Assembly: GCF_016411825.1 (NCBI RefSeq)
Contig: NZ_JAEKMH010000003.1
Location: 1 to 64,000 of the forward strand
DNA from: Devosia sediminis
GTDB lineage: Bacteria; Pseudomonadota; Alphaproteobacteria; Rhizobiales; Devosiaceae
Reading direction: 5' to 3'
Length of the DNA stretch: 64,000 bases
Shown here: piece after piece, positions 1-64,000 of the stretch
How positions within the stretch are numbered: position 1 is the stretch's first letter
How the letters are laid out: the number at the start of each line of letters is the position of its first letter
Made by a program: the position numbers and the translations under genes
The notes under the pieces: generated by a model
What the model was told of the DNA's origin: nothing
Seen by the model: the letters and a program-made list of their open reading frames with translations, nothing else
The model's database searches: none

Positions 1-60
1 CGGCCCCCCCCCCCCCGCCGGGGGGGCTGGGGGCGCGGGGCCGGGGGGGGGGGGCCCCCC
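1..60. other. G/C homopolymer runs, probable assembly artefact
   Basis: The first 60 bases are almost only runs of C and G, with no codon structure and no A or T apart from a single T. Nothing like it occurs elsewhere in the window. It is most simply a low-quality contig end or read artefact rather than biology. Confidence 0.6.
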
Positions 61-80
61 CCTTTCCCATTCCCGCCGGC

Positions 81-140
81 AGGCCCCCTCACCCGGCCCT
101 ACGGGCCGACCTCTCCCCCGGAGGGAGAGGTGAAGAGGGC
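81..140. repeat. Intergenic palindromic repeat, family A
   Basis: This copy reads CCCCTCACCCGG, a variable GC hairpin, CCGACCTCTCCC, a short loop and GGGAGAGGTGAAGAGGG. The same arrangement recurs at 8206-8336 (two copies facing each other), 33943-33993 and 34873-34921, always between genes. It is an imperfect hairpin, REP-like, and probably transcribed just ahead of murJ. Confidence 0.75.
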
Positions 141-151
141 GCCGCTGCTCC

Positions 152-1714
152 ATGAGCCTCTTCCGCAATTTCGTCTCCGTCGGTTCCCTCACCCTGGTCA
201 GCCGCATTGCCGGCTTTGTGCGCGATGCGCTGATGGCCGCCGTGCTGGGCACAGGGCCCGCGGCCGACGCCTTCTTTGCCGCCTTCCGCTTCCCCAATCT
301 CTTCCGCCGGCTCTTTGCCGAAGGCGCCTTCAACACCGCCTTCGTGCCCATGTTCTCTGGCGCCCTGGAGCGCGAAGGCGAGGAGGGCGCAAAGCTGCTC
401 GCGGCGCGCATCATGAGCTGGCTGGTGGTGATGCTGGTCATCACCACGGTCCTCGCCGAAATTTTCATGCCGCAGATCATGCTGGCCTTCGTGCCCGGCT
501 TTGTCGACGATCCAGAGAAATTCGACCTGACCGTGCTCTTGACGCGGATCATGTTCCCCTATCTGGCCTGCATGTCGCTGATGGCCGCCTATGGCGCCAT
601 TCTCAACACGCTGGGGCGGTTCTTCGCGGCGGCCTTTGCCCCGGTGCTGCTCAACCTCGTCAATATCGCCATGCTGGTGCCGCTGGCGACGGTTTGGGTG
701 CAGGATCCGGCCTCGGCCACGGTCTGGGTCGCCGTGGCCACCATGGGCGGGGGCCTCGCCCAACTGGCCCTGGTCTGGGCGGCCATCGAGCGCACGGGCT
801 TCCGGCCAAAGTTCCGGATGCCGCGCTTCGACGCCGAAGTCAGGCGCTTCTGGGTGCTGGCCGTGCCGGCAATCCTCGCCGGCGGCATTACCCAGATCAA
901 CATTTTCGTGGGCACCATCATCGCCTCGGGCGCCGACAATGCCATTTCCGTGCTGTCCTATGCCGACCGGCTCTACCAGTTGCCGCTCGGCATTATCGGC
1001 ATCGCCATCGGCACCGTGCTGCTGCCCGAGTTGAGCCGGCACCTCAAAGGGGGGCGCGTCGTCGAAGCCCGCAAGAGCCAGGACCAGGCGCTGTTCGTCT
1101 CCATGCTGCTGACCATGCCGGCGGCCGTGGCACTGATCGCGCTCGCCGAGCCGATCGTGCGGGTGCTGTTCGAGCGCGGCGCCTTCAATGCCTTGGCCAC
1201 CACCCAGACCTCGGAGGCTCTGGTCGCTTTCTCTCTCGGCCTGCCGGCCTATGTGCTGATCCGCGTGCTGCAGCCGGGCTTTTTTGCCCGCGAGGACACG
1301 CTGACCCCCACCATTTTCGCGGGCGCGAGCGTCGTCGCCAATATCGGCATTTCGCTCTGGCTGTTCCCCAGCCTCGTCCATGTCGGTATTGCCATCGCCA
1401 CCGCCGCCTCGTCCTGGCTCAATGTGGTGCTGCTGGCAGGAACGCTCGCCCTGCGCGGCGACTTCCGCCTCACCTGGCCGCAATGGCGGGCGCAACTGGC
1501 CATCCTGGCCATCAGCCTCGTCATGGGCGGCGTGCTGTGGCTCCTCGCCGAACGCGGCGCGATGCATCTGGCATCAGGCGTGCAGCTCTGGCGCCAGGGC
1601 GGCGCGTTGGCGCTGCTGATCGGCTTCGGCATCGTGACCTATTTCACCCTGATCCACGTTTCCGGCACGCAGAACCTGCGGACCCTTCTCGGCCGCCTGC
1701 GGCGGCGCGGGTGA
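152..1714 (+). CDS. murJ: Lipid II flippase MurJ (MviN family)
   Basis: This gene encodes a 520-residue polytopic membrane protein of the MurJ/MviN family, which flips the peptidoglycan precursor lipid II across the inner membrane. Recognition rests on the N-terminal stretch SLTLVSRIAGFVRD and the following AADAFFAAFRFPNLFRRLFAEGAF region, which carry conserved arginines typical of the family. About 14 hydrophobic segments run through the whole length, as expected. The ATG at 152 gives the usual short N-terminus before the first membrane helix. The gene precedes trpS by about 70 bases. In alphaproteobacteria murJ is often found next to trpS, so the context agrees. Upstream lies a family A repeat and then the artefactual window edge, so its promoter cannot be judged. 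Confidence 0.95.
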   Translation: MSLFRNFVSVGSLTLVSRIAGFVRDALMAAVLGTGPAADAFFAAFRFPNLFRRLFAEGAFNTAFVPMFSGALEREGEEGAKLLAARIMSWLVVMLVITTVLAEIFMPQIMLAFVPGFVDDPEKFDLTVLLTRIMFPYLACMSLMAAYGAILNTLGRFFAAAFAPVLLNLVNIAMLVPLATVWVQDPASATVWVAVATMGGGLAQLALVWAAIERTGFRPKFRMPRFDAEVRRFWVLAVPAILAGGITQINIFVGTIIASGADNAISVLSYADRLYQLPLGIIGIAIGTVLLPELSRHLKGGRVVEARKSQDQALFVSMLLTMPAAVALIALAEPIVRVLFERGAFNALATTQTSEALVAFSLGLPAYVLIRVLQPGFFAREDTLTPTIFAGASVVANIGISLWLFPSLVHVGIAIATAASSWLNVVLLAGTLALRGDFRLTWPQWRAQLAILAISLVMGGVLWLLAERGAMHLASGVQLWRQGGALALLIGFGIVTYFTLIHVSGTQNLRTLLGRLRRRG

Positions 1715-1783
1715 CGGTTCCCTTCTGCGCGGCGTCCGTATAGAACTTGCCCCGGAATTTCGTCTCTCAGTTTGAAGGGCATC

Positions 1784-2815
1784 ATGACGTTCAGCCCCCG
1801 CGTTTTCTCCGGCATCAAGCCTTCGGGCGACCTGCACCTGGGCAATTATCTCGGCGCCATCCGCCGCTTCGTGCCGCTGCAGGATACGCATGAGACCATC
1901 TATTGCGTGGTCGACATGCATGCCATCACCGTCTGGCAGGACCCGGAAGATTTGAAGCGCTGGACCTATGAAATCGCGGCCGCCTATATCGCAGCCGGCG
2001 TCGACCCCAAGCGCTCGATCATCTTCAACCAAAGCCAGGTGATGGAGCATGCCGAGCTGAGCTGGATCTTCAACTGCGTGGCGCGCATGGGCTGGATGGC
2101 CCGCATGACCCAGTTCAAGGACAAGGCCGGCGAGAACAGCGAACAGGTCTCGCTCGGCCTCTTCGCCTATCCCTCGCTGATGGCTGCCGACATTCTCTTG
2201 TACAAGGCCACCGGCGTGCCCGTCGGCGAGGACCAGAAGCAGCATCTGGAACTGACCCGCGACATCGCCAAGAAGTTCAATCACGACTTCAAGAAGCAGA
2301 TCAAGGCGCTGGGGCATAAGGGTGACTTCTTCCCCATCACCGAAACCCTGGCCACCGGCCCCGCCATGCGCGTCAAATCGCTCAAGGATGGGTCCAAGAA
2401 GATGAGCAAGTCCGACGCTTCGGACCTCTCCACCATCTACATGATGGATGATGCCGACCTGATTGCCAAAAAGATCAAGCGCGCCACGACGGATGCCGAT
2501 GCGCTGCCGAGCGAGGCCGCGGGCCTTGCCGGGCGCCTCGAGGCCGAAAACCTGGTCGGCATCTATGCCGCGCTTTCGGGTCAGAGCGTCGACGAGGTTC
2601 TGGGTCAATTCGGCGGCCAGGGCTGGGGCGTGTTCAAGCCGGCGCTGGCCGATCTCGCGGTCGAAAAGCTCGCGCCGATTGCCACCGAGATGAAGCGCCT
2701 GGTGGCCGATCGGGGCGAGATGGACAAGATATTGCGCGACGGCGCCGAGCGTGCCCGCGCCATCGCCCAGCCCATCATGGCCGATGTGCGCAATATCGTG
2801 GGTTTCGTGCGCTAG
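1784..2815 (+). CDS. trpS: Tryptophan--tRNA ligase
   Basis: A class I aminoacyl-tRNA synthetase of 343 residues that charges tRNA-Trp with tryptophan in the cytoplasm. The HIGH-type ATP-binding signature appears as HLGN at residues 18-21 after SGIKPSGDL, and the second signature KMSKS is exact at residues 206-210. Length and motif spacing fit bacterial TrpS. The reading frame can be opened four codons earlier at a TTG (1772), but the ATG at 1784 gives the normal N-terminus leading straight into the Rossmann fold, so it is preferred. It follows murJ on the same strand and may be cotranscribed with it. Confidence 0.96.
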
Positions 2816-2862
2816 AAGCGTTTCCAGCAATAGTGCGACGCGGTTTTCCGTCCGGAAACGCG
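2815..2862. repeat. Rhizobiales-type intergenic hairpin repeat
   Basis: The stretch holds inverted arms GCGTTTCC and GGAAACGC about 28 bases apart, with the internal block GCGGTTTTCCGTCC. I remember this arrangement as a short repeat widespread between genes of Rhizobiales. Only one copy was noticed in this window. It lies between trpS and the universal stress gene. Confidence 0.5.
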
Positions 2863-2880
2863 TCCTGAAGGAGCAGCGCC

Positions 2881-3354
2881 ATGGTTTCGCAGGTCGAATA
2901 CAAGCGCAAATTCCTCGTCGTCATCGACGAGACCCAGGAATGCGAACGGGCGCTTACTTTTGCGGCCTGGCGCGTCAAGCGCACCGGCGGCACCGTGGTG
3001 CTGGTGACCATCATTCCCACGCCCGAATTCATAGGCCTCGGCGTCGAGGACGTGCTGCGCGCCGAGGCGGTGGAAGAGGCCGAGCGCAATCTTGATCGGC
3101 GCATGGCCCGGATCCGCGAAATCGGCGACGTTCGGGCCGAGTCGGTGATCCGCGAGGGCAATGGCCCCGAGCAGATCGAAAGCGTCATCGACCAGGATCA
3201 CGACATCGCCATTCTGGTGCTGGCGGCATCCAATTCGCCCGAAGGCCCCGGTCCGCTGGTGACCCACTTCGCCGCCCGCGCCAATGTCCTGCCGATCCCG
3301 CTGACCATCGTGCCCGGCCGCATGACCGACGAAGAAGTTATCGCTATCTGCTGA
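2881..3354 (+). CDS. Universal stress protein (UspA family)
   Basis: A 157-residue single-domain universal stress protein. The N-terminal beta strand KFLVVIDETQECERALTFAAWRV, the STVVLVTIIP-like second strand and the C-terminal PLTIVPG strand are the standard USP alpha/beta fold. Such proteins bind nucleotides or act as dimeric stress modulators in the cytoplasm; the specific role is not known. An AAGGAG ribosome-binding site sits about seven bases before the ATG, fixing the start. Next to it is the Nfu gene, but with its own promoter and a repeat between them, so they are probably separate units. Confidence 0.88.
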   Translation: MVSQVEYKRKFLVVIDETQECERALTFAAWRVKRTGGTVVLVTIIPTPEFIGLGVEDVLRAEAVEEAERNLDRRMARIREIGDVRAESVIREGNGPEQIESVIDQDHDIAILVLAASNSPEGPGPLVTHFAARANVLPIPLTIVPGRMTDEEVIAIC

Positions 3355-3379
3355 ATGTCCAGCGCTTGCGCTGGCAAAT

Positions 3380-3394
3380 CGCTCCAGTGGAGCG
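3380..3394. repeat. Palindrome CGCTCCAGTGGAGCG (copy 1)
   Basis: A 15-base palindrome with seven-base arms about a central G. The same core occurs inside a longer perfect palindrome at 23993-24017. Both copies are intergenic, so this looks like a dispersed repeat element rather than a gene-specific operator. Confidence 0.55.
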
Positions 3395-3461
3395 GTTTGA
3401 ATGAAGCAGGCCCGGAGAGCTATGCTCGCAGGGCAAGAGCGTGCCACGAAGCGCCGCAAGA

Positions 3462-3494
3462 TGGATTGCCCGGTCAAGCCGGGCAATGACGATG
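3462..3494. repeat. Intergenic palindromic repeat, family B
   Basis: The palindrome ATTGCCCGG-TCAAG-CCGGGCAAT is followed by GACGATGG. Related copies, often as pairs with a second CACCCGG-type palindrome, occur at 14552-14686, 34939-34997, 46299-46375 and 53427-53505. Every copy is between genes. Confidence 0.8.
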
Positions 3495-3547
3495 GACTGC
3501 GGGGCTTCCGGCATGAGGCCTGGCAGCCATGCATCTGGACTTTGCTA

Positions 3548-3575
3548 TTGCATCCTGACTGTAAAAGTCTATTTT
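3548..3575 (+). promoter_or_regulatory. Putative sigma-70-type promoter of the nfu gene
   Basis: TTGCAT (3548-3553) and TATTTT (3570-3575) are separated by 16 bases and lie 33 bases before the nfu start codon. Each element matches the consensus at four of six positions. The -10 box overlaps the Irr-type palindrome, which is the expected geometry for repression. This is inferred from the sequence only. Confidence 0.45.
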
Positions 3576-3589
3576 AGAAGCATTCTAAT
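3573..3589 (+). promoter_or_regulatory. Irr-type iron control element (ICE box) before nfu
   Basis: The sequence TTTAGAAGCATTCTAAT is a 6-3-6 inverted repeat matching the Irr/ICE consensus TTTAGAA-N3-TTCTAAA at every defined position but the last. It lies 20 to 36 bases before the nfu start codon and overlaps the likely -10 box. In alphaproteobacteria Irr represses iron-consuming functions when haem and iron are scarce. An Irr box ahead of an Fe-S scaffold gene fits that logic. Confidence 0.7.
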
Positions 3590-3608
3590 CGCATCGCGCG
3601 GGACATCC

Positions 3609-4175
3609 ATGTTCATCCAGACCGAAGCCACGCCCAATCCGGCGACCCTGAAATTCCTGCCGGGACGCGAAGTGCTGATCGGTGAGCCGCGCGATTTCCG
3701 TTCGGTCGATGCCGCTGGCGTTTCCCCGCTGGCCACTGGTCTTTTCGCCATTTCCGGCGTGACCGGTGTGTTCCTCGGCTCCGACTTCATTTCGGTGACC
3801 AAGGACGACACCAACTGGGCCCATATCAAGCCGGCCATTCTCGGCGTCATCATGGACCACTTTCTTTCGGGCAAGCCGGTGATCGCCGAAGCGGGCGTCG
3901 CCGACGTCGATTTCAGCGAAACCGACGAGTTCTTCGAGGACGAGGACAAGGAAATGGTCGAAGTCATCAAGGAACTGCTGGCCACTCGCGTGCGCCCTGC
4001 CGTGGCCATGGATGGCGGCGACATCATCTTCAAAGGCTTCAAGGAAGGTACCGTCTTCCTCCACATGCAGGGCGCCTGCTCGGGCTGCCCCTCCTCGACC
4101 GCCACGCTCAAGAACGGCATCGAGAACCTGCTCCGCCACTTCGTGCCGGGCGTCGAAGCGGTTCAGCAAGTCTAA
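3609..4175 (+). CDS. NifU family Fe-S scaffold protein (Nfu type)
   Basis: A 188-residue Nfu-type protein. Residues 1-90 form the Nfu N-terminal domain (MFIQTEATPNPATLKFLPG is the family opening), and the C-terminal NifU domain carries the CSGC motif with Cys157 and Cys160. In the family two such subunits hold a [4Fe-4S] cluster at the dimer interface and pass it to client enzymes. The frame is open upstream to 3441, but the ATG at 3609 gives the conserved N-terminus. An Irr-type palindrome and promoter lie directly upstream, pointing to iron control. Downstream is a repeat-filled gap, so it is probably monocistronic. Confidence 0.93.
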   Translation: MFIQTEATPNPATLKFLPGREVLIGEPRDFRSVDAAGVSPLATGLFAISGVTGVFLGSDFISVTKDDTNWAHIKPAILGVIMDHFLSGKPVIAEAGVADVDFSETDEFFEDEDKEMVEVIKELLATRVRPAVAMDGGDIIFKGFKEGTVFLHMQGACSGCPSSTATLKNGIENLLRHFVPGVEAVQQV

Positions 4176-4261
4176 AGCGACTGCGGTCGATACAAGTTAC
4201 GCAGCAAGCCGGGAGCCCGATGAGCGATCATCGGGCTTCTGTCTATTTGTGGCCCGTGCGT

Positions 4262-4370
4262 CACCCCACCCTAATTCCCTCCCCATCAAGGGGAGGGAGG
4301 CGCTGGGCTGAGGCATGGGTGTTCATCGTCGCCCTCCCCCTTGTGGGGAGGGACCAAGGGTGGGGTGCAA
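4262..4370. repeat. Intergenic palindromic repeats, family A'
   Basis: Two hairpin units occur here. The first reads CACCCTAATTCCCTCCCC, then ATCA, then GGGGAGGGAGG. The second reads CCCTCCCCCTTGTGGGGAGGG followed by CCAAGGGTGGGG. The same module recurs at 11641-11775, 43859-44062 and 47746-47884. It fills most of the gap between nfu and the methyltransferase. Confidence 0.75.
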
Positions 4371-4432
4371 TGCCCAGAGTTGCCCCGATCCCCCAAACCC
4401 GCTACTTCCGCCCCAGCAAGCCCCGGACCAAC

Positions 4433-5626
4433 ATGACCGTCACCGCCACCATCGAAGCGCTTGGCCACAAGGGCGAAGGCGTCGTCACCATCGACGGCAG
4501 CAAGGTCTTCGTACCCTTCGCCCTGCCCGGTGAAGTGGTGGACATCGACGTCGCGGGTGACCGGGGAACACTGCGATCCCTGACGACGGCGTCGCCCAGC
4601 CGCATAGATGCCTTCTGCCCGCATTTCGGCACCTGTGGTGGCTGCCAGCTTCAGCACATGGATGCCGAGAGCTACGCCGCCTTCAAGATCGGCCTCGTCG
4701 AAACCCCGCTTCGCCATGCCGGCATCGACGCAAGGGTTGAAAAGTTCATCACTGCCCATGGCGCCGGGCGGCGGCGTGCCACGCTCCATGCGCGCAGAGA
4801 CGCTGCCGGCTATATGCGGTTGCGGAGCCATGATCTCCTCGATCTTGACGCCTGTCCGATCCTCGTGCCCGAGCTCAAGCGCGCCCCCGCCATCGCCCGG
4901 GCGCTGGGCGCCGCCATCGGCGACTGCGACGTGAGTTTTACCGCCACAAATGCAGGGATCGATGTGGCCATCCGCAATGCCCCCAAGGGCGTGCGCGCCG
5001 AAAAGCTGGTGCCGCTGGCCAATGCCCTTGGCCTCGCGCGGCTGGCGCTGGACCGGGAGATGATCCTGCTGCGCCAGCAACCCAGCGTCACCATGGGGCG
5101 ATCGGACGTGGATCTGCCGATCGGCAGCTTCCTCCAGGCCACGGCGGAGGCCGAAGCGGTGCTGGCCGACTATGTGCTCGAGGCCGTGGGCAAATCCAAA
5201 TCCGTTGCCGACCTCTTTTGCGGCATCGGCCCCTTTGCCCTCCGCCTGGCGCAGGTGGCGCCGGTCTATGCCGCCGACAGCGACCGAGCCGGCATTGCCG
5301 CGCTAGAAAAAGCCGTGCGCCACACCAAGGGGCTGAAGGCCGTGACGGCCAAGGCGCGGGACCTGTTCCGCGATCCGCTCACCCGGTTCGAACTCGCTTT
5401 CGAAACCGTGGTGCTCGACCCGCCCCGGGCGGGCGCCCAGGCGCAGGTCAAGGAGATCGCGCTCTCCAAGGTCAAGCATGTGGTCATGGTCGCCTGCGAC
5501 CCGAAAACCTTTGCCCGCGACGCTGAACACCTCGTTCAGGCCGGGTTCAGGTTGAGCGGGCTAATAGCGGTGGATCAGTTCGCTTACTCAACCCATGTCG
5601 AGTTGGCAGCAACGTTCCGGCGCTGA
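4433..5626 (+). CDS. 23S rRNA (uracil-C5)-methyltransferase, RlmD/RumA-like
   Basis: A 397-residue class I SAM-dependent RNA methyltransferase of the TrmA/RlmD family, which methylates C5 of a uridine. It opens with a small TRAM domain (1-55), then has the [4Fe-4S] ligand set Cys62, Cys68, Cys71 and Cys141. It has the SAM-binding motif ADLFCGIGPFALRLA, the VVLDPPRAGA motif, and the catalytic nucleophile Cys355 in VMVACDPKTFARD. The ATG at 4433 is chosen because it starts the TRAM domain; the upstream open frame runs through repeats. Which uridine it modifies cannot be told from sequence alone. Confidence 0.9.
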   Translation: MTVTATIEALGHKGEGVVTIDGSKVFVPFALPGEVVDIDVAGDRGTLRSLTTASPSRIDAFCPHFGTCGGCQLQHMDAESYAAFKIGLVETPLRHAGIDARVEKFITAHGAGRRRATLHARRDAAGYMRLRSHDLLDLDACPILVPELKRAPAIARALGAAIGDCDVSFTATNAGIDVAIRNAPKGVRAEKLVPLANALGLARLALDREMILLRQQPSVTMGRSDVDLPIGSFLQATAEAEAVLADYVLEAVGKSKSVADLFCGIGPFALRLAQVAPVYAADSDRAGIAALEKAVRHTKGLKAVTAKARDLFRDPLTRFELAFETVVLDPPRAGAQAQVKEIALSKVKHVVMVACDPKTFARDAEHLVQAGFRLSGLIAVDQFAYSTHVELAATFRR

Positions 5627-5760
5627 GCCGGTCCGGGTGGAAAAGAGCAAAAATTGCTCGCAACTTTGCCGCATTTTGTGGGTTTAACGCGGCATCAAAC
5701 CAATATTGACCAGTAGTGGCCGCGGGCGGGGGGTGCGCGGTGACCAGACGGAGACTTGCC

Positions 5761-6147
5761 TTGACCAAAGTCAGATCCTTTCTTGTTGGCGCTGCTCTCT
5801 TGAGCGCCATTGCCATGCCCGCCTTTGCCCAGGAAGCCAACATCAACGGCACCTGGGTCGATGCCGAGGGCACCAGCTTCACATTCAAGCTCTGCGGCGA
5901 CGGTACCGACCTCTGTGGCGTGCTGAACGACATCCAGGGCGCCTCGCGCACCCCGGAAAACCTCGCCTATGTGAACCAGGAAGTGGTTCAGGCCGAGCAG
6001 ACCGCCCCCGGCAAGTGGGAAGGCACCATCAACTACGGTGGCTCCGCGGCCGGCGCCAAGGTAACCCTGGTGGCCGAAAACGCGATCGAGATCACCGGCT
6101 GCCAGTTGGGCATCCTTTGCCAGTCGATCACCTTCTATAAGAGCTGA
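5761..6147 (+). CDS. DUF2147 exported protein
   Basis: A secreted or periplasmic protein of 128 residues. A signal peptide (KVRSFLVGAALLSAIAMPAFA, residues 3-23) precedes the mature part beginning QEANINGTWVDAEG. The GTW opening, the central LCGVL segment and the compact beta-rich tail match DUF2147, a lipocalin-like domain of unknown function. A TTG start at 5761 is preferred because GGAG sits seven bases upstream and the signal peptide starts there; GTG codons at 5716 and 5740 are alternatives. A strong bidirectional terminator follows. No partner gene suggests a function. Confidence 0.8.
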   Translation: MTKVRSFLVGAALLSAIAMPAFAQEANINGTWVDAEGTSFTFKLCGDGTDLCGVLNDIQGASRTPENLAYVNQEVVQAEQTAPGKWEGTINYGGSAAGAKVTLVAENAIEITGCQLGILCQSITFYKS

Positions 6148-6164
6148 TCTTATCTCGACAAAAC

Positions 6165-6193
6165 AAAAGCCCCGGATCGCTCCGGGGCTTTTT
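6165..6193. terminator. Bidirectional rho-independent terminator
   Basis: The hairpin AGCCCCGGA-TCGC-TCCGGGGCT is flanked by AAA on the left and a T run on the right. It serves the DUF2147 gene on the plus strand and the converging isomerase gene on the minus strand. Confidence 0.9.
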
Positions 6194-6198
6194 CGTTA

Positions 6199-7026
6199 TC
6201 AGCAGACGGTTGCGACCCGTTCCTTGATCACCTGCAGCACCTCGTCGCCGGGGCGCTTCCACCAGTTGTCCTGCGAGAAGATCTCGACCTCCTGCGGACC
6301 GTGGAAACCGGCCTCCTCGATCATTTTGCGGATCGCCTTTAGATCGATGACGCCGTCTCCCATCATGCCGCGATCGAGCAGCATATCCTTGGTCGGGACC
6401 AGCCAGTCGCAGATATGGTGCGCAAAGATGCGCTTCATGCGCCCTGCCCTTGCAATGGCATTGGCGAGGTTCGGGTCCCACCAGATGTGATAGACGTCGA
6501 GCGCCACGCCCACCGTTTCCCCGAGCTTCTCGCAGATGTCGAGCGCCTGATCGACCGTGTTCACGCAGGCCCGGTCGGCCGCATACATGGGGTGCAGCGG
6601 CTCGATGGCGATCTTGACGCCCGAGGCCTTGGCATGGGGCAGCATGGCGGCAATGCCGTCGGTCACCTGCTGGCGGGCGCCGGGCAGATCCCTGCTCGAA
6701 CCGGGCAGACCGCCCACCACCAGCACGAGGCAATCGGCATTGAGCGCCGCGGCCTGGTCGATGGCGCGCAGATTGTCATCGATGCGCTTCTGCCGGTCGG
6801 CCGCGTCGACACCTGGAAACATCCCGCCGCGGCAGACGCCGGTCACCTGCAGCTTGTTGGCCTTGACGATGCGCGCCGCCTCGTCGAGCCCGATGGCCTC
6901 GATCTGGTCGCGCCAGGGCGAGATGGCGGTGATGCCGGCCCGGAGACACCCGTCCACGGCCTCGGCAAAACCCCATTGCGGACGCGTCGTGGCGAGGTTC
7001 AGCGAAATCACGGTATCGGCGCTCAT
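6199..7026 (-). CDS. TIM-barrel sugar phosphate isomerase/epimerase-like protein
   Basis: A 275-residue protein of the AP-endonuclease-2-like TIM barrel superfamily, which includes IolE, hydroxypyruvate isomerase and sugar epimerases. The barrel carries typical metal-site segments: EPLHPMYAADRACVNT (Glu), ALDVYHIWWDP (Asp and His) and HICDWL (His). It probably isomerises or epimerises a keto-sugar intermediate; the substrate is unknown. Its ATG overlaps the stop codon of the DUF993 gene by four bases, so it is the third gene of a translationally coupled catabolic operon with the Gfo/Idh dehydrogenase. A terminator follows immediately. Confidence 0.85.
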   Translation of the reverse strand: MSADTVISLNLATTRPQWGFAEAVDGCLRAGITAISPWRDQIEAIGLDEAARIVKANKLQVTGVCRGGMFPGVDAADRQKRIDDNLRAIDQAAALNADCLVLVVGGLPGSSRDLPGARQQVTDGIAAMLPHAKASGVKIAIEPLHPMYAADRACVNTVDQALDICEKLGETVGVALDVYHIWWDPNLANAIARAGRMKRIFAHHICDWLVPTKDMLLDRGMMGDGVIDLKAIRKMIEEAGFHGPQEVEIFSQDNWWKRPGDEVLQVIKERVATVC

Positions 7027-8192
7027 GCGGATACTCCATTGACCGCCAGCACCGCCTTCATCCGCTGCGTGGCCAGTTCCGGATCGGCCAGCACGCGCGC
7101 CTTGTCGGCCAAGCGGAACAGTTCGGCAAGGTGCTGCACGGAACGCGTCGACTGCTGCCCGCCGATCATCTGGAAATGGTCCTGCAGGCCATTGAGATAG
7201 GCCAGGAACACGACGCCGGTCTTGTAGAAGCGGGTGGGCGCCGCAAAGATATGGCGCGAGAGCGGCACGGTGGGCTCGAGAATGTCGAAGAACGCTGCTG
7301 TGTCGCCGCGCCCGAGCGCTGCGAGGCCCGCCGAGGCGGCCGGAGCGATGGCATCGAAGATGCCCAGGAGCGCATGGGAATAACCCTGGTCGTCGCCAGC
7401 AATCAGTTCGGCATAGTTGAAGTCGTCGCCGGTGTACATCTTGACGCTCGCCGGCAGGCGGCGGCGCATATTGATTTCCTTCTCAGCGGAAAGGAGGGAA
7501 ATCTTGATGCCGTCGACCTTGTCCGAATGGGCTGCGATGACGTCGAGGCAGGTATCCATGGCCGCGTCATGGTCGATATTGCCCCAATAGCCCTGCAGGG
7601 CCGGATCGAACATTTCCCCCAGCCAATGCATGATCACGGGCTGCTTCACGTTGGATAGCACATGGCCATAAACGCGGGCATAGTCATCGGGCGACTTGGC
7701 CGCGGCGGCGAGGGCGCGCGAGGCCATGAGGATGACGCGGCCACCCTGGGCCTCCACGAACTCGACCTGCTCGTCATAGGCGCGCATAATGTCGTCGATG
7801 CTGACATCCGGGCCGGGCATCAGATGATCGGTGCCGGCGCCATAGGCGATCAGGGCGTCGTCGCGGGTGCGCGCTTCGGCCTGAGAGCGGCGGATCAGCT
7901 CCTGCGCCTCGGTCCAGGTGAGGCCCATGCCGCGCTGGGCGGTGTCCATGGCTTCAGCAACGCCCAGGCCCAGGTCCCACATGCGATGGCGGAATTTGAG
8001 GGTCGTGTCCCAGTCGATGGCGGGCGTCAGCCAGGGATCGTTGCTGGCCAAGGGATCGGCCACGACATGCGCCGCCGAATAAGCGATGCGCGGAAAGTCC
8101 GCCGCCTTGAATTTCACGAAGGGGATCGGATCGCCGGTCAGCGTATAGGGGCTGATGGAGCGATCGGCATTGGGCAGGTTGATGGTCGGCAT
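7023..8192 (-). CDS. DUF993 family, dihydrodipicolinate synthase-like protein
   Basis: A 389-residue protein that I place in DUF993, a relative of the DHDPS/N-acetylneuraminate lyase TIM barrels. The segment KVDGIKISL places Lys230 where DHDPS enzymes carry the Schiff-base lysine, and the YTGDDFNYAELI segment follows. An aldolase or retro-aldol step on a sugar acid would fit, but this is inference; I know of no assigned reaction. The start is the ATG at 8192 with GGAGG five bases upstream. It sits between the dehydrogenase gene (across a repeat pair) and the isomerase gene, which it overlaps by four bases. Confidence 0.82.
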   Translation of the reverse strand: MPTINLPNADRSISPYTLTGDPIPFVKFKAADFPRIAYSAAHVVADPLASNDPWLTPAIDWDTTLKFRHRMWDLGLGVAEAMDTAQRGMGLTWTEAQELIRRSQAEARTRDDALIAYGAGTDHLMPGPDVSIDDIMRAYDEQVEFVEAQGGRVILMASRALAAAAKSPDDYARVYGHVLSNVKQPVIMHWLGEMFDPALQGYWGNIDHDAAMDTCLDVIAAHSDKVDGIKISLLSAEKEINMRRRLPASVKMYTGDDFNYAELIAGDDQGYSHALLGIFDAIAPAASAGLAALGRGDTAAFFDILEPTVPLSRHIFAAPTRFYKTGVVFLAYLNGLQDHFQMIGGQQSTRSVQHLAELFRLADKARVLADPELATQRMKAVLAVNGVSA

Positions 8193-8205
8193 GGTGGCCT
8201 CCAAA

Positions 8206-8336
8206 AGGCCCCCTCACCCGGCGCTGCGCGCCGACCTCTCCCCCAAGGGAGAGGTGAAGAGGGCACAATGACTGATCTGGCGACACCTCTCCCTCTGGGG
8301 GAGAGGTCGGCCCACAAGGGGCCGGGTGAGGGGGCC
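8206..8336. repeat. Facing pair of family A palindromic repeats
   Basis: Two family A units face each other: CCCCTCACCCGG...GGGAGAGGTGAAGAGGG at 8206-8268 and its inverted counterpart at 8281-8336. They occupy the gap inside the minus-strand catabolic operon, between the dehydrogenase and DUF993 genes. The pair could fold into a large stem in the mRNA, which might act on differential expression or stability. Confidence 0.8.
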
Positions 8337-8348
8337 TTGCGGCCGCCC

Positions 8349-9500
8349 TCAGAACTCCAGCTTCGGAACGTCCAGCCAGCGGCGTTCTTCCCAGCTCTTG
8401 AGGCCGAGTTCGGCGAGCTGCACGCCCTTGGCGCCGGCTTCGAGGCCGTATTCCCACGGCGCGTCCTCGGCGACGTGGCGGAGGAACATTTCCCACTGGG
8501 CCTTAAAACCGTTGTCGGCCGGCCAGTTGTCGGGAACCTCTTCCCAGTCGTTGAAGAAGTTCATGGTCTGCGGCTGGTCGGGGTTCCACACCGGCTTGGG
8601 CGTATTGACGCGATGCTGGGTCCAGCATTTGTGCAGACCCGCCACGGCAGAGCCATGGGTACCGTCGACATGGAAGGTGACGAGATCGTCGCGGCGGACG
8701 CGTGTGGTCCAGCTCGAATTGATCTGGGCGATCACCCCGCCTTCGAGTTCGAACGTGGCATAGGCCGCGTCATCCGTGTCGCAGTTGAAGGTATTGCCCT
8801 TCTCGTCGACGCGCTGCGGGATATGGGTGGCGCCCAGGCACGAGACGGCTTGCACTTCGCCGAACAAGTTGTCCATCACATAGCGCCAGTGGCAGAGCAT
8901 ATCGAGGATGATGCCGCCGCCGTCATTCTTGCGATAGTTCCAGCTCGGGCGCTGCGCCTTCTGCCAGTCGCCCTCGAATACCCAGTAGCCGAACTCGCCG
9001 CGCACTGAGAGGATCTTGCCGAAAAAGCCCGAGTCGCGGAGCATCTTGATCTTCATCAGGCCCGGCAGGAACAGCTTGTCCTGCACCACGCCATGCTTGA
9101 GGCCGGAGGCGCGGGCGGTCTTTGCCAGGTTGACGGCGATCTCGAGATCGTCCGAGGTCGGCTTTTCGCAGTAAACGTTCTTGCCGGCGGCCAGCGCCTT
9201 TTCGAGGAGGCCGGCACGCATCAGCGTCGTGCCGGCATCGAAGAAAATGGTGTCATCAGGATTGGCAAGGGCGGCGTCGAGATCGGTGCCCCAGCGCGCG
9301 ATATTGTGCTTCTTGGCGAGGGCTTCGATCTTGTCGCGGTCACGACCGACGATGATCGGATCGACGACGAGGCGGTCGCCGTTCCTGAGCGTGATGCCGC
9401 CCTGATCGCGGATCGCGAGGATCGAGCGCACCAGATGCTGGTTGTAGCCCATGCGTCCGGTGACGCCGTGCATGATAATGCCAATCCGTTGCTCTGCCAT
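8349..9500 (-). CDS. Gfo/Idh/MocA family oxidoreductase
   Basis: A 383-residue NAD(P)-dependent dehydrogenase. It has an N-terminal Rossmann fold and the family hallmark EKP in NVYCEKPTSDD, the lysine being catalytic. The C-terminal alpha/beta substrate domain follows, with the histidine-bearing LDMLCHWRYVMDNLFG. Members oxidise sugars, polyols or sugar acids; the substrate here is unknown. The ATG at 9500 has a strong GGGAGGAA site five to six bases upstream, whereas an earlier TTG would overlap that site. It is the first gene of the operon with the DUF993 and isomerase genes, and is preceded by a promoter and palindromic operator. Confidence 0.9.
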   Translation of the reverse strand: MAEQRIGIIMHGVTGRMGYNQHLVRSILAIRDQGGITLRNGDRLVVDPIIVGRDRDKIEALAKKHNIARWGTDLDAALANPDDTIFFDAGTTLMRAGLLEKALAAGKNVYCEKPTSDDLEIAVNLAKTARASGLKHGVVQDKLFLPGLMKIKMLRDSGFFGKILSVRGEFGYWVFEGDWQKAQRPSWNYRKNDGGGIILDMLCHWRYVMDNLFGEVQAVSCLGATHIPQRVDEKGNTFNCDTDDAAYATFELEGGVIAQINSSWTTRVRRDDLVTFHVDGTHGSAVAGLHKCWTQHRVNTPKPVWNPDQPQTMNFFNDWEEVPDNWPADNGFKAQWEMFLRHVAEDAPWEYGLEAGAKGVQLAELGLKSWEERRWLDVPKLEF

Positions 9501-9530
9501 TCGATTTCCTCCCAAGCCGCAGCATTCGGT

Positions 9531-9546
9531 GTAACTGATTAGTTAC
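9531..9546 (-). promoter_or_regulatory. Palindromic operator of the catabolic operon
   Basis: GTAACTGATTAGTTAC is a perfect 6-4-6 inverted repeat. It lies directly downstream of the -10 box, at the expected transcription start, and 31 bases before the dehydrogenase ATG. That is the standard place for a repressor. No regulator gene is adjacent to the operon, so the binding protein is unidentified. Confidence 0.6.
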
Positions 9547-9549
9547 TTA

Positions 9550-9577
9550 CCTATATGAGCGCAGAGGGTCTCGTCAA
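9550..9577 (-). promoter_or_regulatory. Sigma-70-type promoter of the catabolic operon
   Basis: On the minus strand TTGACG (9577-9572) and TATAGG (9555-9550) are separated by 16 bases. The -35 matches five of six and the -10 four of six consensus positions. It drives the dehydrogenase-DUF993-isomerase operon. Confidence 0.6.
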
Positions 9578-9613
9578 GCGTCGCCGGCGGCACGGTGGTA
9601 AAATCCTGCGGTG

Positions 9614-10363
9614 CTAGAGCCCGAGCACCATCTTGAGCCCGATGAGCCCGAGAAAGATCAGGATCATCCGGTCGAACGCCCTGCGGCTGAGTTTCCCCGC
9701 CAGCATCTGTCCCAAAGGCATGAACAACATGATCGGGATCATGGCGAGCACCGCCTGCAGCACCCATTCGGGCTGCATGATGCCGCTGATGAACAGTGCC
9801 GGCAGTTGCACGAGGCCCAGCACCAGGAACATGGCCGAAACGGCGTAGACATGGGCGCGCCGCTCCATGCCCATGGCGTGGATGAAGGTGACGCCGACGG
9901 GCGCCGAAATGCCGGTTGCGCCCTGCAGCGTACCGCTGCCGAACCCAGCCAGGGGCCCGAAAAGCCGCGCGCCTCGAGGGGTGACGACGATATGCGGCGC
10001 CGTCAGCTTGAGCACGAAATAGCCCAGCAGCAGCACGCCGAGGGAGAGCACCAGCACGCGCTCGGGTAGGGTGCCGAGCAGCCAGGTGCCCAGGATCACG
10101 CCCAGCCCGCCGGCCAGGAGGAACCAGGGCAGAAAGCGCATTTGCGGCTGTCCTGCCTCCGCGCGGAACTGCCAGAGCTGCATGGAATTGGTGATGACCT
10201 GGGTGATGGCCATGATGCAGATGGCGTGCTGCATGCCGAAGAATGTCGCCAGCACCGGCAGCGCCACCAGCGGCAGGCCCATGCCGGTCGCGCCCTTGAC
10301 CACGGCGCCCGCGCCCAATGCCGCGATCATGATGGCGACGTCGGCTAACTCATATTCCCACAT
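9614..10363 (-). CDS. Sulfite exporter TauE/SafE family permease
   Basis: A 249-residue inner-membrane protein with about seven or eight hydrophobic helices and the internal-repeat look of the TSUP (TauE/SafE) family. The glycine-rich GAGAVVKGATGMGLPLVALPVLATFFG and the second half GFGSGTLQGATGISAPVGVTF are the paired family motifs. TSUP proteins move small organic or sulfur anions such as sulfite, sulfoacetate or taurine-derived sulfonates; the substrate here is not known. It lies upstream of, and on the same strand as, the catabolic operon, but that operon has its own promoter, so a joint function is only possible. Confidence 0.87.
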   Translation of the reverse strand: MWEYELADVAIMIAALGAGAVVKGATGMGLPLVALPVLATFFGMQHAICIMAITQVITNSMQLWQFRAEAGQPQMRFLPWFLLAGGLGVILGTWLLGTLPERVLVLSLGVLLLGYFVLKLTAPHIVVTPRGARLFGPLAGFGSGTLQGATGISAPVGVTFIHAMGMERRAHVYAVSAMFLVLGLVQLPALFISGIMQPEWVLQAVLAMIPIMLFMPLGQMLAGKLSRRAFDRMILIFLGLIGLKMVLGL

Positions 10364-10575
10364 CGGCCCTCGGCTTCACGGTCTGGTTCAGCGCATTGAT
10401 TTCGGGCAATGATTAGCACCAGAAGTCCTTGCTGCAATGGCTTTTATCGCCGCCTGTTGTGATCACTCATGCTCACCAGCCGGTTACATCTGTCTTGACT
10501 CACCCTCGCAACGGCCGCAAGTTTGCCCGGCAGCAACCGAAAGATCGGTGTTGCGCAACGAGGGAGGAGATGACG

Positions 10576-11613
10576 ATGAAGCCGTCTTTGCGGATCGTTC
10601 TGGTGTCGGGCTGTGCCCTGATGGCGCTGGGAACTGCGAGTGCGATCGCCCAGGAATGGAAGCCTGATCGCCCGATCAACCTGATCGTGCCCTGGGGTGC
10701 CGGCGGCTCGACCGACCAGGTCACCCGCGTCACCGCGCCGATCCTGGCCGAAGCGCTGGGCGTCGAAGTCGTGGTGGTCAACCAGCCGGGTGCCTCGGGC
10801 GCCATCGGCACCCAGGAAGTGCTGAACGCCCCGCGCGACGGCTATACCTGGACCGCCAACGCCATTGCCAACAATGCCACCTACCATGTCTCGGGCCTGC
10901 TGCCCGATACCGATATCGATGACTGGCATATCTACCTTTCGGTCGCCAACGTGCCCGTCGTCTCGGTCCCGGCCGATAGCGAGTTCGAGGATTTCGGCCA
11001 GCTTCTGGAAGCTCTCAAGACCCGCGGCAACGAAATCACCGTGGCCACGGCCGGCGTCACCTCGTCGGGTGGCACCGCTATCGCGGCCCTGTCAGGCGCC
11101 GCCGATGGTTTTGACTACAATATGATCACCTATGACGGTGGCGGACCGGCGGCCATTGCCACGGCGGCCGGCGAAGCCATGGTGACCACGCAGCTTGCCG
11201 TGGAACAGACCGAACTGATCCGTGGTCAGAGGCTGAAGCCGCTGGCGGTTCTCTCCGACCAGCCGCTGGTGCTCGAAGGCGTGGATCCCATTCCGCCGAT
11301 CACCGAATGGCTGCCGGACATGGAACTGGCGCCCGATTATTTCGGCATCTTCATCCCAACCGGCGTGCCGGATGAGGTGGTGGCCACTGTCGACAAGATC
11401 TGGGCCGAACAGGTGGTCAATTCCGAAGCGCTCAAGACCTATGCCGAAACCTTCGGCGCGGTCTTCGCCCCGTCCTACGGCGCCGAGGCCCGGGCCCTGG
11501 CCATGCCGGTGGTGATCCTCGAAGCCTGTGACTCGGTCGATCGCGGCGAAGCCGTCAACGACCCATCCACGATCGGCATCGACTGCGAAACCCGCACGGA
11601 AGTCGCGCAGTAA
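10576..11613 (+). CDS. tctC: Tripartite tricarboxylate transporter substrate-binding protein (TctC/Bug family)
   Basis: A 345-residue periplasmic solute-binding protein. A signal peptide covers residues 1-25 (MKPSLRIVLVSGCALMALG, then SAIA before QEW). The Bug-family motif LIVPWGAGGSTDQVTR follows, then VVNQPGASGAIG. It captures a carboxylate for the TctA/TctB permease encoded just downstream. The ATG at 10576 is preferred over 10570 because AGGGAGGAG would be too close to the earlier codon. The gene is separated from tctB by about 200 bases of palindromic repeats, which may help make the binding protein in excess. The actual substrate is unknown; citrate-like or aromatic acids are typical. 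Confidence 0.92.
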   Translation: MKPSLRIVLVSGCALMALGTASAIAQEWKPDRPINLIVPWGAGGSTDQVTRVTAPILAEALGVEVVVVNQPGASGAIGTQEVLNAPRDGYTWTANAIANNATYHVSGLLPDTDIDDWHIYLSVANVPVVSVPADSEFEDFGQLLEALKTRGNEITVATAGVTSSGGTAIAALSGAADGFDYNMITYDGGGPAAIATAAGEAMVTTQLAVEQTELIRGQRLKPLAVLSDQPLVLEGVDPIPPITEWLPDMELAPDYFGIFIPTGVPDEVVATVDKIWAEQVVNSEALKTYAETFGAVFAPSYGAEARALAMPVVILEACDSVDRGEAVNDPSTIGIDCETRTEVAQ

Positions 11614-11640
11614 CGTCCTTGGGTGCCGGGACTCCGGTAC

Positions 11641-11775
11641 TTTCGCTCCCTCCCCCTTGAGGGGAGGGTAGCGTCGCTGGGCCCTTGGGCCCTAGCAGAG
11701 CTGGGGAGGGGGTCGTCCTGTGTGTCACAGGTGGACCCCCACCCTCGTTCCCTCCCCTCAAGGGGGAGGGAGGCG
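11641..11775. repeat. Intergenic palindromic repeats, family A'
   Basis: Paired units lie between tctC and tctB: CTCCCCCTTGAGGGGAGGG with GGGGAGGGGG on one side and CCCCACCCTCGTTCCCTCCC with AAGGGGGAGGG on the other. Internal GGGCCCTTGGGCCC arms add to the stem. A large hairpin here could protect the tctC message or uncouple its level from tctBA. Confidence 0.78.
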
Positions 11776-11814
11776 ATGGAGCGATCGGCTCCTCAATCCC
11801 CTTGCGAGACAGAT

Positions 11815-12360
11815 ATGACCACCGAAGCGCCCACACCCATTCCCGCCGACGAGGCCAGCGACCCCGCCCGTATCCGGGCCGATCTGATCACGGCAATCGT
11901 CTTCATCGCCCTGGGCGTGGCGGTCGCCTATTTTTCCTGGACCATGGACCGGCTGGAAGTGCGCCGCATCCACCCCTCCACCATTCCCGGCCTCGTGCCC
12001 TTCATTCTGGGCCTGGCGCTGACCCTGTGCGGCAGCCTGCTCGCCATCCGCTCGGCGCGGCTCGATACCAGGGGCGCGGGCGCGGCGCTGGTGCGGGTGC
12101 TGGTTTCGTGGCAGGCCGTGCGGGTGCTGGTCGTGCTTGGCCTGGCGCTGGTCTATACGCTCGGGCTCGTGGGCCGCATGCCCTTCTGGCTGGCTTCGGC
12201 CCTGTTCGTCTTCAGTTTCATCACCCTGTTCGAGACGGTGCTGGCCGATCATCCGGGCTCGCTGGTGCGCACGCTGATCTGGGCCACGGTCATCGCGCTC
12301 GGCGCGGGCCTCGGCATTCAATACGTCTTCGGCGAGATCTTTCTCGTCCGCCTGCCGTGA
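11815..12360 (+). CDS. tctB: Tripartite tricarboxylate transporter small permease TctB
   Basis: A 181-residue membrane protein with four hydrophobic segments (near residues 24-44, 60-79, 105-125 and 135-175), the size and topology of TctB. It is the small membrane subunit that pairs with TctA. Identification rests mainly on position between tctC and tctA and on the DFYPxxxP-like opening region, here RIHPSTIPGLVPFILG. It ends six bases before the tctA start, so the two are almost certainly translated together. Confidence 0.88.
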   Translation: MTTEAPTPIPADEASDPARIRADLITAIVFIALGVAVAYFSWTMDRLEVRRIHPSTIPGLVPFILGLALTLCGSLLAIRSARLDTRGAGAALVRVLVSWQAVRVLVVLGLALVYTLGLVGRMPFWLASALFVFSFITLFETVLADHPGSLVRTLIWATVIALGAGLGIQYVFGEIFLVRLP

Positions 12361-12366
12361 GGACTT

Positions 12367-13899
12367 ATGGCCATGTTTGACGGTCTCATTCTCCTGGGCC
12401 AGGGCATCGCCCACTTCCTCACGCCCGAGGGCCTGTTCAACGTCGTCTGGGCGACGCTGCTCGGCCTGGCCATCGGCATCCTGCCCGGCCTGACGGCAAC
12501 CATGGGCGTCGCCTTGCTGGTGACCCTCACCTACAAGATGGCCCCCGACCAGGCGATTTTGACGCTGATGTGCGTCTATCTCGGCGCCATTTATGGCGGC
12601 AGCCGCACCGCCATCTTGCTCAACATTCCCGGCACCCCCGCCAATGCCGCCGCCACGCTCGACGGCCACCCCCTGGCGCTCCAAGGCAAGGCGGGCCTGG
12701 CCATGGGCCTTGCCACCACGTCCTCGACGCTGGGCACGCTGGTCGGCATCTTCTTTCTCGCCATCATCGCGCCCATGCTGGCCGAGGCGGCGCTGAAATT
12801 CGGCTCCTACGAATTCTTCTGGCTCGCGCTTTTCGGCGTGGTCATATCCGGCCAGATGACGGGCTCCGATACCCCGCTCAAGGGCTATATTGCCGGCATT
12901 CTGGGCCTCATGGTCGCCATGATCGGCATGGAAACGCTCCATGCCTACCAGCGCTTCACCTTCGGCATTCCGGCTCTGGGCGGGGGCATCGACCTGATAC
13001 CGGCCATGGTCGGCGCCTTTGGCCTCGCGGAAATCCTTTCCACCATGAAGCGCACCGCTATTGCCCGCATTGCCCCGGTCAATGACCGGGTTGTGCCGCG
13101 CCTCCGCGAAATCTTCCAGTATTGGAAGACCATCATCCGTTCGGGCATTATCGGCACCTTTGTCGGCATCATTCCCGGTGTCGGCGAGGACGTGGGCGCC
13201 TGGAGTTCCTATGCGGCGGCCAAGAAGCGCTCGAAAAATCCCGAACTGTTCGGCAGGGGCAGCCAGGAGGGTCTGATCGCCGCGGAAACCGGCGACAATG
13301 CCGTGGTCTCGGCCTCGATGATCCCGACCCTCACCCTGGCGCTGCCCGGTTCGGCGGCAGCGGCGGTGCTGATCGCGGCCATGATGATCCACGGCATCCG
13401 CCCCGGCCCCATGCTGATGATCGAGAATGCGCCCTTCCTCTACCAGGTCGTGGCCATGTTGCTGCTTGCGACACTCGCCAACCTTGTGTTTGGCCTGTCG
13501 CTGACCCGCGTCTTCATCAAAATTCTCAGTGTGCCGCGCGAGCGGCTGATGGCGGTCATCTATGTGCTCTGCGTCGTCGGCAGTTTTGCCATCACCCAGC
13601 GCATGTTCGACGTCTATGTCATGCTGGTCTTCGGTATTGTCGGCTTCATTCTGCGGGAAATGAAATATCCGATGGCGCCACTGGTGCTCGGCATTGTCCT
13701 CGGGGATCTGCTCGATCTCAACCTGAGGCGGGGGCTGGCACTCACCAATGGCGATCCGACGCCGTTCTTTACCCGGCCCATCAGCGCTGCTATCTGCATT
13801 GTCATCGTCCTGACCATCCTCATGTCCATTCCAGCGGTGTCCACTCGTGTCCGATCCCTCTTCAAGCGTGGCCGTGGAGACGCCCCGGCCCAAGGCTGA
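12367..13899 (+). CDS. tctA: Tripartite tricarboxylate transporter large permease TctA
   Basis: A 510-residue polytopic inner-membrane protein, the main translocation subunit of a TTT-family carboxylate transporter. The family signature GAIYGGSRTAILLNIPGTP is intact near residue 75-93, followed by NAAATLDGHPLALQGKAG. The second conserved block is GIIPGVGEDVGAWSSY. About eleven or twelve helices are apparent. With TctC and TctB it forms a sodium- or proton-driven high-affinity carboxylate uptake system. Its last 53 bases overlap the start of a TetR regulator gene, which suggests coupled translation with its probable regulator. Confidence 0.95.
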   Translation: MAMFDGLILLGQGIAHFLTPEGLFNVVWATLLGLAIGILPGLTATMGVALLVTLTYKMAPDQAILTLMCVYLGAIYGGSRTAILLNIPGTPANAAATLDGHPLALQGKAGLAMGLATTSSTLGTLVGIFFLAIIAPMLAEAALKFGSYEFFWLALFGVVISGQMTGSDTPLKGYIAGILGLMVAMIGMETLHAYQRFTFGIPALGGGIDLIPAMVGAFGLAEILSTMKRTAIARIAPVNDRVVPRLREIFQYWKTIIRSGIIGTFVGIIPGVGEDVGAWSSYAAAKKRSKNPELFGRGSQEGLIAAETGDNAVVSASMIPTLTLALPGSAAAAVLIAAMMIHGIRPGPMLMIENAPFLYQVVAMLLLATLANLVFGLSLTRVFIKILSVPRERLMAVIYVLCVVGSFAITQRMFDVYVMLVFGIVGFILREMKYPMAPLVLGIVLGDLLDLNLRRGLALTNGDPTPFFTRPISAAICIVIVLTILMSIPAVSTRVRSLFKRGRGDAPAQG

Positions 13900-14536
13900 G
13901 GCGACGAAGCGCCCGCGCAATTCGGCCAAGACCAAGGCCTCCATCCTCGCCGCGGCGCGGGTGGAGTTTGCCGATCGCGGCTTTGAGGGGGCGAGGGTGG
14001 ACGCCATTGCCGAACGGGCCGGCGCCAACAAGCGCCTGCTCTACCACTATTTCGGCAACAAGGAAGACCTATACCGGGCCGTGCTGCTGGATGCCTATCA
14101 GGAGATCCGGCGGGGCGAGCGGGCGCTGAGCCTTGATCAATACGATCCGGTGCAGGCCATGGACCGGCTGGTGCGCTTCACCTTCCGGCACTTTCTCGCC
14201 AATCCCTGGTTTCCACGCCTGCTCGGCACCGAAAACATCGAGAATGCCCGGTTTTTGAAGACCCTGCCCGACATCAAGGCGCTGCATTCCCCGCTGGTCG
14301 GGCAGATCGCCGCCATCATCGAGCGCGGCGCCGCCTCGGGTGCCTTCCGCCGCGACGTCGACCCGGTGCAGCTCTATATTTCCGTCGCCGCCCTGGGCTT
14401 CTTCTACGTCTCCAACACGGCCACGCTCTCGGTGATCTTCGAGCGCGACCTCACCAGCGTCGCCATGGTGCAGGAACGCGAAGCCCACGCCGTGCAGATG
14501 GTGCTGGATTTTCTGAAGACCAAGCCGGGGGCTTGA
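13847..14536 (+). CDS. TetR/AcrR family regulator, probable regulator of tctCBA
   Basis: A 229-residue TetR family protein. The N-terminal helix-turn-helix domain runs from about residue 26 to 72 (AKTKASILAAARVEFADRGFEG, then KRLLYHYFGNKEDLY). A ligand-binding C-terminal domain of the TetR_C type carries the segment RLLGTENIENARFL. The longest frame uses a GTG at 13847, giving a 53-base overlap with tctA. In-frame GTG codons at 13868 and 13874 would shorten the overlap and cannot be excluded. Being last in the transporter operon, it probably senses the transported acid or a product; that is inferred from position. Confidence 0.85.
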   Translation: MSDPSSSVAVETPRPKAEATKRPRNSAKTKASILAAARVEFADRGFEGARVDAIAERAGANKRLLYHYFGNKEDLYRAVLLDAYQEIRRGERALSLDQYDPVQAMDRLVRFTFRHFLANPWFPRLLGTENIENARFLKTLPDIKALHSPLVGQIAAIIERGAASGAFRRDVDPVQLYISVAALGFFYVSNTATLSVIFERDLTSVAMVQEREAHAVQMVLDFLKTKPGA

Positions 14537-14551
14537 GGCATCATCCTTCGT

Positions 14552-14686
14552 CATTGCCGGGCCTGTCCCGGCAATTCACTCTGCGGAGGCATGGACCACC
14601 GGGACAAGCCCGGTGACGGTGGGGTGATACCGCGATCCCAAAACAGCTTCATTGCCCGGCTCGACCGGGCAATCCATTCTTGCTAG
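14552..14686. repeat. Intergenic palindromic repeats, family B (two units)
   Basis: The first unit contains CATTGCCGGGCCTGTCCCGGCAATTC and an associated ATGGACCACCGGGACAAGCCCGGTG half. The second is CATTGCCCGGCTCGACCGGGCAATCC. They separate the converging TetR and PadR genes and may help terminate transcription. Confidence 0.75.
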
Positions 14687-14696
14687 CTGCACTGGC

Positions 14697-15407
14697 CTAA
14701 ATGTCCACCTCGTCATCGCCAAGCGCATGAAGCGCATTGGCGGCTTGCTGCAGGATGGCCGCGGCCTTGCGCTGCTGTTCCTTGTCCGCGTGACGGACGC
14801 GTTTGATCGCCTCCTTGAGGGTCTTGCGGGCAGCTTCCAGTTCCGGCGCCGCGTCATGCATCGGGCGGTCGGGCCCGCCGCGACCGCGTTCACCCCAGAA
14901 GGGGGGCACATTGCCGTCTTCGGGACGGCCTTCGCCACCAAAGGGCCAGTCGGCCTTCACGAATTCGCGGAAGCGGTTCATCTGCTCGCCGGTGCGGCCG
15001 AGGAAATCCAGCGTCGAGGCCACGGCCTCGCGATTCTCCTCGAGATGGGTCTTGCCCTCGGCGGTGATCGTATAGAGCTTCTTGTTGCCGTCGGCTGCCG
15101 AGGTGACGTAGCCGGCTTCCTCGAGATAGGTCAGCGCCGGATAAACGATGCCGGGGCTCGGGGAGTAAACGCCGTTGGAGCGCTCCTCGACGGCCTTGAT
15201 GAGGTCATAGCCGTGCCGCGGCTGCTGCTCGATGAAGTAGAGCGCGACGAGCCTGAGGTCGCCCGAGGCGAGCATGCGGCCGACGCGGAAATTGCCACCC
15301 ATCTGGCCGAAATCGCTGTCGGCCATGCGGGACACGCGGCCCCAGCCACGGCGCGCCATGCGCTCGAATTCGCGCCAGTTCGGCTCGCCATCTTTCCAGT
15401 AACTCAT
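14697..15407 (-). CDS. PadR family transcriptional regulator
   Basis: A 236-residue regulator. The winged-helix PadR domain starts near residue 47 (GDLRLVALYFIEQQPRHGYDLIKAVEERSNGVYSPSPGIVYPALTYLEEAG) and shows the family features RHGYDL and SPGIVYPAL. It is followed by a GTR-rich linker and a C-terminal helical region (ELEAARKTLKEAIKRV) suited to dimerisation. The ATG at 15407 has CAGGAG eight bases upstream; the frame continues far upstream but reads through the promoter. Two GATATATC palindromes lie between start and promoter, so autorepression is likely. No obvious target gene is adjacent. Confidence 0.9.
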   Translation of the reverse strand: MSYWKDGEPNWREFERMARRGWGRVSRMADSDFGQMGGNFRVGRMLASGDLRLVALYFIEQQPRHGYDLIKAVEERSNGVYSPSPGIVYPALTYLEEAGYVTSAADGNKKLYTITAEGKTHLEENREAVASTLDFLGRTGEQMNRFREFVKADWPFGGEGRPEDGNVPPFWGERGRGGPDRPMHDAAPELEAARKTLKEAIKRVRHADKEQQRKAAAILQQAANALHALGDDEVDI

Positions 15408-15419
15408 GGTGTATCTCCT

Positions 15420-15427
15420 GATATATC
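15420..15427 (-). promoter_or_regulatory. Second GATATATC palindrome, possible PadR site
   Basis: GATATATC sits next to the ribosome-binding site of the PadR gene, about 45 bases from the longer CAAGATATATCTTG palindrome. The shared core suggests that one dimeric regulator binds both. Confidence 0.45.
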
Positions 15428-15470
15428 GCAAAACCCTGATCCAGGAGATTGGCGCAGGGTCTGAACGATT

Positions 15471-15484
15471 CAAGATATATCTTG
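15471..15484 (-). promoter_or_regulatory. Palindromic operator before padR-type gene
   Basis: CAAGATATATCTTG is a perfect 14-base palindrome 64 bases before the PadR start codon. PadR proteins commonly repress their own genes through AT-rich palindromes with an ATAT core, so autoregulation is the simplest reading. Confidence 0.55.
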
Positions 15485-15559
15485 GAAGTTTTTGCGCCCA
15501 AGGGATGACGCAACGAAGGAAGATGCGGGCGCCTTCTGTGCCTGCCAAAGCCAAAACAA

Positions 15560-15583
15560 AACCCCGAACCGAAGTTCGGGGTT
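15560..15583 (-). terminator. Rho-independent terminator
   Basis: The hairpin AACCCCGAAC-CGAA-GTTCGGGGTT is followed on the minus strand by TTTGTTTTGG. It terminates the NDUFA9-like gene, which ends 28 bases earlier on that strand. Confidence 0.85.
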
Positions 15584-15610
15584 GAGTGCGTTTGGAAGAT
15601 GGAACGAAAA

Positions 15611-16600
15611 TCAGACCGGATAGGCCGGAGCACCGCCGTCGCGGTCGAACTGGCCGTGGCGGCGATAGGTCCACATATAGGTGGGCAGCACATCGTCCAT
15701 GGGGGTCGGGGTAATGCCGAAGGCGGCAAAGGTGCGCTTGTCCTTTTTCGCCTCGTCCGAGACCACGTTGTCGACGCCCAGCAACTCGACCTGGTCGGCG
15801 GTGATCAGCGGCTTGAAGGGCAGGATACCGAGGACGCTGGCCACGAGCTTCATGATCCCGCCGGGCACGCCCACCAGCATCGGCTTGCGGCCGGCCTCGC
15901 GCAGGATGCGCCGCATCAGCGCCTTGTGGCTTTCCACATCCGGCCCGCCCAGTTCATAGACGCGGCCGGTCTTGACCACGCCCTCGGCGGCGGCGGTGAT
16001 GGCCTCGGCCACATCGCCCACGAACACCGGCTGGAACTGCGTCTTGCCCGAGATCAGCGGCATGACCGGCAGGATGCGCGACAGCGAGCCCATCAGGTTG
16101 AAGAAGCCGTCGCCCTGGCCGAACATGATCGAGGGGCGGATCACCACGGCATTGGGGAAGGCGGCGAGCACGGCCCGTTCGCCTTCGAGCTTGGATGCGG
16201 CATAGCTGCTGACCTCGGCCGCCCGGTCGACACCGAGCGCCGACACATGCACCAGCGCCGTCGCCCCGGCAGCCTTGGCGGCGCGGGCGACCGCAGCGGC
16301 GCCCTCGACATGCACGGCGTCAAAGCGCTGCTTGCCGCTCTGGTGGCCGATACCCACCAGATTGATCACCACGTCCGAGCCGGCGGCGGCGCGCTGCACA
16401 GAGGCTTCATTGCGTAGATTGGCCTGCACCGGGACGATCTGGCCGACGCCGCCATACATGCGCACTTCCCCGGCGAGATCGGGGCGGCGCACGGCGACGC
16501 GGATGCGATAGCCCTTGCGCGCCAGAAGCTGCACCAGGTGATTGCCGACAAATCCCGACCCGCCAAAGATGGTGACGAGTTTGGCTTCATTGCGATCCAT
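15611..16600 (-). CDS. Complex I NDUFA9 subunit family / NAD(P)-binding epimerase-like protein
   Basis: A 329-residue atypical short-chain dehydrogenase. The nucleotide-binding motif GGSGFVGNHLVQ (residues 13-24) opens the Rossmann fold, and NLVGI and VHVSALGVD are characteristic of the NDUFA9-like branch. In alphaproteobacteria and mitochondria these proteins bind NADPH and are linked to complex I or to quinone metabolism. It is not near nuo genes here. No membrane segment is evident apart from a hydrophobic stretch near the C-terminus. It stands alone, with a terminator after it. The exact bacterial role is not established. Confidence 0.85.
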   Translation of the reverse strand: MDRNEAKLVTIFGGSGFVGNHLVQLLARKGYRIRVAVRRPDLAGEVRMYGGVGQIVPVQANLRNEASVQRAAAGSDVVINLVGIGHQSGKQRFDAVHVEGAAAVARAAKAAGATALVHVSALGVDRAAEVSSYAASKLEGERAVLAAFPNAVVIRPSIMFGQGDGFFNLMGSLSRILPVMPLISGKTQFQPVFVGDVAEAITAAAEGVVKTGRVYELGGPDVESHKALMRRILREAGRKPMLVGVPGGIMKLVASVLGILPFKPLITADQVELLGVDNVVSDEAKKDKRTFAAFGITPTPMDDVLPTYMWTYRRHGQFDRDGGAPAYPV

Positions 16601-16759
16601 GACGAGGCTCCGCGACAGGCAAGTAAGAGAGGTGTCCGCTTCTAGCCTAGGCGGCTTGCCTCTGTCGAGCCTTGCCGGCGCCAGAAGTGAAGCCGGCGGG
16701 CTTGACTCTTGGACATTGATGTTCGTTATTTGTTCTCACGATCAGTCTGGAGACCTGTC

Positions 16760-17122
16760 ATGAGTGAGATGCGCGACTATCACGGCCAATGCCATTGCGG
16801 CGCGGTGCGCTATACGGTGCGAACCGACCTGTCATCCATGGGCGACTGCAACTGCTCGCGCTGCCGGCGGCTGGGCTGGGTGATGCAGTCTGTGCCCTCG
16901 GACGCCTTCACCCTCCATTCGGGCGAAGAGCAGCTCTCGATCTACCATTTCAACACCGAAATGATCGACCACCTGTTCTGCACCCATTGCGGCATCGAAT
17001 CCTTCGCCCGCGGCAGCGACGGCAAGGGCAATGAGATGGTCATGGTTAACGTCAATTGCCTCGATGGAGCCCCGGCGGTCGACCGCAGCGCCATCCAGCA
17101 CTGGGACGGTGCAAACTTCTGA
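16760..17122 (+). CDS. GFA family zinc-binding protein
   Basis: A small protein of 120 residues with the GFA (glutathione-dependent formaldehyde-activating enzyme-like) fold. The zinc ligands are visible as CHCG near residues 10-13, CNCSRC near 31-36 and CTHCG near 75-79. The ATG at 16760 lies after GGAGACCTGTC. Family members bind zinc, and some were proposed to help formaldehyde condense with glutathione, but most have no known role. It is followed by tRNA-Leu with its own promoter. Confidence 0.9.
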   Translation: MSEMRDYHGQCHCGAVRYTVRTDLSSMGDCNCSRCRRLGWVMQSVPSDAFTLHSGEEQLSIYHFNTEMIDHLFCTHCGIESFARGSDGKGNEMVMVNVNCLDGAPAVDRSAIQHWDGANF

Positions 17123-17141
17123 CTTTGTATGTGAAAGCCCG

Positions 17142-17170
17142 TTGACATCGCTTCGGCTGGGCCCTAGACA
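17142..17170 (+). promoter_or_regulatory. Promoter of tRNA-Leu
   Basis: A perfect TTGACA (17142-17147) is spaced 17 bases from TAGACA (17165-17170), about ten bases before the tRNA. The -10 is weak. The spacing and distance fit a stable-RNA promoter. Confidence 0.6.
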
Positions 17171-17180
17171 CACCGCCGTC

Positions 17181-17265
17181 GCCCAGATGGCGGAATTGGT
17201 AGACGCGCACGGTTCAGGTCCGTGTGCCGCAAGGCGTGAAGGTTCGAGTCCTTTTCTGGGCACCA
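17181..17265 (+). tRNA. tRNA-Leu (CAG anticodon)
   Basis: An 85-base class II tRNA. The acceptor arms GCCCAGA and TCTGGGC pair fully and are followed by encoded ACCA. The anticodon stem CACGG/CCGTG closes a loop TTCAGGT, giving anticodon CAG. The T arm contains GGTTCGAGTCC, and a long variable arm is present as expected for leucine tRNAs. Confidence 0.96.
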
Positions 17266-17272
17266 ATTTCTC

Positions 17273-17306
17273 AAAACCCCGATTGCAGCAATGCAATCGG
17301 GGTTTT
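17273..17306. terminator. Terminator after tRNA-Leu
   Basis: A 15-base-pair stem (arms AAAACCCCGATTGCA and its complement, loop GCAA) ends in TTTT. It terminates the tRNA transcript and can also serve the converging VOC gene. Confidence 0.9.
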
Positions 17307-17324
17307 GCTTTTGGGGGCCGGTCG

Positions 17325-17699
17325 TCAGCCCTGGCACACGCAGAAATTGTTGCCCTCGGGATCGTTGAGGACGACATACCCATCGCCATTCCGCACCCGT
17401 GTGGCGCCGAGGGCGAGGAGCCTCGTCACCTCGGCTTCGATATCGGGCGCGGCAATGTCGAGATGGACGCGGTTGCGCTCGGGGCGGGGACCTGTGCGCA
17501 GATGGATGCAGATTCGCGTGCCCGGCCCCTCGAGCATGACGCTGGTATCGGTCTCGGGCGTAAGGCCCAGCGCCGCCAGCCGGGCGATTTCGGCATCGTC
17601 ATAGGGCAGAATGGCATAGTCGTCGATCGCTGCCGCCCAGAAGCGGGCGAGGCCGGCCGGGTGATCGGCGTCGACGACGATTTCAACCAGGCGTCCCAT
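17325..17699 (-). CDS. VOC family protein (glyoxalase/bleomycin-resistance fold)
   Basis: A 124-residue single VOC domain (glyoxalase I/extradiol dioxygenase superfamily) with paired beta-alpha-beta-beta-beta units. It has the N-terminal VEIVVDADHPAGLARFWAAAI and the C-terminal VLNDPEGNNFCVCQG, where the Glu near the end is the usual metal ligand position. HLDIAAPDIEAEV is the second-module opening. The start at 17699 is preferred since GGAG lies just upstream, inside the earlier in-frame ATG at 17711. The substrate is not predictable. It stands alone between tRNA-Leu and lnt. Confidence 0.85.
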   Translation of the reverse strand: MGRLVEIVVDADHPAGLARFWAAAIDDYAILPYDDAEIARLAALGLTPETDTSVMLEGPGTRICIHLRTGPRPERNRVHLDIAAPDIEAEVTRLLALGATRVRNGDGYVVLNDPEGNNFCVCQG

Positions 17700-17716
17700 T
17701 CGCTTCTCCATGCTGA

Positions 17717-19336
17717 TCAGTTCGGCAGGCGCCGACGGGTGCGGCGCGAGGCGACGAAGCCGGCGAGAATTCCGGCAACCACGGCGATCAGGAAGGGCCA
17801 GTGGCGGACCGACTGGAACACCGTCGATTCGAGCTTGTAGTGCGGCCTGACATCGAGTGCCGCCATTTCTCCCGGCGCCAGCCTTTCGGTGATGCGGCCC
17901 AGCGGGTCGGTGGCAAAGGTGAGGCCGGTATTGGCGGCACGGACGAGGCTCATGCCTTCCTCGACGGCGCGGATGCGGGCGTGGTGGGCGTGCTGGGCCG
18001 GGCCGATGGAATTGTCGAACCAGGCATCATTGGTCAGATTGAGCAGGAATTGCGCGCCCTGCACATCGCCCAGTTGCCCCGAAAAGATGATCTCGTAGCA
18101 GATCAGCACCAGCGGCGCCGGCGCGGCGGGCAGGCTCATCAGCCGCCGGCGGGCCTCTCCCTGCGACCACCCTTCGGCGCCAGGCACGAACTGGGTAATG
18201 CCCAGCCGGGCGAAGAAGTCGGCAAAAGGCAGGTACTCGCCAAAGGGCACCAGATGCGCCTTGTCATAGCTGGCAATGACCTCGCCCTCGCTGTTGATGG
18301 CGACCACGGAATTATAGGGCGGTCGCGCCGTGGCTTCGGCATTGCCCAGCTCATAGGGGCGGCGCGGCACGCCGGCGAGGAGCGTGGTCTGTTCGGGCAG
18401 GAGGCGGGCGATCCGGGCCAGGGCCTCGGGATAGGTTTCGAGGAAGAAGGGCAGGCTCGATTCGGGCCAGACCAGGTGGGTGATATCGGCGAGACCCTGG
18501 TCATTGGGGTTCATCCGCATGTCCGAGAGCATCAGCAGCCGGTCGACCAGCGCCACCGGATCGACATTGCCAAAATCGGCATGCTCGAGCACCAAGGGCT
18601 GCACGAGGCGCAGGGTCATGTCCTGCCGCTCGGTCGCCTGCATGCCGCTCAAGCGGTTCCAGCCATAACCGAGCTGGGCAGCGATGACGAGGAGGGCGAG
18701 AAAGACCGGCGCCAGGCGCTGGCTCAACGGCCGCTGGTCGGCAGGCCAGACCAGAGCCGGCGTCACGGCGAGGAGCGGCGCGAGGAAGGTGAGGCCATAA
18801 ACGCCGATCACCGAGCTCAATTGCATCATCTCGTCGGTGCCGGTGAGGCTGTAGCCGAGGAGGTCGAAGGGGAAGCCCGTCAGCACATGGCCGCGCGCGA
18901 ATTCGGCCGCCGCCAGCCAGGCAGCGAGATTGAGAATGCGCACCCAGCCATGGCTCCAGCTCAGATGCGCAAAGGCGCTGGCAAGGCCCCAGAACACGGC
19001 AATCAGCGCTGCGAGAAACAGGATGGCGGGCGGCATGGCCGCCAGCACCCAGCCGCCATCGACGAAAAAGGCCGCGCCCAGCCAGTGGAAGGCGACGAGA
19101 AAGTACCCGAGCCCAAAGGCGAAACCGATGGAAAAGGCCGGTCCGAACAGACGCCGCCAGCCTGGCAGGCGCTCGGCGCCATCGAGCGCCCAGACCCAGA
19201 TCGGCATGGCCAGAAACAGGGCCGGCAGGATGAAGAACGGCGGCACCGACAGGCCAGCCAGCGCTCCGGCCACCAGCAGCAGCAGGAAGCGGCGCCAGCC
19301 ATGGCTCAGCATGGCGGTTTCAGCCAGCCAGGTCAT
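17717..19336 (-). CDS. lnt: Apolipoprotein N-acyltransferase
   Basis: A 539-residue inner-membrane enzyme that adds the third acyl chain to the N-terminal cysteine of lipoproteins, on the periplasmic side. Six or so membrane helices occupy residues 15-225 and the nitrilase-like domain follows. The catalytic triad is visible as Glu292 (WPESS), Lys359 (YDKAHLVPFGE) and Cys413 (LICYEIIF). A last helix lies near the C-terminus. No clear ribosome-binding site precedes either the ATG at 19336 or an in-frame ATG at 19312, so the start is uncertain by eight codons. It is divergent from tsaB; in many relatives lnt instead follows corC on the same strand. Confidence 0.94.
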   Translation of the reverse strand: MTWLAETAMLSHGWRRFLLLLVAGALAGLSVPPFFILPALFLAMPIWVWALDGAERLPGWRRLFGPAFSIGFAFGLGYFLVAFHWLGAAFFVDGGWVLAAMPPAILFLAALIAVFWGLASAFAHLSWSHGWVRILNLAAWLAAAEFARGHVLTGFPFDLLGYSLTGTDEMMQLSSVIGVYGLTFLAPLLAVTPALVWPADQRPLSQRLAPVFLALLVIAAQLGYGWNRLSGMQATERQDMTLRLVQPLVLEHADFGNVDPVALVDRLLMLSDMRMNPNDQGLADITHLVWPESSLPFFLETYPEALARIARLLPEQTTLLAGVPRRPYELGNAEATARPPYNSVVAINSEGEVIASYDKAHLVPFGEYLPFADFFARLGITQFVPGAEGWSQGEARRRLMSLPAAPAPLVLICYEIIFSGQLGDVQGAQFLLNLTNDAWFDNSIGPAQHAHHARIRAVEEGMSLVRAANTGLTFATDPLGRITERLAPGEMAALDVRPHYKLESTVFQSVRHWPFLIAVVAGILAGFVASRRTRRRLPN

Positions 19337-19477
19337 TGGCGCAGGGAGGGCGAATCAATGGACATGCGGGCAAGGTGGTCGCGCCCCGCTGGGGCGTCAA
19401 GGCAAGGTTTCGCGGTGGACTTCACGGTGCCGTGGCGCTACTTGCCAAGGAAGCGCCCGCTGCGGGCGGGAGCCCAG

Positions 19478-20092
19478 ATGACGACCTTGCCGATCACCCT
19501 TGCCATCGACACTGCCGCGCCGCGCCTCAACCTGGCGCTGCTGCGCGCCGATGGTGGCGTGGACGTCCTGGTCGAGGATATCGCCAAGGGCCATGCCGAA
19601 ATCCTCTTTGACCGGATCGGTACGCTGTTGGAGCGCAATGGCCTCGGCTATGTCGATGTCGAACGAGTGGCGGTGACCACGGGGCCGGGCTCGTTCACCG
19701 GGCTCCGCATCGGCCTTTCGGCGGCCCGCGGCTTGGGCGTGGCGCGGAACATCCCGGTCCTGGGCATTCCGAGCCTCCTGGCCGTATCGCTGGGCGCCGC
19801 GACCGGACCGGTTGCCGTGCTGATCGATGCCCGCCGCGACGAGGCCTATTTCGAGCTCTTTCCTGCGCCGGGCGTCGTCGGCGAGGGGCCGATGCTGGTC
19901 GGCATGACCAGCGCGCGCGAAAAAATTCCGGAGGGCGTCGTCCTCATCGAATCGCCCTTTGTCGATATCGGTGCCATGGCCCGCTTTGCCGCAGCGGCCG
20001 ATCCGCAGCGCTTTCCCCCCCACGCCTCCTATGTGCGCGACGCCGATGCCAAGCCACAGGATGCGGCGCGCATCCCGAGGCGCGTGCCATGA
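19478..20092 (+). CDS. tsaB: tRNA threonylcarbamoyladenosine biosynthesis protein TsaB
   Basis: A 204-residue ASKHA-fold protein that partners TsaD in making t6A37 in tRNAs reading ANN codons. Family marks are LAIDTAAPRLNLAL near the N-terminus and VTTGPGSFTGLRIGLSAARGL near residues 65-85. The long open frame upstream of 19478 is antisense to lnt and is not part of the gene; GGGAG six bases before the ATG supports this start. It overlaps rimI by four bases (ATGA) and begins the tsaB-rimI-mur-plsC cluster. Confidence 0.94.
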   Translation: MTTLPITLAIDTAAPRLNLALLRADGGVDVLVEDIAKGHAEILFDRIGTLLERNGLGYVDVERVAVTTGPGSFTGLRIGLSAARGLGVARNIPVLGIPSLLAVSLGAATGPVAVLIDARRDEAYFELFPAPGVVGEGPMLVGMTSAREKIPEGVVLIESPFVDIGAMARFAAAADPQRFPPHASYVRDADAKPQDAARIPRRVP

Positions 20093-20568
20093 TCAAGCTC
20101 TGGATGGCGCCGGGCGGCCTCCATGTCGAGCCGGCCGAGACGCGCGACGCCAAGGAGCTGGCGCGCATCCATGCCCAGAGCTTTTTCCGGGGCTGGCCGG
20201 CCGCCGATTTCGTCAGCTTTGTCGAGGATCGCAACACGCCCGCCTATGTGGCCTGCGACGCCAGGCGCCGCATTGCCGGCTTCGCGCTGATCCGCACCGT
20301 GGCCGATGAGGCCGAACTCCTCACCATTGCCGTCGATCCGCGCTGGCGCGGCAAGGGCGTCGGTCGGGCGCTGATGAATGCGGTCTTTGCCGATCTCATG
20401 ATGTCGCCGGCCCGGCGCATGTTCCTCGAGGTCGACGAACAGAACCACGCGGCCATCCACCTTTACCAGCGCCTGGGCTTTGCCACGATCTCGTCGCGCA
20501 AGGGCTATTATCCGCGCCCCGATGGCAGCGCCGCCACGGCGCTTGTCATGGCGCGCGATCTTGGTTAA
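20089..20568 (+). CDS. rimI: Ribosomal protein S18-alanine N-acetyltransferase RimI-like
   Basis: A 159-residue GNAT acetyltransferase. The acetyl-CoA loop motif RWRGKGVGRALM (about residues 85-96) and the following LEVDEQNHAAIHLYQRLGF are typical of RimI. RimI acetylates the N-terminal alanine of S18 and possibly other proteins. Its position directly after tsaB, with a four-base overlap, matches the common bacterial tsaB-rimI pairing. The opening IKLWMAPGGLHVEPAETRDAKEL fits alphaproteobacterial members. Confidence 0.9.
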   Translation: MIKLWMAPGGLHVEPAETRDAKELARIHAQSFFRGWPAADFVSFVEDRNTPAYVACDARRRIAGFALIRTVADEAELLTIAVDPRWRGKGVGRALMNAVFADLMMSPARRMFLEVDEQNHAAIHLYQRLGFATISSRKGYYPRPDGSAATALVMARDLG

Positions 20569-20604
20569 CCCGGTCGGCATGCAGCCAGGACAGGAGGCGA
20601 CGGC

Positions 20605-21057
20605 GTGAACAGACATCCTTCCGATCCGACGCTCGAAGAGGCCTGCGTGGCGCGCGGCATGCGCATGACCGACCAGCGCCGCACCATTGCCCGGGTCATC
20701 GAGGAAGCGTCCGACCACCCGGACGTGGAAGAGCTCTATCGCCGCGCCTCGGCGCTCGATCCGCGCATTTCCCTGTCCACCGTCTATCGCACAGTCAATC
20801 TCTTTGAAGAGGCGGGGCTGGTCACCAAGCACGATTTCAAGGACGGTCGCGCCCGTTTCGAGCTGATCCCCGACGAGCACCACGATCATCTGATCGATAT
20901 CCGCTCGGGCACGGTGATCGAGTTCCGCAACGAGGAGATCGAGGCCATTCAGGAAGTCATCGCCAAGCGCCTCGGCTACAAGCTGGTCGATCACCGGCTC
21001 GAACTCTATGCGGTGCCGCTCAGCGACAAGGCCAAGAAGGACGTGCCGACCAAATGA
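20605..21057 (+). CDS. mur: Fur family regulator, Mur-like (manganese/iron-responsive)
   Basis: A 150-residue Fur-family repressor starting at a GTG with AGGAGGCGACG upstream. The DNA-binding domain contains RMTDQRRTIARVIEEASDHPDVEELYRRA and ISLSTVYRTVNLFEEAG, and the metal region has the HHDHLID motif. Only one cysteine (Cys14) is present, so the structural CxxC zinc sites of classical Fur are missing. Rhizobial Mur proteins, which control manganese uptake, also lack them and look very similar from memory. The gene is part of the tsaB cluster and overlaps plsC by four bases. True specificity, Mn versus Fe, is inferred. Confidence 0.88.
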   Translation: MNRHPSDPTLEEACVARGMRMTDQRRTIARVIEEASDHPDVEELYRRASALDPRISLSTVYRTVNLFEEAGLVTKHDFKDGRARFELIPDEHHDHLIDIRSGTVIEFRNEEIEAIQEVIAKRLGYKLVDHRLELYAVPLSDKAKKDVPTK

Positions 21058-21869
21058 TCTTCAGGATCCTGTTTTTCCTGGTTGTCTTCATTCCCTTCAT
21101 GCTGGTGGTGATCCCGCTCCAGGCGCTCATCCTGCTGCTGCGCCTTCCAGGCTGGAATGTGCTGCCGCGTCTTTTCCACCGCGTCGGCTGCGTCTTCCTG
21201 GGGCTCAGGGTCACGGTGATCGGTCAGCCATCCACCGGAAGGCCCACGCTCCTCGTCTCCAACCACGTGTCCTGGACCGATATCGTCGCCATCGGTTCGG
21301 TGGCCGACGTGACCTTCGTGGCCAAGCGCGAAGTGGGCAAGTGGCCCTTCGTGGGCATGATGGCCGACCTGCAGCGCACCATCTATGTCGACCGCACGCG
21401 GCGCTCCGATGCCGGCCGCACCGCCGAGGCCATGGGCCGCCACATGGCCGGCAACAATGCCGTGCTGCTGTTTGCCGAGGGCCAGTCCGATATCGGCACC
21501 CATGTCCTGCCCTTCCGCTCGGCGCTGATCGGGGCGGCGCAGCACGCCATGATCGAGGCCGGGGCCGGCGACGTGCTGATCCAGCCGCTCACCATCGCCT
21601 ATACCAGGCTCCAGGGCCTGCCGGTCAGCCGCAACGAGCGCTCGCTGATCGCCTGGATCAAGTCCAAGTCGGTCAAGCAGAACGTGCTCGAAATTCTCTC
21701 CGGCCCGGTCAAGGATATCACCGTGGCCTTTGGCACGCCCATGTCGCTCAGCGCCCGGGACGATCGCAAGGCCGTCAGCAAGGCCGCCGAAAACCAGGTG
21801 CGCGCCATGCTGGTGGCGCTCAACCGCGGCGGCGCTTTGCCGCTCGCCGGCGAATCCTCGCAAGTTTAG
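21054..21869 (+). CDS. plsC: 1-acyl-sn-glycerol-3-phosphate acyltransferase
   Basis: A 271-residue membrane-associated PlsC-type acyltransferase that makes phosphatidic acid from lysophosphatidic acid. Two hydrophobic stretches occupy residues 2-30. The catalytic HX4D motif is His71-Asp76 in SNHVSWTD, and the acyl-acceptor block reads LLFAEGQSDIG, where the more usual EGTR is EGQS. LQRTIYVDR is the third motif. It is translationally coupled to mur by a four-base overlap, an arrangement conserved in Hyphomicrobiales. In relatives miaB, phoH, ybeY, corC and lnt usually follow; they do not here. Confidence 0.92.
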   Translation: MIFRILFFLVVFIPFMLVVIPLQALILLLRLPGWNVLPRLFHRVGCVFLGLRVTVIGQPSTGRPTLLVSNHVSWTDIVAIGSVADVTFVAKREVGKWPFVGMMADLQRTIYVDRTRRSDAGRTAEAMGRHMAGNNAVLLFAEGQSDIGTHVLPFRSALIGAAQHAMIEAGAGDVLIQPLTIAYTRLQGLPVSRNERSLIAWIKSKSVKQNVLEILSGPVKDITVAFGTPMSLSARDDRKAVSKAAENQVRAMLVALNRGGALPLAGESSQV

Positions 21870-21953
21870 CAGTTAAGCCTAACAGGCGATCCGGCTTCCC
21901 CGGTTAACCTCCCGTTAGCTATGACAGCCTCCGGATAAGTACGGAGACGGTCC

Positions 21954-22199
21954 ATGGTCTGGGAACTGGTGGCGATCTGGGCGATCGTGGGCGCGACGTT
22001 TTGGTGGTTCCTGCGCGACGAGCGCCGCCGCCTCGGCCTTGATCGCCTCGCCGAGCAGGCCCGGGTTTTTGCCACCGGCCCGCAATGGCGCCATGGCGCC
22101 CCGCCGCTCCGGCGCGAACCGTCCGAACCGGCGTCGCGTGATCTTACCGACGTACAGCGCCGCTTTCTGGAAGAATTGCGCCGTCAGCGGCAGCGATAG
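21954..22199 (+). CDS. Small membrane-anchored hypothetical protein
   Basis: An 81-residue protein not recognised as a named family. Residues 1-18 (MVWELVAIWAIVGATFWW) form one membrane helix with a short periplasmic N-terminus. The rest is strongly basic and arginine-rich (RDERRRLGLDRL, ending RRQRQR), so it is probably a cytoplasmic tail. ACGGAGA is suitably spaced from the ATG. Third-position GC matches neighbouring genes, supporting real coding. Confidence 0.6.
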   Translation: MVWELVAIWAIVGATFWWFLRDERRRLGLDRLAEQARVFATGPQWRHGAPPLRREPSEPASRDLTDVQRRFLEELRRQRQR

Positions 22200-22202
22200 G
22201 GG

Positions 22203-22460
22203 CTAGCCCGCCACCGGGCCCATATGCTGCTTGAGGCGGCCCACGATATCGGCCGCCTTGACCATCAGGCCGAGCTCGATGTCCTCGTCGCTCATGCCGG
22301 CGCTGATATCCATCCATACCGGCACCATGATTTCATGGCGGATTTCCTGCCCGCCGATGGTTTCGGTCAGTACGGCTTTGACCTTGCCGGTCATACGCTC
22401 CGAAAGTGTGGGATGGGGCTGGCGTTCGGCCAGGGCGATGTCGATCAATTCAAGGCTCAT
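22203..22460 (-). CDS. Small hypothetical protein
   Basis: An 85-residue acidic soluble protein, not recognised. It reads like a compact mixed alpha/beta fold with a central KVKAVLTETIGGQEIRHEIMVPVWMDIS strand region and a C-terminal helix AADIVGRLKQHM. There is no signal peptide or membrane helix. CCGGAG lies upstream of the ATG. It converges with the small membrane protein gene, three bases apart. Codon use resembles the neighbours, so it is likely a real gene. Confidence 0.6.
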   Translation of the reverse strand: MSLELIDIALAERQPHPTLSERMTGKVKAVLTETIGGQEIRHEIMVPVWMDISAGMSDEDIELGLMVKAADIVGRLKQHMGPVAG

Positions 22461-22610
22461 AACTGGCTCCGGAGAGCCCCCATGGCCAGACTGAGCCCTG
22501 GTGGTTCACCGAGTCTTAACGTGGCCATCCCCTCAGGGTTTCTCCACAGGGGCAGCGAAACTACGATTGTTGCCGATTGGCATCAGAAGCCGGCGGCGGG
22601 CGGAAGGGCG

Positions 22611-23918
22611 CTAGACACGCACGGCGTGTTCGACGCGGCCCAGGTCACCAAAGACCCGTAGATAGCGCGCGATCTCTGATTTGTCACCCGTGGCCTTGGC
22701 GGGATTGTCCGAAAGCTTGACCGCCGGCCGCCCATTGGCCTCGCTCACCTTGGCGACGATGGAAATCGGCTTGAGGCCCGGATTTGGCGCCGGGGCGCAA
22801 TCCTCAAAATCATTGGTGAGATTGGTGCCCCAGCCAAAGCTCATGCGCACCTTGCCGTCAAAATGGAGGTACGCTTCCTCGATCATGTCGACGTCGAGCC
22901 CGTCCGAAAAGATCAGCAGTTTTTCGCGCGGGTCGCGGCCGCGGCTTTTCCAGAAGTCGATGATCTTCTCGCCGCCCTCAATGGCCGGGGCGCTGTCGGG
23001 ACGGAAACCGGTCCAGTCGGCCACCCAGTCGGGCGCATCGCGCAGGAACGCGTCGGTGCCGAAGGCGTCGGGCAGGACGATGAGCAGGTTGCCCCCGTAA
23101 TAGCTCTTCCAGTCCTGCAGCACGCGGTAGGGGGCCTCGCGCAATTCCTCGTCGGACCGGGCCAGCGCCGCCAGCACCATGGGCAGCTCATGCGCATTGG
23201 TCCCCAGCGCCTCGAGATCGTTGTCCATGGCCAGCTTCACATTGGACGTGCCGGTGAGGTTGGCGCCGATGCCTTCCTTGAGCGCCTCGACGCACCAGCG
23301 CTGCCAGAGGAAGGAGTGGCGGCGGCGGGTGCCGAAATCGGAAATTTTCAGCTCCGGCAGCTTCTGCAGCCGCTCGACCTTTTCCCACATCTTGGCCTTG
23401 GCGCGGGCATAGAGCACGTCCAGCGTGAACGGCCCATAGGCCTTCATCGCCGCGCGCGAGCGCAACTCGTTGATGATGGCCAGCGCCGGGATTTCCCACA
23501 TCGTGGTCTCGACCCAGAGGCCCGGAAATTCCAGTACAAACTGGCCGTCGCGCTTCTCGAGGCGATAATCCGGGAGCTGAAAGTTTTCCAGCCAGCGCAG
23601 GAAGCCGGGCTGAAAAATCTGCTTGGAGCCGTAGAAGGTATTGCCCGCCAGCCAGATCATCTCTTTTTTCGAAAAGCGCAGCGTGCGGCAATGGTCGAGC
23701 TGGGCGCGCAGCTCGTCGATGTCGATCTCGTCGGCCAGGCGCACCGAGGTGGTGCGGTTGATGAGGCTGAAGGTGGCGTCGACCTTGGGATAGAGCCCCC
23801 AGATCATCTGCAGCATCAGCAGCTTGTAGAAGTCCGTGTCGAGCAGGCTGCGGATGATCGGATCGAGCTTGAACGTGTGGTTGTAAACCCGCCGGGCAAT
23901 ATCGGTATAGGTGGCCAT
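22611..23918 (-). CDS. pncB: Nicotinate phosphoribosyltransferase
   Basis: A 435-residue enzyme that couples nicotinate to PRPP, with ATP, to salvage NAD. The N-terminal [16 protein letters not shown] is the family signature. Further marks are [14 protein letters not shown] (phosphate-binding), a [11 protein letters not shown] block and the late [11 protein letters not shown] with [12 protein letters not shown]. The ATG at 23918 gives the normal N-terminus; the frame extends upstream without support. It is monocistronic and its upstream gap holds a perfect 25-base palindrome. Confidence 0.95.
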
Positions 23919-23992
23919 GAAAGTCCCCAAAGCGCGGTGGCTTTGTAGCGCGGCCGACCGCCCGATGGAAAGCTCCGAGCCGTGCCGAGGGC

Positions 23993-24017
23993 AAATTCGC
24001 TCCAGTGGAGCGAATTT
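23993..24017. repeat. Perfect 25-base palindrome (copy 2 of the CGCTCCA element)
   Basis: Twelve-base arms AAATTCGCTCCA and its reverse complement flank a central G, 75 bases before pncB. The inner 15 bases recur at 3380-3394. It may be a dispersed repeat, but its placement in the pncB upstream region leaves a regulatory role open. Confidence 0.65.
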
Positions 24018-24106
24018 AGGCGAGGAGGCCATGAGCGCTCAGCGCGAATGGCTTGCGGACAAAGGGTTCGGTGCGAGACTGGGGCAGGTGGTCGCCACCC
24101 CACAAT

Positions 24107-24195
24107 GCCGTCCTCGGACTTGATCCGAGGACCAGTCAGGACGCCCGCAGGCCTTGCGGCTGGCCCTCGGGTCGCGCCCGAGGGCGGCCTGGTGG
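24107..24195. repeat. Intergenic palindromic repeat, CTCGGACTTGATCCGAG type
   Basis: CCTCGGACTTGATCCGAGG is followed by a second palindrome around GCCCTCGGGTCGCGCCCGAGGGC. It resembles family B in its stem-CTTGA-stem layout but has a different stem. It lies between the converging upstream ends of pncB and the YcaQ-like gene. Confidence 0.7.
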
Positions 24196-24211
24196 TTGGG
24201 CATGCTGATTG

Positions 24212-25390
24212 CTAGTTGTCGGACCCCAATTGAAACCGCTCGAACCGTCCCAGTTCCGCGTCGATCGCCGCCTTTGTCTCCGCGCCGGGCTCCTCTAGTG
24301 CGGTCCATTTCTGGATCAGCAGCTTGCCCGCCTGCCGGTCGGTCTTGAGATCGGCCACGGCCGCGACGCGGTCGTCGACCAGGACGGGCAGGGCGAAATA
24401 GCCGTATTTGCGCTTGGCCTGGGGCACATAGGCCTCGAAAACATGGTCATAGCCGAACATCAGCTTGAGGCGCTTGCGCTGGATGATCAGCGGATCGAAG
24501 GGCGAGAGGATGTGGACGCGATTGGCCCCATCAGGAGCGACAGTATCGAGCGCTTCCGGGGTCGCCCAATGCGGCACCTTTTCGGCGCCTTCGATGCTGA
24601 CCGGCACCAGCAGGCGCCGCTTCACCCGCGCCTCGATGAGCTCGTGCACCGCCTTCTTTGCCGGTGCATTGAGGTGGCAGATGGAATCGATGCTCACGAC
24701 ACCCTGGCTGCGCAGCGCCCGGTCGAGCAGATAGGCCGTCACCTGCCGCTCGGTGGCGGGTCGGGGATTGGCCGCCCAGCCGAAATGCCTGGCGATGAGG
24801 TCATAGGTCTTGACCATGCCCTGGCGCGCCGAAATGGTCACGAGTCCCTGGTAGAACATCAGTTGCAGCACCCGCTTGGAGGGCTTGCGGCTGGCCCAGG
24901 GATGGGTCTTGTCGACCAGCTCGTCGTCGTCGATGTCGCGGATGGAGAGCGGCCCCTCGTTTCGGAGGCGTTTGGCCATGGCGCTGACTTCAGCCTTGGT
25001 CACCGAGCCGAACCAGGCGCTGGGCTTGTCCCGATAGACCTTCATCGCCGGCACGAAATAGGAGAGGTCGGCGCTGGACACATAGCTCAGCGCATGGGTC
25101 CAGTATTCGAACACCGACTTGTCCGCCGATTGTAGCGCCGCGAGGTCGCTGCGCCGATAGTCCGGAATGCGGGAGTAAAGGATGTGATGGTGGCAGCGCT
25201 CGATGACGTTGATCGTGTCGATCTGCACATAGCCCAACTGCTCGATGGCCGCCTGGCTCGCCGCGGGGCCGGCGCCGAAAGGCGCGGCCTCGTCGAGGCG
25301 CTGCGCCCGCATCCAGATGGCGCGGGCCTGTCGTGTAGTGATGGAAACGGGCTTTTTCGGCACGGCTGATTCCTGTGGGATGACGCTCAC
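24212..25390 (-). CDS. Winged-helix DNA glycosylase-like protein (YcaQ/AlkZ family)
   Basis: A 392-residue protein of the HTH_42 (YcaQ/AlkZ) family. These glycosylases unhook DNA crosslinks or bulky adducts. The catalytic region reads GYVQIDTINVIERCHHH near residue 53-69, giving the Q-x-D type motif of YcaQ rather than the Q-x-Q of AlkZ. Other family blocks are EYWTHALSYV and LQLMFYQGLVTISAR. Together these suggest broad-substrate repair activity like E. coli YcaQ. It appears to stand alone with no toxin biosynthesis genes nearby, which argues against a self-resistance role. Confidence 0.85.
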   Translation of the reverse strand: MSVIPQESAVPKKPVSITTRQARAIWMRAQRLDEAAPFGAGPAASQAAIEQLGYVQIDTINVIERCHHHILYSRIPDYRRSDLAALQSADKSVFEYWTHALSYVSSADLSYFVPAMKVYRDKPSAWFGSVTKAEVSAMAKRLRNEGPLSIRDIDDDELVDKTHPWASRKPSKRVLQLMFYQGLVTISARQGMVKTYDLIARHFGWAANPRPATERQVTAYLLDRALRSQGVVSIDSICHLNAPAKKAVHELIEARVKRRLLVPVSIEGAEKVPHWATPEALDTVAPDGANRVHILSPFDPLIIQRKRLKLMFGYDHVFEAYVPQAKRKYGYFALPVLVDDRVAAVADLKTDRQAGKLLIQKWTALEEPGAETKAAIDAELGRFERFQLGSDN

Positions 25391-25522
25391 GATGTCAGAT
25401 CAGGGACGTGTGTCAAAGCCGGTCAGCAGCGCGCCATAACGCGTCGCCCAAGCAATATTGCGTTTGTCATGCATCGAATTGGCCCGCCGCGCATTGGCCC
25501 GAATGTACTGCGGAGGGCGGCT

Positions 25523-25738
25523 ATGTACGAAGACACCGAAAAATTCGTCGATATGGATTTCGAGCAGAGCGTGCGCAAGGCCGCGTACCATCTGTGGGAA
25601 GCCGACGGCCGGCCCTTCGGCCGCGAAAAGGACTACTGGTTCCGCGCCATTGAAAAGCTGATGGCCGAACGAAGCCAGGCCCAGCCGTCTGACACCGAAC
25701 CGGCCAACGGCTACAACGGCGCCCAGCAGCAGCATTGA
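25523..25738 (+). CDS. DUF2934 domain protein
   Basis: A 71-residue protein. The segment VRKAAYHLWEADGRPFGREKDYWFRAIEKL (residues 17-46) is the DUF2934 signature, a short helical motif common in rhizobial small proteins. The C-terminal tail is polar and Gln-rich. The ATG at 25523 has CGGAGGG seven bases upstream, better than the earlier frame opening. The function is unknown; some family members are plasmid- or stress-associated. Confidence 0.82.
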   Translation: MYEDTEKFVDMDFEQSVRKAAYHLWEADGRPFGREKDYWFRAIEKLMAERSQAQPSDTEPANGYNGAQQQH

Positions 25739-25750
25739 GGCGTCGAAGGG

Positions 25751-25990
25751 TCAGAGACGCTTTTTGGCGAAAGCTCTACCCGATGCAGTCTTGAGGTATC
25801 GCTCAAAGTTGCGTGTCCGGCTTTCGTCCTCGAACGCCAGATAGGTCTTTATGGCCCAGGGCGCGAATTTTGATGTGTGCGTCACGGCACCGGAATTGTG
25901 CGTCGCCAATCGGGATCTCAGATCGAGGGTGGTGCCGACGTAGTGCCGCTCAGGATCGACGAGACTGCGCAGGATATAGACATACTGCAT
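25751..25990 (-). CDS. GIY-YIG nuclease family mini-protein
   Basis: A 79-residue single-domain protein of the UPF0213-like GIY-YIG group. The motif pair reads YVYILRS and HYVGTT, then LRSRLATHNSG, with the catalytic Arg in the helix and Glu in NFERYLKT. Such stand-alone domains are common in alphaproteobacteria and mostly uncharacterised; some may act in DNA repair. It lies 176 bases downstream of tRNA-Ala on the same strand, with inverted repeats between. Confidence 0.88.
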   Translation of the reverse strand: MQYVYILRSLVDPERHYVGTTLDLRSRLATHNSGAVTHTSKFAPWAIKTYLAFEDESRTRNFERYLKTASGRAFAKKRL

Positions 25991-26087
25991 CGTGAGCCCC
26001 CTTGCAGTGGAAGCTATACGTTGTCAGCGGGGTAGCGCCAGATACGGCCGTGGTCCGGCTTCGTTGCCTTGGGCAACTACGCCGCGA

Positions 26088-26165
26088 CAGCCTTCGCAAA
26101 TTTCAGCATGATCTTCGTGGAAGCCTCGAGGGCTTGCCGAGCCGAAGCTGCAGAGCAGCGAAGGC

Positions 26166-26167
<2 letters not shown>
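26088..26167. repeat. Inverted repeat pair between GIY-YIG gene and tRNA-Ala
   Basis: CAGCCTTCGC (26088-26097) and GCGAAGGCTG (26158-26167) are perfect ten-base inverted repeats. The second overlaps the tRNA 3' end by two bases. A further palindrome AAGCC-TCGAG-GGCTT lies between them. The stem could process or terminate the tRNA transcript or mark a small mobile unit. Confidence 0.55.
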
Positions 26168-26241
<74 letters not shown>

Positions 26242-26416
26242 ATCCGGACAAGGCGGCGAAACGCTGGCCTTGCGGTAGTTTTGGGTTCGTCCGGGGCGTT
26301 GCCCGTCCGAAGCGAGGCGGAACCTATTGGATGAAATCGGCTCGCGCAAGTGCCTAAATGACACTTTTTTGTCCCGCCGGGAAAAACCCGTCCCCGGCGG
26401 AAAAAATACAGTCAGA

Positions 26417-26815
26417 TCAACGGTCTTCGTCGTCGCCGACGTCAAAGCCGAGGCCGTCGTCTTCGTCTTCGTCTTCCTCGAGGAACACGTCTTCCTCATC
26501 GTCGCCGAGCTCTTCGTCGACCTCGACATCTTCCACGTCATCGGGAACTTCGTCGCCGCTCTCCTCGGCGTCGGCTTCCTCGAGGCTGACGATTTCGGGG
26601 CCTGCGGTTTCCTCGACCTCGTCTTCTTCTTCCTGCTCGTCCTCGTCATCGATCTTGCGAGCGGTGGCAGGGCTGACCTTGCCGGCCATCTGTTCGAAGA
26701 AGGACCGCGGATAGCTCTTGCCGGTATAGGGCGAGACGATCGGGTCCATGTTGAGGTCGTAGAACTTCTTGCCGGTATCGGGATCGGTCCGCTTGGTACC
26801 GCGTTCGTTGGCCAT
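26417..26815 (-). CDS. TIGR02300 family protein (FYDLN acid domain)
   Basis: A 132-residue, extremely acidic protein. It opens MANERGTKRTDPDTGKKFYDLN, containing the FYDLN signature, then DPIVSPYTGKSYP. The C-terminal half is almost all Asp and Glu. Unusually for the family's zinc-ribbon-like start, no cysteines are present. The family is restricted to alphaproteobacteria and some other proteobacteria and has no known function. It faces cmk divergently; aroA, which often lies here, is missing. Confidence 0.9.
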   Translation of the reverse strand: MANERGTKRTDPDTGKKFYDLNMDPIVSPYTGKSYPRSFFEQMAGKVSPATARKIDDEDEQEEEDEVEETAGPEIVSLEEADAEESGDEVPDDVEDVEVDEELGDDEEDVFLEEDEDEDDGLGFDVGDDEDR

Positions 26816-27035
26816 CTCTCATGCCTTCTCGAAAATGGAGATTTCGGGCGCGCTTAGCCGCGTGTGCCCAATTCGGTCAGTTCGGTTATGGGCAAAGCCC
26901 GATCCTGTCAAACGCAAAATGCGCTCGGGGCGGGTCCGGTTGCCATGCCGGGTCCTGCCGCTCCGTCGTCTGACCCCTTGCCCTCGCCACGCCGCGCCGC
27001 TAGTCCCATGGCAAAGAGCAACCAAGAGGCACGCC

Positions 27036-27689
27036 ATGATCATCGCCGTTGACGGACCCGCCGCCTCGGGCAAGGGCACGCTGGCCTCGGGCCTGGCCCG
27101 TCACTATGGTCTGCCCCATCTCGATACGGGCCTGCTCTACCGGGCCGTGGGCCTGGCTTCGGCTGCTGCCGTGGACGGACCCGATCTTGAGCCGACCGCC
27201 ATTGCCGCGGCGCGCTCGCTCGATGCCGGCCAGCTCACCGATCTCGATGCCCTGACCGCGGCCGAAACCGGCGTCCTCGCCTCCAAGGTTGCGGTGATCG
27301 CCGAGGTGCGGGCGGCCCTATTCGATTTCCAGCGCAATTTCGCCCTCCAGCCGGGCGGCGCGGTGCTCGACGGGCGCGATATCGGCACGAAAATCTGCCC
27401 CGACGCGGATGCGAAGCTGTTCATCCAGGCCGACAGCAAGGCGCGCATGGAGCGCCGGGCGCGGCAGTTGGAGGCGCGCGGCGTCGCGGTGGATCGCTAT
27501 GCGCTGTTCCACCAGATCGAGGAACGCGACGCGCGCGACATGCTCAACCCCAATGGCGGCTTCTATCCTGCCCCGGATGCGCACTTGCTTGATACCACGC
27601 TTATGGGTATAGAGGCCGCACTCCGCGCTGCCATCGCGGTTGTCGAGACGGCCCTGGCGCTCAAGGCAGGGGGGCAAAGCCCCTCCTAA
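27036..27689 (+). CDS. cmk: Cytidylate kinase
   Basis: A 217-residue nucleoside monophosphate kinase that phosphorylates CMP and dCMP. The P-loop GPAASGKGT lies at residues 7-15, and LDTGLLYRAVG and VLDGRDIGT are the CMP-binding and family motifs. The ERRARQLEARG lid region is present. The ATG at 27036 follows CAAGAGGC. The upstream open frame is not supported. It precedes rpsA as in most proteobacteria, separated by a leader of about 180 bases. Confidence 0.95.
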   Translation: MIIAVDGPAASGKGTLASGLARHYGLPHLDTGLLYRAVGLASAAAVDGPDLEPTAIAAARSLDAGQLTDLDALTAAETGVLASKVAVIAEVRAALFDFQRNFALQPGGAVLDGRDIGTKICPDADAKLFIQADSKARMERRARQLEARGVAVDRYALFHQIEERDARDMLNPNGGFYPAPDAHLLDTTLMGIEAALRAAIAVVETALALKAGGQSPS

Positions 27690-27867
27690 TTTCCTCCTTG
27701 GGTCCTGTCGGTCGAGGCAATCGAACAAGCGTTGGCCCGGACCGACTAAGCAAATTCTCCTGTCAGTGAAGCGGTGCTCCGTGCGCCGGCCTTGGCATTT
27801 GTGCTGAGGCGGACCCGCATTCAGGCAGGATTTAACCCCCTAACCACCGGCGCACCGGAGAAATGAT

Positions 27868-29574
27868 TTGGCACAGCAGACTGTGACGAAAGACGATTTT
27901 GAATCGATGCTTCTCGACTCCTTTGTCGACAACGATGCCGCCGAAGGCAACGTCGTCAAGGGCCGCGTCGTCGCCATCGAAAAGGACCTCGCGATCATCG
28001 ACGTGGGTCTCAAGACTGAAGGCCGCGTGCCGCTGAAGGAATTCGGCCAGGCCGGCCGCGACGGCACCATCGCCGTCGGCTCGGAAGTGGAAGTCTATGT
28101 CGACCGCGTCGAGAACGCTGCCGGCGAGGCCGTCCTCAGCCGCGAGAAGGCCCGCCGGGAAGAGAGCTGGGTCAAGCTCGAAGAGAAGTACAACGCCAAT
28201 GAGCGCGTTGAAGGCACCATCTTCAACCAGGTCAAGGGTGGTTTCACCGTCGACCTCGAAGGCGCCGTGGCCTTCCTGCCGCGTTCGCAGGTCGATATCC
28301 GTCCGATCCGCGACATCGCGCCGCTCATGAACGTGCCGCAGCCCTTCCAGATCCTCAAGATGGACAAGCGTCGCGGCAATATCGTCGTTTCGCGCCGTGC
28401 CATTCTCGAAGAATCGCGCGCCGAACAGCGTTCGGAAATCGTCCAGCAGCTCGAAGAGGGCCAGGTGGTCGATGGCGTGGTCAAGAACATCACCGACTAC
28501 GGTGCGTTCGTTGACCTGGGCGGTATCGACGGCCTGCTGCATGTCACCGACATTGCATGGCGCCGCGTCAACCACCCGTCCGAAGTGCTCACCATCGGCG
28601 AGACCATCAAGGTCCAGATCGTGCGCATCAACCACGAGTCGCACCGCATCAGCCTGGGCATGAAGCAGCTCCAGGCCGATCCGTGGGAAGGCATCGAGGC
28701 CAAGTACCCGATCAACGCCAAGTTCACCGGCCGCGTGACCAACATCACCGACTACGGTGCCTTCGTCGAGCTCGAGCCGGGCATCGAAGGCCTGATCCAC
28801 GTCTCGGAAATGAGCTGGACCAAGAAGAACGTCCATCCGGGCAAGATCGTCTCGACCTCGCAGGAAGTCGATGTCGTCGTGCTCGAAGTCGATCCGGACA
28901 AGCGCCGCATCTCGCTTGGCCTCAAGCAGACCCTGCAGAACCCGTGGGAAGCCTTTGCCGAGAAGAACCCGGTCGGCTCCACCATCGAAGGCGAAGTCAA
29001 GAACAAGACCGAATTCGGTCTGTTCATTGGCCTCGAAGGCGATGTGGACGGCATGGTTCACCTCTCCGACCTCGACTGGCAGAAGTCGGGTGAAGTGGCG
29101 CTGGACGACTACAACCGTGGCGACATGGTTAAGGCCAAGGTTCTCGACGTCGATGTCGAGAAGGAACGTATCTCGCTCGGCATCAAGCAGCTCGCTGCCG
29201 ATGACCTGGCCGACACCGGTTCGTCCGATGGCTCGGGCCTGCGCAAGAACGCCGTGGTCACCACCGAAGTCGTGGAAGTCAACGATGGCGGCATCGAAGT
29301 GCGCATCGCCGACAGCGACGTGACCGCCTTCATTCGCCGCGCCGACCTCAGCCGCGACCGCAACGACCAGCGCCCCGAGCGCTTCGCCAAGGGCGACAAG
29401 GTCGATGCCCGCGTCACCCAGTACGACCGCAAGACCGGCCGCATCCAGCTCTCGATCAAGGCGCTTGAAATCGCCGAGGAACGTGAAGCCGTGGCCAATT
29501 TCGGTTCGTCCGACTCGGGCGCTTCGCTCGGCGACATCCTGGGCGCTGCCCTCAAGGGTCGCGACGAGAAGTAA
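27868..29574 (+). CDS. rpsA: 30S ribosomal protein S1
   Basis: A 568-residue ribosomal protein S1 that helps mRNA docking and unfolding on the 30S subunit. Six S1 RNA-binding repeats run from about residue 30 to 530, the third and fourth being the best conserved (NITDYGAFVDLGGIDGLLHVTDIAW and NITDYGAFVELEPGIEGLIHVSEMSW). The start is a TTG with CGGAG eight bases upstream; no in-frame ATG is nearby. The start codon overlaps nothing else, so weak initiation may be part of S1 autoregulation. A hairpin terminator follows. Confidence 0.96.
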   Translation: MAQQTVTKDDFESMLLDSFVDNDAAEGNVVKGRVVAIEKDLAIIDVGLKTEGRVPLKEFGQAGRDGTIAVGSEVEVYVDRVENAAGEAVLSREKARREESWVKLEEKYNANERVEGTIFNQVKGGFTVDLEGAVAFLPRSQVDIRPIRDIAPLMNVPQPFQILKMDKRRGNIVVSRRAILEESRAEQRSEIVQQLEEGQVVDGVVKNITDYGAFVDLGGIDGLLHVTDIAWRRVNHPSEVLTIGETIKVQIVRINHESHRISLGMKQLQADPWEGIEAKYPINAKFTGRVTNITDYGAFVELEPGIEGLIHVSEMSWTKKNVHPGKIVSTSQEVDVVVLEVDPDKRRISLGLKQTLQNPWEAFAEKNPVGSTIEGEVKNKTEFGLFIGLEGDVDGMVHLSDLDWQKSGEVALDDYNRGDMVKAKVLDVDVEKERISLGIKQLAADDLADTGSSDGSGLRKNAVVTTEVVEVNDGGIEVRIADSDVTAFIRRADLSRDRNDQRPERFAKGDKVDARVTQYDRKTGRIQLSIKALEIAEEREAVANFGSSDSGASLGDILGAALKGRDEK

Positions 29575-29601
29575 GCGTTCCGCGCTTGATGCAAACCCTT
29601 C

Positions 29602-29630
29602 GACCCGCGCCACCAGGCGCGGGTCGTTTC
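29602..29630 (+). terminator. Terminator after rpsA
   Basis: The perfect 10-base-pair stem GACCCGCGCC-ACCA-GGCGCGGGTC is followed by GTTTCGTT. The T run is short, so termination may be partial. Confidence 0.7.
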
Positions 29631-29640
29631 GTTCGATGAG

Positions 29641-30156
29641 ATGACAATGATGCAGTTCCGAGACGTCGCCTGGCGGGCCATGAGCGGCTACGACTTCCCC
29701 GCCATGTTCGAGATCGCCAATCGCGTGCATCCGGGCTTCTTCGAGGCCGAGGCGGTGCTGGCCGAAAAATTCGAGCTCTACCGCAATGGCTGCTACCTGC
29801 TCGAAGTCTCGGAGAAGCCGGCCGGCTATGTGTTGAGCCATCCCTGGAAACGCGGCAGCCTGCCCGCGCTCAACGCCCTTCTTGGCGCGCTGCCCGACCA
29901 CGCCGATACCTACTACATCCACGACCTCGCGCTCTTGCCGCTGACCCGCGGCGTGGGTGCGGCGGGGCAGATCGTGGCGGCCCTCACCAAGCACGCCGTG
30001 GCCATGGGCTATCCCACGATGAGCCTCGTGGCCGTCAACAACTCGCTGCCCTTCTGGGAAAAGCAGGGTTTCGCCGTGGAGGAGCGGCCCGAACTGGCCG
30101 ACAAGCTCGCCGCCTATGAGGCGAATGCACGCTATATGGTCAAGACGCTCGACTAG
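29641..30156 (+). CDS. GNAT family N-acetyltransferase
   Basis: A 171-residue acetyltransferase. The acetyl-CoA binding region reads LTRGVGAAGQIVAALTKHA, a degenerate version of the R/Q-x-x-G-x-G/A loop, and the C-terminal NNSLPFWEKQGFAVEE is a typical GNAT end. The start is uncertain between ATG codons at 29641, 29647 and 29650. It lies between rpsA and sppA on the same strand, just after the rpsA terminator. The substrate cannot be predicted. Confidence 0.85.
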   Translation: MTMMQFRDVAWRAMSGYDFPAMFEIANRVHPGFFEAEAVLAEKFELYRNGCYLLEVSEKPAGYVLSHPWKRGSLPALNALLGALPDHADTYYIHDLALLPLTRGVGAAGQIVAALTKHAVAMGYPTMSLVAVNNSLPFWEKQGFAVEERPELADKLAAYEANARYMVKTLD

Positions 30157-30209
30157 CTTGCCTTGACGGGCCGCTGCCGCTACCTCAGGAGACGTCCGAG
30201 GAGCCTGCC

Positions 30210-31148
30210 GTGACCGATCCCAGCCCGCACGAATATCTTGCCGCCGACCGCTATCGCCGTTCGCGCGGGCTCTGGCGCATCCTCGCGCTGTTGGCCGCCG
30301 TGGTCGCGGTCCTGGCGCTGGTGGGGCGCTTTGCCTTTGCCGAGCAGACCGGGGGTGAGCGGGTTGCACGCCTCGTGGTCTCGGGCACCATCACCACCGA
30401 CCCTGAGCGCTCGAAGGCCATCGACGACCTCATCGAGGACGATGCTGTACGAGCCGTCATCGTCGCCATCAATTCGCCCGGCGGCACCACGGCGGGTGGC
30501 GAAGAACTCTACGAGGACCTGCGGCGGCTGGCTGAAGCCAAGCCCGTGGTTTCGACCATCGACGAGCTCGGTGCCTCGGCCGCCTATATGACTGCCATCG
30601 CCACCGACCGCATCTTTGCCCGGCGCCTTTCGATCGTCGGCTCGATCGGCGTGCTCTACCAGCATGTCAATGCCGGCAAGCTGCTCGAAACCATCGGCGT
30701 CGACCTCGACAAGGTGGCCTCAGGCCCGCTCAAGGCCGAGCCTGATTTCGACGAGCCGCTGGTGGGCGAGGTTCGCGCCTCCCTGACGGAACTGGTGGAG
30801 GACAGCTTTGCCTGGTTCGTCGACATCGTGGCCGAGCGCCGCGGCCTCACGCGACCGGCCACCCTGGCTCTGGCCGATGGCCGGATCATGACCGGCCGGT
30901 CCGGCATCGAGGCCGGGCTCATCGACGCCATTGGCGGCGAATACGAGGCGCTGGCCTGGCTGGCCGCCGAACATGGCCTCGACGCCGATATCCCCGTGGT
31001 CACCGCCTGGCCGCCCGAGAGTGGCGAGTTCAACTGGATCGGCGACCTCCTGGGCTCTTCGGTGCGCCGCGCCATCGGCCTTGGTGGGGAAGGGACTGTC
31101 ATGCTTGACGGTTTGGTCTCGCTTTGGCAGGTTGATGGCACCCAATGA
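30210..31148 (+). CDS. sppA: Signal peptide peptidase SppA
   Basis: A 312-residue membrane-anchored serine protease of family S49, which degrades cleaved signal peptides. The transmembrane anchor covers residues 22-40. The Ser-Lys dyad is seen as Ser123 in ELGASAAYM and Lys175 in ASGPLKAEPD, 52 residues apart as in Bacillus SppA. NSPGGT and VGSIGVLYQ are further family blocks. The start is a GTG. It lies just ahead of ihfB, matching rhizobial order. Confidence 0.93.
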   Translation: MTDPSPHEYLAADRYRRSRGLWRILALLAAVVAVLALVGRFAFAEQTGGERVARLVVSGTITTDPERSKAIDDLIEDDAVRAVIVAINSPGGTTAGGEELYEDLRRLAEAKPVVSTIDELGASAAYMTAIATDRIFARRLSIVGSIGVLYQHVNAGKLLETIGVDLDKVASGPLKAEPDFDEPLVGEVRASLTELVEDSFAWFVDIVAERRGLTRPATLALADGRIMTGRSGIEAGLIDAIGGEYEALAWLAAEHGLDADIPVVTAWPPESGEFNWIGDLLGSSVRRAIGLGGEGTVMLDGLVSLWQVDGTQ

Positions 31149-31180
31149 CATGGGGACATGGGTGATTACCGGAGCCTTTG

Positions 31181-31462
31181 ATGATCAAGTCTGAACTTGT
31201 CGAAAAGCTCGCCGCGGAGAACCCGCATCTGTTCCAGCGTGACATCGAGAACATCGTCAACGCCATCCTCGACGAGATCGGGGACGCCATGGCGCGGGGC
31301 GATCGGGTGGAACTCCGTGGTTTCGGCGCCTTTTCGGTGAAGAATCGCCCGGCGCGTGTGGGACGCAACCCGCGCACCGGCGAGCAGGTCGATGTGGGCG
31401 AGAAATACGTGCCGCAGTTCAAGGCCGGCAAGGAAATCCGCGAGCGGCTCAACCGCTCGTAA
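31181..31462 (+). CDS. ihfB: Integration host factor subunit beta
   Basis: A 93-residue DNA-bending protein of the HU/IHF family. The beta-arm region [26 protein letters not shown] contains the proline-tipped arm that intercalates in the minor groove, and [17 protein letters not shown] is the IhfB-type N-terminus. It dimerises with IhfA and assists sigma-54 promoters, recombination and replication. The ATG follows GGAGCCTTTG. A sigma-54 promoter candidate elsewhere in this window could depend on it. Confidence 0.95.
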
Positions 31463-31511
31463 GCCTGCCAAGCATAGGACCGGGGCCCAGGCGGGCTCCA
31501 CTGGACGCTCA

Positions 31512-31874
31512 ATGGTCAACAAAATCGTCGGCTGGCTGGTTCTGGTGCCGCTTTGCGCTTTGCTGATCGCTTTTGCGCTGGCCAATCGCCATCTGGTCAG
31601 CGTCAATCTCAATCCCTTCGTGCCGGTCCTCGAAAGCGACGCGGCCGGCTATGGCGTGCCGCTTTTCGTGGTGCTCTACGTGGTGCTGCTGATCGGCGTG
31701 CTCCTGGGCGGCATTGCCAGCTGGTTCGCGCAAGGACCCCATCGGCGCAGTGAAAAGCACTGGCGGCGCGAGGCCCAGCACCTGGGCCAGGAGCTCGAAA
31801 CCCAGCGCCGTCGCAATGGCGAGGCCCGCGCCACCACCCATGGCGATGTCGATGATCTGCTGGAACTGCGATGA
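31512..31874 (+). CDS. lapA: LapA/DUF1049 membrane protein
   Basis: A 120-residue protein with two membrane helices (about residues 5-25 and 45-70) and a basic cytoplasmic tail. ALANRHLVSVNLNPF after the first helix and LIGVLLGGIASWF in the second are the LapA/DUF1049 signatures. In E. coli LapA works with LapB to control LPS assembly through LpxC; the role in alphaproteobacteria is less clear. It sits between ihfB and trpF, a conserved rhizobial position. Confidence 0.88.
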   Translation: MVNKIVGWLVLVPLCALLIAFALANRHLVSVNLNPFVPVLESDAAGYGVPLFVVLYVVLLIGVLLGGIASWFAQGPHRRSEKHWRREAQHLGQELETQRRRNGEARATTHGDVDDLLELR

Positions 31875-31931
31875 TGGACGGCGCAGTACGGCTTGCCCCA
31901 TCCTGTTCGTCCCGTTGAGCCTAAATCTACC

Positions 31932-32579
31932 ATGGCCGATCCCTTGATCGTCAAAATCTGCGGCATCAAGACCTATGACATGCTGGACGTGGCCATTGCG
32001 GCCGGCGCCGACATGGTGGGCTTCATGCATTTCCCGCGCTCGCCGCGCCATGTTTCGATCGACGAGCTGGGCGGGCTGATTTCGGCCGCCCGCGGCAGGA
32101 TCGAAAGCTGCGTGGTGCTGGTCAATCCGGACAATTCCAGCGTTGCCGAAGTTGCGGCCCTCGGTCCCGACTGGATCCAGCTCCATGGCCCGGAAACACC
32201 GCACCGGGTGGAAGCCATCCGCGCCGAGGCCGGGGTCGAGATCATGAAGGCCCTGCCCATCGGCGCCGCCGAGGACGTGGCCCATGTCGCCGATTTCACC
32301 GAAGTCGCCGATCGCGTCCTGCTCGATGCCAAGCCGCCAAAGGGCGCCGACCGGCCGGGGGGCCTGGGCGAAAGTTTTGACTGGAGCCTCCTCAAGGCCC
32401 TGGACCCTGCTATTCCCTTTATGCTCTCGGGCGGGCTTACGCCCGACAATGTGGCCGAGGCCATCCGCTCGGTGAGACCGCTCGGCGTCGACGTCTCCTC
32501 GGGCGTCGAGCGTGCCCCCGGCGTCAAGGATCGTCGGCTCATAGAAGCCTTCATCCGCAACGCCAGGGCCGCAAGCTGA
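31932..32579 (+). CDS. trpF: Phosphoribosylanthranilate isomerase
   Basis: A 215-residue TIM barrel enzyme of tryptophan synthesis that isomerises N-(5-phosphoribosyl)anthranilate. The catalytic cysteine lies in the N-terminal VKICGIKT (Cys9), and the catalytic Asp in LLDAKPP. FMLSGGLTPDNVAEAI and DVSSGVERAPGVKD form the phosphate-binding end. The ATG at 31932 suits the family N-terminus. It leads the trpF-trpB-trpA group. Confidence 0.95.
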   Translation: MADPLIVKICGIKTYDMLDVAIAAGADMVGFMHFPRSPRHVSIDELGGLISAARGRIESCVVLVNPDNSSVAEVAALGPDWIQLHGPETPHRVEAIRAEAGVEIMKALPIGAAEDVAHVADFTEVADRVLLDAKPPKGADRPGGLGESFDWSLLKALDPAIPFMLSGGLTPDNVAEAIRSVRPLGVDVSSGVERAPGVKDRRLIEAFIRNARAAS

Positions 32580-32705
32580 CTTGCCAGTGATGGCCCGGAG
32601 GTCTTAAGGAGACCGCATGGCGAGCGTGCCCGGCCTCATTCCCTCTGGCATGAGATCGGGACGCCCGGAATGAGGTCCTGCCCTGGACTTCCGGAGGACG
32701 ATGGT

Positions 32706-33926
32706 TTGACGACGCAAAACACCAATTCCCTGCGCAACGGTCCGGACGAGCACGGCCGCTTCGGCATCTATGGCGGCCGCTTTGTGGCCGAGACGCTGAT
32801 GCCGCTGATCCTCGATCTCGAAAAGGAATATCGCGCCGCCAAGGCCGATCCGGCCTATGCCGCCGAGCTGCAGGACCTTGCCGTCCACTATACCGGCCGC
32901 CCCAGCCCGCTCTATTTCGCCGAGCGCCTGACCGAGCATCTGGGCGGCGCAAAAGTGTGGCTCAAGCGCGAAGAGCTCAACCACACCGGTTCGCACAAGA
33001 TCAACAATTGCCTGGGGCAGATCCTCCTCGCCAGGCGCATGGGCAAGACCCGCGTCATCGCCGAGACCGGCGCCGGCCAGCATGGCGTCGCCACCGCTAC
33101 GGTCTGCGCCAAGTTCGACCTGCCCTGCACCATTTTCATGGGCGCCACCGACGTCGAGCGGCAGATGCCCAATGTCCTGCGCATGAAGATGCTGGGCGCC
33201 GAAGTCCGCCCGGTCACCGCCGGCGCCGGCACGCTCAAGGACGCCATGAACGAGGCCCTGCGCGACTGGGTCACCAATGTGGACTCTACCTATTACCTGA
33301 TCGGAACGGCGGCGGGCCCGCATCCCTATCCGGAAATGGTGCGTGATTTTCAGTCGGTCATCGGCACCGAACTCAAGGAACAGTTCCGCCAGGCCGAGGG
33401 CAAGCTGCCGGATGCGGTGGTCGCCTGCGTCGGCGGCGGCTCCAATGCCATCGGCACGTTCCACGCTTTCCTCGATGATCCCGAAGTCGCCATCTATGGC
33501 GCAGAAGCGGGCGGGCACGGCATCGAGGTCGAAAACGGCCACGCCGCCTCGATGACCGGCGGCCGCCCCGGCGTTCTCCATGGCAACCGCACCTATCTCC
33601 TGCAGGACAGCGACGGCCAGATCCTCGAGGGCCATTCGATTTCGGCCGGTCTCGACTATCCCGGCGTCGGCCCGGAACATTCCTGGCTCCACGACACCAA
33701 GCGCGTCACCTATGTGCCGATCACCGACAAGGAGGCGCTCGACGCCTTCCAGCTTCTGACGCGCACCGAAGGCATCATCCCGGCGCTGGAATCGGCCCAT
33801 GGCCTGGCGCAGGTCGTCAAACTCGCCCCCACCATGGGCAAGGACCAGTCGGTCGTCCTCTGCCTGTCCGGTCGGGGCGACAAGGACGTCGAAAGCGTCG
33901 GCAAATATCTGGGGCTGTTGAAGTGA
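32706..33926 (+). CDS. trpB: Tryptophan synthase beta chain
   Basis: A 406-residue PLP enzyme that joins indole and serine to make tryptophan in the TrpAB complex. The PLP lysine is Lys98 in [10 protein letters not shown], and the phosphate loop is [10 protein letters not shown]. The TTG at 32706 is preferred because CGGAGG lies nine bases upstream; an ATG at 32670 would need a nonconserved N-terminal extension that runs through that site. An out-of-frame ATG at 32701 ends at once. A family A repeat separates it from trpA. Confidence 0.95.
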
Positions 33927-33942
33927 CCCACCGCATCCATTT

Positions 33943-33993
33943 CACCTCTCCCTCTGGGGGAGAGGTCGGCGCAACGCGCCGGGTGAGGGGGCC
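33943..33993. repeat. Intergenic palindromic repeat, family A
   Basis: CACCTCTCCCTCTGGGGGAGAGGTC is followed by GGCGCAACGCGCCGGGTGAGGGGG. It lies between trpB and trpA, inside the operon. Confidence 0.8.
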
Positions 33994-34035
33994 TTCCCCC
34001 GTTCCTTCCAGAAATCATCCTTCAGGGGCCATCGC

Positions 34036-34860
34036 ATGACCACCCGTATCGATGCCCGCTTTGCCCAGTGCAAGGCCGAGAACCGCCCCGCTTTCGTCAC
34101 CTATGTCATGGGCGGCGATCCGGACCTCGCCACCAGCCAGGCGATTCTGAATGCCCTGCCGCAGGCCGGCGCTGACGTCATCGAGCTCGGCCTACCCTTT
34201 TCCGACCCCATGGCCGATGGCGTCGTCATCCAGATGGCGGCGCAGCGGGCTTTGGCGCAAGGCCAGACGCTGCTCGGCGTGCTCGGCATGGTGGAAGAGT
34301 TCCGCCGCAAGGACGACACCACGCCGATCGTCATGATGGGCTATTACAACCCCATCTATTCCTTTGGCGTCGAGCGCTTCATTGCTGCGGCCAGGGAAGC
34401 GGGCGTCGACGGCCTGATCATCGTCGACCTGCCGGCCGAGGAAGATGACGAGCTCTGCATTCCGGCGCTTAAGGCCGGGCTCAACTTCATCCGCTTGACC
34501 ACGCCCACCACCGATGACAGGCGCCTGCCTGTGGTGCTCGAAAACACCTCGGGCTTTGTCTACTACGTCTCGATGACCGGCATTACCGGCGCCGCCATCA
34601 AGTCCCGCGCCGCGGTGGGCGAGGCGGTGCAGCGCATCAAGAGCCATACCGACCTGCCTGTCGCCGTCGGCTTCGGCATCAAGACGGCCGAGGATGCCGA
34701 GGAAATCGGCAAGTATTCCGATGGCGTCGTGGTCGGCACGGTGCTGGTCGATGCAGTGGCGAAAACCCTTGTCGATGGCAAGGCCACCGACAAGACCGTC
34801 GCCGCGGTGCGCGACCTCGTCGCCGACATTGCAGCCGGGGTGATGCGGGCGCGGGGGTAA
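34036..34860 (+). CDS. trpA: Tryptophan synthase alpha chain
   Basis: A 274-residue TIM barrel that cleaves indole-3-glycerol phosphate and channels indole to TrpB. The catalytic Glu lies in [16 protein letters not shown] and the catalytic Asp in [23 protein letters not shown] is the family glycine block and VGFGIKT the phosphate site. It is followed by repeats and then accD, a conserved trpA-accD linkage. Confidence 0.96.
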
Positions 34861-34872
34861 GCCTGGGAGGGT

Positions 34873-34921
34873 TCCCCCTCTCCCCTTGTGGGAGTGCGTG
34901 CCCGCAGGGCGGGTGAGGGGC
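34873..34921. repeat. Intergenic palindromic repeat, family A variant
   Basis: CCCCTCTCCCCTTGTGGGAG is followed by CGTGCCCGCAGGGCGGGTGAGGGG. It forms the first part of the trpA-accD gap. Confidence 0.7.
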
Positions 34922-34938
34922 CTGACCTCCCGTTTATC

Positions 34939-34997
34939 GTCATTGCCCGGCTTGACCGGGCAATCCATGGACCACCCGGTCAAGCCGGGTGGTGACG
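34939..34997. repeat. Intergenic palindromic repeats, family B pair
   Basis: CATTGCCCGG-CTTGA-CCGGGCAATCC is followed by ATGGACCACCCGGTCAAGCCGGGTGGTGACG. The two stems have opposite TTGA/TCAA loops, the standard paired form of family B. Confidence 0.85.
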
Positions 34998-35115
34998 CAA
35001 GCCGGGAATGTGGATTGCGCCTCGGCATCTTTGCCCTCGCTCCCATCCCCTGATAAGAATTGCCACAATTGACGACTACGGAACCGGCAAAAGGTTCCCC
35101 GCGAAAGGCCGCGCC

Positions 35116-36099
35116 ATGAACTGGATCGACAATTTCGTCCGCCCCAAAATCCGTTCCTTCCTCTCCAACAAGCGGGAAACGCCGGAAAATCTCTGGGTCA
35201 AGGATCCGGAATCGGGCGAGATGGTGTTCTATCGCGATCTCGAGGCCAATCAGTGGGTCGTGCCCAATTCGGGCTACCACATGAAGATCAAGCCGGTGGA
35301 CCGGCTCGCCACCTTCCTCGACGATGGCAAGTACGATCTGGTGCCGGTGCCATCGGCGCCGCAGGACCCGCTGAAATTCCGCGCGCAGAAGCGCTATGTC
35401 GACCAGCTCAAGGAAAACCGCGCCAAGACCGGCTATGAAGATGCCGTGCTGGTGGCAACCGGCAAGCTCTACGAGCGCGCCGTGACCGTCGCCGTGCAGG
35501 ATTTCGACTTCCTTGCCGGCTCGCTCGGCATGGCCGCGGGGCAGGGGATCATCACCGGCCTCGAAACCGCGGTGCGCCTCAAGACCCCATTCATCCTCTT
35601 CGTCGCCTCGGGCGGCGCGCGCATGCAGGAGGGCGTCCTCGGCCTCATGCAGATGCCGCGTACGACGGTGGCCGTGCTGCGCCTGCGCGAAGCGGGCCTG
35701 CCCTTCTTCGTGGTGCTGACCAATCCGACCACCGGTGGCGTCACCGCCTCCTATGCCATGATCGGCGACGTGCACCTGGCCGAGCCAGGCGCCCTTATCG
35801 GTTTTGCCGGCCAGCGCGTCATCGAGCAGACCATCCGCGAAAAGCTACCCAAGGGCTTCCAGCGCTCGGAATATCTCTACAGCCACGGCATGGTCGACAT
35901 GGTCGTCCACCGCCACAACCTCCGGTCGACCATCGGCTCGCTGGCCGCCATTCTCACCAATGCGCCGCCCAATGATGCCATTGCGGCGAGCACGGCCAAG
36001 GCCATCACCGCACAGGCCAGCCTGCGCGATGCCGCCGTCGCGGCCGAGGCCGATGACGACGAGATCGACCCGCCGGCCGCTGCTGCCCACGCCGAATAG
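35116..36099 (+). CDS. accD: Acetyl-CoA carboxylase carboxyltransferase subunit beta, zinc-ribbon cysteines lost
   Basis: A 327-residue carboxyltransferase beta subunit that works with AccA to form malonyl-CoA. The crotonase-like core is intact ([40 protein letters not shown]). The N-terminal zinc ribbon is still recognisable ([29 protein letters not shown]), but all four ligand positions are changed: Asp30, Ser33, Val49 and Ser52 replace Cys. The spacing 3-16-3 equals that of E. coli AccD. I recall partly degenerate ribbons in other rhizobial AccD proteins, so this may be a lineage trait. The ATG at 35116 fits the conserved [12 protein letters not shown] start. The C-terminal tail is Ala/Asp-rich. 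Confidence 0.94.
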
Positions 36100-36156
36100 G
36101 CCAGGCTCACAGGCTGCGGGCTGGACATGTCCACCCCGCGCCTGATCTAACCGGGC

Positions 36157-36849
36157 ATGGACAAAAGCGCCCGATTCCCTGATGTGATGCTGCTCGCGGC
36201 CGGGCTCGGCACGCGCCTGCGCCCCATCACCGAAACCGTGCCCAAGCCGCTGGTGCCGGTGGCGGGTACGCCGCTGATCGAGCGCATCATCGCCAATGCC
36301 AGGGCCGAAGGCGCGACGCGTTTTGTCGCCAATGCCCATTATCGCGCCGATCAGCTGCTGGCCCATTTCGGGGGGCTCCTCAAGGTCAATCGCGAGGCCG
36401 AATTGCTGGGCACAGGCGGCGGGGTCAAGGCGGCGCTGCCCATGCTCCATTCCGACCCGTTCTTCGTCATGAATACCGACGCCTTCTGGCCCCCGGGCAG
36501 CGATGCGCCCCTGGCGCGGATGCAGGCGCGCTATGCGAGGCCTGATGACATCGTGCTGCTCTGCGTGCAGCCGCATCGCGCCACTGGCTTTGGCCGCAGC
36601 CACGATTTCTGCCTCGATCCCATGGGCCAGATCACCCTCGATTATGGCGCGCCGGTCATCTATGCCGGCGTCGCGCTGATGGCCAAGGGGCTCTTCGCCG
36701 ATACCCCCGACGGCGCCTTTTCCCTCAATCGCCTGTTCGAGGCGGCGCTGGAGCGCGAGACGCTGAAAGGCGTCGTGCTCGACGCCCCCTGGTTCCATGT
36801 CGGTGACCCCTCGGCGCTGGAAGCGGCCCAGGCCGCCCTCAAGCCATGA
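36157..36849 (+). CDS. murU: Nucleotidyltransferase, probable N-acetylmuramate-1-phosphate uridylyltransferase
   Basis: A 230-residue sugar-1-phosphate nucleotidyltransferase. The signature LAAGLGTRLRP lies at residues 13-23 and PKPLVPVAGTPLIERI follows; NTDAFWPPG holds a metal-binding Asp. The size matches MurU, which makes UDP-MurNAc in peptidoglycan recycling. In rhizobia it normally follows tsaE and amgK and precedes addB. Here only murU-addB-addA remains, so AmgK, if present, is elsewhere. It overlaps addB by four bases. Confidence 0.87.
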   Translation: MDKSARFPDVMLLAAGLGTRLRPITETVPKPLVPVAGTPLIERIIANARAEGATRFVANAHYRADQLLAHFGGLLKVNREAELLGTGGGVKAALPMLHSDPFFVMNTDAFWPPGSDAPLARMQARYARPDDIVLLCVQPHRATGFGRSHDFCLDPMGQITLDYGAPVIYAGVALMAKGLFADTPDGAFSLNRLFEAALERETLKGVVLDAPWFHVGDPSALEAAQAALKP

Positions 36850-39800
36850 ACCTCTATTCCATCGCTCCGCATACGCCCTTCCTCCATTGCCTCGTCGAGG
36901 CGGTGATGGATGGTCGCCTCCTGGGCGGTTGGGACAGGACCGGTCCGTTCTGGCTGTCCGATGTCACCATCATCCTGCCCACGCGCCGCGCCCAGGATCG
37001 GCTGGCCGATGCCTTTGCCGCCCATCCTGATTTCACCGGCGCGCTGCCCGATCTCCGGACCTTTGGCGGCGAGGCGGGCGATGAAGAACCGTTCCTGCCG
37101 CCTTTCGACGCCGCCCCGCTGCCGGGACGCGCTTCGGGCCTGCAACGCCGTTTGAAGCTGTCGAGCCTCGTTGCCGCCTGGGCCCATACCAGCGAGGGCC
37201 GGCAGGCCTTCGCGACGCCGCCGACCGCGGCCGAAATCTTTTCCATGGCCGACTCGCTGGGCATGCTGATCGACGATCTCGCCATCGAGGAACGCAGCCC
37301 CGCCGATGTCGCAGGCCTTGGCGCGGGCATGGCGCAGGAGCTGGGCGATTATTGGCAGCAGACACTGAAATTCCTCGGCATCGCGCTCGACGCCTGGCCA
37401 GCCTGGCTCGCTGACCAGGGCCTTGCCGATGCCGCCCAACTGCGCGGACTGCGGCTCGATCGGCAGGCAGGGGCGGCAGGGTTTCTTTATGGCGATCGCC
37501 CGGTCATCGCTGCCGGTTCAACCGGCTCCATTCCGGCCACCGCACGGTTGCTGGGCACGATCGCGACTCTGCCGCGCGGCGCCGTGGTGCTGCCCGGGCT
37601 CGATCTCGACATCACGCCACCCATGCACGAGGCCCTGCTCGATCCGCTGGCCAACGCCCATGGCCATCCGCAATATGGTCTGGCGCAACTGCTCCGGCGC
37701 TTCGGCGCGGGTGTCGGGCAGGTGACCGAACTCTGTGCCGCCGATCATCCCCGCACGCGCCTCGTCAACCTGGCGCTGGCGCCCACGGCACAGACGGCCC
37801 TCTGGTCGGAGCAGCGCTTTGACGCCACAACGCTATCAGCAGCGCTTGACGGCGTTTCCATCATCCGCGCCCGCAACGAAGACGATGAAGCCCGCGCCAT
37901 GGCGCTGGCAGGCCGCGCCGCGCTCGAAAACGGCAAGAGTGTCGGCATCATCACGCCCGACCGCAACCTTGCCCGCCGCATTGCCGCCGAGCTCAAACGC
38001 TTCGATATCGTCGTCGACGACGCCGCGGGCACGCCGCTCTATCACGCCCCGGCCGGCCGTCTGGCCCGGCAGGTCCTTAATCTCGTCGAGGGTGGTTGCG
38101 CTGCGGTCGATCTCCTGGCGCTCTTGCGCAATCGCGCGACCACGCTGGGCAGCGAGCGCGGCGCGTTGCTCGCCCTGGCCGACGACATAGACCTGGGCCT
38201 CCTGCGCGGGCAGCGCCCCGCGCCGGGCATGGCGGGGCTGCGTTCCATCCTCGCCGCGCATCTGGCCGGCACTCTCAACCGCCCCGCGCGAAAACTCTCG
38301 CCCGCACGCGGCGCCGAGATAAGTGCCCTGTTCGACCGGCTCGAAACGGCCATCGCGCCCCTCGTTGCTCTGCGGGAGCGCCCCGACCTACCTGCTTCGG
38401 ACCTGGCCCGGGCCCTGGGTGCAGCCCTGGAGGCCATCAGCCCCGATGCGTCCCTTGCCGGCGGCGCGGAGCTGGCCGCCTGGGTCGACAGCATGGCGAC
38501 CCTCGCCGGCGAGGGCTATCGCTTTTCGCCATTCGGGCTCGACGATGTGCTGGCGGCGCTGATGACCGGCATCGAGGTCCGCCACCGCGTGCCCGAGGAT
38601 CGGCGTACCGACATCGCTATCTGGGGCCAGCTCGAAGCGCGGCTGATGAGCCCGGATGTGCTGATCCTCGGTGCTCTCAACGAGGACAAGTGGCCGGGCG
38701 CCGCCGATCCGGGCCCGTGGCTCAGCCGGGGCATGCGCCTGGGCGCGGGCCTGGAGCCGCCCGAGCGCCAGCAGGGCCTCGCCGCGCATGACTTTGCGCA
38801 AGGGCTGGGCAATGCCGAGGTCATCCTCGCCTACGCCGACCGCGTCGGCTCGAGCCCCTCACTGCCGTCGCGCCTCCTGCAGCGCCTCGATGCCTTTATC
38901 GGCGAAGATGCCAGCCAGGCGCTGCGCGCACGCGGCCAGGGCTGGCTCGACGCGGCGCGTCGGGTCGACGCCGTGGCCAGCGTAGAACCGGCCCCGCGGC
39001 CAGTCCCCAATCCGCCCGTGCATATGCGGCCGCGAAAGCTCTCGGTCACCGAGGTCGAAACGCTGATGCGCTCGCCCTATGATCTTTATGCCAAGCATGT
39101 GCTGCGCCTGAGGCCGCTCGATGCCTTGGGCGAAGATCCCGATGCCCGCGAACGCGGCACCATCATCCACGCTATCTTCGCCCGCTTTGTCGACGAGAAC
39201 CACGATCCCGCCGATCCGGGCGCCTTCGAGCGGCTGATCGAGATCGCCAACGAGGAGTTCGCCGGGCTCGACGCCATCGGCGAACGCCGCGACATCTGGC
39301 TCAAGCGCTTTGCCACCGCCGCCGCCCAGTTCCTCGAATTCGAGCAGGGACGCGCCCATCGCGTGCTCCGGCGCCGCGCCGAAGTGGACGGGCGCTGGGA
39401 CCTGAAACTCCCCGAGCCCTTCGCCATTACCGGCCAGGCCGACCGCGTCGACCTGCTCCATGACGGGACCCTCGAAATCCTCGATTTCAAGACCGGATCG
39501 CCCCCGAGCCCGGGCACGATGCGGGCTTTCGAAGCGCCGCAATTGCCGGTCGAGGCGCTGATGGCCGTCCATGGCGGCCTTCGCGACGTCGCCCCGGCCA
39601 AGACCAGCGCCCTCACCTATATCAAGATCGGGCTCGGGCCCGATGCCTTCAAGCCGAGCGGCTTTGCCCTGCCCGAGGGGATGAGCGTCAGCGACGTGGC
39701 CGACGAAGTGTTCCGGCGCATGCAGTTGCAGATCGACTATTTCCTCCTGCGCCAGCATCCGCTGCCCTCGCGCCTGCTGCCGGTCAAGGGCCAGCGCTTC

Positions 39801-39869
39801 GCCGGCGCCTATGACCATCTGGCGCGGGTCGCCGAATGGACGGCGGTGGACGGCGAGGAGGAGCCATGA
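36846..39869 (+). CDS. addB: Double-strand break repair protein AddB
   Basis: A 1007-residue AddB subunit of the alphaproteobacterial AddAB helicase-nuclease, the RecBCD counterpart that resects DNA ends for RecA. The N-terminal half is a degenerate SF1 helicase-like region (ILPTRRAQDRLADAF, SVGIITPDRNLARRIAAEL). The C-terminal RecB-type nuclease domain carries ERGTIIHAIFARF (His) and LEILDFKTGSPPSPG (Asp and Lys of the active site). Only an N-terminal LPTRRAQ motif remains where a P-loop might be, so ATPase activity resides in AddA. It overlaps both murU and addA by four bases. Confidence 0.95.
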   Translation: MNLYSIAPHTPFLHCLVEAVMDGRLLGGWDRTGPFWLSDVTIILPTRRAQDRLADAFAAHPDFTGALPDLRTFGGEAGDEEPFLPPFDAAPLPGRASGLQRRLKLSSLVAAWAHTSEGRQAFATPPTAAEIFSMADSLGMLIDDLAIEERSPADVAGLGAGMAQELGDYWQQTLKFLGIALDAWPAWLADQGLADAAQLRGLRLDRQAGAAGFLYGDRPVIAAGSTGSIPATARLLGTIATLPRGAVVLPGLDLDITPPMHEALLDPLANAHGHPQYGLAQLLRRFGAGVGQVTELCAADHPRTRLVNLALAPTAQTALWSEQRFDATTLSAALDGVSIIRARNEDDEARAMALAGRAALENGKSVGIITPDRNLARRIAAELKRFDIVVDDAAGTPLYHAPAGRLARQVLNLVEGGCAAVDLLALLRNRATTLGSERGALLALADDIDLGLLRGQRPAPGMAGLRSILAAHLAGTLNRPARKLSPARGAEISALFDRLETAIAPLVALRERPDLPASDLARALGAALEAISPDASLAGGAELAAWVDSMATLAGEGYRFSPFGLDDVLAALMTGIEVRHRVPEDRRTDIAIWGQLEARLMSPDVLILGALNEDKWPGAADPGPWLSRGMRLGAGLEPPERQQGLAAHDFAQGLGNAEVILAYADRVGSSPSLPSRLLQRLDAFIGEDASQALRARGQGWLDAARRVDAVASVEPAPRPVPNPPVHMRPRKLSVTEVETLMRSPYDLYAKHVLRLRPLDALGEDPDARERGTIIHAIFARFVDENHDPADPGAFERLIEIANEEFAGLDAIGERRDIWLKRFATAAAQFLEFEQGRAHRVLRRRAEVDGRWDLKLPEPFAITGQADRVDLLHDGTLEILDFKTGSPPSPGTMRAFEAPQLPVEALMAVHGGLRDVAPAKTSALTYIKIGLGPDAFKPSGFALPEGMSVSDVADEVFRRMQLQIDYFLLRQHPLPSRLLPVKGQRFAGAYDHLARVAEWTAVDGEEEP

Positions 39870-42800
39870 GCCGCGGCGCCCTGCAGATCCCCGCCGATAC
39901 CAGGCACAGCCAAGCCCTGGCCAGCGACCCATCCATGTCCATCTGGGTGGAGGCCAATGCCGGCTCGGGCAAGACCTTCGTGCTCACCAACCGGGTGCTG
40001 CGCCTGCTCCTCTCTGGCGTCAAACCGCAATCCATCCTCTGCCTCACCTATACCAAGGCGGCCGCCGCCGAAATGCGCAAGCGCGTCGGCGAAAGGCTGG
40101 CCGCCTGGGCCGTGGATGACGAGAAGGATCTGCGCGAAAAGCTCCGCGACCTGACCGGCAGCGAGCCTTCGCCACGCCAGGTCGAGGACGCCCGCACCCT
40201 CTTTGCCAAGGCGCTGGAAACCCCCGGGGGTCTCCGCATCCTCACCATCCACGCCTATTGCGAGGCGGTGCTGCATCGCTTCCCGATCGAGGCCGGCGTG
40301 CCCTTCGACTTCGCCGTCATCGAGGACGATCAGCAGGCCAATATGCTGCTCGCCGCCCGCGAAACCGTGCTCGCCGATGGCCTGCGGGGTGGCGCCAATG
40401 CCGAGGCGGTCGAAACCCTGTTCGGCGTGCTCAGCGACCACGCCATTACCGAGGCCATCGGCGCCGCGCTGGGCGAAGGCGCACGGCTCAAATCCGTGCT
40501 CTCCGATATCGGGGGCGCCAAGGCCCGGTTGCGCCGTCTCGTCGGCGTCACCGGCAGCACCGCCGACATTGCCCGCTCCATCGTCGAAGACACCGCCCTC
40601 ACCCGCGCCGTGTGGCAGGACATTGTCGGGAGTTTCGATCCTGATCCGGCCAGGACCCGCGGCGCCCGCTTCATCGATCTCGTCGCCCGGCTCGATCCGG
40701 ATCGTTTGAGCGCTTCCCAACTCTGTGATCTCTTCGTCACCACGGACAAGGACAAGGTCAAGCAGCCGCGCGCCAACCTCCTCAATGCCGACCAGCGCAA
40801 GCAGCGCCCGCTGTTGCAACCGCTGCTCGAGGGCGAGCGCAACCGCGTCTTCGCGCTCGAGGCGCAACTGGCCGGCGCGCTTCTTGTCGAGCGCAGCGAG
40901 GCAGTGCTCGATGTCGTGGCAGCCATTGCCGCGCGCTACGAGGACGACAAGCGCCGTCACGCGCTGCTCGACTTCGACGACCTCATCGAAAAGCTGGGCG
41001 ATCTCTTCGCCAATGCGAGCATCGGTCCCTGGGTGCAATACAAGCTCGATGCCGGCATCGACCATATCCTCGTCGATGAAAGCCAGGACACCAACGAGCA
41101 GCAATGGCGCGTGGTGCGGGCCCTGGCCGAGGAATTCTTCACCGGCGCCGGAGCGGTGACGCGGCCCCGCTCGATCTTTGCCGTGGGTGACCAGAAACAG
41201 TCGATCTATTCCTTCCAGGGCGCCCAGCCGGCTTTGTTCGGCACCACCGGCAAGGACATGGCGCGCCGCGCCGCCCATGCCGAAAAGCCGTTCCAGAGCG
41301 TGCGCCTGCATACGAGCTTCCGCACGCTCAAGGGCATTCTCGATGCCGTCGACCTCGTCTGCGACCGGGCCGACATCCAGAAGGCGCTCCTCTCGGAAGA
41401 CAAGGTGATCCACCAGCCGGCGCGGGTACAGCCGGGCGGCACGGTGACGCTGTGGCCACCGGTGCAGGAGGAAAAGGGTAGTCGCGACGCATCGGCCTGG
41501 CCGGTGGCGGTGGTCGAGGCCGAGCGCAGCGCCAACCGGCTCGTTGCCCAGCGCATTGCCCGCGAAATCCGAGGCTGGATCGACAGCGGCCGGGTCCTGG
41601 GCGAGCGCGGACGCGCCGTCAGCGCCGACGACGTGCTGATCCTGGTCCAGAAGCGCGGGCCGCTGTTCCAGGAAATCATCCGCGCCCTCCGGGGCGAAGA
41701 CCTCGCGACCCCCGGCGCCGACCGGCTGGCCGTCACCGGCCATATTGCCGTGCTCGACCTCTTGGCGCTGATCGACGTGCTGCTCAATCCGGCCGATGAC
41801 CTGCAACTGGCTTCGCTGTTGCGCTCGCCGCTCTTCGACATCGACGAGGACGACCTCCTCGCCCTGGCCCAGCCGCGCGCGCCCGGGCAGACCCTGTGGT
41901 CAGCGCTGTCAGGCTCGACCATGCCCAGGGCCGTGGACGCTGCCGCGCGCCTCGGGCGCTGGCGCACCGAACTCGACATGGAACGGCCGTTCGAATTCCT
42001 GTCCGGCGTGCTCTATGCCGGGGATGGCCTCAAGCGCTTCCATGCCCGGCTCGGCGGCGAAGTCGACGATGTGCTGTCCGAACTGCTCGATCTGGCCCTT
42101 GCCCATGAACAGGGCGCGCAACCCTCCCTGCAGGGCTTTGCCGCCGAGATGCGCCGCCGCGCCGTCACCATCAAGCGCGAACTGGCGGAGAGCGGCGCTG
42201 GTGTGCGGGTGATGACCGTGCATGGCGCCAAGGGGCTCGAGGCGCCGATCGTCATCCTGGCCGACGCTACCGCCAAGCCCATTGGTCGCCAGACCGGCAA
42301 ATGCGTCTATGTGATCGACAAGGCGCCTGGCCCGCTGCTGATCCATGCTGCATCCAGAAGCCAGCACGTCCCCGCGACCACGGCGTTGCGCCAGGGGACG
42401 GACGAAGCGCTGGCCGAGGAATATTGGCGCCGGCTCTATGTCGCCATGACCCGCGCCGAGGACGAGCTCTATGTCACCGGTGCGCTGGGCGCCGGTTCGA
42501 GCGCCGAATCCCAGCTCACCGCGACTTGGTATGAAGCCATAGAAACCGGTCTCGCCGAGCGCGCCCAGCCGGTTTTCGACGCTGCCGGCGCCGAAATTTC
42601 CCGCGTCTTCCCCGAGGCCGTGCCGCCGCGGTTCGGAACTGCCGCCGCACCCCGGGCCCGGCCCGGCGAACCGCCGGCCTTTTCGCCGGTCCAGCCGCCC
42701 CGGCGCGTGCCCCTGGTCCGCCCCTCCTATGCCGGCAGCGCGGACCGGCTGACCGTGCTGGAAACCAAGGCCGAGGCGGTTCGCGATGCCGAGGCGGCGC

Positions 42801-43312
42801 GGCGCGAGGGCATTGCGCTCCATGCCCTCTTGCAGCATCTGGGCCGGGTCGACCGGGCGGATTGGTCCCGCGTGGCGCCGCGCGCACTGGAAGTGCTGCT
42901 GCCCGATCATGCGGATCAGCATGTGCGCGTGGCCGGCAAGGCCATCTCCATCCTGTCGCGGCCCGAACTTGGTCGCCTTTTCGGACCCGCCAGCCGCGCC
43001 GAACTGCCGTTCCGGGTCGATGTGCTTCACCAGCAGCAGCCGGCTCTGCTCAGCGGCCGCATCGACCGCGTCGTGGTTGACGGAGACGGCGTGCTGGTGG
43101 TCGACTATAAATCCGACGCAAGCGTACCCGTGTCTCCCGACGCGGTGGCGGGGAACTATCTCACGCAGGTCGGATTGTATGCACTGGTTGCAAGCCAGCT
43201 CTTCCCCGGACGGCCCGTACGGGCGGCGATCCTCTGGACAGAGTTGGAATCGTTGATGAATCTGCCGAGCGAGCTGTTGGACGCGGCCCGCTCGGATTTC
43301 ACCCTCAGGTGA
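39866..43312 (+). CDS. addA: Double-strand break repair helicase AddA
   Basis: A 1148-residue UvrD/RecB-type helicase-nuclease. Walker A is ANAGSGKT at residues 30-37, followed by LCLTYTKAAAAEM. Walker B is HILVDESQDTNEQQW, motif III is VGDQKQSIYSFQGA, and VMTVHGAKGLEAPIV and RLYVAMTRAEDELY are helicase motifs V and VI. The C-terminal nuclease ends with VLVVDYKSD. With AddB it unwinds and degrades broken ends until a recombination hotspot is met. The ATG at 39866 overlaps the addB stop by four bases. trxA follows after about 165 bases. Confidence 0.96.
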   Translation: MSRGALQIPADTRHSQALASDPSMSIWVEANAGSGKTFVLTNRVLRLLLSGVKPQSILCLTYTKAAAAEMRKRVGERLAAWAVDDEKDLREKLRDLTGSEPSPRQVEDARTLFAKALETPGGLRILTIHAYCEAVLHRFPIEAGVPFDFAVIEDDQQANMLLAARETVLADGLRGGANAEAVETLFGVLSDHAITEAIGAALGEGARLKSVLSDIGGAKARLRRLVGVTGSTADIARSIVEDTALTRAVWQDIVGSFDPDPARTRGARFIDLVARLDPDRLSASQLCDLFVTTDKDKVKQPRANLLNADQRKQRPLLQPLLEGERNRVFALEAQLAGALLVERSEAVLDVVAAIAARYEDDKRRHALLDFDDLIEKLGDLFANASIGPWVQYKLDAGIDHILVDESQDTNEQQWRVVRALAEEFFTGAGAVTRPRSIFAVGDQKQSIYSFQGAQPALFGTTGKDMARRAAHAEKPFQSVRLHTSFRTLKGILDAVDLVCDRADIQKALLSEDKVIHQPARVQPGGTVTLWPPVQEEKGSRDASAWPVAVVEAERSANRLVAQRIAREIRGWIDSGRVLGERGRAVSADDVLILVQKRGPLFQEIIRALRGEDLATPGADRLAVTGHIAVLDLLALIDVLLNPADDLQLASLLRSPLFDIDEDDLLALAQPRAPGQTLWSALSGSTMPRAVDAAARLGRWRTELDMERPFEFLSGVLYAGDGLKRFHARLGGEVDDVLSELLDLALAHEQGAQPSLQGFAAEMRRRAVTIKRELAESGAGVRVMTVHGAKGLEAPIVILADATAKPIGRQTGKCVYVIDKAPGPLLIHAASRSQHVPATTALRQGTDEALAEEYWRRLYVAMTRAEDELYVTGALGAGSSAESQLTATWYEAIETGLAERAQPVFDAAGAEISRVFPEAVPPRFGTAAAPRARPGEPPAFSPVQPPRRVPLVRPSYAGSADRLTVLETKAEAVRDAEAARREGIALHALLQHLGRVDRADWSRVAPRALEVLLPDHADQHVRVAGKAISILSRPELGRLFGPASRAELPFRVDVLHQQQPALLSGRIDRVVVDGDGVLVVDYKSDASVPVSPDAVAGNYLTQVGLYALVASQLFPGRPVRAAILWTELESLMNLPSELLDAARSDFTLR

Positions 43313-43477
43313 TCGGACTTGTCGCAAGGCTGGACTCTCACCAGCTTTGGGAGCAAACAGACCGCCGCCTCCGGACCGGGACATTTCGTTGCGGGCCGGA
43401 CTACTATTCCGTCGCACCACGTGCATGAGGCCAGGGGCCTCACACCGGCTGCAGCAGACCAAAAAGGCATGAAAACC

Positions 43478-43801
43478 ATGACCAAAGCCGTTTCCGAAGC
43501 CAATTTCGGCCAGGAAGTCCTGAGCTCCAGCGAACCCGTCCTCGTTGATTTCTGGGCCGAATGGTGCGGCCCGTGCCGCGCCATCGCGCCGGTGCTGGAC
43601 GAGCTGTCCTCCGAGCTCGCGGGCAAGGTGAAGATCGTCAAGCTCAATGTCGACGAAAACCCGGGCCTCGCCGCCCAGTATGGCGTGCGCTCCATCCCCA
43701 CCATGATCCTGTTCAAGGGTGGTGCGGCCGCGGACATGAAGATCGGCGCCGGCACGCCCAAGGCGGGCCTCACCAAATGGCTCGAAAGCCACGCCGCCTG
43801 A
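43478..43801 (+). CDS. trxA: Thioredoxin (WCGPC)
   Basis: A 107-residue thioredoxin with the standard active site in VDFWAEWCGPCRAIAPVLDEL. The cis-proline block is RSIPTMILFKGG. It reduces cytosolic disulfides. The ATG at 43478 matches the usual family length and has AGG about ten bases upstream; an in-frame ATG at 43469 would add three residues. The addA-trxA linkage is conserved in rhizobia. A terminator follows, and a second thioredoxin gene lies about 380 bases further on. Confidence 0.95.
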   Translation: MTKAVSEANFGQEVLSSSEPVLVDFWAEWCGPCRAIAPVLDELSSELAGKVKIVKLNVDENPGLAAQYGVRSIPTMILFKGGAAADMKIGAGTPKAGLTKWLESHAA

Positions 43802-43823
43802 TCCAGGGCCGCTATTCGACTTC

Positions 43824-43856
43824 AAAACACCGCCGGAGCGATCCGGCGGTGTTTTT
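43824..43856. terminator. Terminator after trxA
   Basis: A 14-base-pair stem (AAAACACCGCCGGA, loop GCGA, then its complement) ends in TTTTT. It closes the murU-addB-addA-trxA unit. Confidence 0.92.
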
Positions 43857-43858
43857 GT

Positions 43859-44062
43859 TTGTTCTTCCCTTCTCCCTTCTCCCCATGCGGGAGAAGGCGC
43901 CCAAAGAGACGAAACCATGAGAGCTATCCTCGAATGGCCGCGGCCATGGTTGGGGCACCCCCACCCTTGATCCCTCCCCACAAGGGGAGGGAGACGATGA
44001 ACATTGGCGTTTCGGTCCTGCGCCTCCCTCCCCTTGATGGGGAGGGAATGAGGGTGGGGTGA
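43859..44062. repeat. Intergenic palindromic repeats, family A' (three units)
   Basis: The first unit is TCTCCCTTCTCCCCATGCGGGAGAAG. The second is CACCCTTGATCCCTCCCC with AAGGGGAGGGAG, and the third CCTCCCTCCCCTTGATGGGGAGGG followed by ATGAGGGTGGGG. Together with the trxA terminator they fill most of the 376-base gap between the two thioredoxin genes. I see no small gene there. Confidence 0.78.
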
Positions 44063-44177
44063 CCCCAGGCACTCCACGCCAAAGAAAACTACGCCTGCTG
44101 CTACGCGCAAAAATCCATCTCTTTCCCCCGCCGCCGTCCTCCCTTAGCGTCATCGTCCAATGCCGATGGAGGAATGC

Positions 44178-44501
44178 ATGGCGCTCAGCGTGACGGATGC
44201 GAATTTTGATCAGGAAGTGCTGGCTTCGGAGAGGCCGGTGCTGGTGGATTTCTGGGCCGAATGGTGCCCGCCCTGCAAGGCCATGTCGCCCACCATCGAT
44301 GCCCTGGCCGAGGAACTGGCCATGTCGGTCAAAATCGTCAAGCTTGATGTCGACAGCAATCCCGGCATCACCGTCCAGTACAATGTCCGCTCCATGCCGA
44401 CGCTGATCCTCTTCAAGAATGGCAAGCCGGTCGACTTCAAGGTCGGTGCCGGGCAGAGCCGGGTGCAACTGGTCAAGTGGATCGAGCAGCACGCCGCCTG
44501 A
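44178..44501 (+). CDS. Thioredoxin-like protein with WCPPC active site
   Basis: A 107-residue thioredoxin fold similar over its whole length to the neighbouring TrxA (VLVDFWAEWC, SKIVKLDVDSNPG-like centre, RSMPTLILFKNGKPV, VKWIEQHAA). Its active site is WCPPC instead of WCGPC. Substitution of the Gly changes the redox potential in studied thioredoxins. The ATG at 44178 has GGAGGA five bases upstream. There is no signal peptide, so it is cytosolic. The tandem arrangement and similarity point to an old duplication with functional divergence. Confidence 0.9.
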   Translation: MALSVTDANFDQEVLASERPVLVDFWAEWCPPCKAMSPTIDALAEELAMSVKIVKLDVDSNPGITVQYNVRSMPTLILFKNGKPVDFKVGAGQSRVQLVKWIEQHAA

Positions 44502-44601
44502 GCGCGTTGATCACTCGCCGCCTTTGTTTCAATCTGGCCGCTGCGGGGCGGCTCTGCTAAGTCTGGGGCAACAATAACGATAACAGGACGGGGAGCCCGC
44601 C

Positions 44602-46275
44602 TTGGCTGCCATCGATCTTTCCGCCGCCCCCTTCAATCTCGATGACGACGCTATCGCCTGGGTCAACCAGACCCGCGACAAGCTGAGTGCGCGCGACAAG
44701 CTGGCCCAGCTCTTCGTGCTGCTCTCGCGCGGCGCGCCCGAGGAAGCGCTGGAGGCCGTGCGCGCCTTCAAGCCCGGCGGCATTACCCGCATCTTCTCGG
44801 CCAACCTCGCCGATGAAATCGCGCTGATGCGCCAGATCGACACCGCCGGCCCCGTGCCGATGACAGTGAGCGCCGATCTCGAAGGCAGCCGCATGAGCCT
44901 TCCCTTCGGCACCGAAGTGCCCAACCCGCTCGGCCTTGCCGCCGTCGACGACGTGGAGGCGACCACGGCCATTTCGGCCATCATGGCCGAGGAAGCCCGG
45001 GCCGTGGGGCTCAACTGGAGCTTTACGCCGGTCATCGACATCAACAAGGCGTTCCAGAGCGCCATTGTCGGCACCCGCTCCTATGGCGACGACGTGGATC
45101 GCATCGAGCGGCATGCGCTGGCCCAGATCGCCGCCTTCCAGGGCAAGGGTGTGGCGGCCACCGTGAAACACTGGCCGGGCGAAGGCTTTGACGATCGCGA
45201 CCAGCACCTCGTGACCACGGTCAATCCGCTGACCTTGGACGAATGGGAAAAGACCTTCGGCCGGCTCTACCGCGCCGCCATCGATGCCGGCGTCCTCAGC
45301 ATCATGTCGGCCCATATCGCCTTTCCCGCCTTTGTGCGCGAGCTCGATCCCGATGCCGGTGCCGAGGCCTATCGCCCGGCCACCCAGAGCGCTCTTCTCA
45401 ATCGGACATTGCTGCGCGAGCGGCTGGGCTTCAACGGCCTCATCGTCTCCGACGCGACGCCCATGGCCGGCTTCGGCGATTGGGGTCCGCGCGGCGAGAC
45501 CATTCCGCAATGCATCATTGCCGGCTGCGACGTCATCCTCTTTTCCGATGACCCGACCGCCGACCTCATGGCGCTGGTCAAGGCCGTCGCCGATGGCCGC
45601 CTGACCCAGGAACGCGTCGACGAGGCCGTGACCCGCGTCCTGGCGCTCAAGGCAGCCTTGGGCCTCCACAAGGCGGATCGCCCGGAACCGGCGCTCAACA
45701 CGGCCGAAGTCATCATGGCGCGCTCGCAGAGCAAGCTGACGGCGGCCTCGGTCACCGCGCGCGTGCCGACCCTGGTCAAGGATGTCGCCAATCTCCTGCC
45801 GCTCTCGCCGGCGCGCCACCGCAAGGTGCTGATCTTTTCGACCGGCTCCATCCAGCCTTTCGCACCGGTGCCCCTGCCGCTGTCGCTGCCCGACCTGTTG
45901 CGGCAGGAAGGGTTCGAGGTCACCGAATACACGCCCGATCTGCAGGTCAGCGCCAAGGATTTCGATCTCATCCTCTATCTCCTGGCCGAGGAGACGCTGC
46001 TGACCCGGCAGCGCATCTTCCTCAACTGGCGGGCGCTGACCGGCAATGTCTTCGGCGCCATGAAGCGCTACTGGCACGATGTGCCCACGCTCATGGTGTC
46101 GCTGGGCTATCCCTATTACCTCCACGACGCGCCGCGCGTGCCCACCTATGTCAACGCCTATGGCTCCAACGAGGACATGCAGGCCGCCGTCGTCGAATGC
46201 CTCCTCGGCCGCAAGCCGTTCGACGGCAAGAGCCCCATCGACGCCTTCTGCGGCAGCGACCAGGCGAAGTACTGA
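44602..46275 (+). CDS. Glycoside hydrolase family 3 protein, NagZ-like catalytic domain
   Basis: A 557-residue GH3 enzyme. The N-terminal barrel contains the beta-N-acetylhexosaminidase-type loop KHWPGEGFDDRDQH, with Lys189-His190 and the catalytic-dyad His202. The nucleophile is Asp284 in GLIVSDATPMAG. A C-terminal domain of about 180 residues (RHRKVLIFSTGSIQPF onward) makes it much longer than cytosolic NagZ (about 340). No signal peptide is present. It may act on anhydro-muropeptides or other GlcNAc glycosides. The start is a TTG following GGGGAG. It stands alone between thioredoxin and folC. Confidence 0.88.
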   Translation: MAAIDLSAAPFNLDDDAIAWVNQTRDKLSARDKLAQLFVLLSRGAPEEALEAVRAFKPGGITRIFSANLADEIALMRQIDTAGPVPMTVSADLEGSRMSLPFGTEVPNPLGLAAVDDVEATTAISAIMAEEARAVGLNWSFTPVIDINKAFQSAIVGTRSYGDDVDRIERHALAQIAAFQGKGVAATVKHWPGEGFDDRDQHLVTTVNPLTLDEWEKTFGRLYRAAIDAGVLSIMSAHIAFPAFVRELDPDAGAEAYRPATQSALLNRTLLRERLGFNGLIVSDATPMAGFGDWGPRGETIPQCIIAGCDVILFSDDPTADLMALVKAVADGRLTQERVDEAVTRVLALKAALGLHKADRPEPALNTAEVIMARSQSKLTAASVTARVPTLVKDVANLLPLSPARHRKVLIFSTGSIQPFAPVPLPLSLPDLLRQEGFEVTEYTPDLQVSAKDFDLILYLLAEETLLTRQRIFLNWRALTGNVFGAMKRYWHDVPTLMVSLGYPYYLHDAPRVPTYVNAYGSNEDMQAAVVECLLGRKPFDGKSPIDAFCGSDQAKY

Positions 46276-46298
46276 TCTGACTGGATTCCAGTTCGGTC

Positions 46299-46375
46299 GT
46301 CATTGCCCGGCTTGTCCGGGCAATCCATCCTTCCGATCCATCGCATGGACCACCCGGGCAAGCCGGGTGGTGACG
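46299..46375. repeat. Intergenic palindromic repeats, family B pair
   Basis: CATTGCCCGG-CTTGT-CCGGGCAATCC is paired with ATGGACCACCCGGGCAAGCCGGGTGGTGACG. It separates the converging GH3 and folC genes. Confidence 0.85.
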
Positions 46376-46411
46376 ACGTGAGGAGATCCAGTTCTCCAAT
46401 GGGCAAAGGCC

Positions 46412-47707
46412 TCAGTCGGGCCGCGTGCCGTTCTTCGCCAGCACATCACCGGCCAAATACAGCGACCCGCAGATCAGCACCCTTGCATCGGGCACCTTGG
46501 CGGCAGCCTTCAGCGCCGTGGTGATGGAGCGTGTGGCCTTGGCCGCAAAACCCTGCGCGCGGGCCCTGGCGGCGATCTCTTCGGCGCCATGGGCGTTCTG
46601 CTCTCCCGGGATCGTCAGCGTAAAAATCTTCGCCGGATGCAGATCCCGGAAAGGCGCCAGGAAATCCTCGGGCGGGCGGGTATTCATCATGCCCATGATC
46701 ATCACCAGCGGCTTTTTCGGCATAGCGGATATGGTCCGGGCCAGGGCCGCGGCGCCATGCGGATTATGCCCGCCGTCCAGCCAGAGTTCGTGGCCCGGTG
46801 GCAGCAGGTCGCGCAGCTTGCCCGTGCGGATCGGCTGCATGCGGGCCGGCCAGGTGACACACCGCAATCCCTCGGCAAATGCCTTTTCGTCCACCGGCAG
46901 GTCGAAATGCCGGGCGGCGGCGATGGCGAGGGCGGCGTTTTCAAACTGGTGCGGACCGGGCAGAGCCGGGGGCGGCAGGTCGAGCAAACCCTGTTCATCC
47001 TGATACTCCAGGCGCCCATCCCGGCTTGTGCCGTGGAAATCCTCGCCCTGCCAGAGCGGCGCGATGCCGAGCTTGCGCGCCGCCCGATCCAGCACCGCCC
47101 GTGCCTCGTCGCGCTGCAGGCCCATCACCGATTTCGCTCCGCGCTTCAGGATTCCGGCCTTGCTGACGGCGATTTCGGCAACGGTATTGCCCAGAAATCC
47201 CTGATGATCCAGATCGATAGGGGTAATGACGGTGCCGATCGGATGCTTGACCACATTGGTCGTATCATAGGTCCCGCCCATGCCGGTCTCGAGCAGCAGG
47301 AAGTCGGCTTTCGTTTCGGCAAAAAGCTTAAAGGCGGTCACCGTGGTCACCTCGAAAAAGGTGATCGGCGCCCCGCCATTAAGGGCTTCCACCTCTTCAA
47401 GCGCCGCATTTAACCTGCGGGTACCAACCAGTTTTCCGGCCAGGCGGATGCGCTCGTTGAAGCGCACGAGGTGCGGGGAATTATAGACATGGACCGACTT
47501 GCCCGAGGCCTCGAGAAAGGCCCGCAAATAGGCAATGGTCGACCCCTTGGCATTGGTGCCGGCGACATGGATGGTCGGTGGCAGCCGATCTTGCGGATTG
47601 CCCAGCTTTTCCAACAGCGGCAGCATGCGGTCGAGGCTGAGATCGATCAGCTTGGGATGCAGCCTGCTGAGGCGGGCCAGAATGGCGTCGGTGCGGGACA
47701 TCATCAT
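46412..47707 (-). CDS. folC: Bifunctional folylpolyglutamate/dihydrofolate synthase
   Basis: A 431-residue Mur-ligase-like enzyme that adds glutamate to folates. The ATP loop reads HVAGTNAKGSTIAYL, where the usual GTNGKGS has Ala for Gly. YNSPHLVRFNERIR, ETGMGGTYDTTNV and LDGGHNPHGA are conserved blocks. Three consecutive ATG codons (47707, 47704, 47701) follow GGGAA, so the exact start is uncertain by two codons. In rhizobia folC usually sits between accD and trxA in the same direction; here it lies beyond the thioredoxin and GH3 genes and is inverted. Confidence 0.94.
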   Translation of the reverse strand: MMMSRTDAILARLSRLHPKLIDLSLDRMLPLLEKLGNPQDRLPPTIHVAGTNAKGSTIAYLRAFLEASGKSVHVYNSPHLVRFNERIRLAGKLVGTRRLNAALEEVEALNGGAPITFFEVTTVTAFKLFAETKADFLLLETGMGGTYDTTNVVKHPIGTVITPIDLDHQGFLGNTVAEIAVSKAGILKRGAKSVMGLQRDEARAVLDRAARKLGIAPLWQGEDFHGTSRDGRLEYQDEQGLLDLPPPALPGPHQFENAALAIAAARHFDLPVDEKAFAEGLRCVTWPARMQPIRTGKLRDLLPPGHELWLDGGHNPHGAAALARTISAMPKKPLVMIMGMMNTRPPEDFLAPFRDLHPAKIFTLTIPGEQNAHGAEEIAARARAQGFAAKATRSITTALKAAAKVPDARVLICGSLYLAGDVLAKNGTRPD

Positions 47708-47745
47708 TTCCCAAGATAGACTCAAACCCGGTTACGCCACCGGCC

Positions 47746-47884
47746 CGGCTCCTCCCCCTTGACGGGGGAGGTTGGGTGGGGGTGCGTCACGTACACAGCG
47801 CTCGCCGATCCCCCACCCAGCTCCGCTAAGCCCCTTTGGGGCAAGCTGCGCTGCCCTCCCCGCACGGGGGAGGGTGAAGAGCTA
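47746..47884. repeat. Intergenic palindromic repeats, family A'
   Basis: CTCCCCCTTGACGGGGGAGG is followed by TTGGGTGGGGGTGC. Further on are GCCCCTTTGGGGCAAGC and CTCCCCGCACGGGGGAGGG with GTGAAGAGC. It fills the gap between folC and pheT. Confidence 0.78.
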
Positions 47885-50305
47885 CTTCCTGAGGTCGCCA
47901 CCCGTGGTCTTGGTCACCGCCGCAACCACTGCCGCCGAGACCTTGTCGATTTCCTCGTCGGTCAGCGTCCGGTCCTTGGGCTGCAGCGTCACTTCGATGG
48001 CGACGGACTTCTTGCCCTCGCCCACATGCGCGCCTTCGAACACGTCGAAAATACCAACGTCCTTGATGAGACCCTTGTCGGCGCCGCGGGCGGCCTTGAG
48101 GATGGAAGCGGCCGAAACACCACGATCCATGACAAAGGCAAAATCGCGGGATACCGGCTGGAACTGGGAGAGTTCGATGGCCGGCTTGGTGCGCGTCGCC
48201 TTCTTGCGCGGCTCGGGCAGCGCGTCGAGATCGATCTCGAAGGCCGCGACCGGCCCCTCGATATCGAGTTCGGCGGCCAGCGCCGGGTGCAGTTCGCCGA
48301 ACCAGCCCAGCGTCACTTTCGGCCCCAGGGCCACGCGGCCGCCACGGCCCGGATGGCTCCAGGCGGCGGCTTCGGGCAGGACCTGCACCTTTTCGATATC
48401 GACGCCGAGGGCATCGAGCACGGCCGCAAGGTCCGCCTTGGCGTCCCAGACGGTGACCGCCTGCGCCTTGCCCGACCAGTGGCGGCCGGCGCCATTGAGC
48501 CCCGCCGTTCCGGTGCGCACTCCGGAGGCATAGGTGTGCTGACCTTCCGGCTTGTCGGAAAGGAAGATTTGCCCCACTTCAAACAAAGCGACATCGGCAA
48601 AGCCGCGATTGGCATTGCGGCGGGCGCCGGCAATGAGGCCCGGCAGCAGCGAGGGCCGCATGTCGGTCATGTCGGAGGCAATGGCATTGGCCAATTGCCG
48701 GTCCTCGGTGCCGCCGCCGAAACGGGTGGCTTCGGCATTGGAAATGAAGCTCCAGGTCACCGCCTCGTCGAGGCCGCGCGCCGCCAGCGCCCGGCGCGCC
48801 AGGCGGCGGCGGTTCTGGATCGTCGTCAGCATCAGCGGCGCGACATGGTTGAGGCGCGGCAGCGGCTCCTTGGGCACATTGTCGACGCCGACCATGCGCA
48901 TGACTTCTTCGACGAGGTCCGCCTTCTGCGTCACGTCAGGACGCCAGCTTGGCACTTTGACGGACCGCGTGGGGCCAGACCCCTCGACGGCAAAGCCGAG
49001 GTGACCGAGAATGGCGTCGATCTCGCTCGGCTCGACCGAAAGACCCGTGAGGCGCTTGACCTCGGACAGCGGGAATTCCACGACCGTGTTCGGGAACACG
49101 TCCTCGCCGGAAATGGCAGGCTCCATGGCCTCGCCGCCACACAGCTCCAGCACGAGGCGCGTCGCCAGTTCCATGCCGGGTTCCGTAAGAGCCGGGTCGA
49201 CATTGCGTTCGAGCCGGTAGCGGGCATCCGAGACAATGCCGGTCTTGCGACCGGTCTGGGCGATCAGGTCGGGGTCCCAGCTCGCGCATTCCATGAACAC
49301 ATTGGTGGTTTCGTCGGTCACCCCCGAGCGGATGCCGCCCATGATACCGCCGAGGCAAAGCGGCCCCTTGTCGTCGGCAATGACGGTCATGCTCTGGTCG
49401 AGCGTATAGATTTTGTTGTCGAGCGCATCGAAGGCTTCGCCGCGCGCATTGCGCAGCACCATTTCGCCCTCGACCTTGTCGGCGTCATAGGCATGCAGCG
49501 GCCGGCCCCAGCCGAGCGAAACGAGGTTGGTGATATCGACCACGGTGTTGATGGGCCGCAGGCCCACGGCGCGCAGGCGCGCCTGCAGCCAGTCGGGCGA
49601 GGGGCCATTCTTGATGCCCTTCAGGTAGCGCCCGGCGAACTTGCGGATGGCCTTGGGTTCATCCGCGGAAAACTGATGCGGCAGCGGCGCGATCGGGCTC
49701 TTGCCGGTCGAGGCGACGGGCGAAAAGTCGGTCTTTTTCAGCGTGCCGAGGCCGAAGGCGGCTAGATCGCGCGCCACGCCATAGACGCCGGTGGCGTCGC
49801 CGCGATTGGGGGTAATGGAAATGTCGAAGACGACGCCATTGATGCCGGCATAGTCGACATACTTTTCACCCACCGGCGCATCTCCCGGCAGCTCGATGAT
49901 GCCGTCATGGTCTTCGCTGAGTTCGAGTTCGGCGGCCGAGCACAGCATGCCGTTGGACGGCGTGCCGCGAATGACCACGCCGGCCTTTAGTTCAAAATCC
50001 TTGCCCGGAATATAGGTGCCGGGAAAGGCGAAGACCGACTTCAAACCCGTGCGGCAATTGGGGGCGCCGCAGACCACGTCGATCATCTCGCCGGTGCCGG
50101 CATCGACCTTGCAGACATTGAGGTGGTCGGAATTGGGATGCGGCTCGGCCGAAACCACATGGGCGACGACGAATTTCTCCAGGCGCGCGCCCTGCGATTC
50201 GACGCCTTCCACCTCGAGGCCAATCATGGTCAGCGCCTTGCTGATTTCCTCGGCCGAGGCAGTGGTCTCGAGATGTTCCTTGAGCCAATCAAGCGTGAAT
50301 TTCAT
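47882..50305 (-). CDS. pheT: Phenylalanine--tRNA ligase beta subunit
   Basis: An 807-residue beta chain of the alpha2-beta2 synthetase. The N-terminal tRNA-binding OB domain (residues 40-150; SDHLNVCKVDAG, VVCGAPNCRTG) is followed by the B3/B4 editing domain, where DITNLVSLGWGRPLHAYDADKV is the signature. The B5 domain and a catalytic-like core come next, and a C-terminal FDX-ACB anticodon domain (QFQPVSRDFAFVMDRGV to the end). Length is normal. It begins eleven bases after the ASCH-exonuclease gene, so the two are translated from one message. Confidence 0.96.
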   Translation of the reverse strand: MKFTLDWLKEHLETTASAEEISKALTMIGLEVEGVESQGARLEKFVVAHVVSAEPHPNSDHLNVCKVDAGTGEMIDVVCGAPNCRTGLKSVFAFPGTYIPGKDFELKAGVVIRGTPSNGMLCSAAELELSEDHDGIIELPGDAPVGEKYVDYAGINGVVFDISITPNRGDATGVYGVARDLAAFGLGTLKKTDFSPVASTGKSPIAPLPHQFSADEPKAIRKFAGRYLKGIKNGPSPDWLQARLRAVGLRPINTVVDITNLVSLGWGRPLHAYDADKVEGEMVLRNARGEAFDALDNKIYTLDQSMTVIADDKGPLCLGGIMGGIRSGVTDETTNVFMECASWDPDLIAQTGRKTGIVSDARYRLERNVDPALTEPGMELATRLVLELCGGEAMEPAISGEDVFPNTVVEFPLSEVKRLTGLSVEPSEIDAILGHLGFAVEGSGPTRSVKVPSWRPDVTQKADLVEEVMRMVGVDNVPKEPLPRLNHVAPLMLTTIQNRRRLARRALAARGLDEAVTWSFISNAEATRFGGGTEDRQLANAIASDMTDMRPSLLPGLIAGARRNANRGFADVALFEVGQIFLSDKPEGQHTYASGVRTGTAGLNGAGRHWSGKAQAVTVWDAKADLAAVLDALGVDIEKVQVLPEAAAWSHPGRGGRVALGPKVTLGWFGELHPALAAELDIEGPVAAFEIDLDALPEPRKKATRTKPAIELSQFQPVSRDFAFVMDRGVSAASILKAARGADKGLIKDVGIFDVFEGAHVGEGKKSVAIEVTLQPKDRTLTDEEIDKVSAAVVAAVTKTTGGDLRK

Positions 50306-50316
50306 GTCTTTAGCCT

Positions 50317-51357
50317 TTAGCGGAAGTCGCTTTTGCTACCAATGATGGGCGGCAGCTGAGAAGAAAGTTGCAAAAGTTCGACAAGCACATTGGCAAAGCC
50401 GCGGGCGTCGTCGATGGCGCGGTGGGTGTGGGGAATATGGCCATAGAATTCGGCCGGCAGCTTGCTCATGCCCCAATCCATATAGGGCGCACCGCGCAGC
50501 GTACCCGCCATGGTATAAAGGCAGATGCCGCCGCCACGAAAGATCTGGCGACCCTTGAAGGGGCCGGATAGGGCGCGCGTGCCGGCATAGTCGTCGAGAT
50601 AATGGTCCATCCAGAGACCATCGAAAATCATCGGCGCTGCCACGAAAACCTTTGGCCCGGCCAGGCTTTCCACCCAGTCCGCAAAGCGCGGCATGACCAC
50701 GGCCGGGTCTTCCGCGCCGGTCGTCGCCGCCGCCCAGGCCTCGGGCTGGGTCGCCCACCAGGCCATCGTGGTTTCGTTCTGCTTGCGATCGGCGCGCGGC
50801 GTCAGCACCGCCTCGAATTCGCCATGGCGGGTACCGTCGGCTTCCACGGCGACCGAGGCAAAGCTCAGCATGGAATTGTGCAGCGGCGTCGGACCATCGC
50901 TCTCGATGTCGGTGACGATGAAGATCGGCCGCGCTACCTGGGCATAAAGCGCGCGCCCGGCCGGCAGCACGGTGACCAGACGGAATGTCTCGCAGACGAT
51001 TTCCATCTCCGGCGCAAAACCGCCATTGCGCGCGAAATAGGCCTCATGCCCCTCGCGCCAGGTGGCGTAGTCGCCCTCGCCTTCGCGATCGGTGAAATCC
51101 GGTTCGATCTCGTCGAAGCGCCTGGTTTCGATGGTCAGCGTTTCGATCACGCAGGCCTCTTCACCCGCACCGTTGAGCACGATATCGCGCCGCCCCACCT
51201 CGGGCATCGGCTCGCTGCCATGGCCATAGTCGCGCAGCGCCCCACAGGTCGCCGTCTTCTTGCCCGCCAGCACCAGCGCGAGCAGGCGGTCGGCCAGCTC
51301 CGGGGAATCCCCGAAGCTGAACCTGATCTGCTCAGTACTGGCCGTGCTGGACGACAC
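50317..51357 (-). CDS. ASCH domain fused to DEDDh 3'-5' exonuclease domain
   Basis: A 346-residue two-domain protein between pheS and pheT. Residues 10-130 form an ASCH domain: FSFGDSPELADRLLALVLAGKKTATC, VGRRDIVLNGAGEEACVIET, WREGHEAYF and EMEIVCETFRLV. Lys34 and Thr37 (KxxT) match the catalytic pair of E. coli YqfB, an N4-acetylcytidine amidohydrolase. Residues 143-332 are an exonuclease fold with the full DEDDh set: Asp150 and Glu152 (TDIESDG), Asp246 (APMIFDG), His312 and Asp317 (HRAIDD). Start is a GTG with GAGG nine bases upstream; gaps to pheS and pheT are 27 and 11 bases. I do not know this domain pairing as a named family. A nuclease acting on modified RNA is a fair guess, not shown. 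Confidence 0.82.
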   Translation of the reverse strand: MSSSTASTEQIRFSFGDSPELADRLLALVLAGKKTATCGALRDYGHGSEPMPEVGRRDIVLNGAGEEACVIETLTIETRRFDEIEPDFTDREGEGDYATWREGHEAYFARNGGFAPEMEIVCETFRLVTVLPAGRALYAQVARPIFIVTDIESDGPTPLHNSMLSFASVAVEADGTRHGEFEAVLTPRADRKQNETTMAWWATQPEAWAAATTGAEDPAVVMPRFADWVESLAGPKVFVAAPMIFDGLWMDHYLDDYAGTRALSGPFKGRQIFRGGGICLYTMAGTLRGAPYMDWGMSKLPAEFYGHIPHTHRAIDDARGFANVLVELLQLSSQLPPIIGSKSDFR

Positions 51358-51384
51358 CTGCTGCTGCCTCGCCGTGCGTTGGGT

Positions 51385-52515
51385 TTAGGAAGAAAGCCCG
51401 CCAAACAGCGTCGGCAGATCAAGCGGGCGGAAACCGTAATGGTCGAGCCAGCGCTGGTCGGCGTCGAAGAAGGCCCGCAGGTCCGGCATGCCGTATTTGA
51501 GCATGGCGATGCGGTCGATGCCGATGCCCCAGGCAAAGCCCTGATAGACATCGGGGTCGAGCCCGGCATTGCGGATGACGTTCGGATGCACCATGCCGCA
51601 GCCCAGGATTTCGAGCCAGTCCTTGCCCTCGCCGATCTTCACCTCCGAACCGGAGCGGTCGCATTGCACGTCCACTTCCATCGACGGCTCGGTGAAGGGG
51701 AAGAAGCTCGGGCGGAACCTGAGGGTCACGCTCGGCACTTCGAAAAAGGCCTTCAGGAACTCTTCCAGCACCCAGCGCAACTGGCCGATATGGGAGTTCT
51801 TGTCGATGACGAGGCCTTCCACCTGGTGGAACATCGGCGTGTGGGTCTGGTCCGAGTCATTGCGATAGGTGCGGCCGGGCATGACCACGCGGATCGGCGG
51901 GTCCATGGCCGGGGTGATGTAGCTCGCCGCCGGCTTTTCATTGGTCTTCTGCATGACGCGCACCTGCACCGGCGAGGTGTGGGTGCGCAAAACCTTCTTC
52001 ACCCCGTCAGGGCCGGGCTTCATGAAGAACGTATCGTGCATTTCGCGTGCCGGATGTCCCTCGGGGAAATTCAGCGCCGTGAAGTTGAAATAGTCGGTTT
52101 CGATATCGGGCCCTTCGGCAATGGAGAAACCCATATCCGAGAAGATGGCGGTGATTTCGTCGATGGTCTGGGAAATCGGATGGATACGGCCGCGCGCCGT
52201 GGGGGCGGGCTTCAGCGGCAGGGTGACGTCGACCGTTTCGGCCTTGAGGCGAGCCTCGAGCGCGGCGCCCTTCAGTGCCTCGCTGCGCGTTTCGATCAAG
52301 GCGGCGACCTCGTTCTTGAGGCCGTTGATGGCGGGGCCCGCGCTCTTGCGGTCCTCGGGCGCCATGGAGCCGAGCGTGGCGAGCAGGGCCGAAACCGAAC
52401 CCTTCTTGCCCAGGGCCGATACGCGGACCGCGTCCAGCGCTGCCTCGCTGTCCGACGCGGCGATGGCTGTCGACAATTCGCTGCGCAGGATTTCGATCTG
52501 TGTTTGCAAGGACAT
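51385..52515 (-). CDS. pheS: Phenylalanine--tRNA ligase alpha subunit
   Basis: A 376-residue class II synthetase catalytic subunit. The N-terminal coiled coil (residues 1-95) binds tRNA. Motif 2 is [15 protein letters not shown] with the downstream [10 protein letters not shown], and motif 3 is [22 protein letters not shown]. The start at 52515 gives the family N-terminus [14 protein letters not shown]; the longer frame reads back through a terminator. A stem-loop with T run separates it from rplT upstream, so pheS may have its own promoter or be partly attenuated. Confidence 0.96.
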
Positions 52516-52554
52516 CGTTATTCTCAGCTCGGACAGTGTGGCGCGGTTAGAGCA

Positions 52555-52597
52555 AACAAAAACGCCCTGCGCCAGCCCTCTCGGGCGGCGCAAGGCG
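52555..52597 (-). terminator. Terminator or attenuator between rplT and pheS
   Basis: On the minus strand the stem CGCCTTGCGCC / GGCGCAGGGCG encloses a second small hairpin (GCCCGAGAGGGC) and is followed by TTTTTGTTT. It is a good rho-independent terminator after rplT. No Phe-rich leader peptide is seen, so classical attenuation is not supported. Confidence 0.85.
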
Positions 52598-52628
52598 CGA
52601 TTTTGACCTCAGCGAGGGAGGGGTGAGC

Positions 52629-53030
52629 TTAGGCGGTGACGCGAGCGTGGGTGACGGAGTCCACGTCTGCGAGATACGCCAGAGCTGCCTTGGCCTTGAC
52701 GACCAGGGCCGCAAACGCTTCGGGCTGGGTGATCGCGAGATCGGACAGCACCTTGCGGTCGACGGCAACCTCAGCCTTGCTGAGGCCGTCGATAAATCGG
52801 TTATAGGTCAGGCCGTGGTCACGGACAGCGGCGTTGATGCGCTGGATCCAGAGCGCGCGGAAGTTGCGCTTCTTGACGCGACGATCGCGATACGCGTACT
52901 GGCCGGCCTTTTCGACGGCCTGCTTGGCGATACGGATCGTGGATTTACGACGGCCATAATAGCCCTCGGCGGCCTTCAAGACCTTCTTGTGACGGGCGTG
53001 GGCGGTTACGCCTCTCTTTACGCGTGCCAT
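52629..53030 (-). CDS. rplT: 50S ribosomal protein L20
   Basis: A 133-residue L20, needed early in 50S assembly. [33 protein letters not shown] is the family signature, and the basic N-terminus followed by the RNA-binding C-terminal globular part ([10 protein letters not shown]) is complete. The length is slightly over the usual 118-120 owing to an Ala-rich C-terminal extension. It follows rpmI after 19 bases. Confidence 0.97.
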
Positions 53031-53049
53031 ATTTCAGTGTCCTTCCAGC

Positions 53050-53250
53050 TTAGCGGTTGTACGGCATGTACCACTTCACCAGACCCTCGTCGCCCTTGGA
53101 GAGGATCTTGGTGCCGCGGTTGGTGCGGATGTACTTGGCGTTGTGGCTGATCAGGCGGTGGCGCTTGCCGGCAACGCCGGCCTTCACCTTACCCGAGGCG
53201 GTGAAGCTGAAACGCTTCTTGGCGCCGGACTTGGTCTTCATCTTGGGCAT
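53050..53250 (-). CDS. rpmI: 50S ribosomal protein L35
   Basis: A 66-residue L35. [23 protein letters not shown] is the family N-terminus, and [19 protein letters not shown] and the final VKWYMPYNR fit. It opens the rpmI-rplT operon. infC is not adjacent, as is common in this lineage. AAGGACC lies a few bases before the ATG. Confidence 0.97.
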
Positions 53251-53426
53251 TTTGCGGGTCCTTATTGGTCTTGATCCGGCTCTCGCGAGCCTTCGCTTTC
53301 AAAGACCGCCACGGCATGCCTTTTGGCCGGGCGATCCGGAGATGCGGCTCTATAGGGGTAAATGGGTGGGGTGGCAAGGGGAGTCTGCCCACAGGCGCCA
53401 CGGCAGTACCGCGATCCCTCAGTGAT

Positions 53427-53505
53427 CGTCACCACCCGGCTTGTCCGGGTGGTCCATGCTTCAGCAAGGTGGACTGCCCGGACAAGCCGGGCAATGACGA
53501 TGGGG
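53427..53505. repeat. Intergenic palindromic repeats, family B pair
   Basis: CACCACCCGG-CTTGT-CCGGGTGGTCC is followed by a GCTTCAGCAAGGTGG spacer and ACTGCCCGGACAAGCCGGGCAATGACG. It lies between rpmI and the dihydrofolate reductase-like gene. Nothing else is evident in this 274-base gap. Confidence 0.85.
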
Positions 53506-53524
53506 GAGATCTGCCGTGGAAGCT

Positions 53525-54091
53525 TCACCCCCGCTTCGGCTCATAAACCAGGTTGACGCCCGACCCGCTCTGGCTCTGATGCACAAGTCTCAGATGCACA
53601 GGCGCCTCCCCGGTATCGGCGAAGATCTTCACCCCCGCCCCGATCATTACCGGCGCGACCTGCAGGAACACCTGGTCGACAAGCCCGGCCCGCAGCAGCG
53701 CCGAGCCCAGCGTCGGCCCGAGGATGACGACCATCCTGCCATCGGCTTTTGCCTTGGCCTGGGCCACGGCGCCCTTAAGATCATTGCCATCGGCCCAGAA
53801 ATATCGGTCATCATCGGGAAAGGGGCGGCGGGTCACCACATATTCTGGAATGTCGTCGAGCCCATAGGCCTTGGGCAGGTCTTCCCAATGCTGCGAAATG
53901 TCATAGCCGCGCCTTCCGCCCAAAGTGCAGCCGACATTGGCCATGACGAAATCCACCAGCGGATTGTCGGCCTCCTCGTCGTCGCCGCCCATCATGAACA
54001 TGAGGCTGTCATTCACATCGGCGGCATAGCCGTCGAGGCTGATGGCGGTGTGCCAGATCACGCCGTCTTCTCTCAGAATATTGGACTGCAT
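53525..54091 (-). CDS. Dihydrofolate reductase family protein (RibD C-terminal-like)
   Basis: A 188-residue protein with the RibD_C/DHFR-like fold, similar to YyaP-type uncharacterised reductases. Recognisable parts are VIWHTAISLDGYAA near the N-terminus, GCTLGGRRGYDI (nucleotide-binding region), VVTRRPFP and ILGPTLGSALLRAGLVDQVFLQVAPVMIG. It probably binds NADPH; the substrate is unknown. The ATG at 54091 is preferred because GAGGAG lies eight bases upstream; earlier in-frame ATGs have none. It is on the same strand as the glycosyltransferase gene, about 65 bases downstream of it. Confidence 0.85.
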   Translation of the reverse strand: MQSNILREDGVIWHTAISLDGYAADVNDSLMFMMGGDDEEADNPLVDFVMANVGCTLGGRRGYDISQHWEDLPKAYGLDDIPEYVVTRRPFPDDDRYFWADGNDLKGAVAQAKAKADGRMVVILGPTLGSALLRAGLVDQVFLQVAPVMIGAGVKIFADTGEAPVHLRLVHQSQSGSGVNLVYEPKRG

Positions 54092-54157
54092 CTGGTGGCT
54101 CCTCTCTGCTTGCATGCCCTTGAGACGAACCGGCACGGCCCGGATCGACAGCCCTGG

Positions 54158-55009
54158 TCAGTCAATGCCGCGTGCAACGTCCAGCATGGGCCCGATATGG
54201 TCCTCGAACAACAGGCCCGGCTTGGCCGCGAGCGCTGCGCCATAGGCGGCCTCGGCGGCGATGGAGACATCGAGAAAGCCCTTCAGGCCCGCCACGTCCT
54301 CGGCGCCGAGCCCATAATGGCCGGTTTCGAGGCGTCGGAGGATTTCGCGCTTGGAGGCGATCATCCCGGCAGCCACGTCCTTGGAATTGCTCATCGAGCC
54401 GTCGCGCTTGATGTAGTCGTGGAGCGGCGTTCCCAGGTGATAGCTCTCCGGCACGGTGCGGTAGAGCTGCAGCAGGAATTCGAGATCGGTCATGTTGCTC
54501 ATGGTGGGGTCGAACCGGCCGTCGGCGCGCCGCCGGTCCCACACCACCATCGCGTCCATGGAGAGGCTCACCCATTTGTGTTGTCCGGGCGTCAGCGCGG
54601 CGTCGGCGCCGTCGCCCACATGGCGCAGGTGGCGAAAATCCTCGGTCATCACATCGAGCGCCGTGGTGACGATGCCATATTGGCCGAGCGCAGCCACAGC
54701 CTGTTCGAGCTTGGTGGACTTGAGGCGATCGTCCGCGTCGAGAATGGCGCCAAAGGGCGTCTCGATCTGCTCCAGCGCCACATTGCGCGTCGCCGAGGCC
54801 CCCCTTCCGGTGCCGCCACTCGACAGGAACACCTGGCGCGGATCGTTCAGCCCCTGTTCAGCGAGAAAGGCGCCATAGTCGAAACCGTCATCGGCCACGA
54901 TCCAGTGCTGCCAATCGGCATGGGTCTGTTCGAGGACGCTGCGGACGGTTGCTGCCAGGGTCGATTGCGCCTTGTAGGCGGGCGTGATGACGGCGACGGT
55001 CTGGGACAT
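54158..55009 (-). CDS. Glycosyltransferase family 2 protein
   Basis: A 283-residue soluble GT-A glycosyltransferase. VAVITPAYKAQSTLAATVRSVLEQTHADWQHWIVADDG is the nucleotide-sugar binding start, and AILDADDRL holds the DxD metal motif (near residue 93). No membrane helices follow, so it is cytoplasmic. The C-terminal part differs from well-known subfamilies. No other polysaccharide genes are nearby, so the acceptor is unknown. Confidence 0.85.
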   Translation of the reverse strand: MSQTVAVITPAYKAQSTLAATVRSVLEQTHADWQHWIVADDGFDYGAFLAEQGLNDPRQVFLSSGGTGRGASATRNVALEQIETPFGAILDADDRLKSTKLEQAVAALGQYGIVTTALDVMTEDFRHLRHVGDGADAALTPGQHKWVSLSMDAMVVWDRRRADGRFDPTMSNMTDLEFLLQLYRTVPESYHLGTPLHDYIKRDGSMSNSKDVAAGMIASKREILRRLETGHYGLGAEDVAGLKGFLDVSIAAEAAYGAALAAKPGLLFEDHIGPMLDVARGID

Positions 55010-55025
55010 TGCGAGCTCCCCCCTG

Positions 55026-55054
55026 CTTGAACCTTGGGCCTTGCCGACCCATAT
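55026..55054 (+). promoter_or_regulatory. RpoH-type heat-shock promoter before hsp20
   Basis: CTTGAA (55026-55031) and CCCATAT (55048-55054) are 16 bases apart, close to the sigma-32 pattern (CTTGAA and CCCCATNT). It lies about 75 bases before the hsp20-like start codon. The assignment is by motif alone. Confidence 0.55.
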
Positions 55055-55130
55055 CTGGCTCAGTCGGACGATGCCACTCCTATCGGGTCGCCGGCGACCG
55101 TTGCTTGACGATCAAGGACGATTCTCGACG

Positions 55131-55550
55131 ATGACGCGTATCTCGGTGTTTTCCGCTCCCTTCCTCCTCGGCTTTGACAGCTTCGAGGAGCGCATCGACC
55201 GGCTGGCCCGCTCGGCCGAGGGCTATCCGCCCTACAATATCGAGCGCTCGACCGGTGGCGACGGCGCCGAGCGGTTCATGATCTCGATTGCGGTGGCTGG
55301 ATTTGCCCGTTCAGACCTCGACGTGAGCGTGGAAGACAATCAGCTGATGGTCCGCGGCCGGCAGGCCGATGACCCCGCAAGGGAGTTCCTGCACCGCGGG
55401 ATTGCCGCCCGCCAGTTCCAGCGCAGCTTCCTCCTCGCCGACGGCATGGAGGTTAAGGATGCAACTTTGGGGCATGGTATGCTCGTTATTGCTCTCGAGC
55501 GCCCCCGCGCGCCCAAGATTGCCCGGCAGATCGACATTCGCTCCTTGTGA
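55131..55550 (+). CDS. Small heat shock protein (Hsp20 family)
   Basis: A 139-residue alpha-crystallin domain chaperone. PPYNIERSTG opens the domain, ISIAVAGFARSDLDVSVEDNQLMVRGRQ is the conserved beta-sandwich, and GMLVIALERP is the A-x-x-x-n-GvL-type C-terminal block. A short IXI-type tail (DIRSL) is present. It holds unfolding proteins during stress. A sigma-32-like promoter is found upstream. The following DUF1150 gene is a conserved partner in rhizobia. Confidence 0.9.
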   Translation: MTRISVFSAPFLLGFDSFEERIDRLARSAEGYPPYNIERSTGGDGAERFMISIAVAGFARSDLDVSVEDNQLMVRGRQADDPAREFLHRGIAARQFQRSFLLADGMEVKDATLGHGMLVIALERPRAPKIARQIDIRSL

Positions 55551-55577
55551 GAAGAAGAACAAAGAAAGGGCCGAGAA

Positions 55578-55865
55578 ATGATGGACAACAAGCGTAACAC
55601 CGAAGACCTGCTCGACGCCGCCAACCCCCTCAAGCACCTGACGCGCGCGCAGTTCGCTGCCCTGGGTGGCGATGCGGTGGCCTATGTGAAGCCGGTTTCC
55701 GGCCTGGTGCTGTCGGCGATGATCGATGACGCCGAATTCGACGTCGCCACCCAGTATCAGCTTGTCATGTCGGCCGACGGCACGCCGCTGATGGTGGCCG
55801 ATACCGCCGAAGCCGTCTCCGAATGGCTGGGCGACCAGAATATCGGGGTCGCGACCCTCCACTGA
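55578..55865 (+). CDS. DUF1150 family protein
   Basis: A 95-residue acidic protein. FAALGGDAVAYVKPVSG and YQLVMSADGTPLMVADTAEAV are the DUF1150 signature. The function is unknown. It lies 27 bases after hsp20 with AAGGGCCGAG upstream of the ATG; the pairing suggests a stress-related role, by context only. A bidirectional terminator follows. Confidence 0.9.
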   Translation: MMDNKRNTEDLLDAANPLKHLTRAQFAALGGDAVAYVKPVSGLVLSAMIDDAEFDVATQYQLVMSADGTPLMVADTAEAVSEWLGDQNIGVATLH

Positions 55866-55886
55866 CGGCGTCGCCTTCCCCATGAA

Positions 55887-55917
55887 AAGACCCCCGCAGC
55901 CTGGCTGCGGGGGTCTT
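55887..55917. terminator. Bidirectional terminator
   Basis: The stem AAGACCCCCGCAGC / GCTGCGGGGGTCTT has a three-base loop. It separates the converging DUF1150 and ptsN genes. The trailing T run on the plus strand is weak (TTGTGTTT). Confidence 0.85.
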
Positions 55918-55935
55918 GTGTTTCTGGAGCCGATG

Positions 55936-56403
55936 TCAGGCCGCGTAGGTGGTCCGCACCGGCGCGGTCAGAATGGCGTGGAGCCGGACCGGATCGGTCT
56001 CGGCACGCAACTGGTCGGTAATGCTTTCGGTCCGCAAAAGCCGCGCCACGCGCGACAGGGCCTTGAGGTGATCGGCGCCCGCGCCTACAGGAGCCAGCAG
56101 CATGACCACGAGGTCGACCGGCTGGTCGTCCACCGCATCGAAATCGATTGGCTGGTCGAGCCGGGCGAACACGGCCGTCACGGATTTGAGGCCCTGCAGC
56201 TTGCCATGCGGAATGGCAATGCCATTCCCGAGGCCCGTCGATCCGAGTTCCTCGCGGCCCGTAAGGGTCGCAAGGATCTGATCCTGTGGAAAAGCGGTAA
56301 GCTCTGACGCCGTTTTCGCAAGGGTTTCAAAGAGCTGGCTTTTATTGGCTACGCCCGTGCAAGACAGCACGGCGTGCTTTGCCAGAATATCGGCCAATTC
56401 CAT
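55936..56403 (-). CDS. ptsN: PTS IIA-like nitrogen regulatory protein
   Basis: A 155-residue EIIA-Ntr protein of the nitrogen-related phosphotransferase system. The phosphorylated histidine is His66 in GNGIAIPHGKLQG. It receives phosphate from PtsP via NPr and modulates potassium transport, nitrogen and carbon metabolism. The ATG at 56403 is chosen over an adjacent TTG. It lies after hpf, completing the rpoN-hpf-ptsN order found widely in proteobacteria. Confidence 0.95.
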   Translation of the reverse strand: MELADILAKHAVLSCTGVANKSQLFETLAKTASELTAFPQDQILATLTGREELGSTGLGNGIAIPHGKLQGLKSVTAVFARLDQPIDFDAVDDQPVDLVVMLLAPVGAGADHLKALSRVARLLRTESITDQLRAETDPVRLHAILTAPVRTTYAA

Positions 56404-56450
56404 CAAACTGCCTTAGGATCTACTCGGGTATCGCCCGCGATGTTCATCGC

Positions 56451-57029
56451 TCAATTGGCGCCCAGGGCCGGATCGATCCAGCCTATATTGCCATCTGCGC
56501 GGCGGTAGACCACATTCAGCCCGCCATGTCCAGCATGGCGGAACATCACGACCTGTTGTCCGGAAAAATCGAGCTCCATCACCGCCTCTTCGACGCTCAT
56601 TTGCCGCAGGCTCTTGGTGGTCTCGGCGATGACGGGGGGTGCATAGTCCTCGTCCAGTTCGTCGACGTCATCGGACGCGCCAAACACGGTATATTGAGCG
56701 GTGACGCCATCGACGCCGCTGCCATTGGCGCCCTTGCGGTGCTGCTTGAGCTTGCGATTATAGCGCCGCAGGCGCTTTTCGATATTGAGCGCCATGACTT
56801 CATAGGCGCTGGTCGCGTCGCCGGCCTGGGCGCTGGCCTGGAGCGTGGCACCCGAATCGAGATGCACGACGCAGTCAGCGCGATATCCGATGCCATCCGG
56901 TGTCAGGGTCAGATGTCCGTCATAGCCGCCATCGAAATATTTCCCGACAACGGAGGCGAAATGGTCCTCCGCCTTGCCCCTGAGGGCATCGCCAACATCC
57001 ATGTTTTTTCCCGAAACGCGTAGGGTCAT
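56451..57029 (-). CDS. hpf: Ribosome hibernation promoting factor, long form
   Basis: A 192-residue long HPF. Residues 1-105 form the S30AE domain (LRVSGKNMDVGDALRGKAEDHF) and residues 130-185 the C-terminal dimerisation domain (KSLRQMSVEEAVMELDFSGQQVVMFRHA). Long HPF joins two 70S ribosomes into inactive 100S particles in stationary phase. A linker rich in Asp and Glu joins the parts. It lies 235 bases after rpoN, a gap with no gene that I can see. Confidence 0.95.
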   Translation of the reverse strand: MTLRVSGKNMDVGDALRGKAEDHFASVVGKYFDGGYDGHLTLTPDGIGYRADCVVHLDSGATLQASAQAGDATSAYEVMALNIEKRLRRYNRKLKQHRKGANGSGVDGVTAQYTVFGASDDVDELDEDYAPPVIAETTKSLRQMSVEEAVMELDFSGQQVVMFRHAGHGGLNVVYRRADGNIGWIDPALGAN

Positions 57030-57264
57030 GGCTCTTGTTCCTTTCGGTCGTTAAGCGCGACGCGAGAGGTCCACAAAGCCGCTTCCCGGCTTTACGGGAC
57101 CCGCGTCTGCCGACACATCCTAAATGGGGTGTCGACCAAAAGGATGCTAGACCCGGCCGAGGGAACCTGTCCATGCGCAACTGGCCGCAGGGAGGCGAAT
57201 ATGCGGGTGACAGCCACACGAGCGCCGCATAGGCTTCCCCGGCGCCGATTTGCAGGGTGGCGGT

Positions 57265-58779
57265 TCAGGCGATGCGGCCTGCCGTTTCAAAGGCCTTCTT
57301 CTGCCTGCGTCGAATCACCGAAGAGGGAATATTCATGCCCTCCCGATACTTGGCGACGGTGCGCCGGGCGACGTCTATGCCCTGTTCCTTGCGCAGCATG
57401 TCGGCAATGGTGTCATCCGAAAGGATTTCATTGGCCGGCTCGGCATCGATCAACTGCCGGATCCGGTGGCGCACGGCTTCCGCCGAATGCTCGCCTTCGC
57501 CGGTCGCCGAGGCGATGGCGGTGGTGAAGAAGTACTTCATCTCGTAAAGGCCGCGCGGCGTGGCCATGTATTTGTTCGAGGTCACCCGGCTGATGGTGGA
57601 TTCGTGCATGTCGATGGCCTCGGCCACCGTCTTGAGCGTCATCGGCTTCAGATGCGCCACGCCATGGACCAGAAAGCCATCCTGCTGGCGCACGATTTCG
57701 GCCGCCACCTTGGTGATGGTCTGGGCGCGCTGGTCGAGGCTCTTGGTCAGCCAGTTGGCGGTGTTGAGGCACTCCGACAGGAAGGTCTTTTCCGCCGTGT
57801 CACGGGTCTTCTTGCTCACCGTCGCATAATAGGTGCGGTTCACCAGCACGCGCGGCAGCACGTCGGAATTGAGTTCGATCTGCCAGTCGCCATCGGGACC
57901 GGGGCGCACAAAGACATCGGGCACCACGGACTCGACCGGCGAGGCGTCAAAGGCCAGGCCCGGCTTGGGGTCGAGCTGGCGCAGTTCGGCCAGCATGTCG
58001 GCAAGGTCTTCGCGATCGCAGCCGACGGCCCGCAGCAGGCCCGGCATGTCATGCGCGGCCAGAAGGTGCAGGTTGGCGATCAGCGCCTGCATCACCGGAT
58101 CGAGCCGGTCGCGCTCGCGCAGTTGCAGCGACAGGCATTCAGCGACCGTGCGGGCGAAGATGCCCACCGGATCGCAGGTCTGGAGCACGGCGAGCACGGC
58201 CTCCACATCGGCCAGCTCTGCGCCGAGCAAGGTGGCCACGGCCTCCGGCTCGACCATCAGATATCCGGCCTCGTTGACCCCGTCGATCAGGTGCTGGGCG
58301 ATCAGCCGGTCGGCTGCGGTGCGCAGCAGCAGGTGCGCCTGTGCCTCTAGGTGGTCGGAAAGGCGCGGGCGGCTCGCGACATACTGGTCGAGATCGGCGG
58401 CCTCGCCCCCCTCGAAGCTGCCATTGCGGTCGGGGCCGCCGGCCTGGACCTGGTCGGTTGGGCCGGCATCGGGAAAGACATTTTCGACGGCCGTGTCATA
58501 GCCCTCGGCGATTTCCGCCGCGTCCTTGGTCCGCTCGCCCGAGGCGACCGTGTCCTCATAGGCGCTCATTTCCTGGGGCAGGTGCTGCGGCTCTTCAGCG
58601 GCGGCATCGTCGCTGCCACCCTCTTCGCGCTCGAGCAGCGGGTTGCGCAGCAGTTCGGCGTCGACAAAATCGTTGAGTTCGAGATGGCTGAGCTGAAGCA
58701 GGCGGATCGACTGCATCAGTTGCGGCGTCAGTGTCAGGCTCTGGCTCTGACGAAACTCCAGCCGTGGCGATAGCGCCAT
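57265..58779 (-). CDS. rpoN: RNA polymerase sigma-54 factor
   Basis: A 504-residue sigma-54. Region I is the Gln/Leu-rich activator-interacting start LEFRQSQSLTLTPQLMQSIRLLQLSHLEL. An acidic region II follows. Region III holds the core-binding domain, a HTH (DGFLVHGVAHLKPMTLKTVAEAIDMHESTISRVTSNK) and the RpoN box ARRTVAKYRE near residue 480. It recognises -24/-12 promoters and requires AAA+ activators. A canonical -24/-12 promoter lies 80 bases upstream, so it may drive its own expression. Confidence 0.96.
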   Translation of the reverse strand: MALSPRLEFRQSQSLTLTPQLMQSIRLLQLSHLELNDFVDAELLRNPLLEREEGGSDDAAAEEPQHLPQEMSAYEDTVASGERTKDAAEIAEGYDTAVENVFPDAGPTDQVQAGGPDRNGSFEGGEAADLDQYVASRPRLSDHLEAQAHLLLRTAADRLIAQHLIDGVNEAGYLMVEPEAVATLLGAELADVEAVLAVLQTCDPVGIFARTVAECLSLQLRERDRLDPVMQALIANLHLLAAHDMPGLLRAVGCDREDLADMLAELRQLDPKPGLAFDASPVESVVPDVFVRPGPDGDWQIELNSDVLPRVLVNRTYYATVSKKTRDTAEKTFLSECLNTANWLTKSLDQRAQTITKVAAEIVRQQDGFLVHGVAHLKPMTLKTVAEAIDMHESTISRVTSNKYMATPRGLYEMKYFFTTAIASATGEGEHSAEAVRHRIRQLIDAEPANEILSDDTIADMLRKEQGIDVARRTVAKYREGMNIPSSVIRRRQKKAFETAGRIA

Positions 58780-58861
58780 GCGTTAAAGGCCCTTGCAAGC
58801 AAACAATTCCGACCGCGTGCGGCCGCTTCCCGCGCGGACCATGACTCAATTCGGTCCGCAC

Positions 58862-58877
58862 GGCAAGTTTCGTGCCA
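58862..58877 (-). promoter_or_regulatory. Sigma-54 (-24/-12) promoter before rpoN
   Basis: On the minus strand TGGCACGAAACTTGCC matches the consensus TGGCACG-N4-TTGC exactly, with GG and GC elements in correct spacing. It lies between the lptB stop codon and rpoN, with predicted transcription start near 58850, about 70 bases before the rpoN ATG. Autoregulation by sigma-54 is inferred. Confidence 0.75.
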
Positions 58878-58898
58878 AGTTTGTGGTGGAGCGGGCGG

Positions 58899-59654
58899 CT
58901 AAATGGAAAAGCTGTCGCCCAGATAGACGCGCCTGGCCTCGGGATCGGCGCTGATGGTCTCGGGCTTGCCTTGGATCATCACCTTGCCGCCATGGATGAG
59001 GTAAGCGCGATCCACGAGGCCCAGGGTCTCGCGCACCGCATGGTCGGTGATCAGCACGCCGATGCCGCGCCGGGTCAGTTGCCGGACGAGGCCCTTGACC
59101 TCGGCCACCGCGATCGGATCGACGCCGGCAAAGGGCTCGTCGAGCAGCATGAAGCCCGGATCCGCGGCCAGGGCCCGGGCAATCTCGACGCGCCGCCGCT
59201 CGCCGCCCGACAGGGCCAAGGCCGAGGATTTGGCGATATGGGTGATGGAGAATTCCTCGAGCAGGGCCTCGAGGCGCTGCTGGCGCGCCTGCCGCCCGCG
59301 CACGGTATTTTCCAGCACCGCCATGATATTGTCGGTGACGGAGAGGCCGCGGAAGATCGACGGCTCCTGCGGCAGGTAGCCGATGCCCAACTGCCCGCGC
59401 TGGAACAGGGGCAGCCGCGTGATCTCCTGCCCGTCGAGCAGGATCTTGCCGGCATCGGGTTTGACGAGGCCCATGATCATGGTGAAGACGGTGGTCTTAC
59501 CCGCGCCATTGGGGCCGAGCAGCCCGACGGCCTCGCCCCGGCGCACGGCCAGCGATACATCGCGCACGACGACGCGCTTGCCGAAGCTCTTGGCCAGGCT
59601 ATGGGCCACCAGCCACCCGGTCTGGTCTACGCGCGGACGGGTCTCTGCACTCAT
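58899..59654 (-). CDS. lptB: LPS export ABC transporter ATP-binding protein LptB
   Basis: A 251-residue ABC ATPase that powers extraction of LPS from the inner membrane by LptFG. Walker A GPNGAGKTT is at residues 47-55, the signature LSGGERRR and Walker B FMLLDEPFAGVDP follow, and the switch His lies in VLITDHAV. TIMGLVKPDAGKILLDG is an LptB-like loop. The gene overlaps lptA by four bases in an lptC-lptA-lptB unit. Confidence 0.96.
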   Translation of the reverse strand: MSAETRPRVDQTGWLVAHSLAKSFGKRVVVRDVSLAVRRGEAVGLLGPNGAGKTTVFTMIMGLVKPDAGKILLDGQEITRLPLFQRGQLGIGYLPQEPSIFRGLSVTDNIMAVLENTVRGRQARQQRLEALLEEFSITHIAKSSALALSGGERRRVEIARALAADPGFMLLDEPFAGVDPIAVAEVKGLVRQLTRRGIGVLITDHAVRETLGLVDRAYLIHGGKVMIQGKPETISADPEARRVYLGDSFSI

Positions 59655-60109
59655 TGCGAGGTGAAGACGCCCGTAACGCGTCCGCCGCCGGTGCTGGTAA
59701 AGGTCGAGACATTGGTGGCGAGGTTCACCACCAGTTCGGTCGCATTCACCGTGCCGCTGGCATTGGTCACAGTGACATTGCCGGTGAGGCGCAACAACTG
59801 GTCGGCCGGCGTATAGACGGCGTGCTCACCGGTGGCGTCCTGGTCCTTGGTCTTGAGGCGGACATTGCCGCCCGTGGCCACGAAGGTCTCGATATCGGTG
59901 GTGCCGCCCTCGCCATAGGTGGCGATCACTTCCGGCGCCCAGACCGTAACTGTGGGATGCACCACGATGACGTCGCCGGTGAACACCACTTCGCGCTTGG
60001 CGTCATTCATCACCGTCTGGTCGGCGGTGATCTCCACCTGGCTCTGGGCCAGGACCGGCACTGCCGCGACCAGCGCCAGCAGCACGACAAGCGACCTGAC
60101 GCGCTTCAT
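59651..60109 (-). CDS. lptA: LPS transport periplasmic protein LptA
   Basis: A 152-residue periplasmic OstA/LptA-like bridge protein. A signal peptide occupies residues 1-21 (KRVRSLVVLLALVAAVPVLA). The beta-jellyroll repeat KREVVFTGDVIVVHPTVTVWAPEVIATY and the second module DQLLRLTGNVTVTNASGTVNATELVVN are typical. It is shorter than E. coli LptA, as usual in alphaproteobacteria. Four-base overlaps tie it to both lptC and lptB. Confidence 0.92.
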   Translation of the reverse strand: MKRVRSLVVLLALVAAVPVLAQSQVEITADQTVMNDAKREVVFTGDVIVVHPTVTVWAPEVIATYGEGGTTDIETFVATGGNVRLKTKDQDATGEHAVYTPADQLLRLTGNVTVTNASGTVNATELVVNLATNVSTFTSTGGGRVTGVFTSQ

Positions 60110-60759
60110 GGTGTTTGTTCTCCGTTCGCCTCGGTCCCATCCTCGCCCGGGGTCGAGGGCAGGGTGACGACCGATCTGTTGAAAGTCCAGACCAGGCTGG
60201 CTGCGTCATAGACCAGGCCTTCGGCCCTGATCGTCGAGCCGTCGGCATAGTCGATGTCCGCGCGCCCCCGCGTGGTCAGGAGCTGGCTGTGCCAATCGAA
60301 TACGGAATCGGTGAGTTCGCCCATGGTTCCGGTGCTGTCGGCCACCTCGGCCAGGCCCGGCACGATGGTGAGCTGCTGCGTGGTGTCGAGCTGGGCCGCA
60401 TCGGCTTCCATGGTCAGTTGCACGCCGTCGACGCGGTCGATGACCAGCTTTGCATTGGTCAGGTCGATGAGATCGCTGCGCTCCGCTGTCGCCAGCGCCG
60501 TCTCGGCCGATACCCGATAGGTCGAGCCATCGGTGAGGGCCCCGACATATTCGGGCGTCTGGATGCTGACCGCCTCGGGCGTCACGGTGAGCTGGTCGAT
60601 GCCGAACCGCCCGCCGAGGCTTGCAAGGTAGATTTGCCCCACCAGCCCGACCAGCACCAGCGCCCCGGCCATGGGCACGCCCAGGCGCAGAATGCCGATC
60701 GCCCGGTTGCGCCGGGCGAGGCGTCGGTAGATGTGCTGGGTCCCTGCGGGCGACGGCAT
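60106..60759 (-). CDS. lptC: LPS export system protein LptC
   Basis: A 217-residue bitopic inner-membrane protein. The anchor is residues 24-47 (LGVPMAGALVLVGLVGQIYLASL), followed by a periplasmic OstA-like beta domain (DGSTYRVSAETALATAE; DIDYADGSTIRAEGLVYD). It hands LPS from LptB2FG to LptA. Sequence conservation is low in this family, and the assignment leans on the operon order lptC-lptA-lptB. Confidence 0.88.
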   Translation of the reverse strand: MPSPAGTQHIYRRLARRNRAIGILRLGVPMAGALVLVGLVGQIYLASLGGRFGIDQLTVTPEAVSIQTPEYVGALTDGSTYRVSAETALATAERSDLIDLTNAKLVIDRVDGVQLTMEADAAQLDTTQQLTIVPGLAEVADSTGTMGELTDSVFDWHSQLLTTRGRADIDYADGSTIRAEGLVYDAASLVWTFNRSVVTLPSTPGEDGTEANGEQTP

Positions 60760-60773
60760 GGCGCGATCCGGCC

Positions 60774-61388
60774 TCAGCTATGGGCGAAAATGTCGGTTTC
60801 TTCCCAGCCCATCAGGTCAAGTGCGCAGCGCGTCTTGAGGAAATCGAAGCACGACCGGGCCAGTTCGGTGCGGCCTTCGCGCGCCAGCATCCGGTCGAGA
60901 TGGCGCTTGAGGTCATGGAGGTAGAGCACGTCGGACGCGGCATAATCGAGCTGGGCATCGCTGAGCTTGTCGCCGCCCCAGTCCGAGCTCTGCTGCTGCT
61001 TGGAAAGATCGACATTGAGCAGTTCGCGCACCAGGTCCTTGAGGCCATGGCGATCGGTATAGGTGCGCACCAGCTTGGAGGCGATCTTGGTGCAGTAGAC
61101 CGGGCCGGTGACGACGCCGAAGCGGTTCTGCAGCACCGCCACGTCGAAGCGCGCATAGTGGAAGATCTTGGTAACGCCAGGATCGGAGAGGAGCTTGACC
61201 AGGTTCGGCGCTTCGGTGGCGTCCTGCGGGATCTGCACCACGTCGGCGCTGCCGTCGCCGGGCGAGAGCTGCACGACACAGAGCCGGTCGCGATGGGGAT
61301 GAAGCCCCATGGTCTCGGTATCGATCGCCACTTCGCGGCCATAGTTGGAAAGGTTGGGCAAGTCTCCGCGATGCACTCGGATGGCCAT
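60774..61388 (-). CDS. rnd: Ribonuclease D (short form)
   Basis: A 204-residue 3'-5' exonuclease of the DEDDy type. The motifs are AIDTETMGLHPHRDRL (Asp, Glu), KIFHYARFDVAVLQ (Asp) and YAASDVLYLHDL (Tyr, Asp). It lacks the HRDC domains of E. coli RNase D, as do many alphaproteobacterial short forms, which trim tRNA or structured RNA. It lies 14 bases before lptC and may be the first gene of that operon. Confidence 0.9.
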   Translation of the reverse strand: MAIRVHRGDLPNLSNYGREVAIDTETMGLHPHRDRLCVVQLSPGDGSADVVQIPQDATEAPNLVKLLSDPGVTKIFHYARFDVAVLQNRFGVVTGPVYCTKIASKLVRTYTDRHGLKDLVRELLNVDLSKQQQSSDWGGDKLSDAQLDYAASDVLYLHDLKRHLDRMLAREGRTELARSCFDFLKTRCALDLMGWEETDIFAHS

Positions 61389-61478
61389 GAATCTGGGTCC
61401 TGTTCTCTAACTCCGCCTTCCTTGGCACAGAGCGATGGCCAAGGAAAGGCGTGCCCGAAATCCGTGCCTGCCCAGACG

Positions 61479-61498
61479 ATATAAAGCTTTCCTTATAT
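61479..61498 (+). promoter_or_regulatory. Imperfect palindrome before metK, possible SahR site
   Basis: ATATAAAG-CTTT-CCTTATAT is an 8-4-8 inverted repeat with one mismatch, about 110 bases before metK. I recall similar ATAAAG/CTTTAT palindromes for SahR, the S-adenosylhomocysteine-sensing repressor of methionine-cycle genes in proteobacteria, but cannot verify the exact consensus. Confidence 0.4.
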
Positions 61499-61606
61499 GC
61501 CTGTTGCTTTCCGGCTCCGGACCTGCGAAAACCGGCGTTGAAAGTGTGGGGACGTCTCCACACGCGCACTGCCCGTGCGCCCTCGCCACTCGCAAAGAGG
61601 TTTAAC

Positions 61607-62863
61607 GTGGCCCGTTCTTCGTATCTTTTCACCTCGGAATCCGTTTCCGAAGGTCATCCCGACAAGGTCTGCGACCGCATCTCCGACGAAATCGTCGATC
61701 TGGTGTTCAAGGAGGCCAAGAAGGCCGGCATGGACCCGGCCCAGGTGCGCATCGCCTGCGAAACCCTGGCCACCACCAATCGCGTCGTCATTGCCGGCGA
61801 AGTTCGGGTGCCCGAAACCCTGCTCAAGAAGGGCAAGGACGGCAAGGTGCTGCTCGACGCCGCCGGCGCGCCCCTGGTCAACCCCGCCAAGTTCAAGTCC
61901 GCCGCCCGCAAGGCCATCCGCGCCATCGGCTACGAGCAGTCCGGCTTCCACTGGAAGACCTGCCGCATCGACGTGCTGCTGCATGGCCAGTCGGCCGATA
62001 TCGCCGTGGGCGTTGATGCCGCCGGCAACAAGGATGTCGGCGCCGGCGACCAGGGCATCATGTTCGGCTATGCCAGCCGCGAAACGCCCGAACTGCTGCC
62101 CGCCCCGATCTATTATGCCCACAAGATCCTCGAGACCCTGACCACGGCGCGCAAGGCCAATCACGGCCCCGCCGGCAAGCTCGGCCCCGATGCCAAGAGC
62201 CAGGTCACGGTGCGCTACGAAGGCGGCAAGCCGGTCGGCGTGACGCAGATCGTGCTCTCGACCCAGCATCTGGACGAGACGCTGACCTCGGCCGATGTGC
62301 GCACCATTGTCGAGCCCTATGTGCGCGAAGCCTTGCCCCAAGGCTGGATCGACGACCAGACCGTCTGGCACGTCAACCCGACCGGCAAGTTCGTCGTCGG
62401 CGGTCCGGACGGCGATGCCGGCCTCACCGGCCGCAAGATCATCGTCGACACCTATGGCGGCGCGGCTCCCCATGGCGGCGGCGCCTTTTCGGGCAAGGAC
62501 CCGACCAAGGTCGACCGCTCGGCCGCCTATGCGGCGCGCTACCTCGCCAAGAACGTCGTCGCCGCCGGTCTTGCCGATCGCGCCACCATCCAGCTCTCCT
62601 ACGCCATCGGCGTGGCCAAGCCGCTCTCGATCTATGTCGACCTCCACGGCACCGGCAAGGTCGACGAAGCCAGGCTCGAAAAGGCCCTGGCCGAGGTGAT
62701 GGACCTGACCCCGCGCGGCATCCGCACCCATCTCGACCTCAACAAGCCGATCTATGCGAAAACCTCTGCCTATGGCCATTTCGGCCGCAAGGCCGGCCGC
62801 GACGGCAGCTTCTCCTGGGAGAAGACCGATCTGGTGAAGGCGCTCAAGGCCGCCGTCGCCTGA
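61607..62863 (+). CDS. metK: S-adenosylmethionine synthetase
   Basis: A 418-residue enzyme that makes SAM from methionine and [26 protein letters not shown] is the family start, [12 protein letters not shown] the nonapeptide-type ATP block, and [23 protein letters not shown] the P-loop-like signature. It is longer than the E. coli enzyme because of an insertion around residues 75-100, usual in alphaproteobacteria. The GTG at 61607 follows AGAGG. A terminator-like stem separates it from trmB. Confidence 0.96.
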
Positions 62864-62883
62864 GCTGACATTGGACATTGACC

Positions 62884-62928
62884 GGGGGCCTCTTTTCCGC
62901 GAAAGCGGCAGGGAGGCCCCCTCTTTTT
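62884..62928 (+). terminator. Terminator after metK
   Basis: GGGGGCCTC and GAGGCCCCC form the outer stem around an inner GC hairpin, followed by TCTTTTT. It ends 11 bases before trmB, so trmB may be reached by read-through or by its own weak promoter. Confidence 0.85.
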
Positions 62929-62938
62929 CAGATTGCCC

Positions 62939-63643
62939 ATGACCGACCACCAGCTTCCCAAGACCCGCTCCGGCGAGCCGCGCGCCTTTTTCGGCAGGCG
63001 TTCGGGCAAGACCTTGCACGAGGGGCAAAAGGCGCAGGTGGCCGAAGTTCTGCCGCAGGTCGAAATCGTCCTCGACGGCGCACTGGACCCCAGGACCCTG
63101 TTCTCTGAGGCGAAAAAGCTGGTCATCGAGATCGGCTATGGCGGTGGCGAGCATCTGGCACGCAAGGCAAGCGAAGAGCCCGAGACCGGCTTTATCGGCT
63201 GCGAGGTCTTTACCGGCGGCATCGGCAAGATGGTTCAGGCCATCGACGCCAACGGCCTCGGCAATGTGCGCCTTTATACCGACGATGCGCTGAAGCTGCT
63301 GATGGCCCTGCCCGATGCGTCGGTAGATGCGGTCTACCTGCTCTATCCCGATCCCTGGCCCAAGAGCCGCCACCACAAGCGGCGCTTTGTCTCGCCCACC
63401 ACGCTTGACCAGTTGGCGCGGGTGATCCGTCCGGGCGGCATGTTCTACTTCGCTTCCGACATCGAGGACTATGCCAACTGGACGCTGGCCCACATCGTGC
63501 GCGAGCCGCGCTTCCGCTTCGAGGCGGAGGCCCCCGGGAGCTGGCACCAGCCCTATCCGGGCTGGCAGCCGACCCGCTATGAGCAGAAGGCGCGGCGCGA
63601 GGGACGGATGATCAGCTTCTATTTCGCCTTCGTCCGGGTGTAA
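62939..63643 (+). CDS. trmB: tRNA (guanosine(46)-N7)-methyltransferase
   Basis: A 234-residue SAM-dependent enzyme that forms m7G46 in tRNA. LVIEIGYGGGEHL is the SAM-binding motif I, GCEVFTGGIGKMV follows, and the TrmB hallmark DAVYLLYPDPWPKSRHHKRR is complete. The ATG at 62939 is preferred over a TTG two codons earlier. The metK-trmB pairing is conserved in Hyphomicrobiales; rimP, which usually follows, is not next here. Confidence 0.95.
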   Translation: MTDHQLPKTRSGEPRAFFGRRSGKTLHEGQKAQVAEVLPQVEIVLDGALDPRTLFSEAKKLVIEIGYGGGEHLARKASEEPETGFIGCEVFTGGIGKMVQAIDANGLGNVRLYTDDALKLLMALPDASVDAVYLLYPDPWPKSRHHKRRFVSPTTLDQLARVIRPGGMFYFASDIEDYANWTLAHIVREPRFRFEAEAPGSWHQPYPGWQPTRYEQKARREGRMISFYFAFVRV

Positions 63644-63739
63644 CGCTCCGGTCACCCTGCCAAACTTTCATCTTCGTCCTCTCTGGACCTTGGCGCCGAA
63701 TGCCCCATATCGGGTCTTCACGCCTCTCGGAGATGCCCC

Positions 63740-64000
63740 ATGTCTGCCGCCACCCGCCTCGACCCCGACTTGAGTCAGGATATTCTGGTGGTGCGGCCGA
63801 GCAAGTGGACGCTGGTCGTGGTGGTGCAGTTGCGCTCGGGAACCATGCGGTTCAACGAGCTCAGGCGCAATATGGGCGGGGTGCCGCAAAAGTCGCTGAG
63901 CCAGACACTGCGCGAACTGGAGCGCGATGGCTTCGTCACCCGCACGGCCTATGCGACCATTCCGCCGCGGGTGGATTATGACCTGACCGCGCTGGGGCGC
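63740..64000 (+). CDS. HxlR family transcriptional regulator (5' part, runs off the window)
   Basis: The first 87 codons of a winged-helix HxlR regulator. The segment VVRPSKWTLVVVVQLRSGTMRFNELRRNMGGVPQKSLSQTLRELERDGFVTRTAYATIPPRVDYDLTALGR is a complete HxlR DNA-binding domain. The N-terminal cysteine common before the GKW motif, used for redox or aldehyde sensing in HxlR and YodB types, is absent. The ATG at 63740 has GGAG eight bases upstream. The rest lies outside the window. Confidence 0.9.
   Translation, partial: MSAATRLDPDLSQDILVVRPSKWTLVVVVQLRSGTMRFNELRRNMGGVPQKSLSQTLRELERDGFVTRTAYATIPPRVDYDLTALGR

Follow-up and report, generated by a model that had tools for sequence, protein, structure and literature searches.

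An unbroken reading frame between pheS and pheT of Devosia sediminis joins an N-terminal ASCH domain to a C-terminal DEDDh-type exonuclease in the 64-kb stretch of DNA analysed here (hereafter the window). This fusion is a variant made of known domains that is not described in the literature covered: titles and abstract openings of the open-licence literature returned neither an ASCH–exonuclease fusion nor an ASCH gene within pheST, in line with an earlier sequence-only reading of the window that knew of no such architecture, while both families were already known. We tentatively read the product as an accessory exonuclease that would be made together with phenylalanyl-tRNA synthetase (PheRS) and guided by the ASCH domain as a nucleic-acid reader, and give this reading slightly less than even odds (probability roughly 0.45).

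A fused gene within the pheST operon

The fusion ORF is a single frame with no internal stop codons, separated from pheS by 27 bp and from pheT by 11 bp, with all three genes on the minus strand (Table 1). The position and the gaps claimed in the sequence-only reading, which gave no strand, hold, and the domain border contains no frameshift. Its description of two domains in one frame also holds, and Pfam matches and aligned rows bear out both domains and the conservation of their putative active-site or pocket residues; Lys34, Thr37, Asp150, Glu152, Asp246, His312 and Asp317 are all at the positions it gave. The protein shares 78–88% identity with 17 relatives and, given one frame, these relatives and low dN/dS in both domains, the ORF is neither a chance frame nor a frameshift product. 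The flanking pheS and pheT are themselves ordinary by their TIGR00468 and TIGR00472 profiles.

Table 1 Features of the pheS–fusion–pheT locus, in window coordinates.
Feature	Position	Strand	Description and evidence
pheS, upstream operon gene	51385..52593	minus	TIGR00468, E 1e-96
ASCH–DEDDh exonuclease fusion gene	50317..51357	minus	346 aa, GTG start; homologues exist
ASCH domain, DUF984/EF3133 type, residues ~12–131	50965..51324	minus	PF04266; 1t62/3s9x matches
Interdomain linker, short, residues 132–141	50935..50964	minus	predicted helix, AlphaFold2 model
DEDDh 3′–5′ exonuclease domain, residues ~142–336	50350..50934	minus	PF16473; 7t2s profile and fold
pheT, downstream operon gene	47882..50305	minus	TIGR00472, E 7.7e-215

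Pattern scans of the locus were uninformative, with no promoter-like sites against 0.3 expected and one terminator-like site (51418–51397, same strand, spanning the end of pheS) against 1.1 expected. The three genes would presumably be co-transcribed, and the fusion protein is probably co-made with PheRS; it is plausible from gene spacing that its dose tracks that of the synthetase. The fusion protein is the only match to PF04266 in the whole genome, which elsewhere encodes one RNase_T-family protein, whose frame also gives a marginal PF01612 match, and three clear PF01612 exonucleases. A further DEDD exonuclease in the window (60774–61388, minus strand; 204 aa) is of the RNase D/PF01612 type and is perhaps the oligoribonuclease NrnC.

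Domain assignment and conserved residues

The N-terminal part matches the Pfam ASCH family as claimed (PF04266, residues 23–128, E 4e-18, 66.4 bits against a curated cut-off of 21.2), and it belongs to the DUF984/EF3133 type by sequence, profile and fold. A phmmer search retrieved 1t62 (E 2.6e-17) and 3s9x (E 2.5e-13), a profile search of the PDB gave 3s9x (E 4.7e-39) and 1t62 (E 7.4e-37), and the same two structures were matched in fold comparison (Z 17.3 over 129 residues for 3s9x, Z 16.4 for 1t62). Conservation was read from 87 ASCH and 83 exonuclease rows, sets in each of which the window's protein is entered twice and from which pieces shorter than 95 or 150 residues were dropped, including the broken copies L018 and L114. 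The conserved ASCH residues are K34, T37, C38, E92, E94, W100 and H104: Lys34 is kept in 86 of the 87 rows and Cys38 in 85, position 37 holds Thr in 78 rows or Ser in 8, and Glu92, Trp100 and His104 are each present in every row. Position 39 is Gly in 64 rows, Asp in 9, Ser in 6 and Arg in none. DUF984-type ASCH proteins have solved structures, but no function for them turned up in the open-licence literature, and we know of no assayed member.

The C-terminal domain matches the Rv2179c-like exoribonuclease family (PF16473) at residues 147–255 (E 1.4e-5), scoring 25.3 bits in the whole protein and 27.6 bits as the exonuclease part alone against a cut-off of 27. The putative catalytic residues D150, E152, D246, H312 and D317, together with H310, are invariant in 83/83 exonuclease rows. 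The best solved match in a profile search with this part was 7t2s (E 8.4e-23), named by fold searches as Cap18 of E. coli upec-117. A first fold model built from 18 sequences was poor (pLDDT 63); a second (AlphaFold2; 49 sequences including viral relatives, pLDDT 87.6, pTM 0.77) supports both predicted domain folds. Comparison of the predicted structure, which the sequence-only reading had proposed, gave a DEDDh fold for the exonuclease, with Cap18 closest (7t2s, Z 19.1, rmsd 2.6, 169 aligned residues, 24% identity) and RNase T next (3v9x, Z 18.0), followed by Orn and the Rv2179c type (4hec, which we take to be Rv2179c, Z 14.9); RNase AS (4oke) was among the matches of the first, weaker model. 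Exonuclease chemistry is well supported by these residues and this fold, and the domain would be expected to be enzymatically active, with RNA rather than DNA as its likely substrate. For RNase T and Orn, the defining trait would be substrate specificity (tRNA 3′ ends and nanoRNA). The exonuclease also matches the PADLOC 'Effector, Exonuclease' profile (E 4.1e-10). Distant relatives of it are encoded in 200 viral stretches of IMG/VR and, among the 80 kept (L190–L269), many lie on contigs of 100–540 kb, as expected of jumbo phages.

The KxxT pair, Lys34 and Thr37, had been likened to that of the N4-acetylcytidine (ac4C) amidohydrolase YqfB, for which we used catalytic Lys21, Thr24 and Glu74 and the oxyanion-hole residue Arg26 as criteria. 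In E. coli YqfB, the K21A, T24A and R26A mutants are reported as inactive (PMC6972931). A single profile alignment (hhalign, E 0.0049) pairs K21, T24 and E74 with K34, T37 and E92 at 7% probability, so this pairing is tentative, above all for Glu; that of Lys and Thr also fits the shared ASCH motif. The same low-probability alignment places R26 at G39, a position at which none of the 87 rows carries Arg. The fold of the first, weaker model matched YqfB (9kyf) with Z 12.2, rmsd 2.2 and 101 aligned residues, and no YqfB chain was matched in the profile search of the PDB with the ASCH part at E up to 1. Of the two families that we take to be the known ac4C writers, TmcA (PF13718) exceeded its cut-off in 0 of the 61 genomes of Devosiaceae searched, where its only match was a weaker one in G042 (E 5.2e-4), and TmcAL (PF05636) had no match in the same 61; of 14 control genomes, the profiles were found in 3 and 4, respectively, with E. 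coli and B. subtilis among these. The Lys/Thr/Glu triad thus seems kept and the oxyanion Arg absent. Of the earlier comparison, the presence and conservation of Lys34 and Thr37 stand and the link to ac4C is weakened, since an ac4C role for the fusion is unlikely with Arg26 missing and neither writer family over cut-off.

Distribution and history

Matches were found in 71 of 101 Devosiaceae genomes. The ASCH–exonuclease order occurs in 23 genomes of genus g1, including the source genome (L019–L041), and at 37 loci once named-record loci are added (at least six being one record seen twice); pheS and pheT flank it at all 37, so the operon position noted for the window is fixed across these fusion loci. 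One further locus, L014, may hold a fusion that is truncated where its contig stops, and is left out of this count. Other g1 genomes carry the exonuclease only (7 intact cases, L042–L048, and a broken copy in G095), ASCH only (G099) or neither, and four have a bare pheS–pheT gap of 12 bp (L156–L159). In genus g6 the domain order is reversed, with exonuclease–ASCH as one ORF in the pheS–pheT gap of 6/6 matching genomes (genus counts refer to matching or listed genomes). The 338-aa ORF at L079 in this genus shares 4 bases with the end of pheS; both Pfam families match it, the exonuclease family below its cut-off. Across 109 rows, the gap holds separate ASCH and exonuclease genes in 11, the exonuclease only in 27 (two broken copies) and ASCH only in 17. 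Empty gaps were surveyed in 20 genomes (16 of the 30 no-match genomes and 4 others), 14 of which gave rows with neither domain. Neither domain needs the other, since each also stands alone in the gap.

Other genes were seen at the same place. The gap holds a BrnT toxin/BrnA antitoxin pair in L010 (3395–3977) and a BrnA-like protein with DUF2442 in L082 (3828–4448), and with such cargo it seems to be a general insertion site for small genes in Devosiaceae. By Pfam, a YetF/DUF421-type gene lies between pheS and pheT in L081 (5076–5612, minus strand), with a similar gene in L169 by eye, and a DUF421-looking ORF adjoins an exonuclease relative in L329, also by eye. The gap of L078 (G004, 4281–7048) contains ASCH and two different exonuclease genes, with 66% and 45% identity to that of the window. 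L154 (3501–5114, minus strand) is from G028, a Devosia-genus genome that lacks the fusion; there, a relative of the exonuclease at 30% directly adjoins a gene with a PF01909 nucleotidyltransferase domain, a pair that could be defence-related.

In a sample of 297 genomes from the order, ASCH matches occurred in 33 genomes outside Devosiaceae. Of the 31 of these loci examined, 17 have ASCH beside pheST (11 between pheS and pheT, 6 directly after pheT), and the other 14 have it in neither position within the stretch examined. In six genomes of one other family (L124–L127, L130 and L131), the frames of PheS and PheT abut or share a few bases, with ASCH encoded about 100 bp beyond pheT. Three more genomes from outside the order have ASCH adjoining pheS, between pheS and pheT in L304 and L307, with L300 stopping at a contig end. 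The exonuclease was matched in 15 genomes of the order sample outside the family, and 2 of 8 loci examined have it between pheS and pheT (L115 and L117). From these counts, the association of ASCH with pheST looks like the wider link, and the exonuclease seems to be a second tenant. No fusion outside Devosiaceae appeared in the match tables of 385 class and 398 phylum genomes (36 and 59 with a match), from which 53 loci were checked individually. The only match across both domains, in G547, has an internal stop and proved on a second look to be ASCH alone. Among plasmids, no single region in any of 191 matching records spans 80% of the query (20 rows listed), and the fusion was found in 0/14 phages. 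Besides our own, the class sample holds 14 exonuclease relatives; none has pheS, pheT or ASCH in the roughly 1.5 kb around it, and their neighbours at ten loci shared no common theme by eye.

A PheT tree of the 109 rows was inferred by a quick method; 37 of its 106 inner branches are drawn open, and it is not a species tree. The reverse fusion forms one clade in it (support 100), and rows with the forward fusion, with either domain alone or with neither are mixed among one another. This tree implies 39 architecture changes; the forward fusion accounts for 15 of them, and supported branches force 7 of these 15. In the exonuclease tree, where long branches meet, the reverse-fused g6 domains make up a separate clade (100/99), and all other Devosiaceae exonucleases fall outside it except for the divergent second copy in L078. 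The ASCH tree places the forward-fused domains in a single clade (100/99) that also takes in one ASCH-only row, and a single origin of the reverse-fused ASCH has support of 38/0; both domain trees contain 9 forward-fused rows. As the domains fall into separate clades, the simple reading is two fusions in opposite orders, after which one or both halves were often lost.

The dN/dS values of ASCH, exonuclease and PheT are alike at about 0.1–0.2 (window against relatives, 8 comparisons, with synonymous sites half saturated), and retained fusion copies are therefore under constraint in both domains. Among 90 Devosiaceae rows, 45 have both domains, 25 the exonuclease only, 6 ASCH only and 14 none, which gives p 0.0098 in an uncorrected Fisher test. 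This co-occurrence was not significant once relatedness was removed: independent pairs on the PheT tree gave 2.3 of the same sense, 1.0 opposite and 11.7 without difference (median p 1). The idea that the two domains are coupled gained from the reverse-order fusion in a sister genus and found no support in the relatedness-corrected co-occurrence.

Proposed role and relation to known systems

We propose that the fusion is a dispensable accessory nuclease, under purifying selection where it is kept. Its C-terminal domain would act as a two-metal DEDDh 3′–5′ exonuclease of the Cap18/RNase T/Rv2179c type, trimming nucleotides off the 3′ end of single-stranded RNA and possibly of ssDNA too. The N-terminal DUF984-type ASCH domain, a predicted PUA-like barrel whose pocket carries a conserved K-x-A-T-C, would bind a nucleotide or modified base and so pick which ends reach the exonuclease; such a reader role is suggested by the PUA-like fold, the nucleic-acid binding of ZmASCH and the two fusions. 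The opposite-order fusions in Devosia and a related genus hint that the two parts work together, and the fusion may have some tie to tRNA-Phe or PheRS function, such as the tRNA-Phe quality control put forward in the sequence-only reading. Nuclease fusions in both orders are a strong genetic lead on the partners of DUF984-type ASCH, and the recurrent place beside pheST is a lead on where it acts. An exonuclease of the Cap18 type, so far discussed in phage defence, is here found in a housekeeping operon.

Four other accounts were considered beside this one. The most substantial holds that there is no coupling: two independent small accessory genes, each with its own job, entered a tolerant pheST gap where expression is steady, and a lost stop codon joined them. 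In its favour, the gap often holds one domain alone, the architecture changes often on the PheT tree, unrelated cargo is present, and co-occurrence is not significant after correction; position alone is also weak evidence of function, because the gap tolerates BrnT/BrnA and YetF-like genes. Two opposite-order fusions from separate domain clades and the low dN/dS of both domains inside the fusion are harder to reconcile with it, and we regard it as doubtful, if still a real contender. Synthetase-coupled RNA surveillance, in which ASCH would read a modified or damaged nucleotide and the RNA would be destroyed from its 3′ end, draws on the repeated occurrence of ASCH beside pheST in Alphaproteobacteria and its two independent fusions to a Cap18-like exonuclease, in opposite orders, in Devosiaceae; such an enzyme would work near the translation machinery, and the account seems to us unlikely.

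Two further accounts appear improbable. If ASCH deacylated modified cytidine by YqfB chemistry and the exonuclease digested the RNA, the fusion would serve acylated-RNA salvage, to which the tentative Lys/Thr/Glu alignment and the fold match to YqfB are favourable. The Gly at the position of Arg26, whose replacement in R26A abolishes YqfB activity (PMC6972931), speaks against it, as do the lack of TmcA or TmcAL matches over cut-off in 61 Devosiaceae genomes and the view that YqfB homologues, which showed no nucleic-acid binding, act on free nucleosides (PMC9599836). A defence nuclease, in which ASCH would recognise modified bases of foreign nucleic acid for destruction by the Cap18-like exonuclease, has to contend with adjoining genes that are housekeeping and with dN/dS as low as that of PheT, unlike a typical arms-race gene; its appeal lies in the defence-associated Cap18 as closest solved exonuclease, the PADLOC match, the patchy presence on the PheT tree, the viral relatives and the prediction that EVE domains of the PUA/ASCH superfamily read modified bases in defence contexts (PMC7641849).

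Each of the closest known systems shares some features with the Devosia protein and differs in others. The DUF984/EF3133 structures 1t62 and 3s9x likewise lack Arg two residues after Thr/Ser, but they were solved as stand-alone domains of 159–166 residues with no exonuclease. YqfB shares the ASCH fold and, in a low-probability alignment, Lys, Thr and tentatively Glu, but its essential Arg26 is absent from the Devosia ASCH, which is fused to a nuclease. The single-stranded RNase ZmASCH has the fold in common (Z 9.4, first, weaker model) and binds nucleic acids (PMC5615036); the ASCH superfamily signature given in that paper is GxKxxxxR, and the corresponding stretch of the Devosia fusion is G32-K33-K34-T-A-T-C-G39, that is, GxKxxxxG. 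Membership in the ZmASCH-type RNases was defined by Tyr47, Lys53 and Ser128. RNase T and Rv2179c/RNase AS share the DEDDh fold and, at scores close to its cut-off, the PF16473 profile with the Devosia exonuclease at about 12–17% identity and lack ASCH; to our knowledge, their genes lie in genomic contexts other than pheST. Cap18 (7t2s) is the solved structure nearest to the Devosia exonuclease by both profile and fold. It is encoded in a CBASS operon, where a catalytic-dead mutant left phage protection unaffected in a single assay (PMC9122588), and a review states that it degrades ssDNA or ssRNA with no cyclic oligonucleotide required (PMC10419184). Cap18 is a 187-residue chain without ASCH, whereas the Devosia exonuclease is fused to ASCH and flanked by pheS and pheT.
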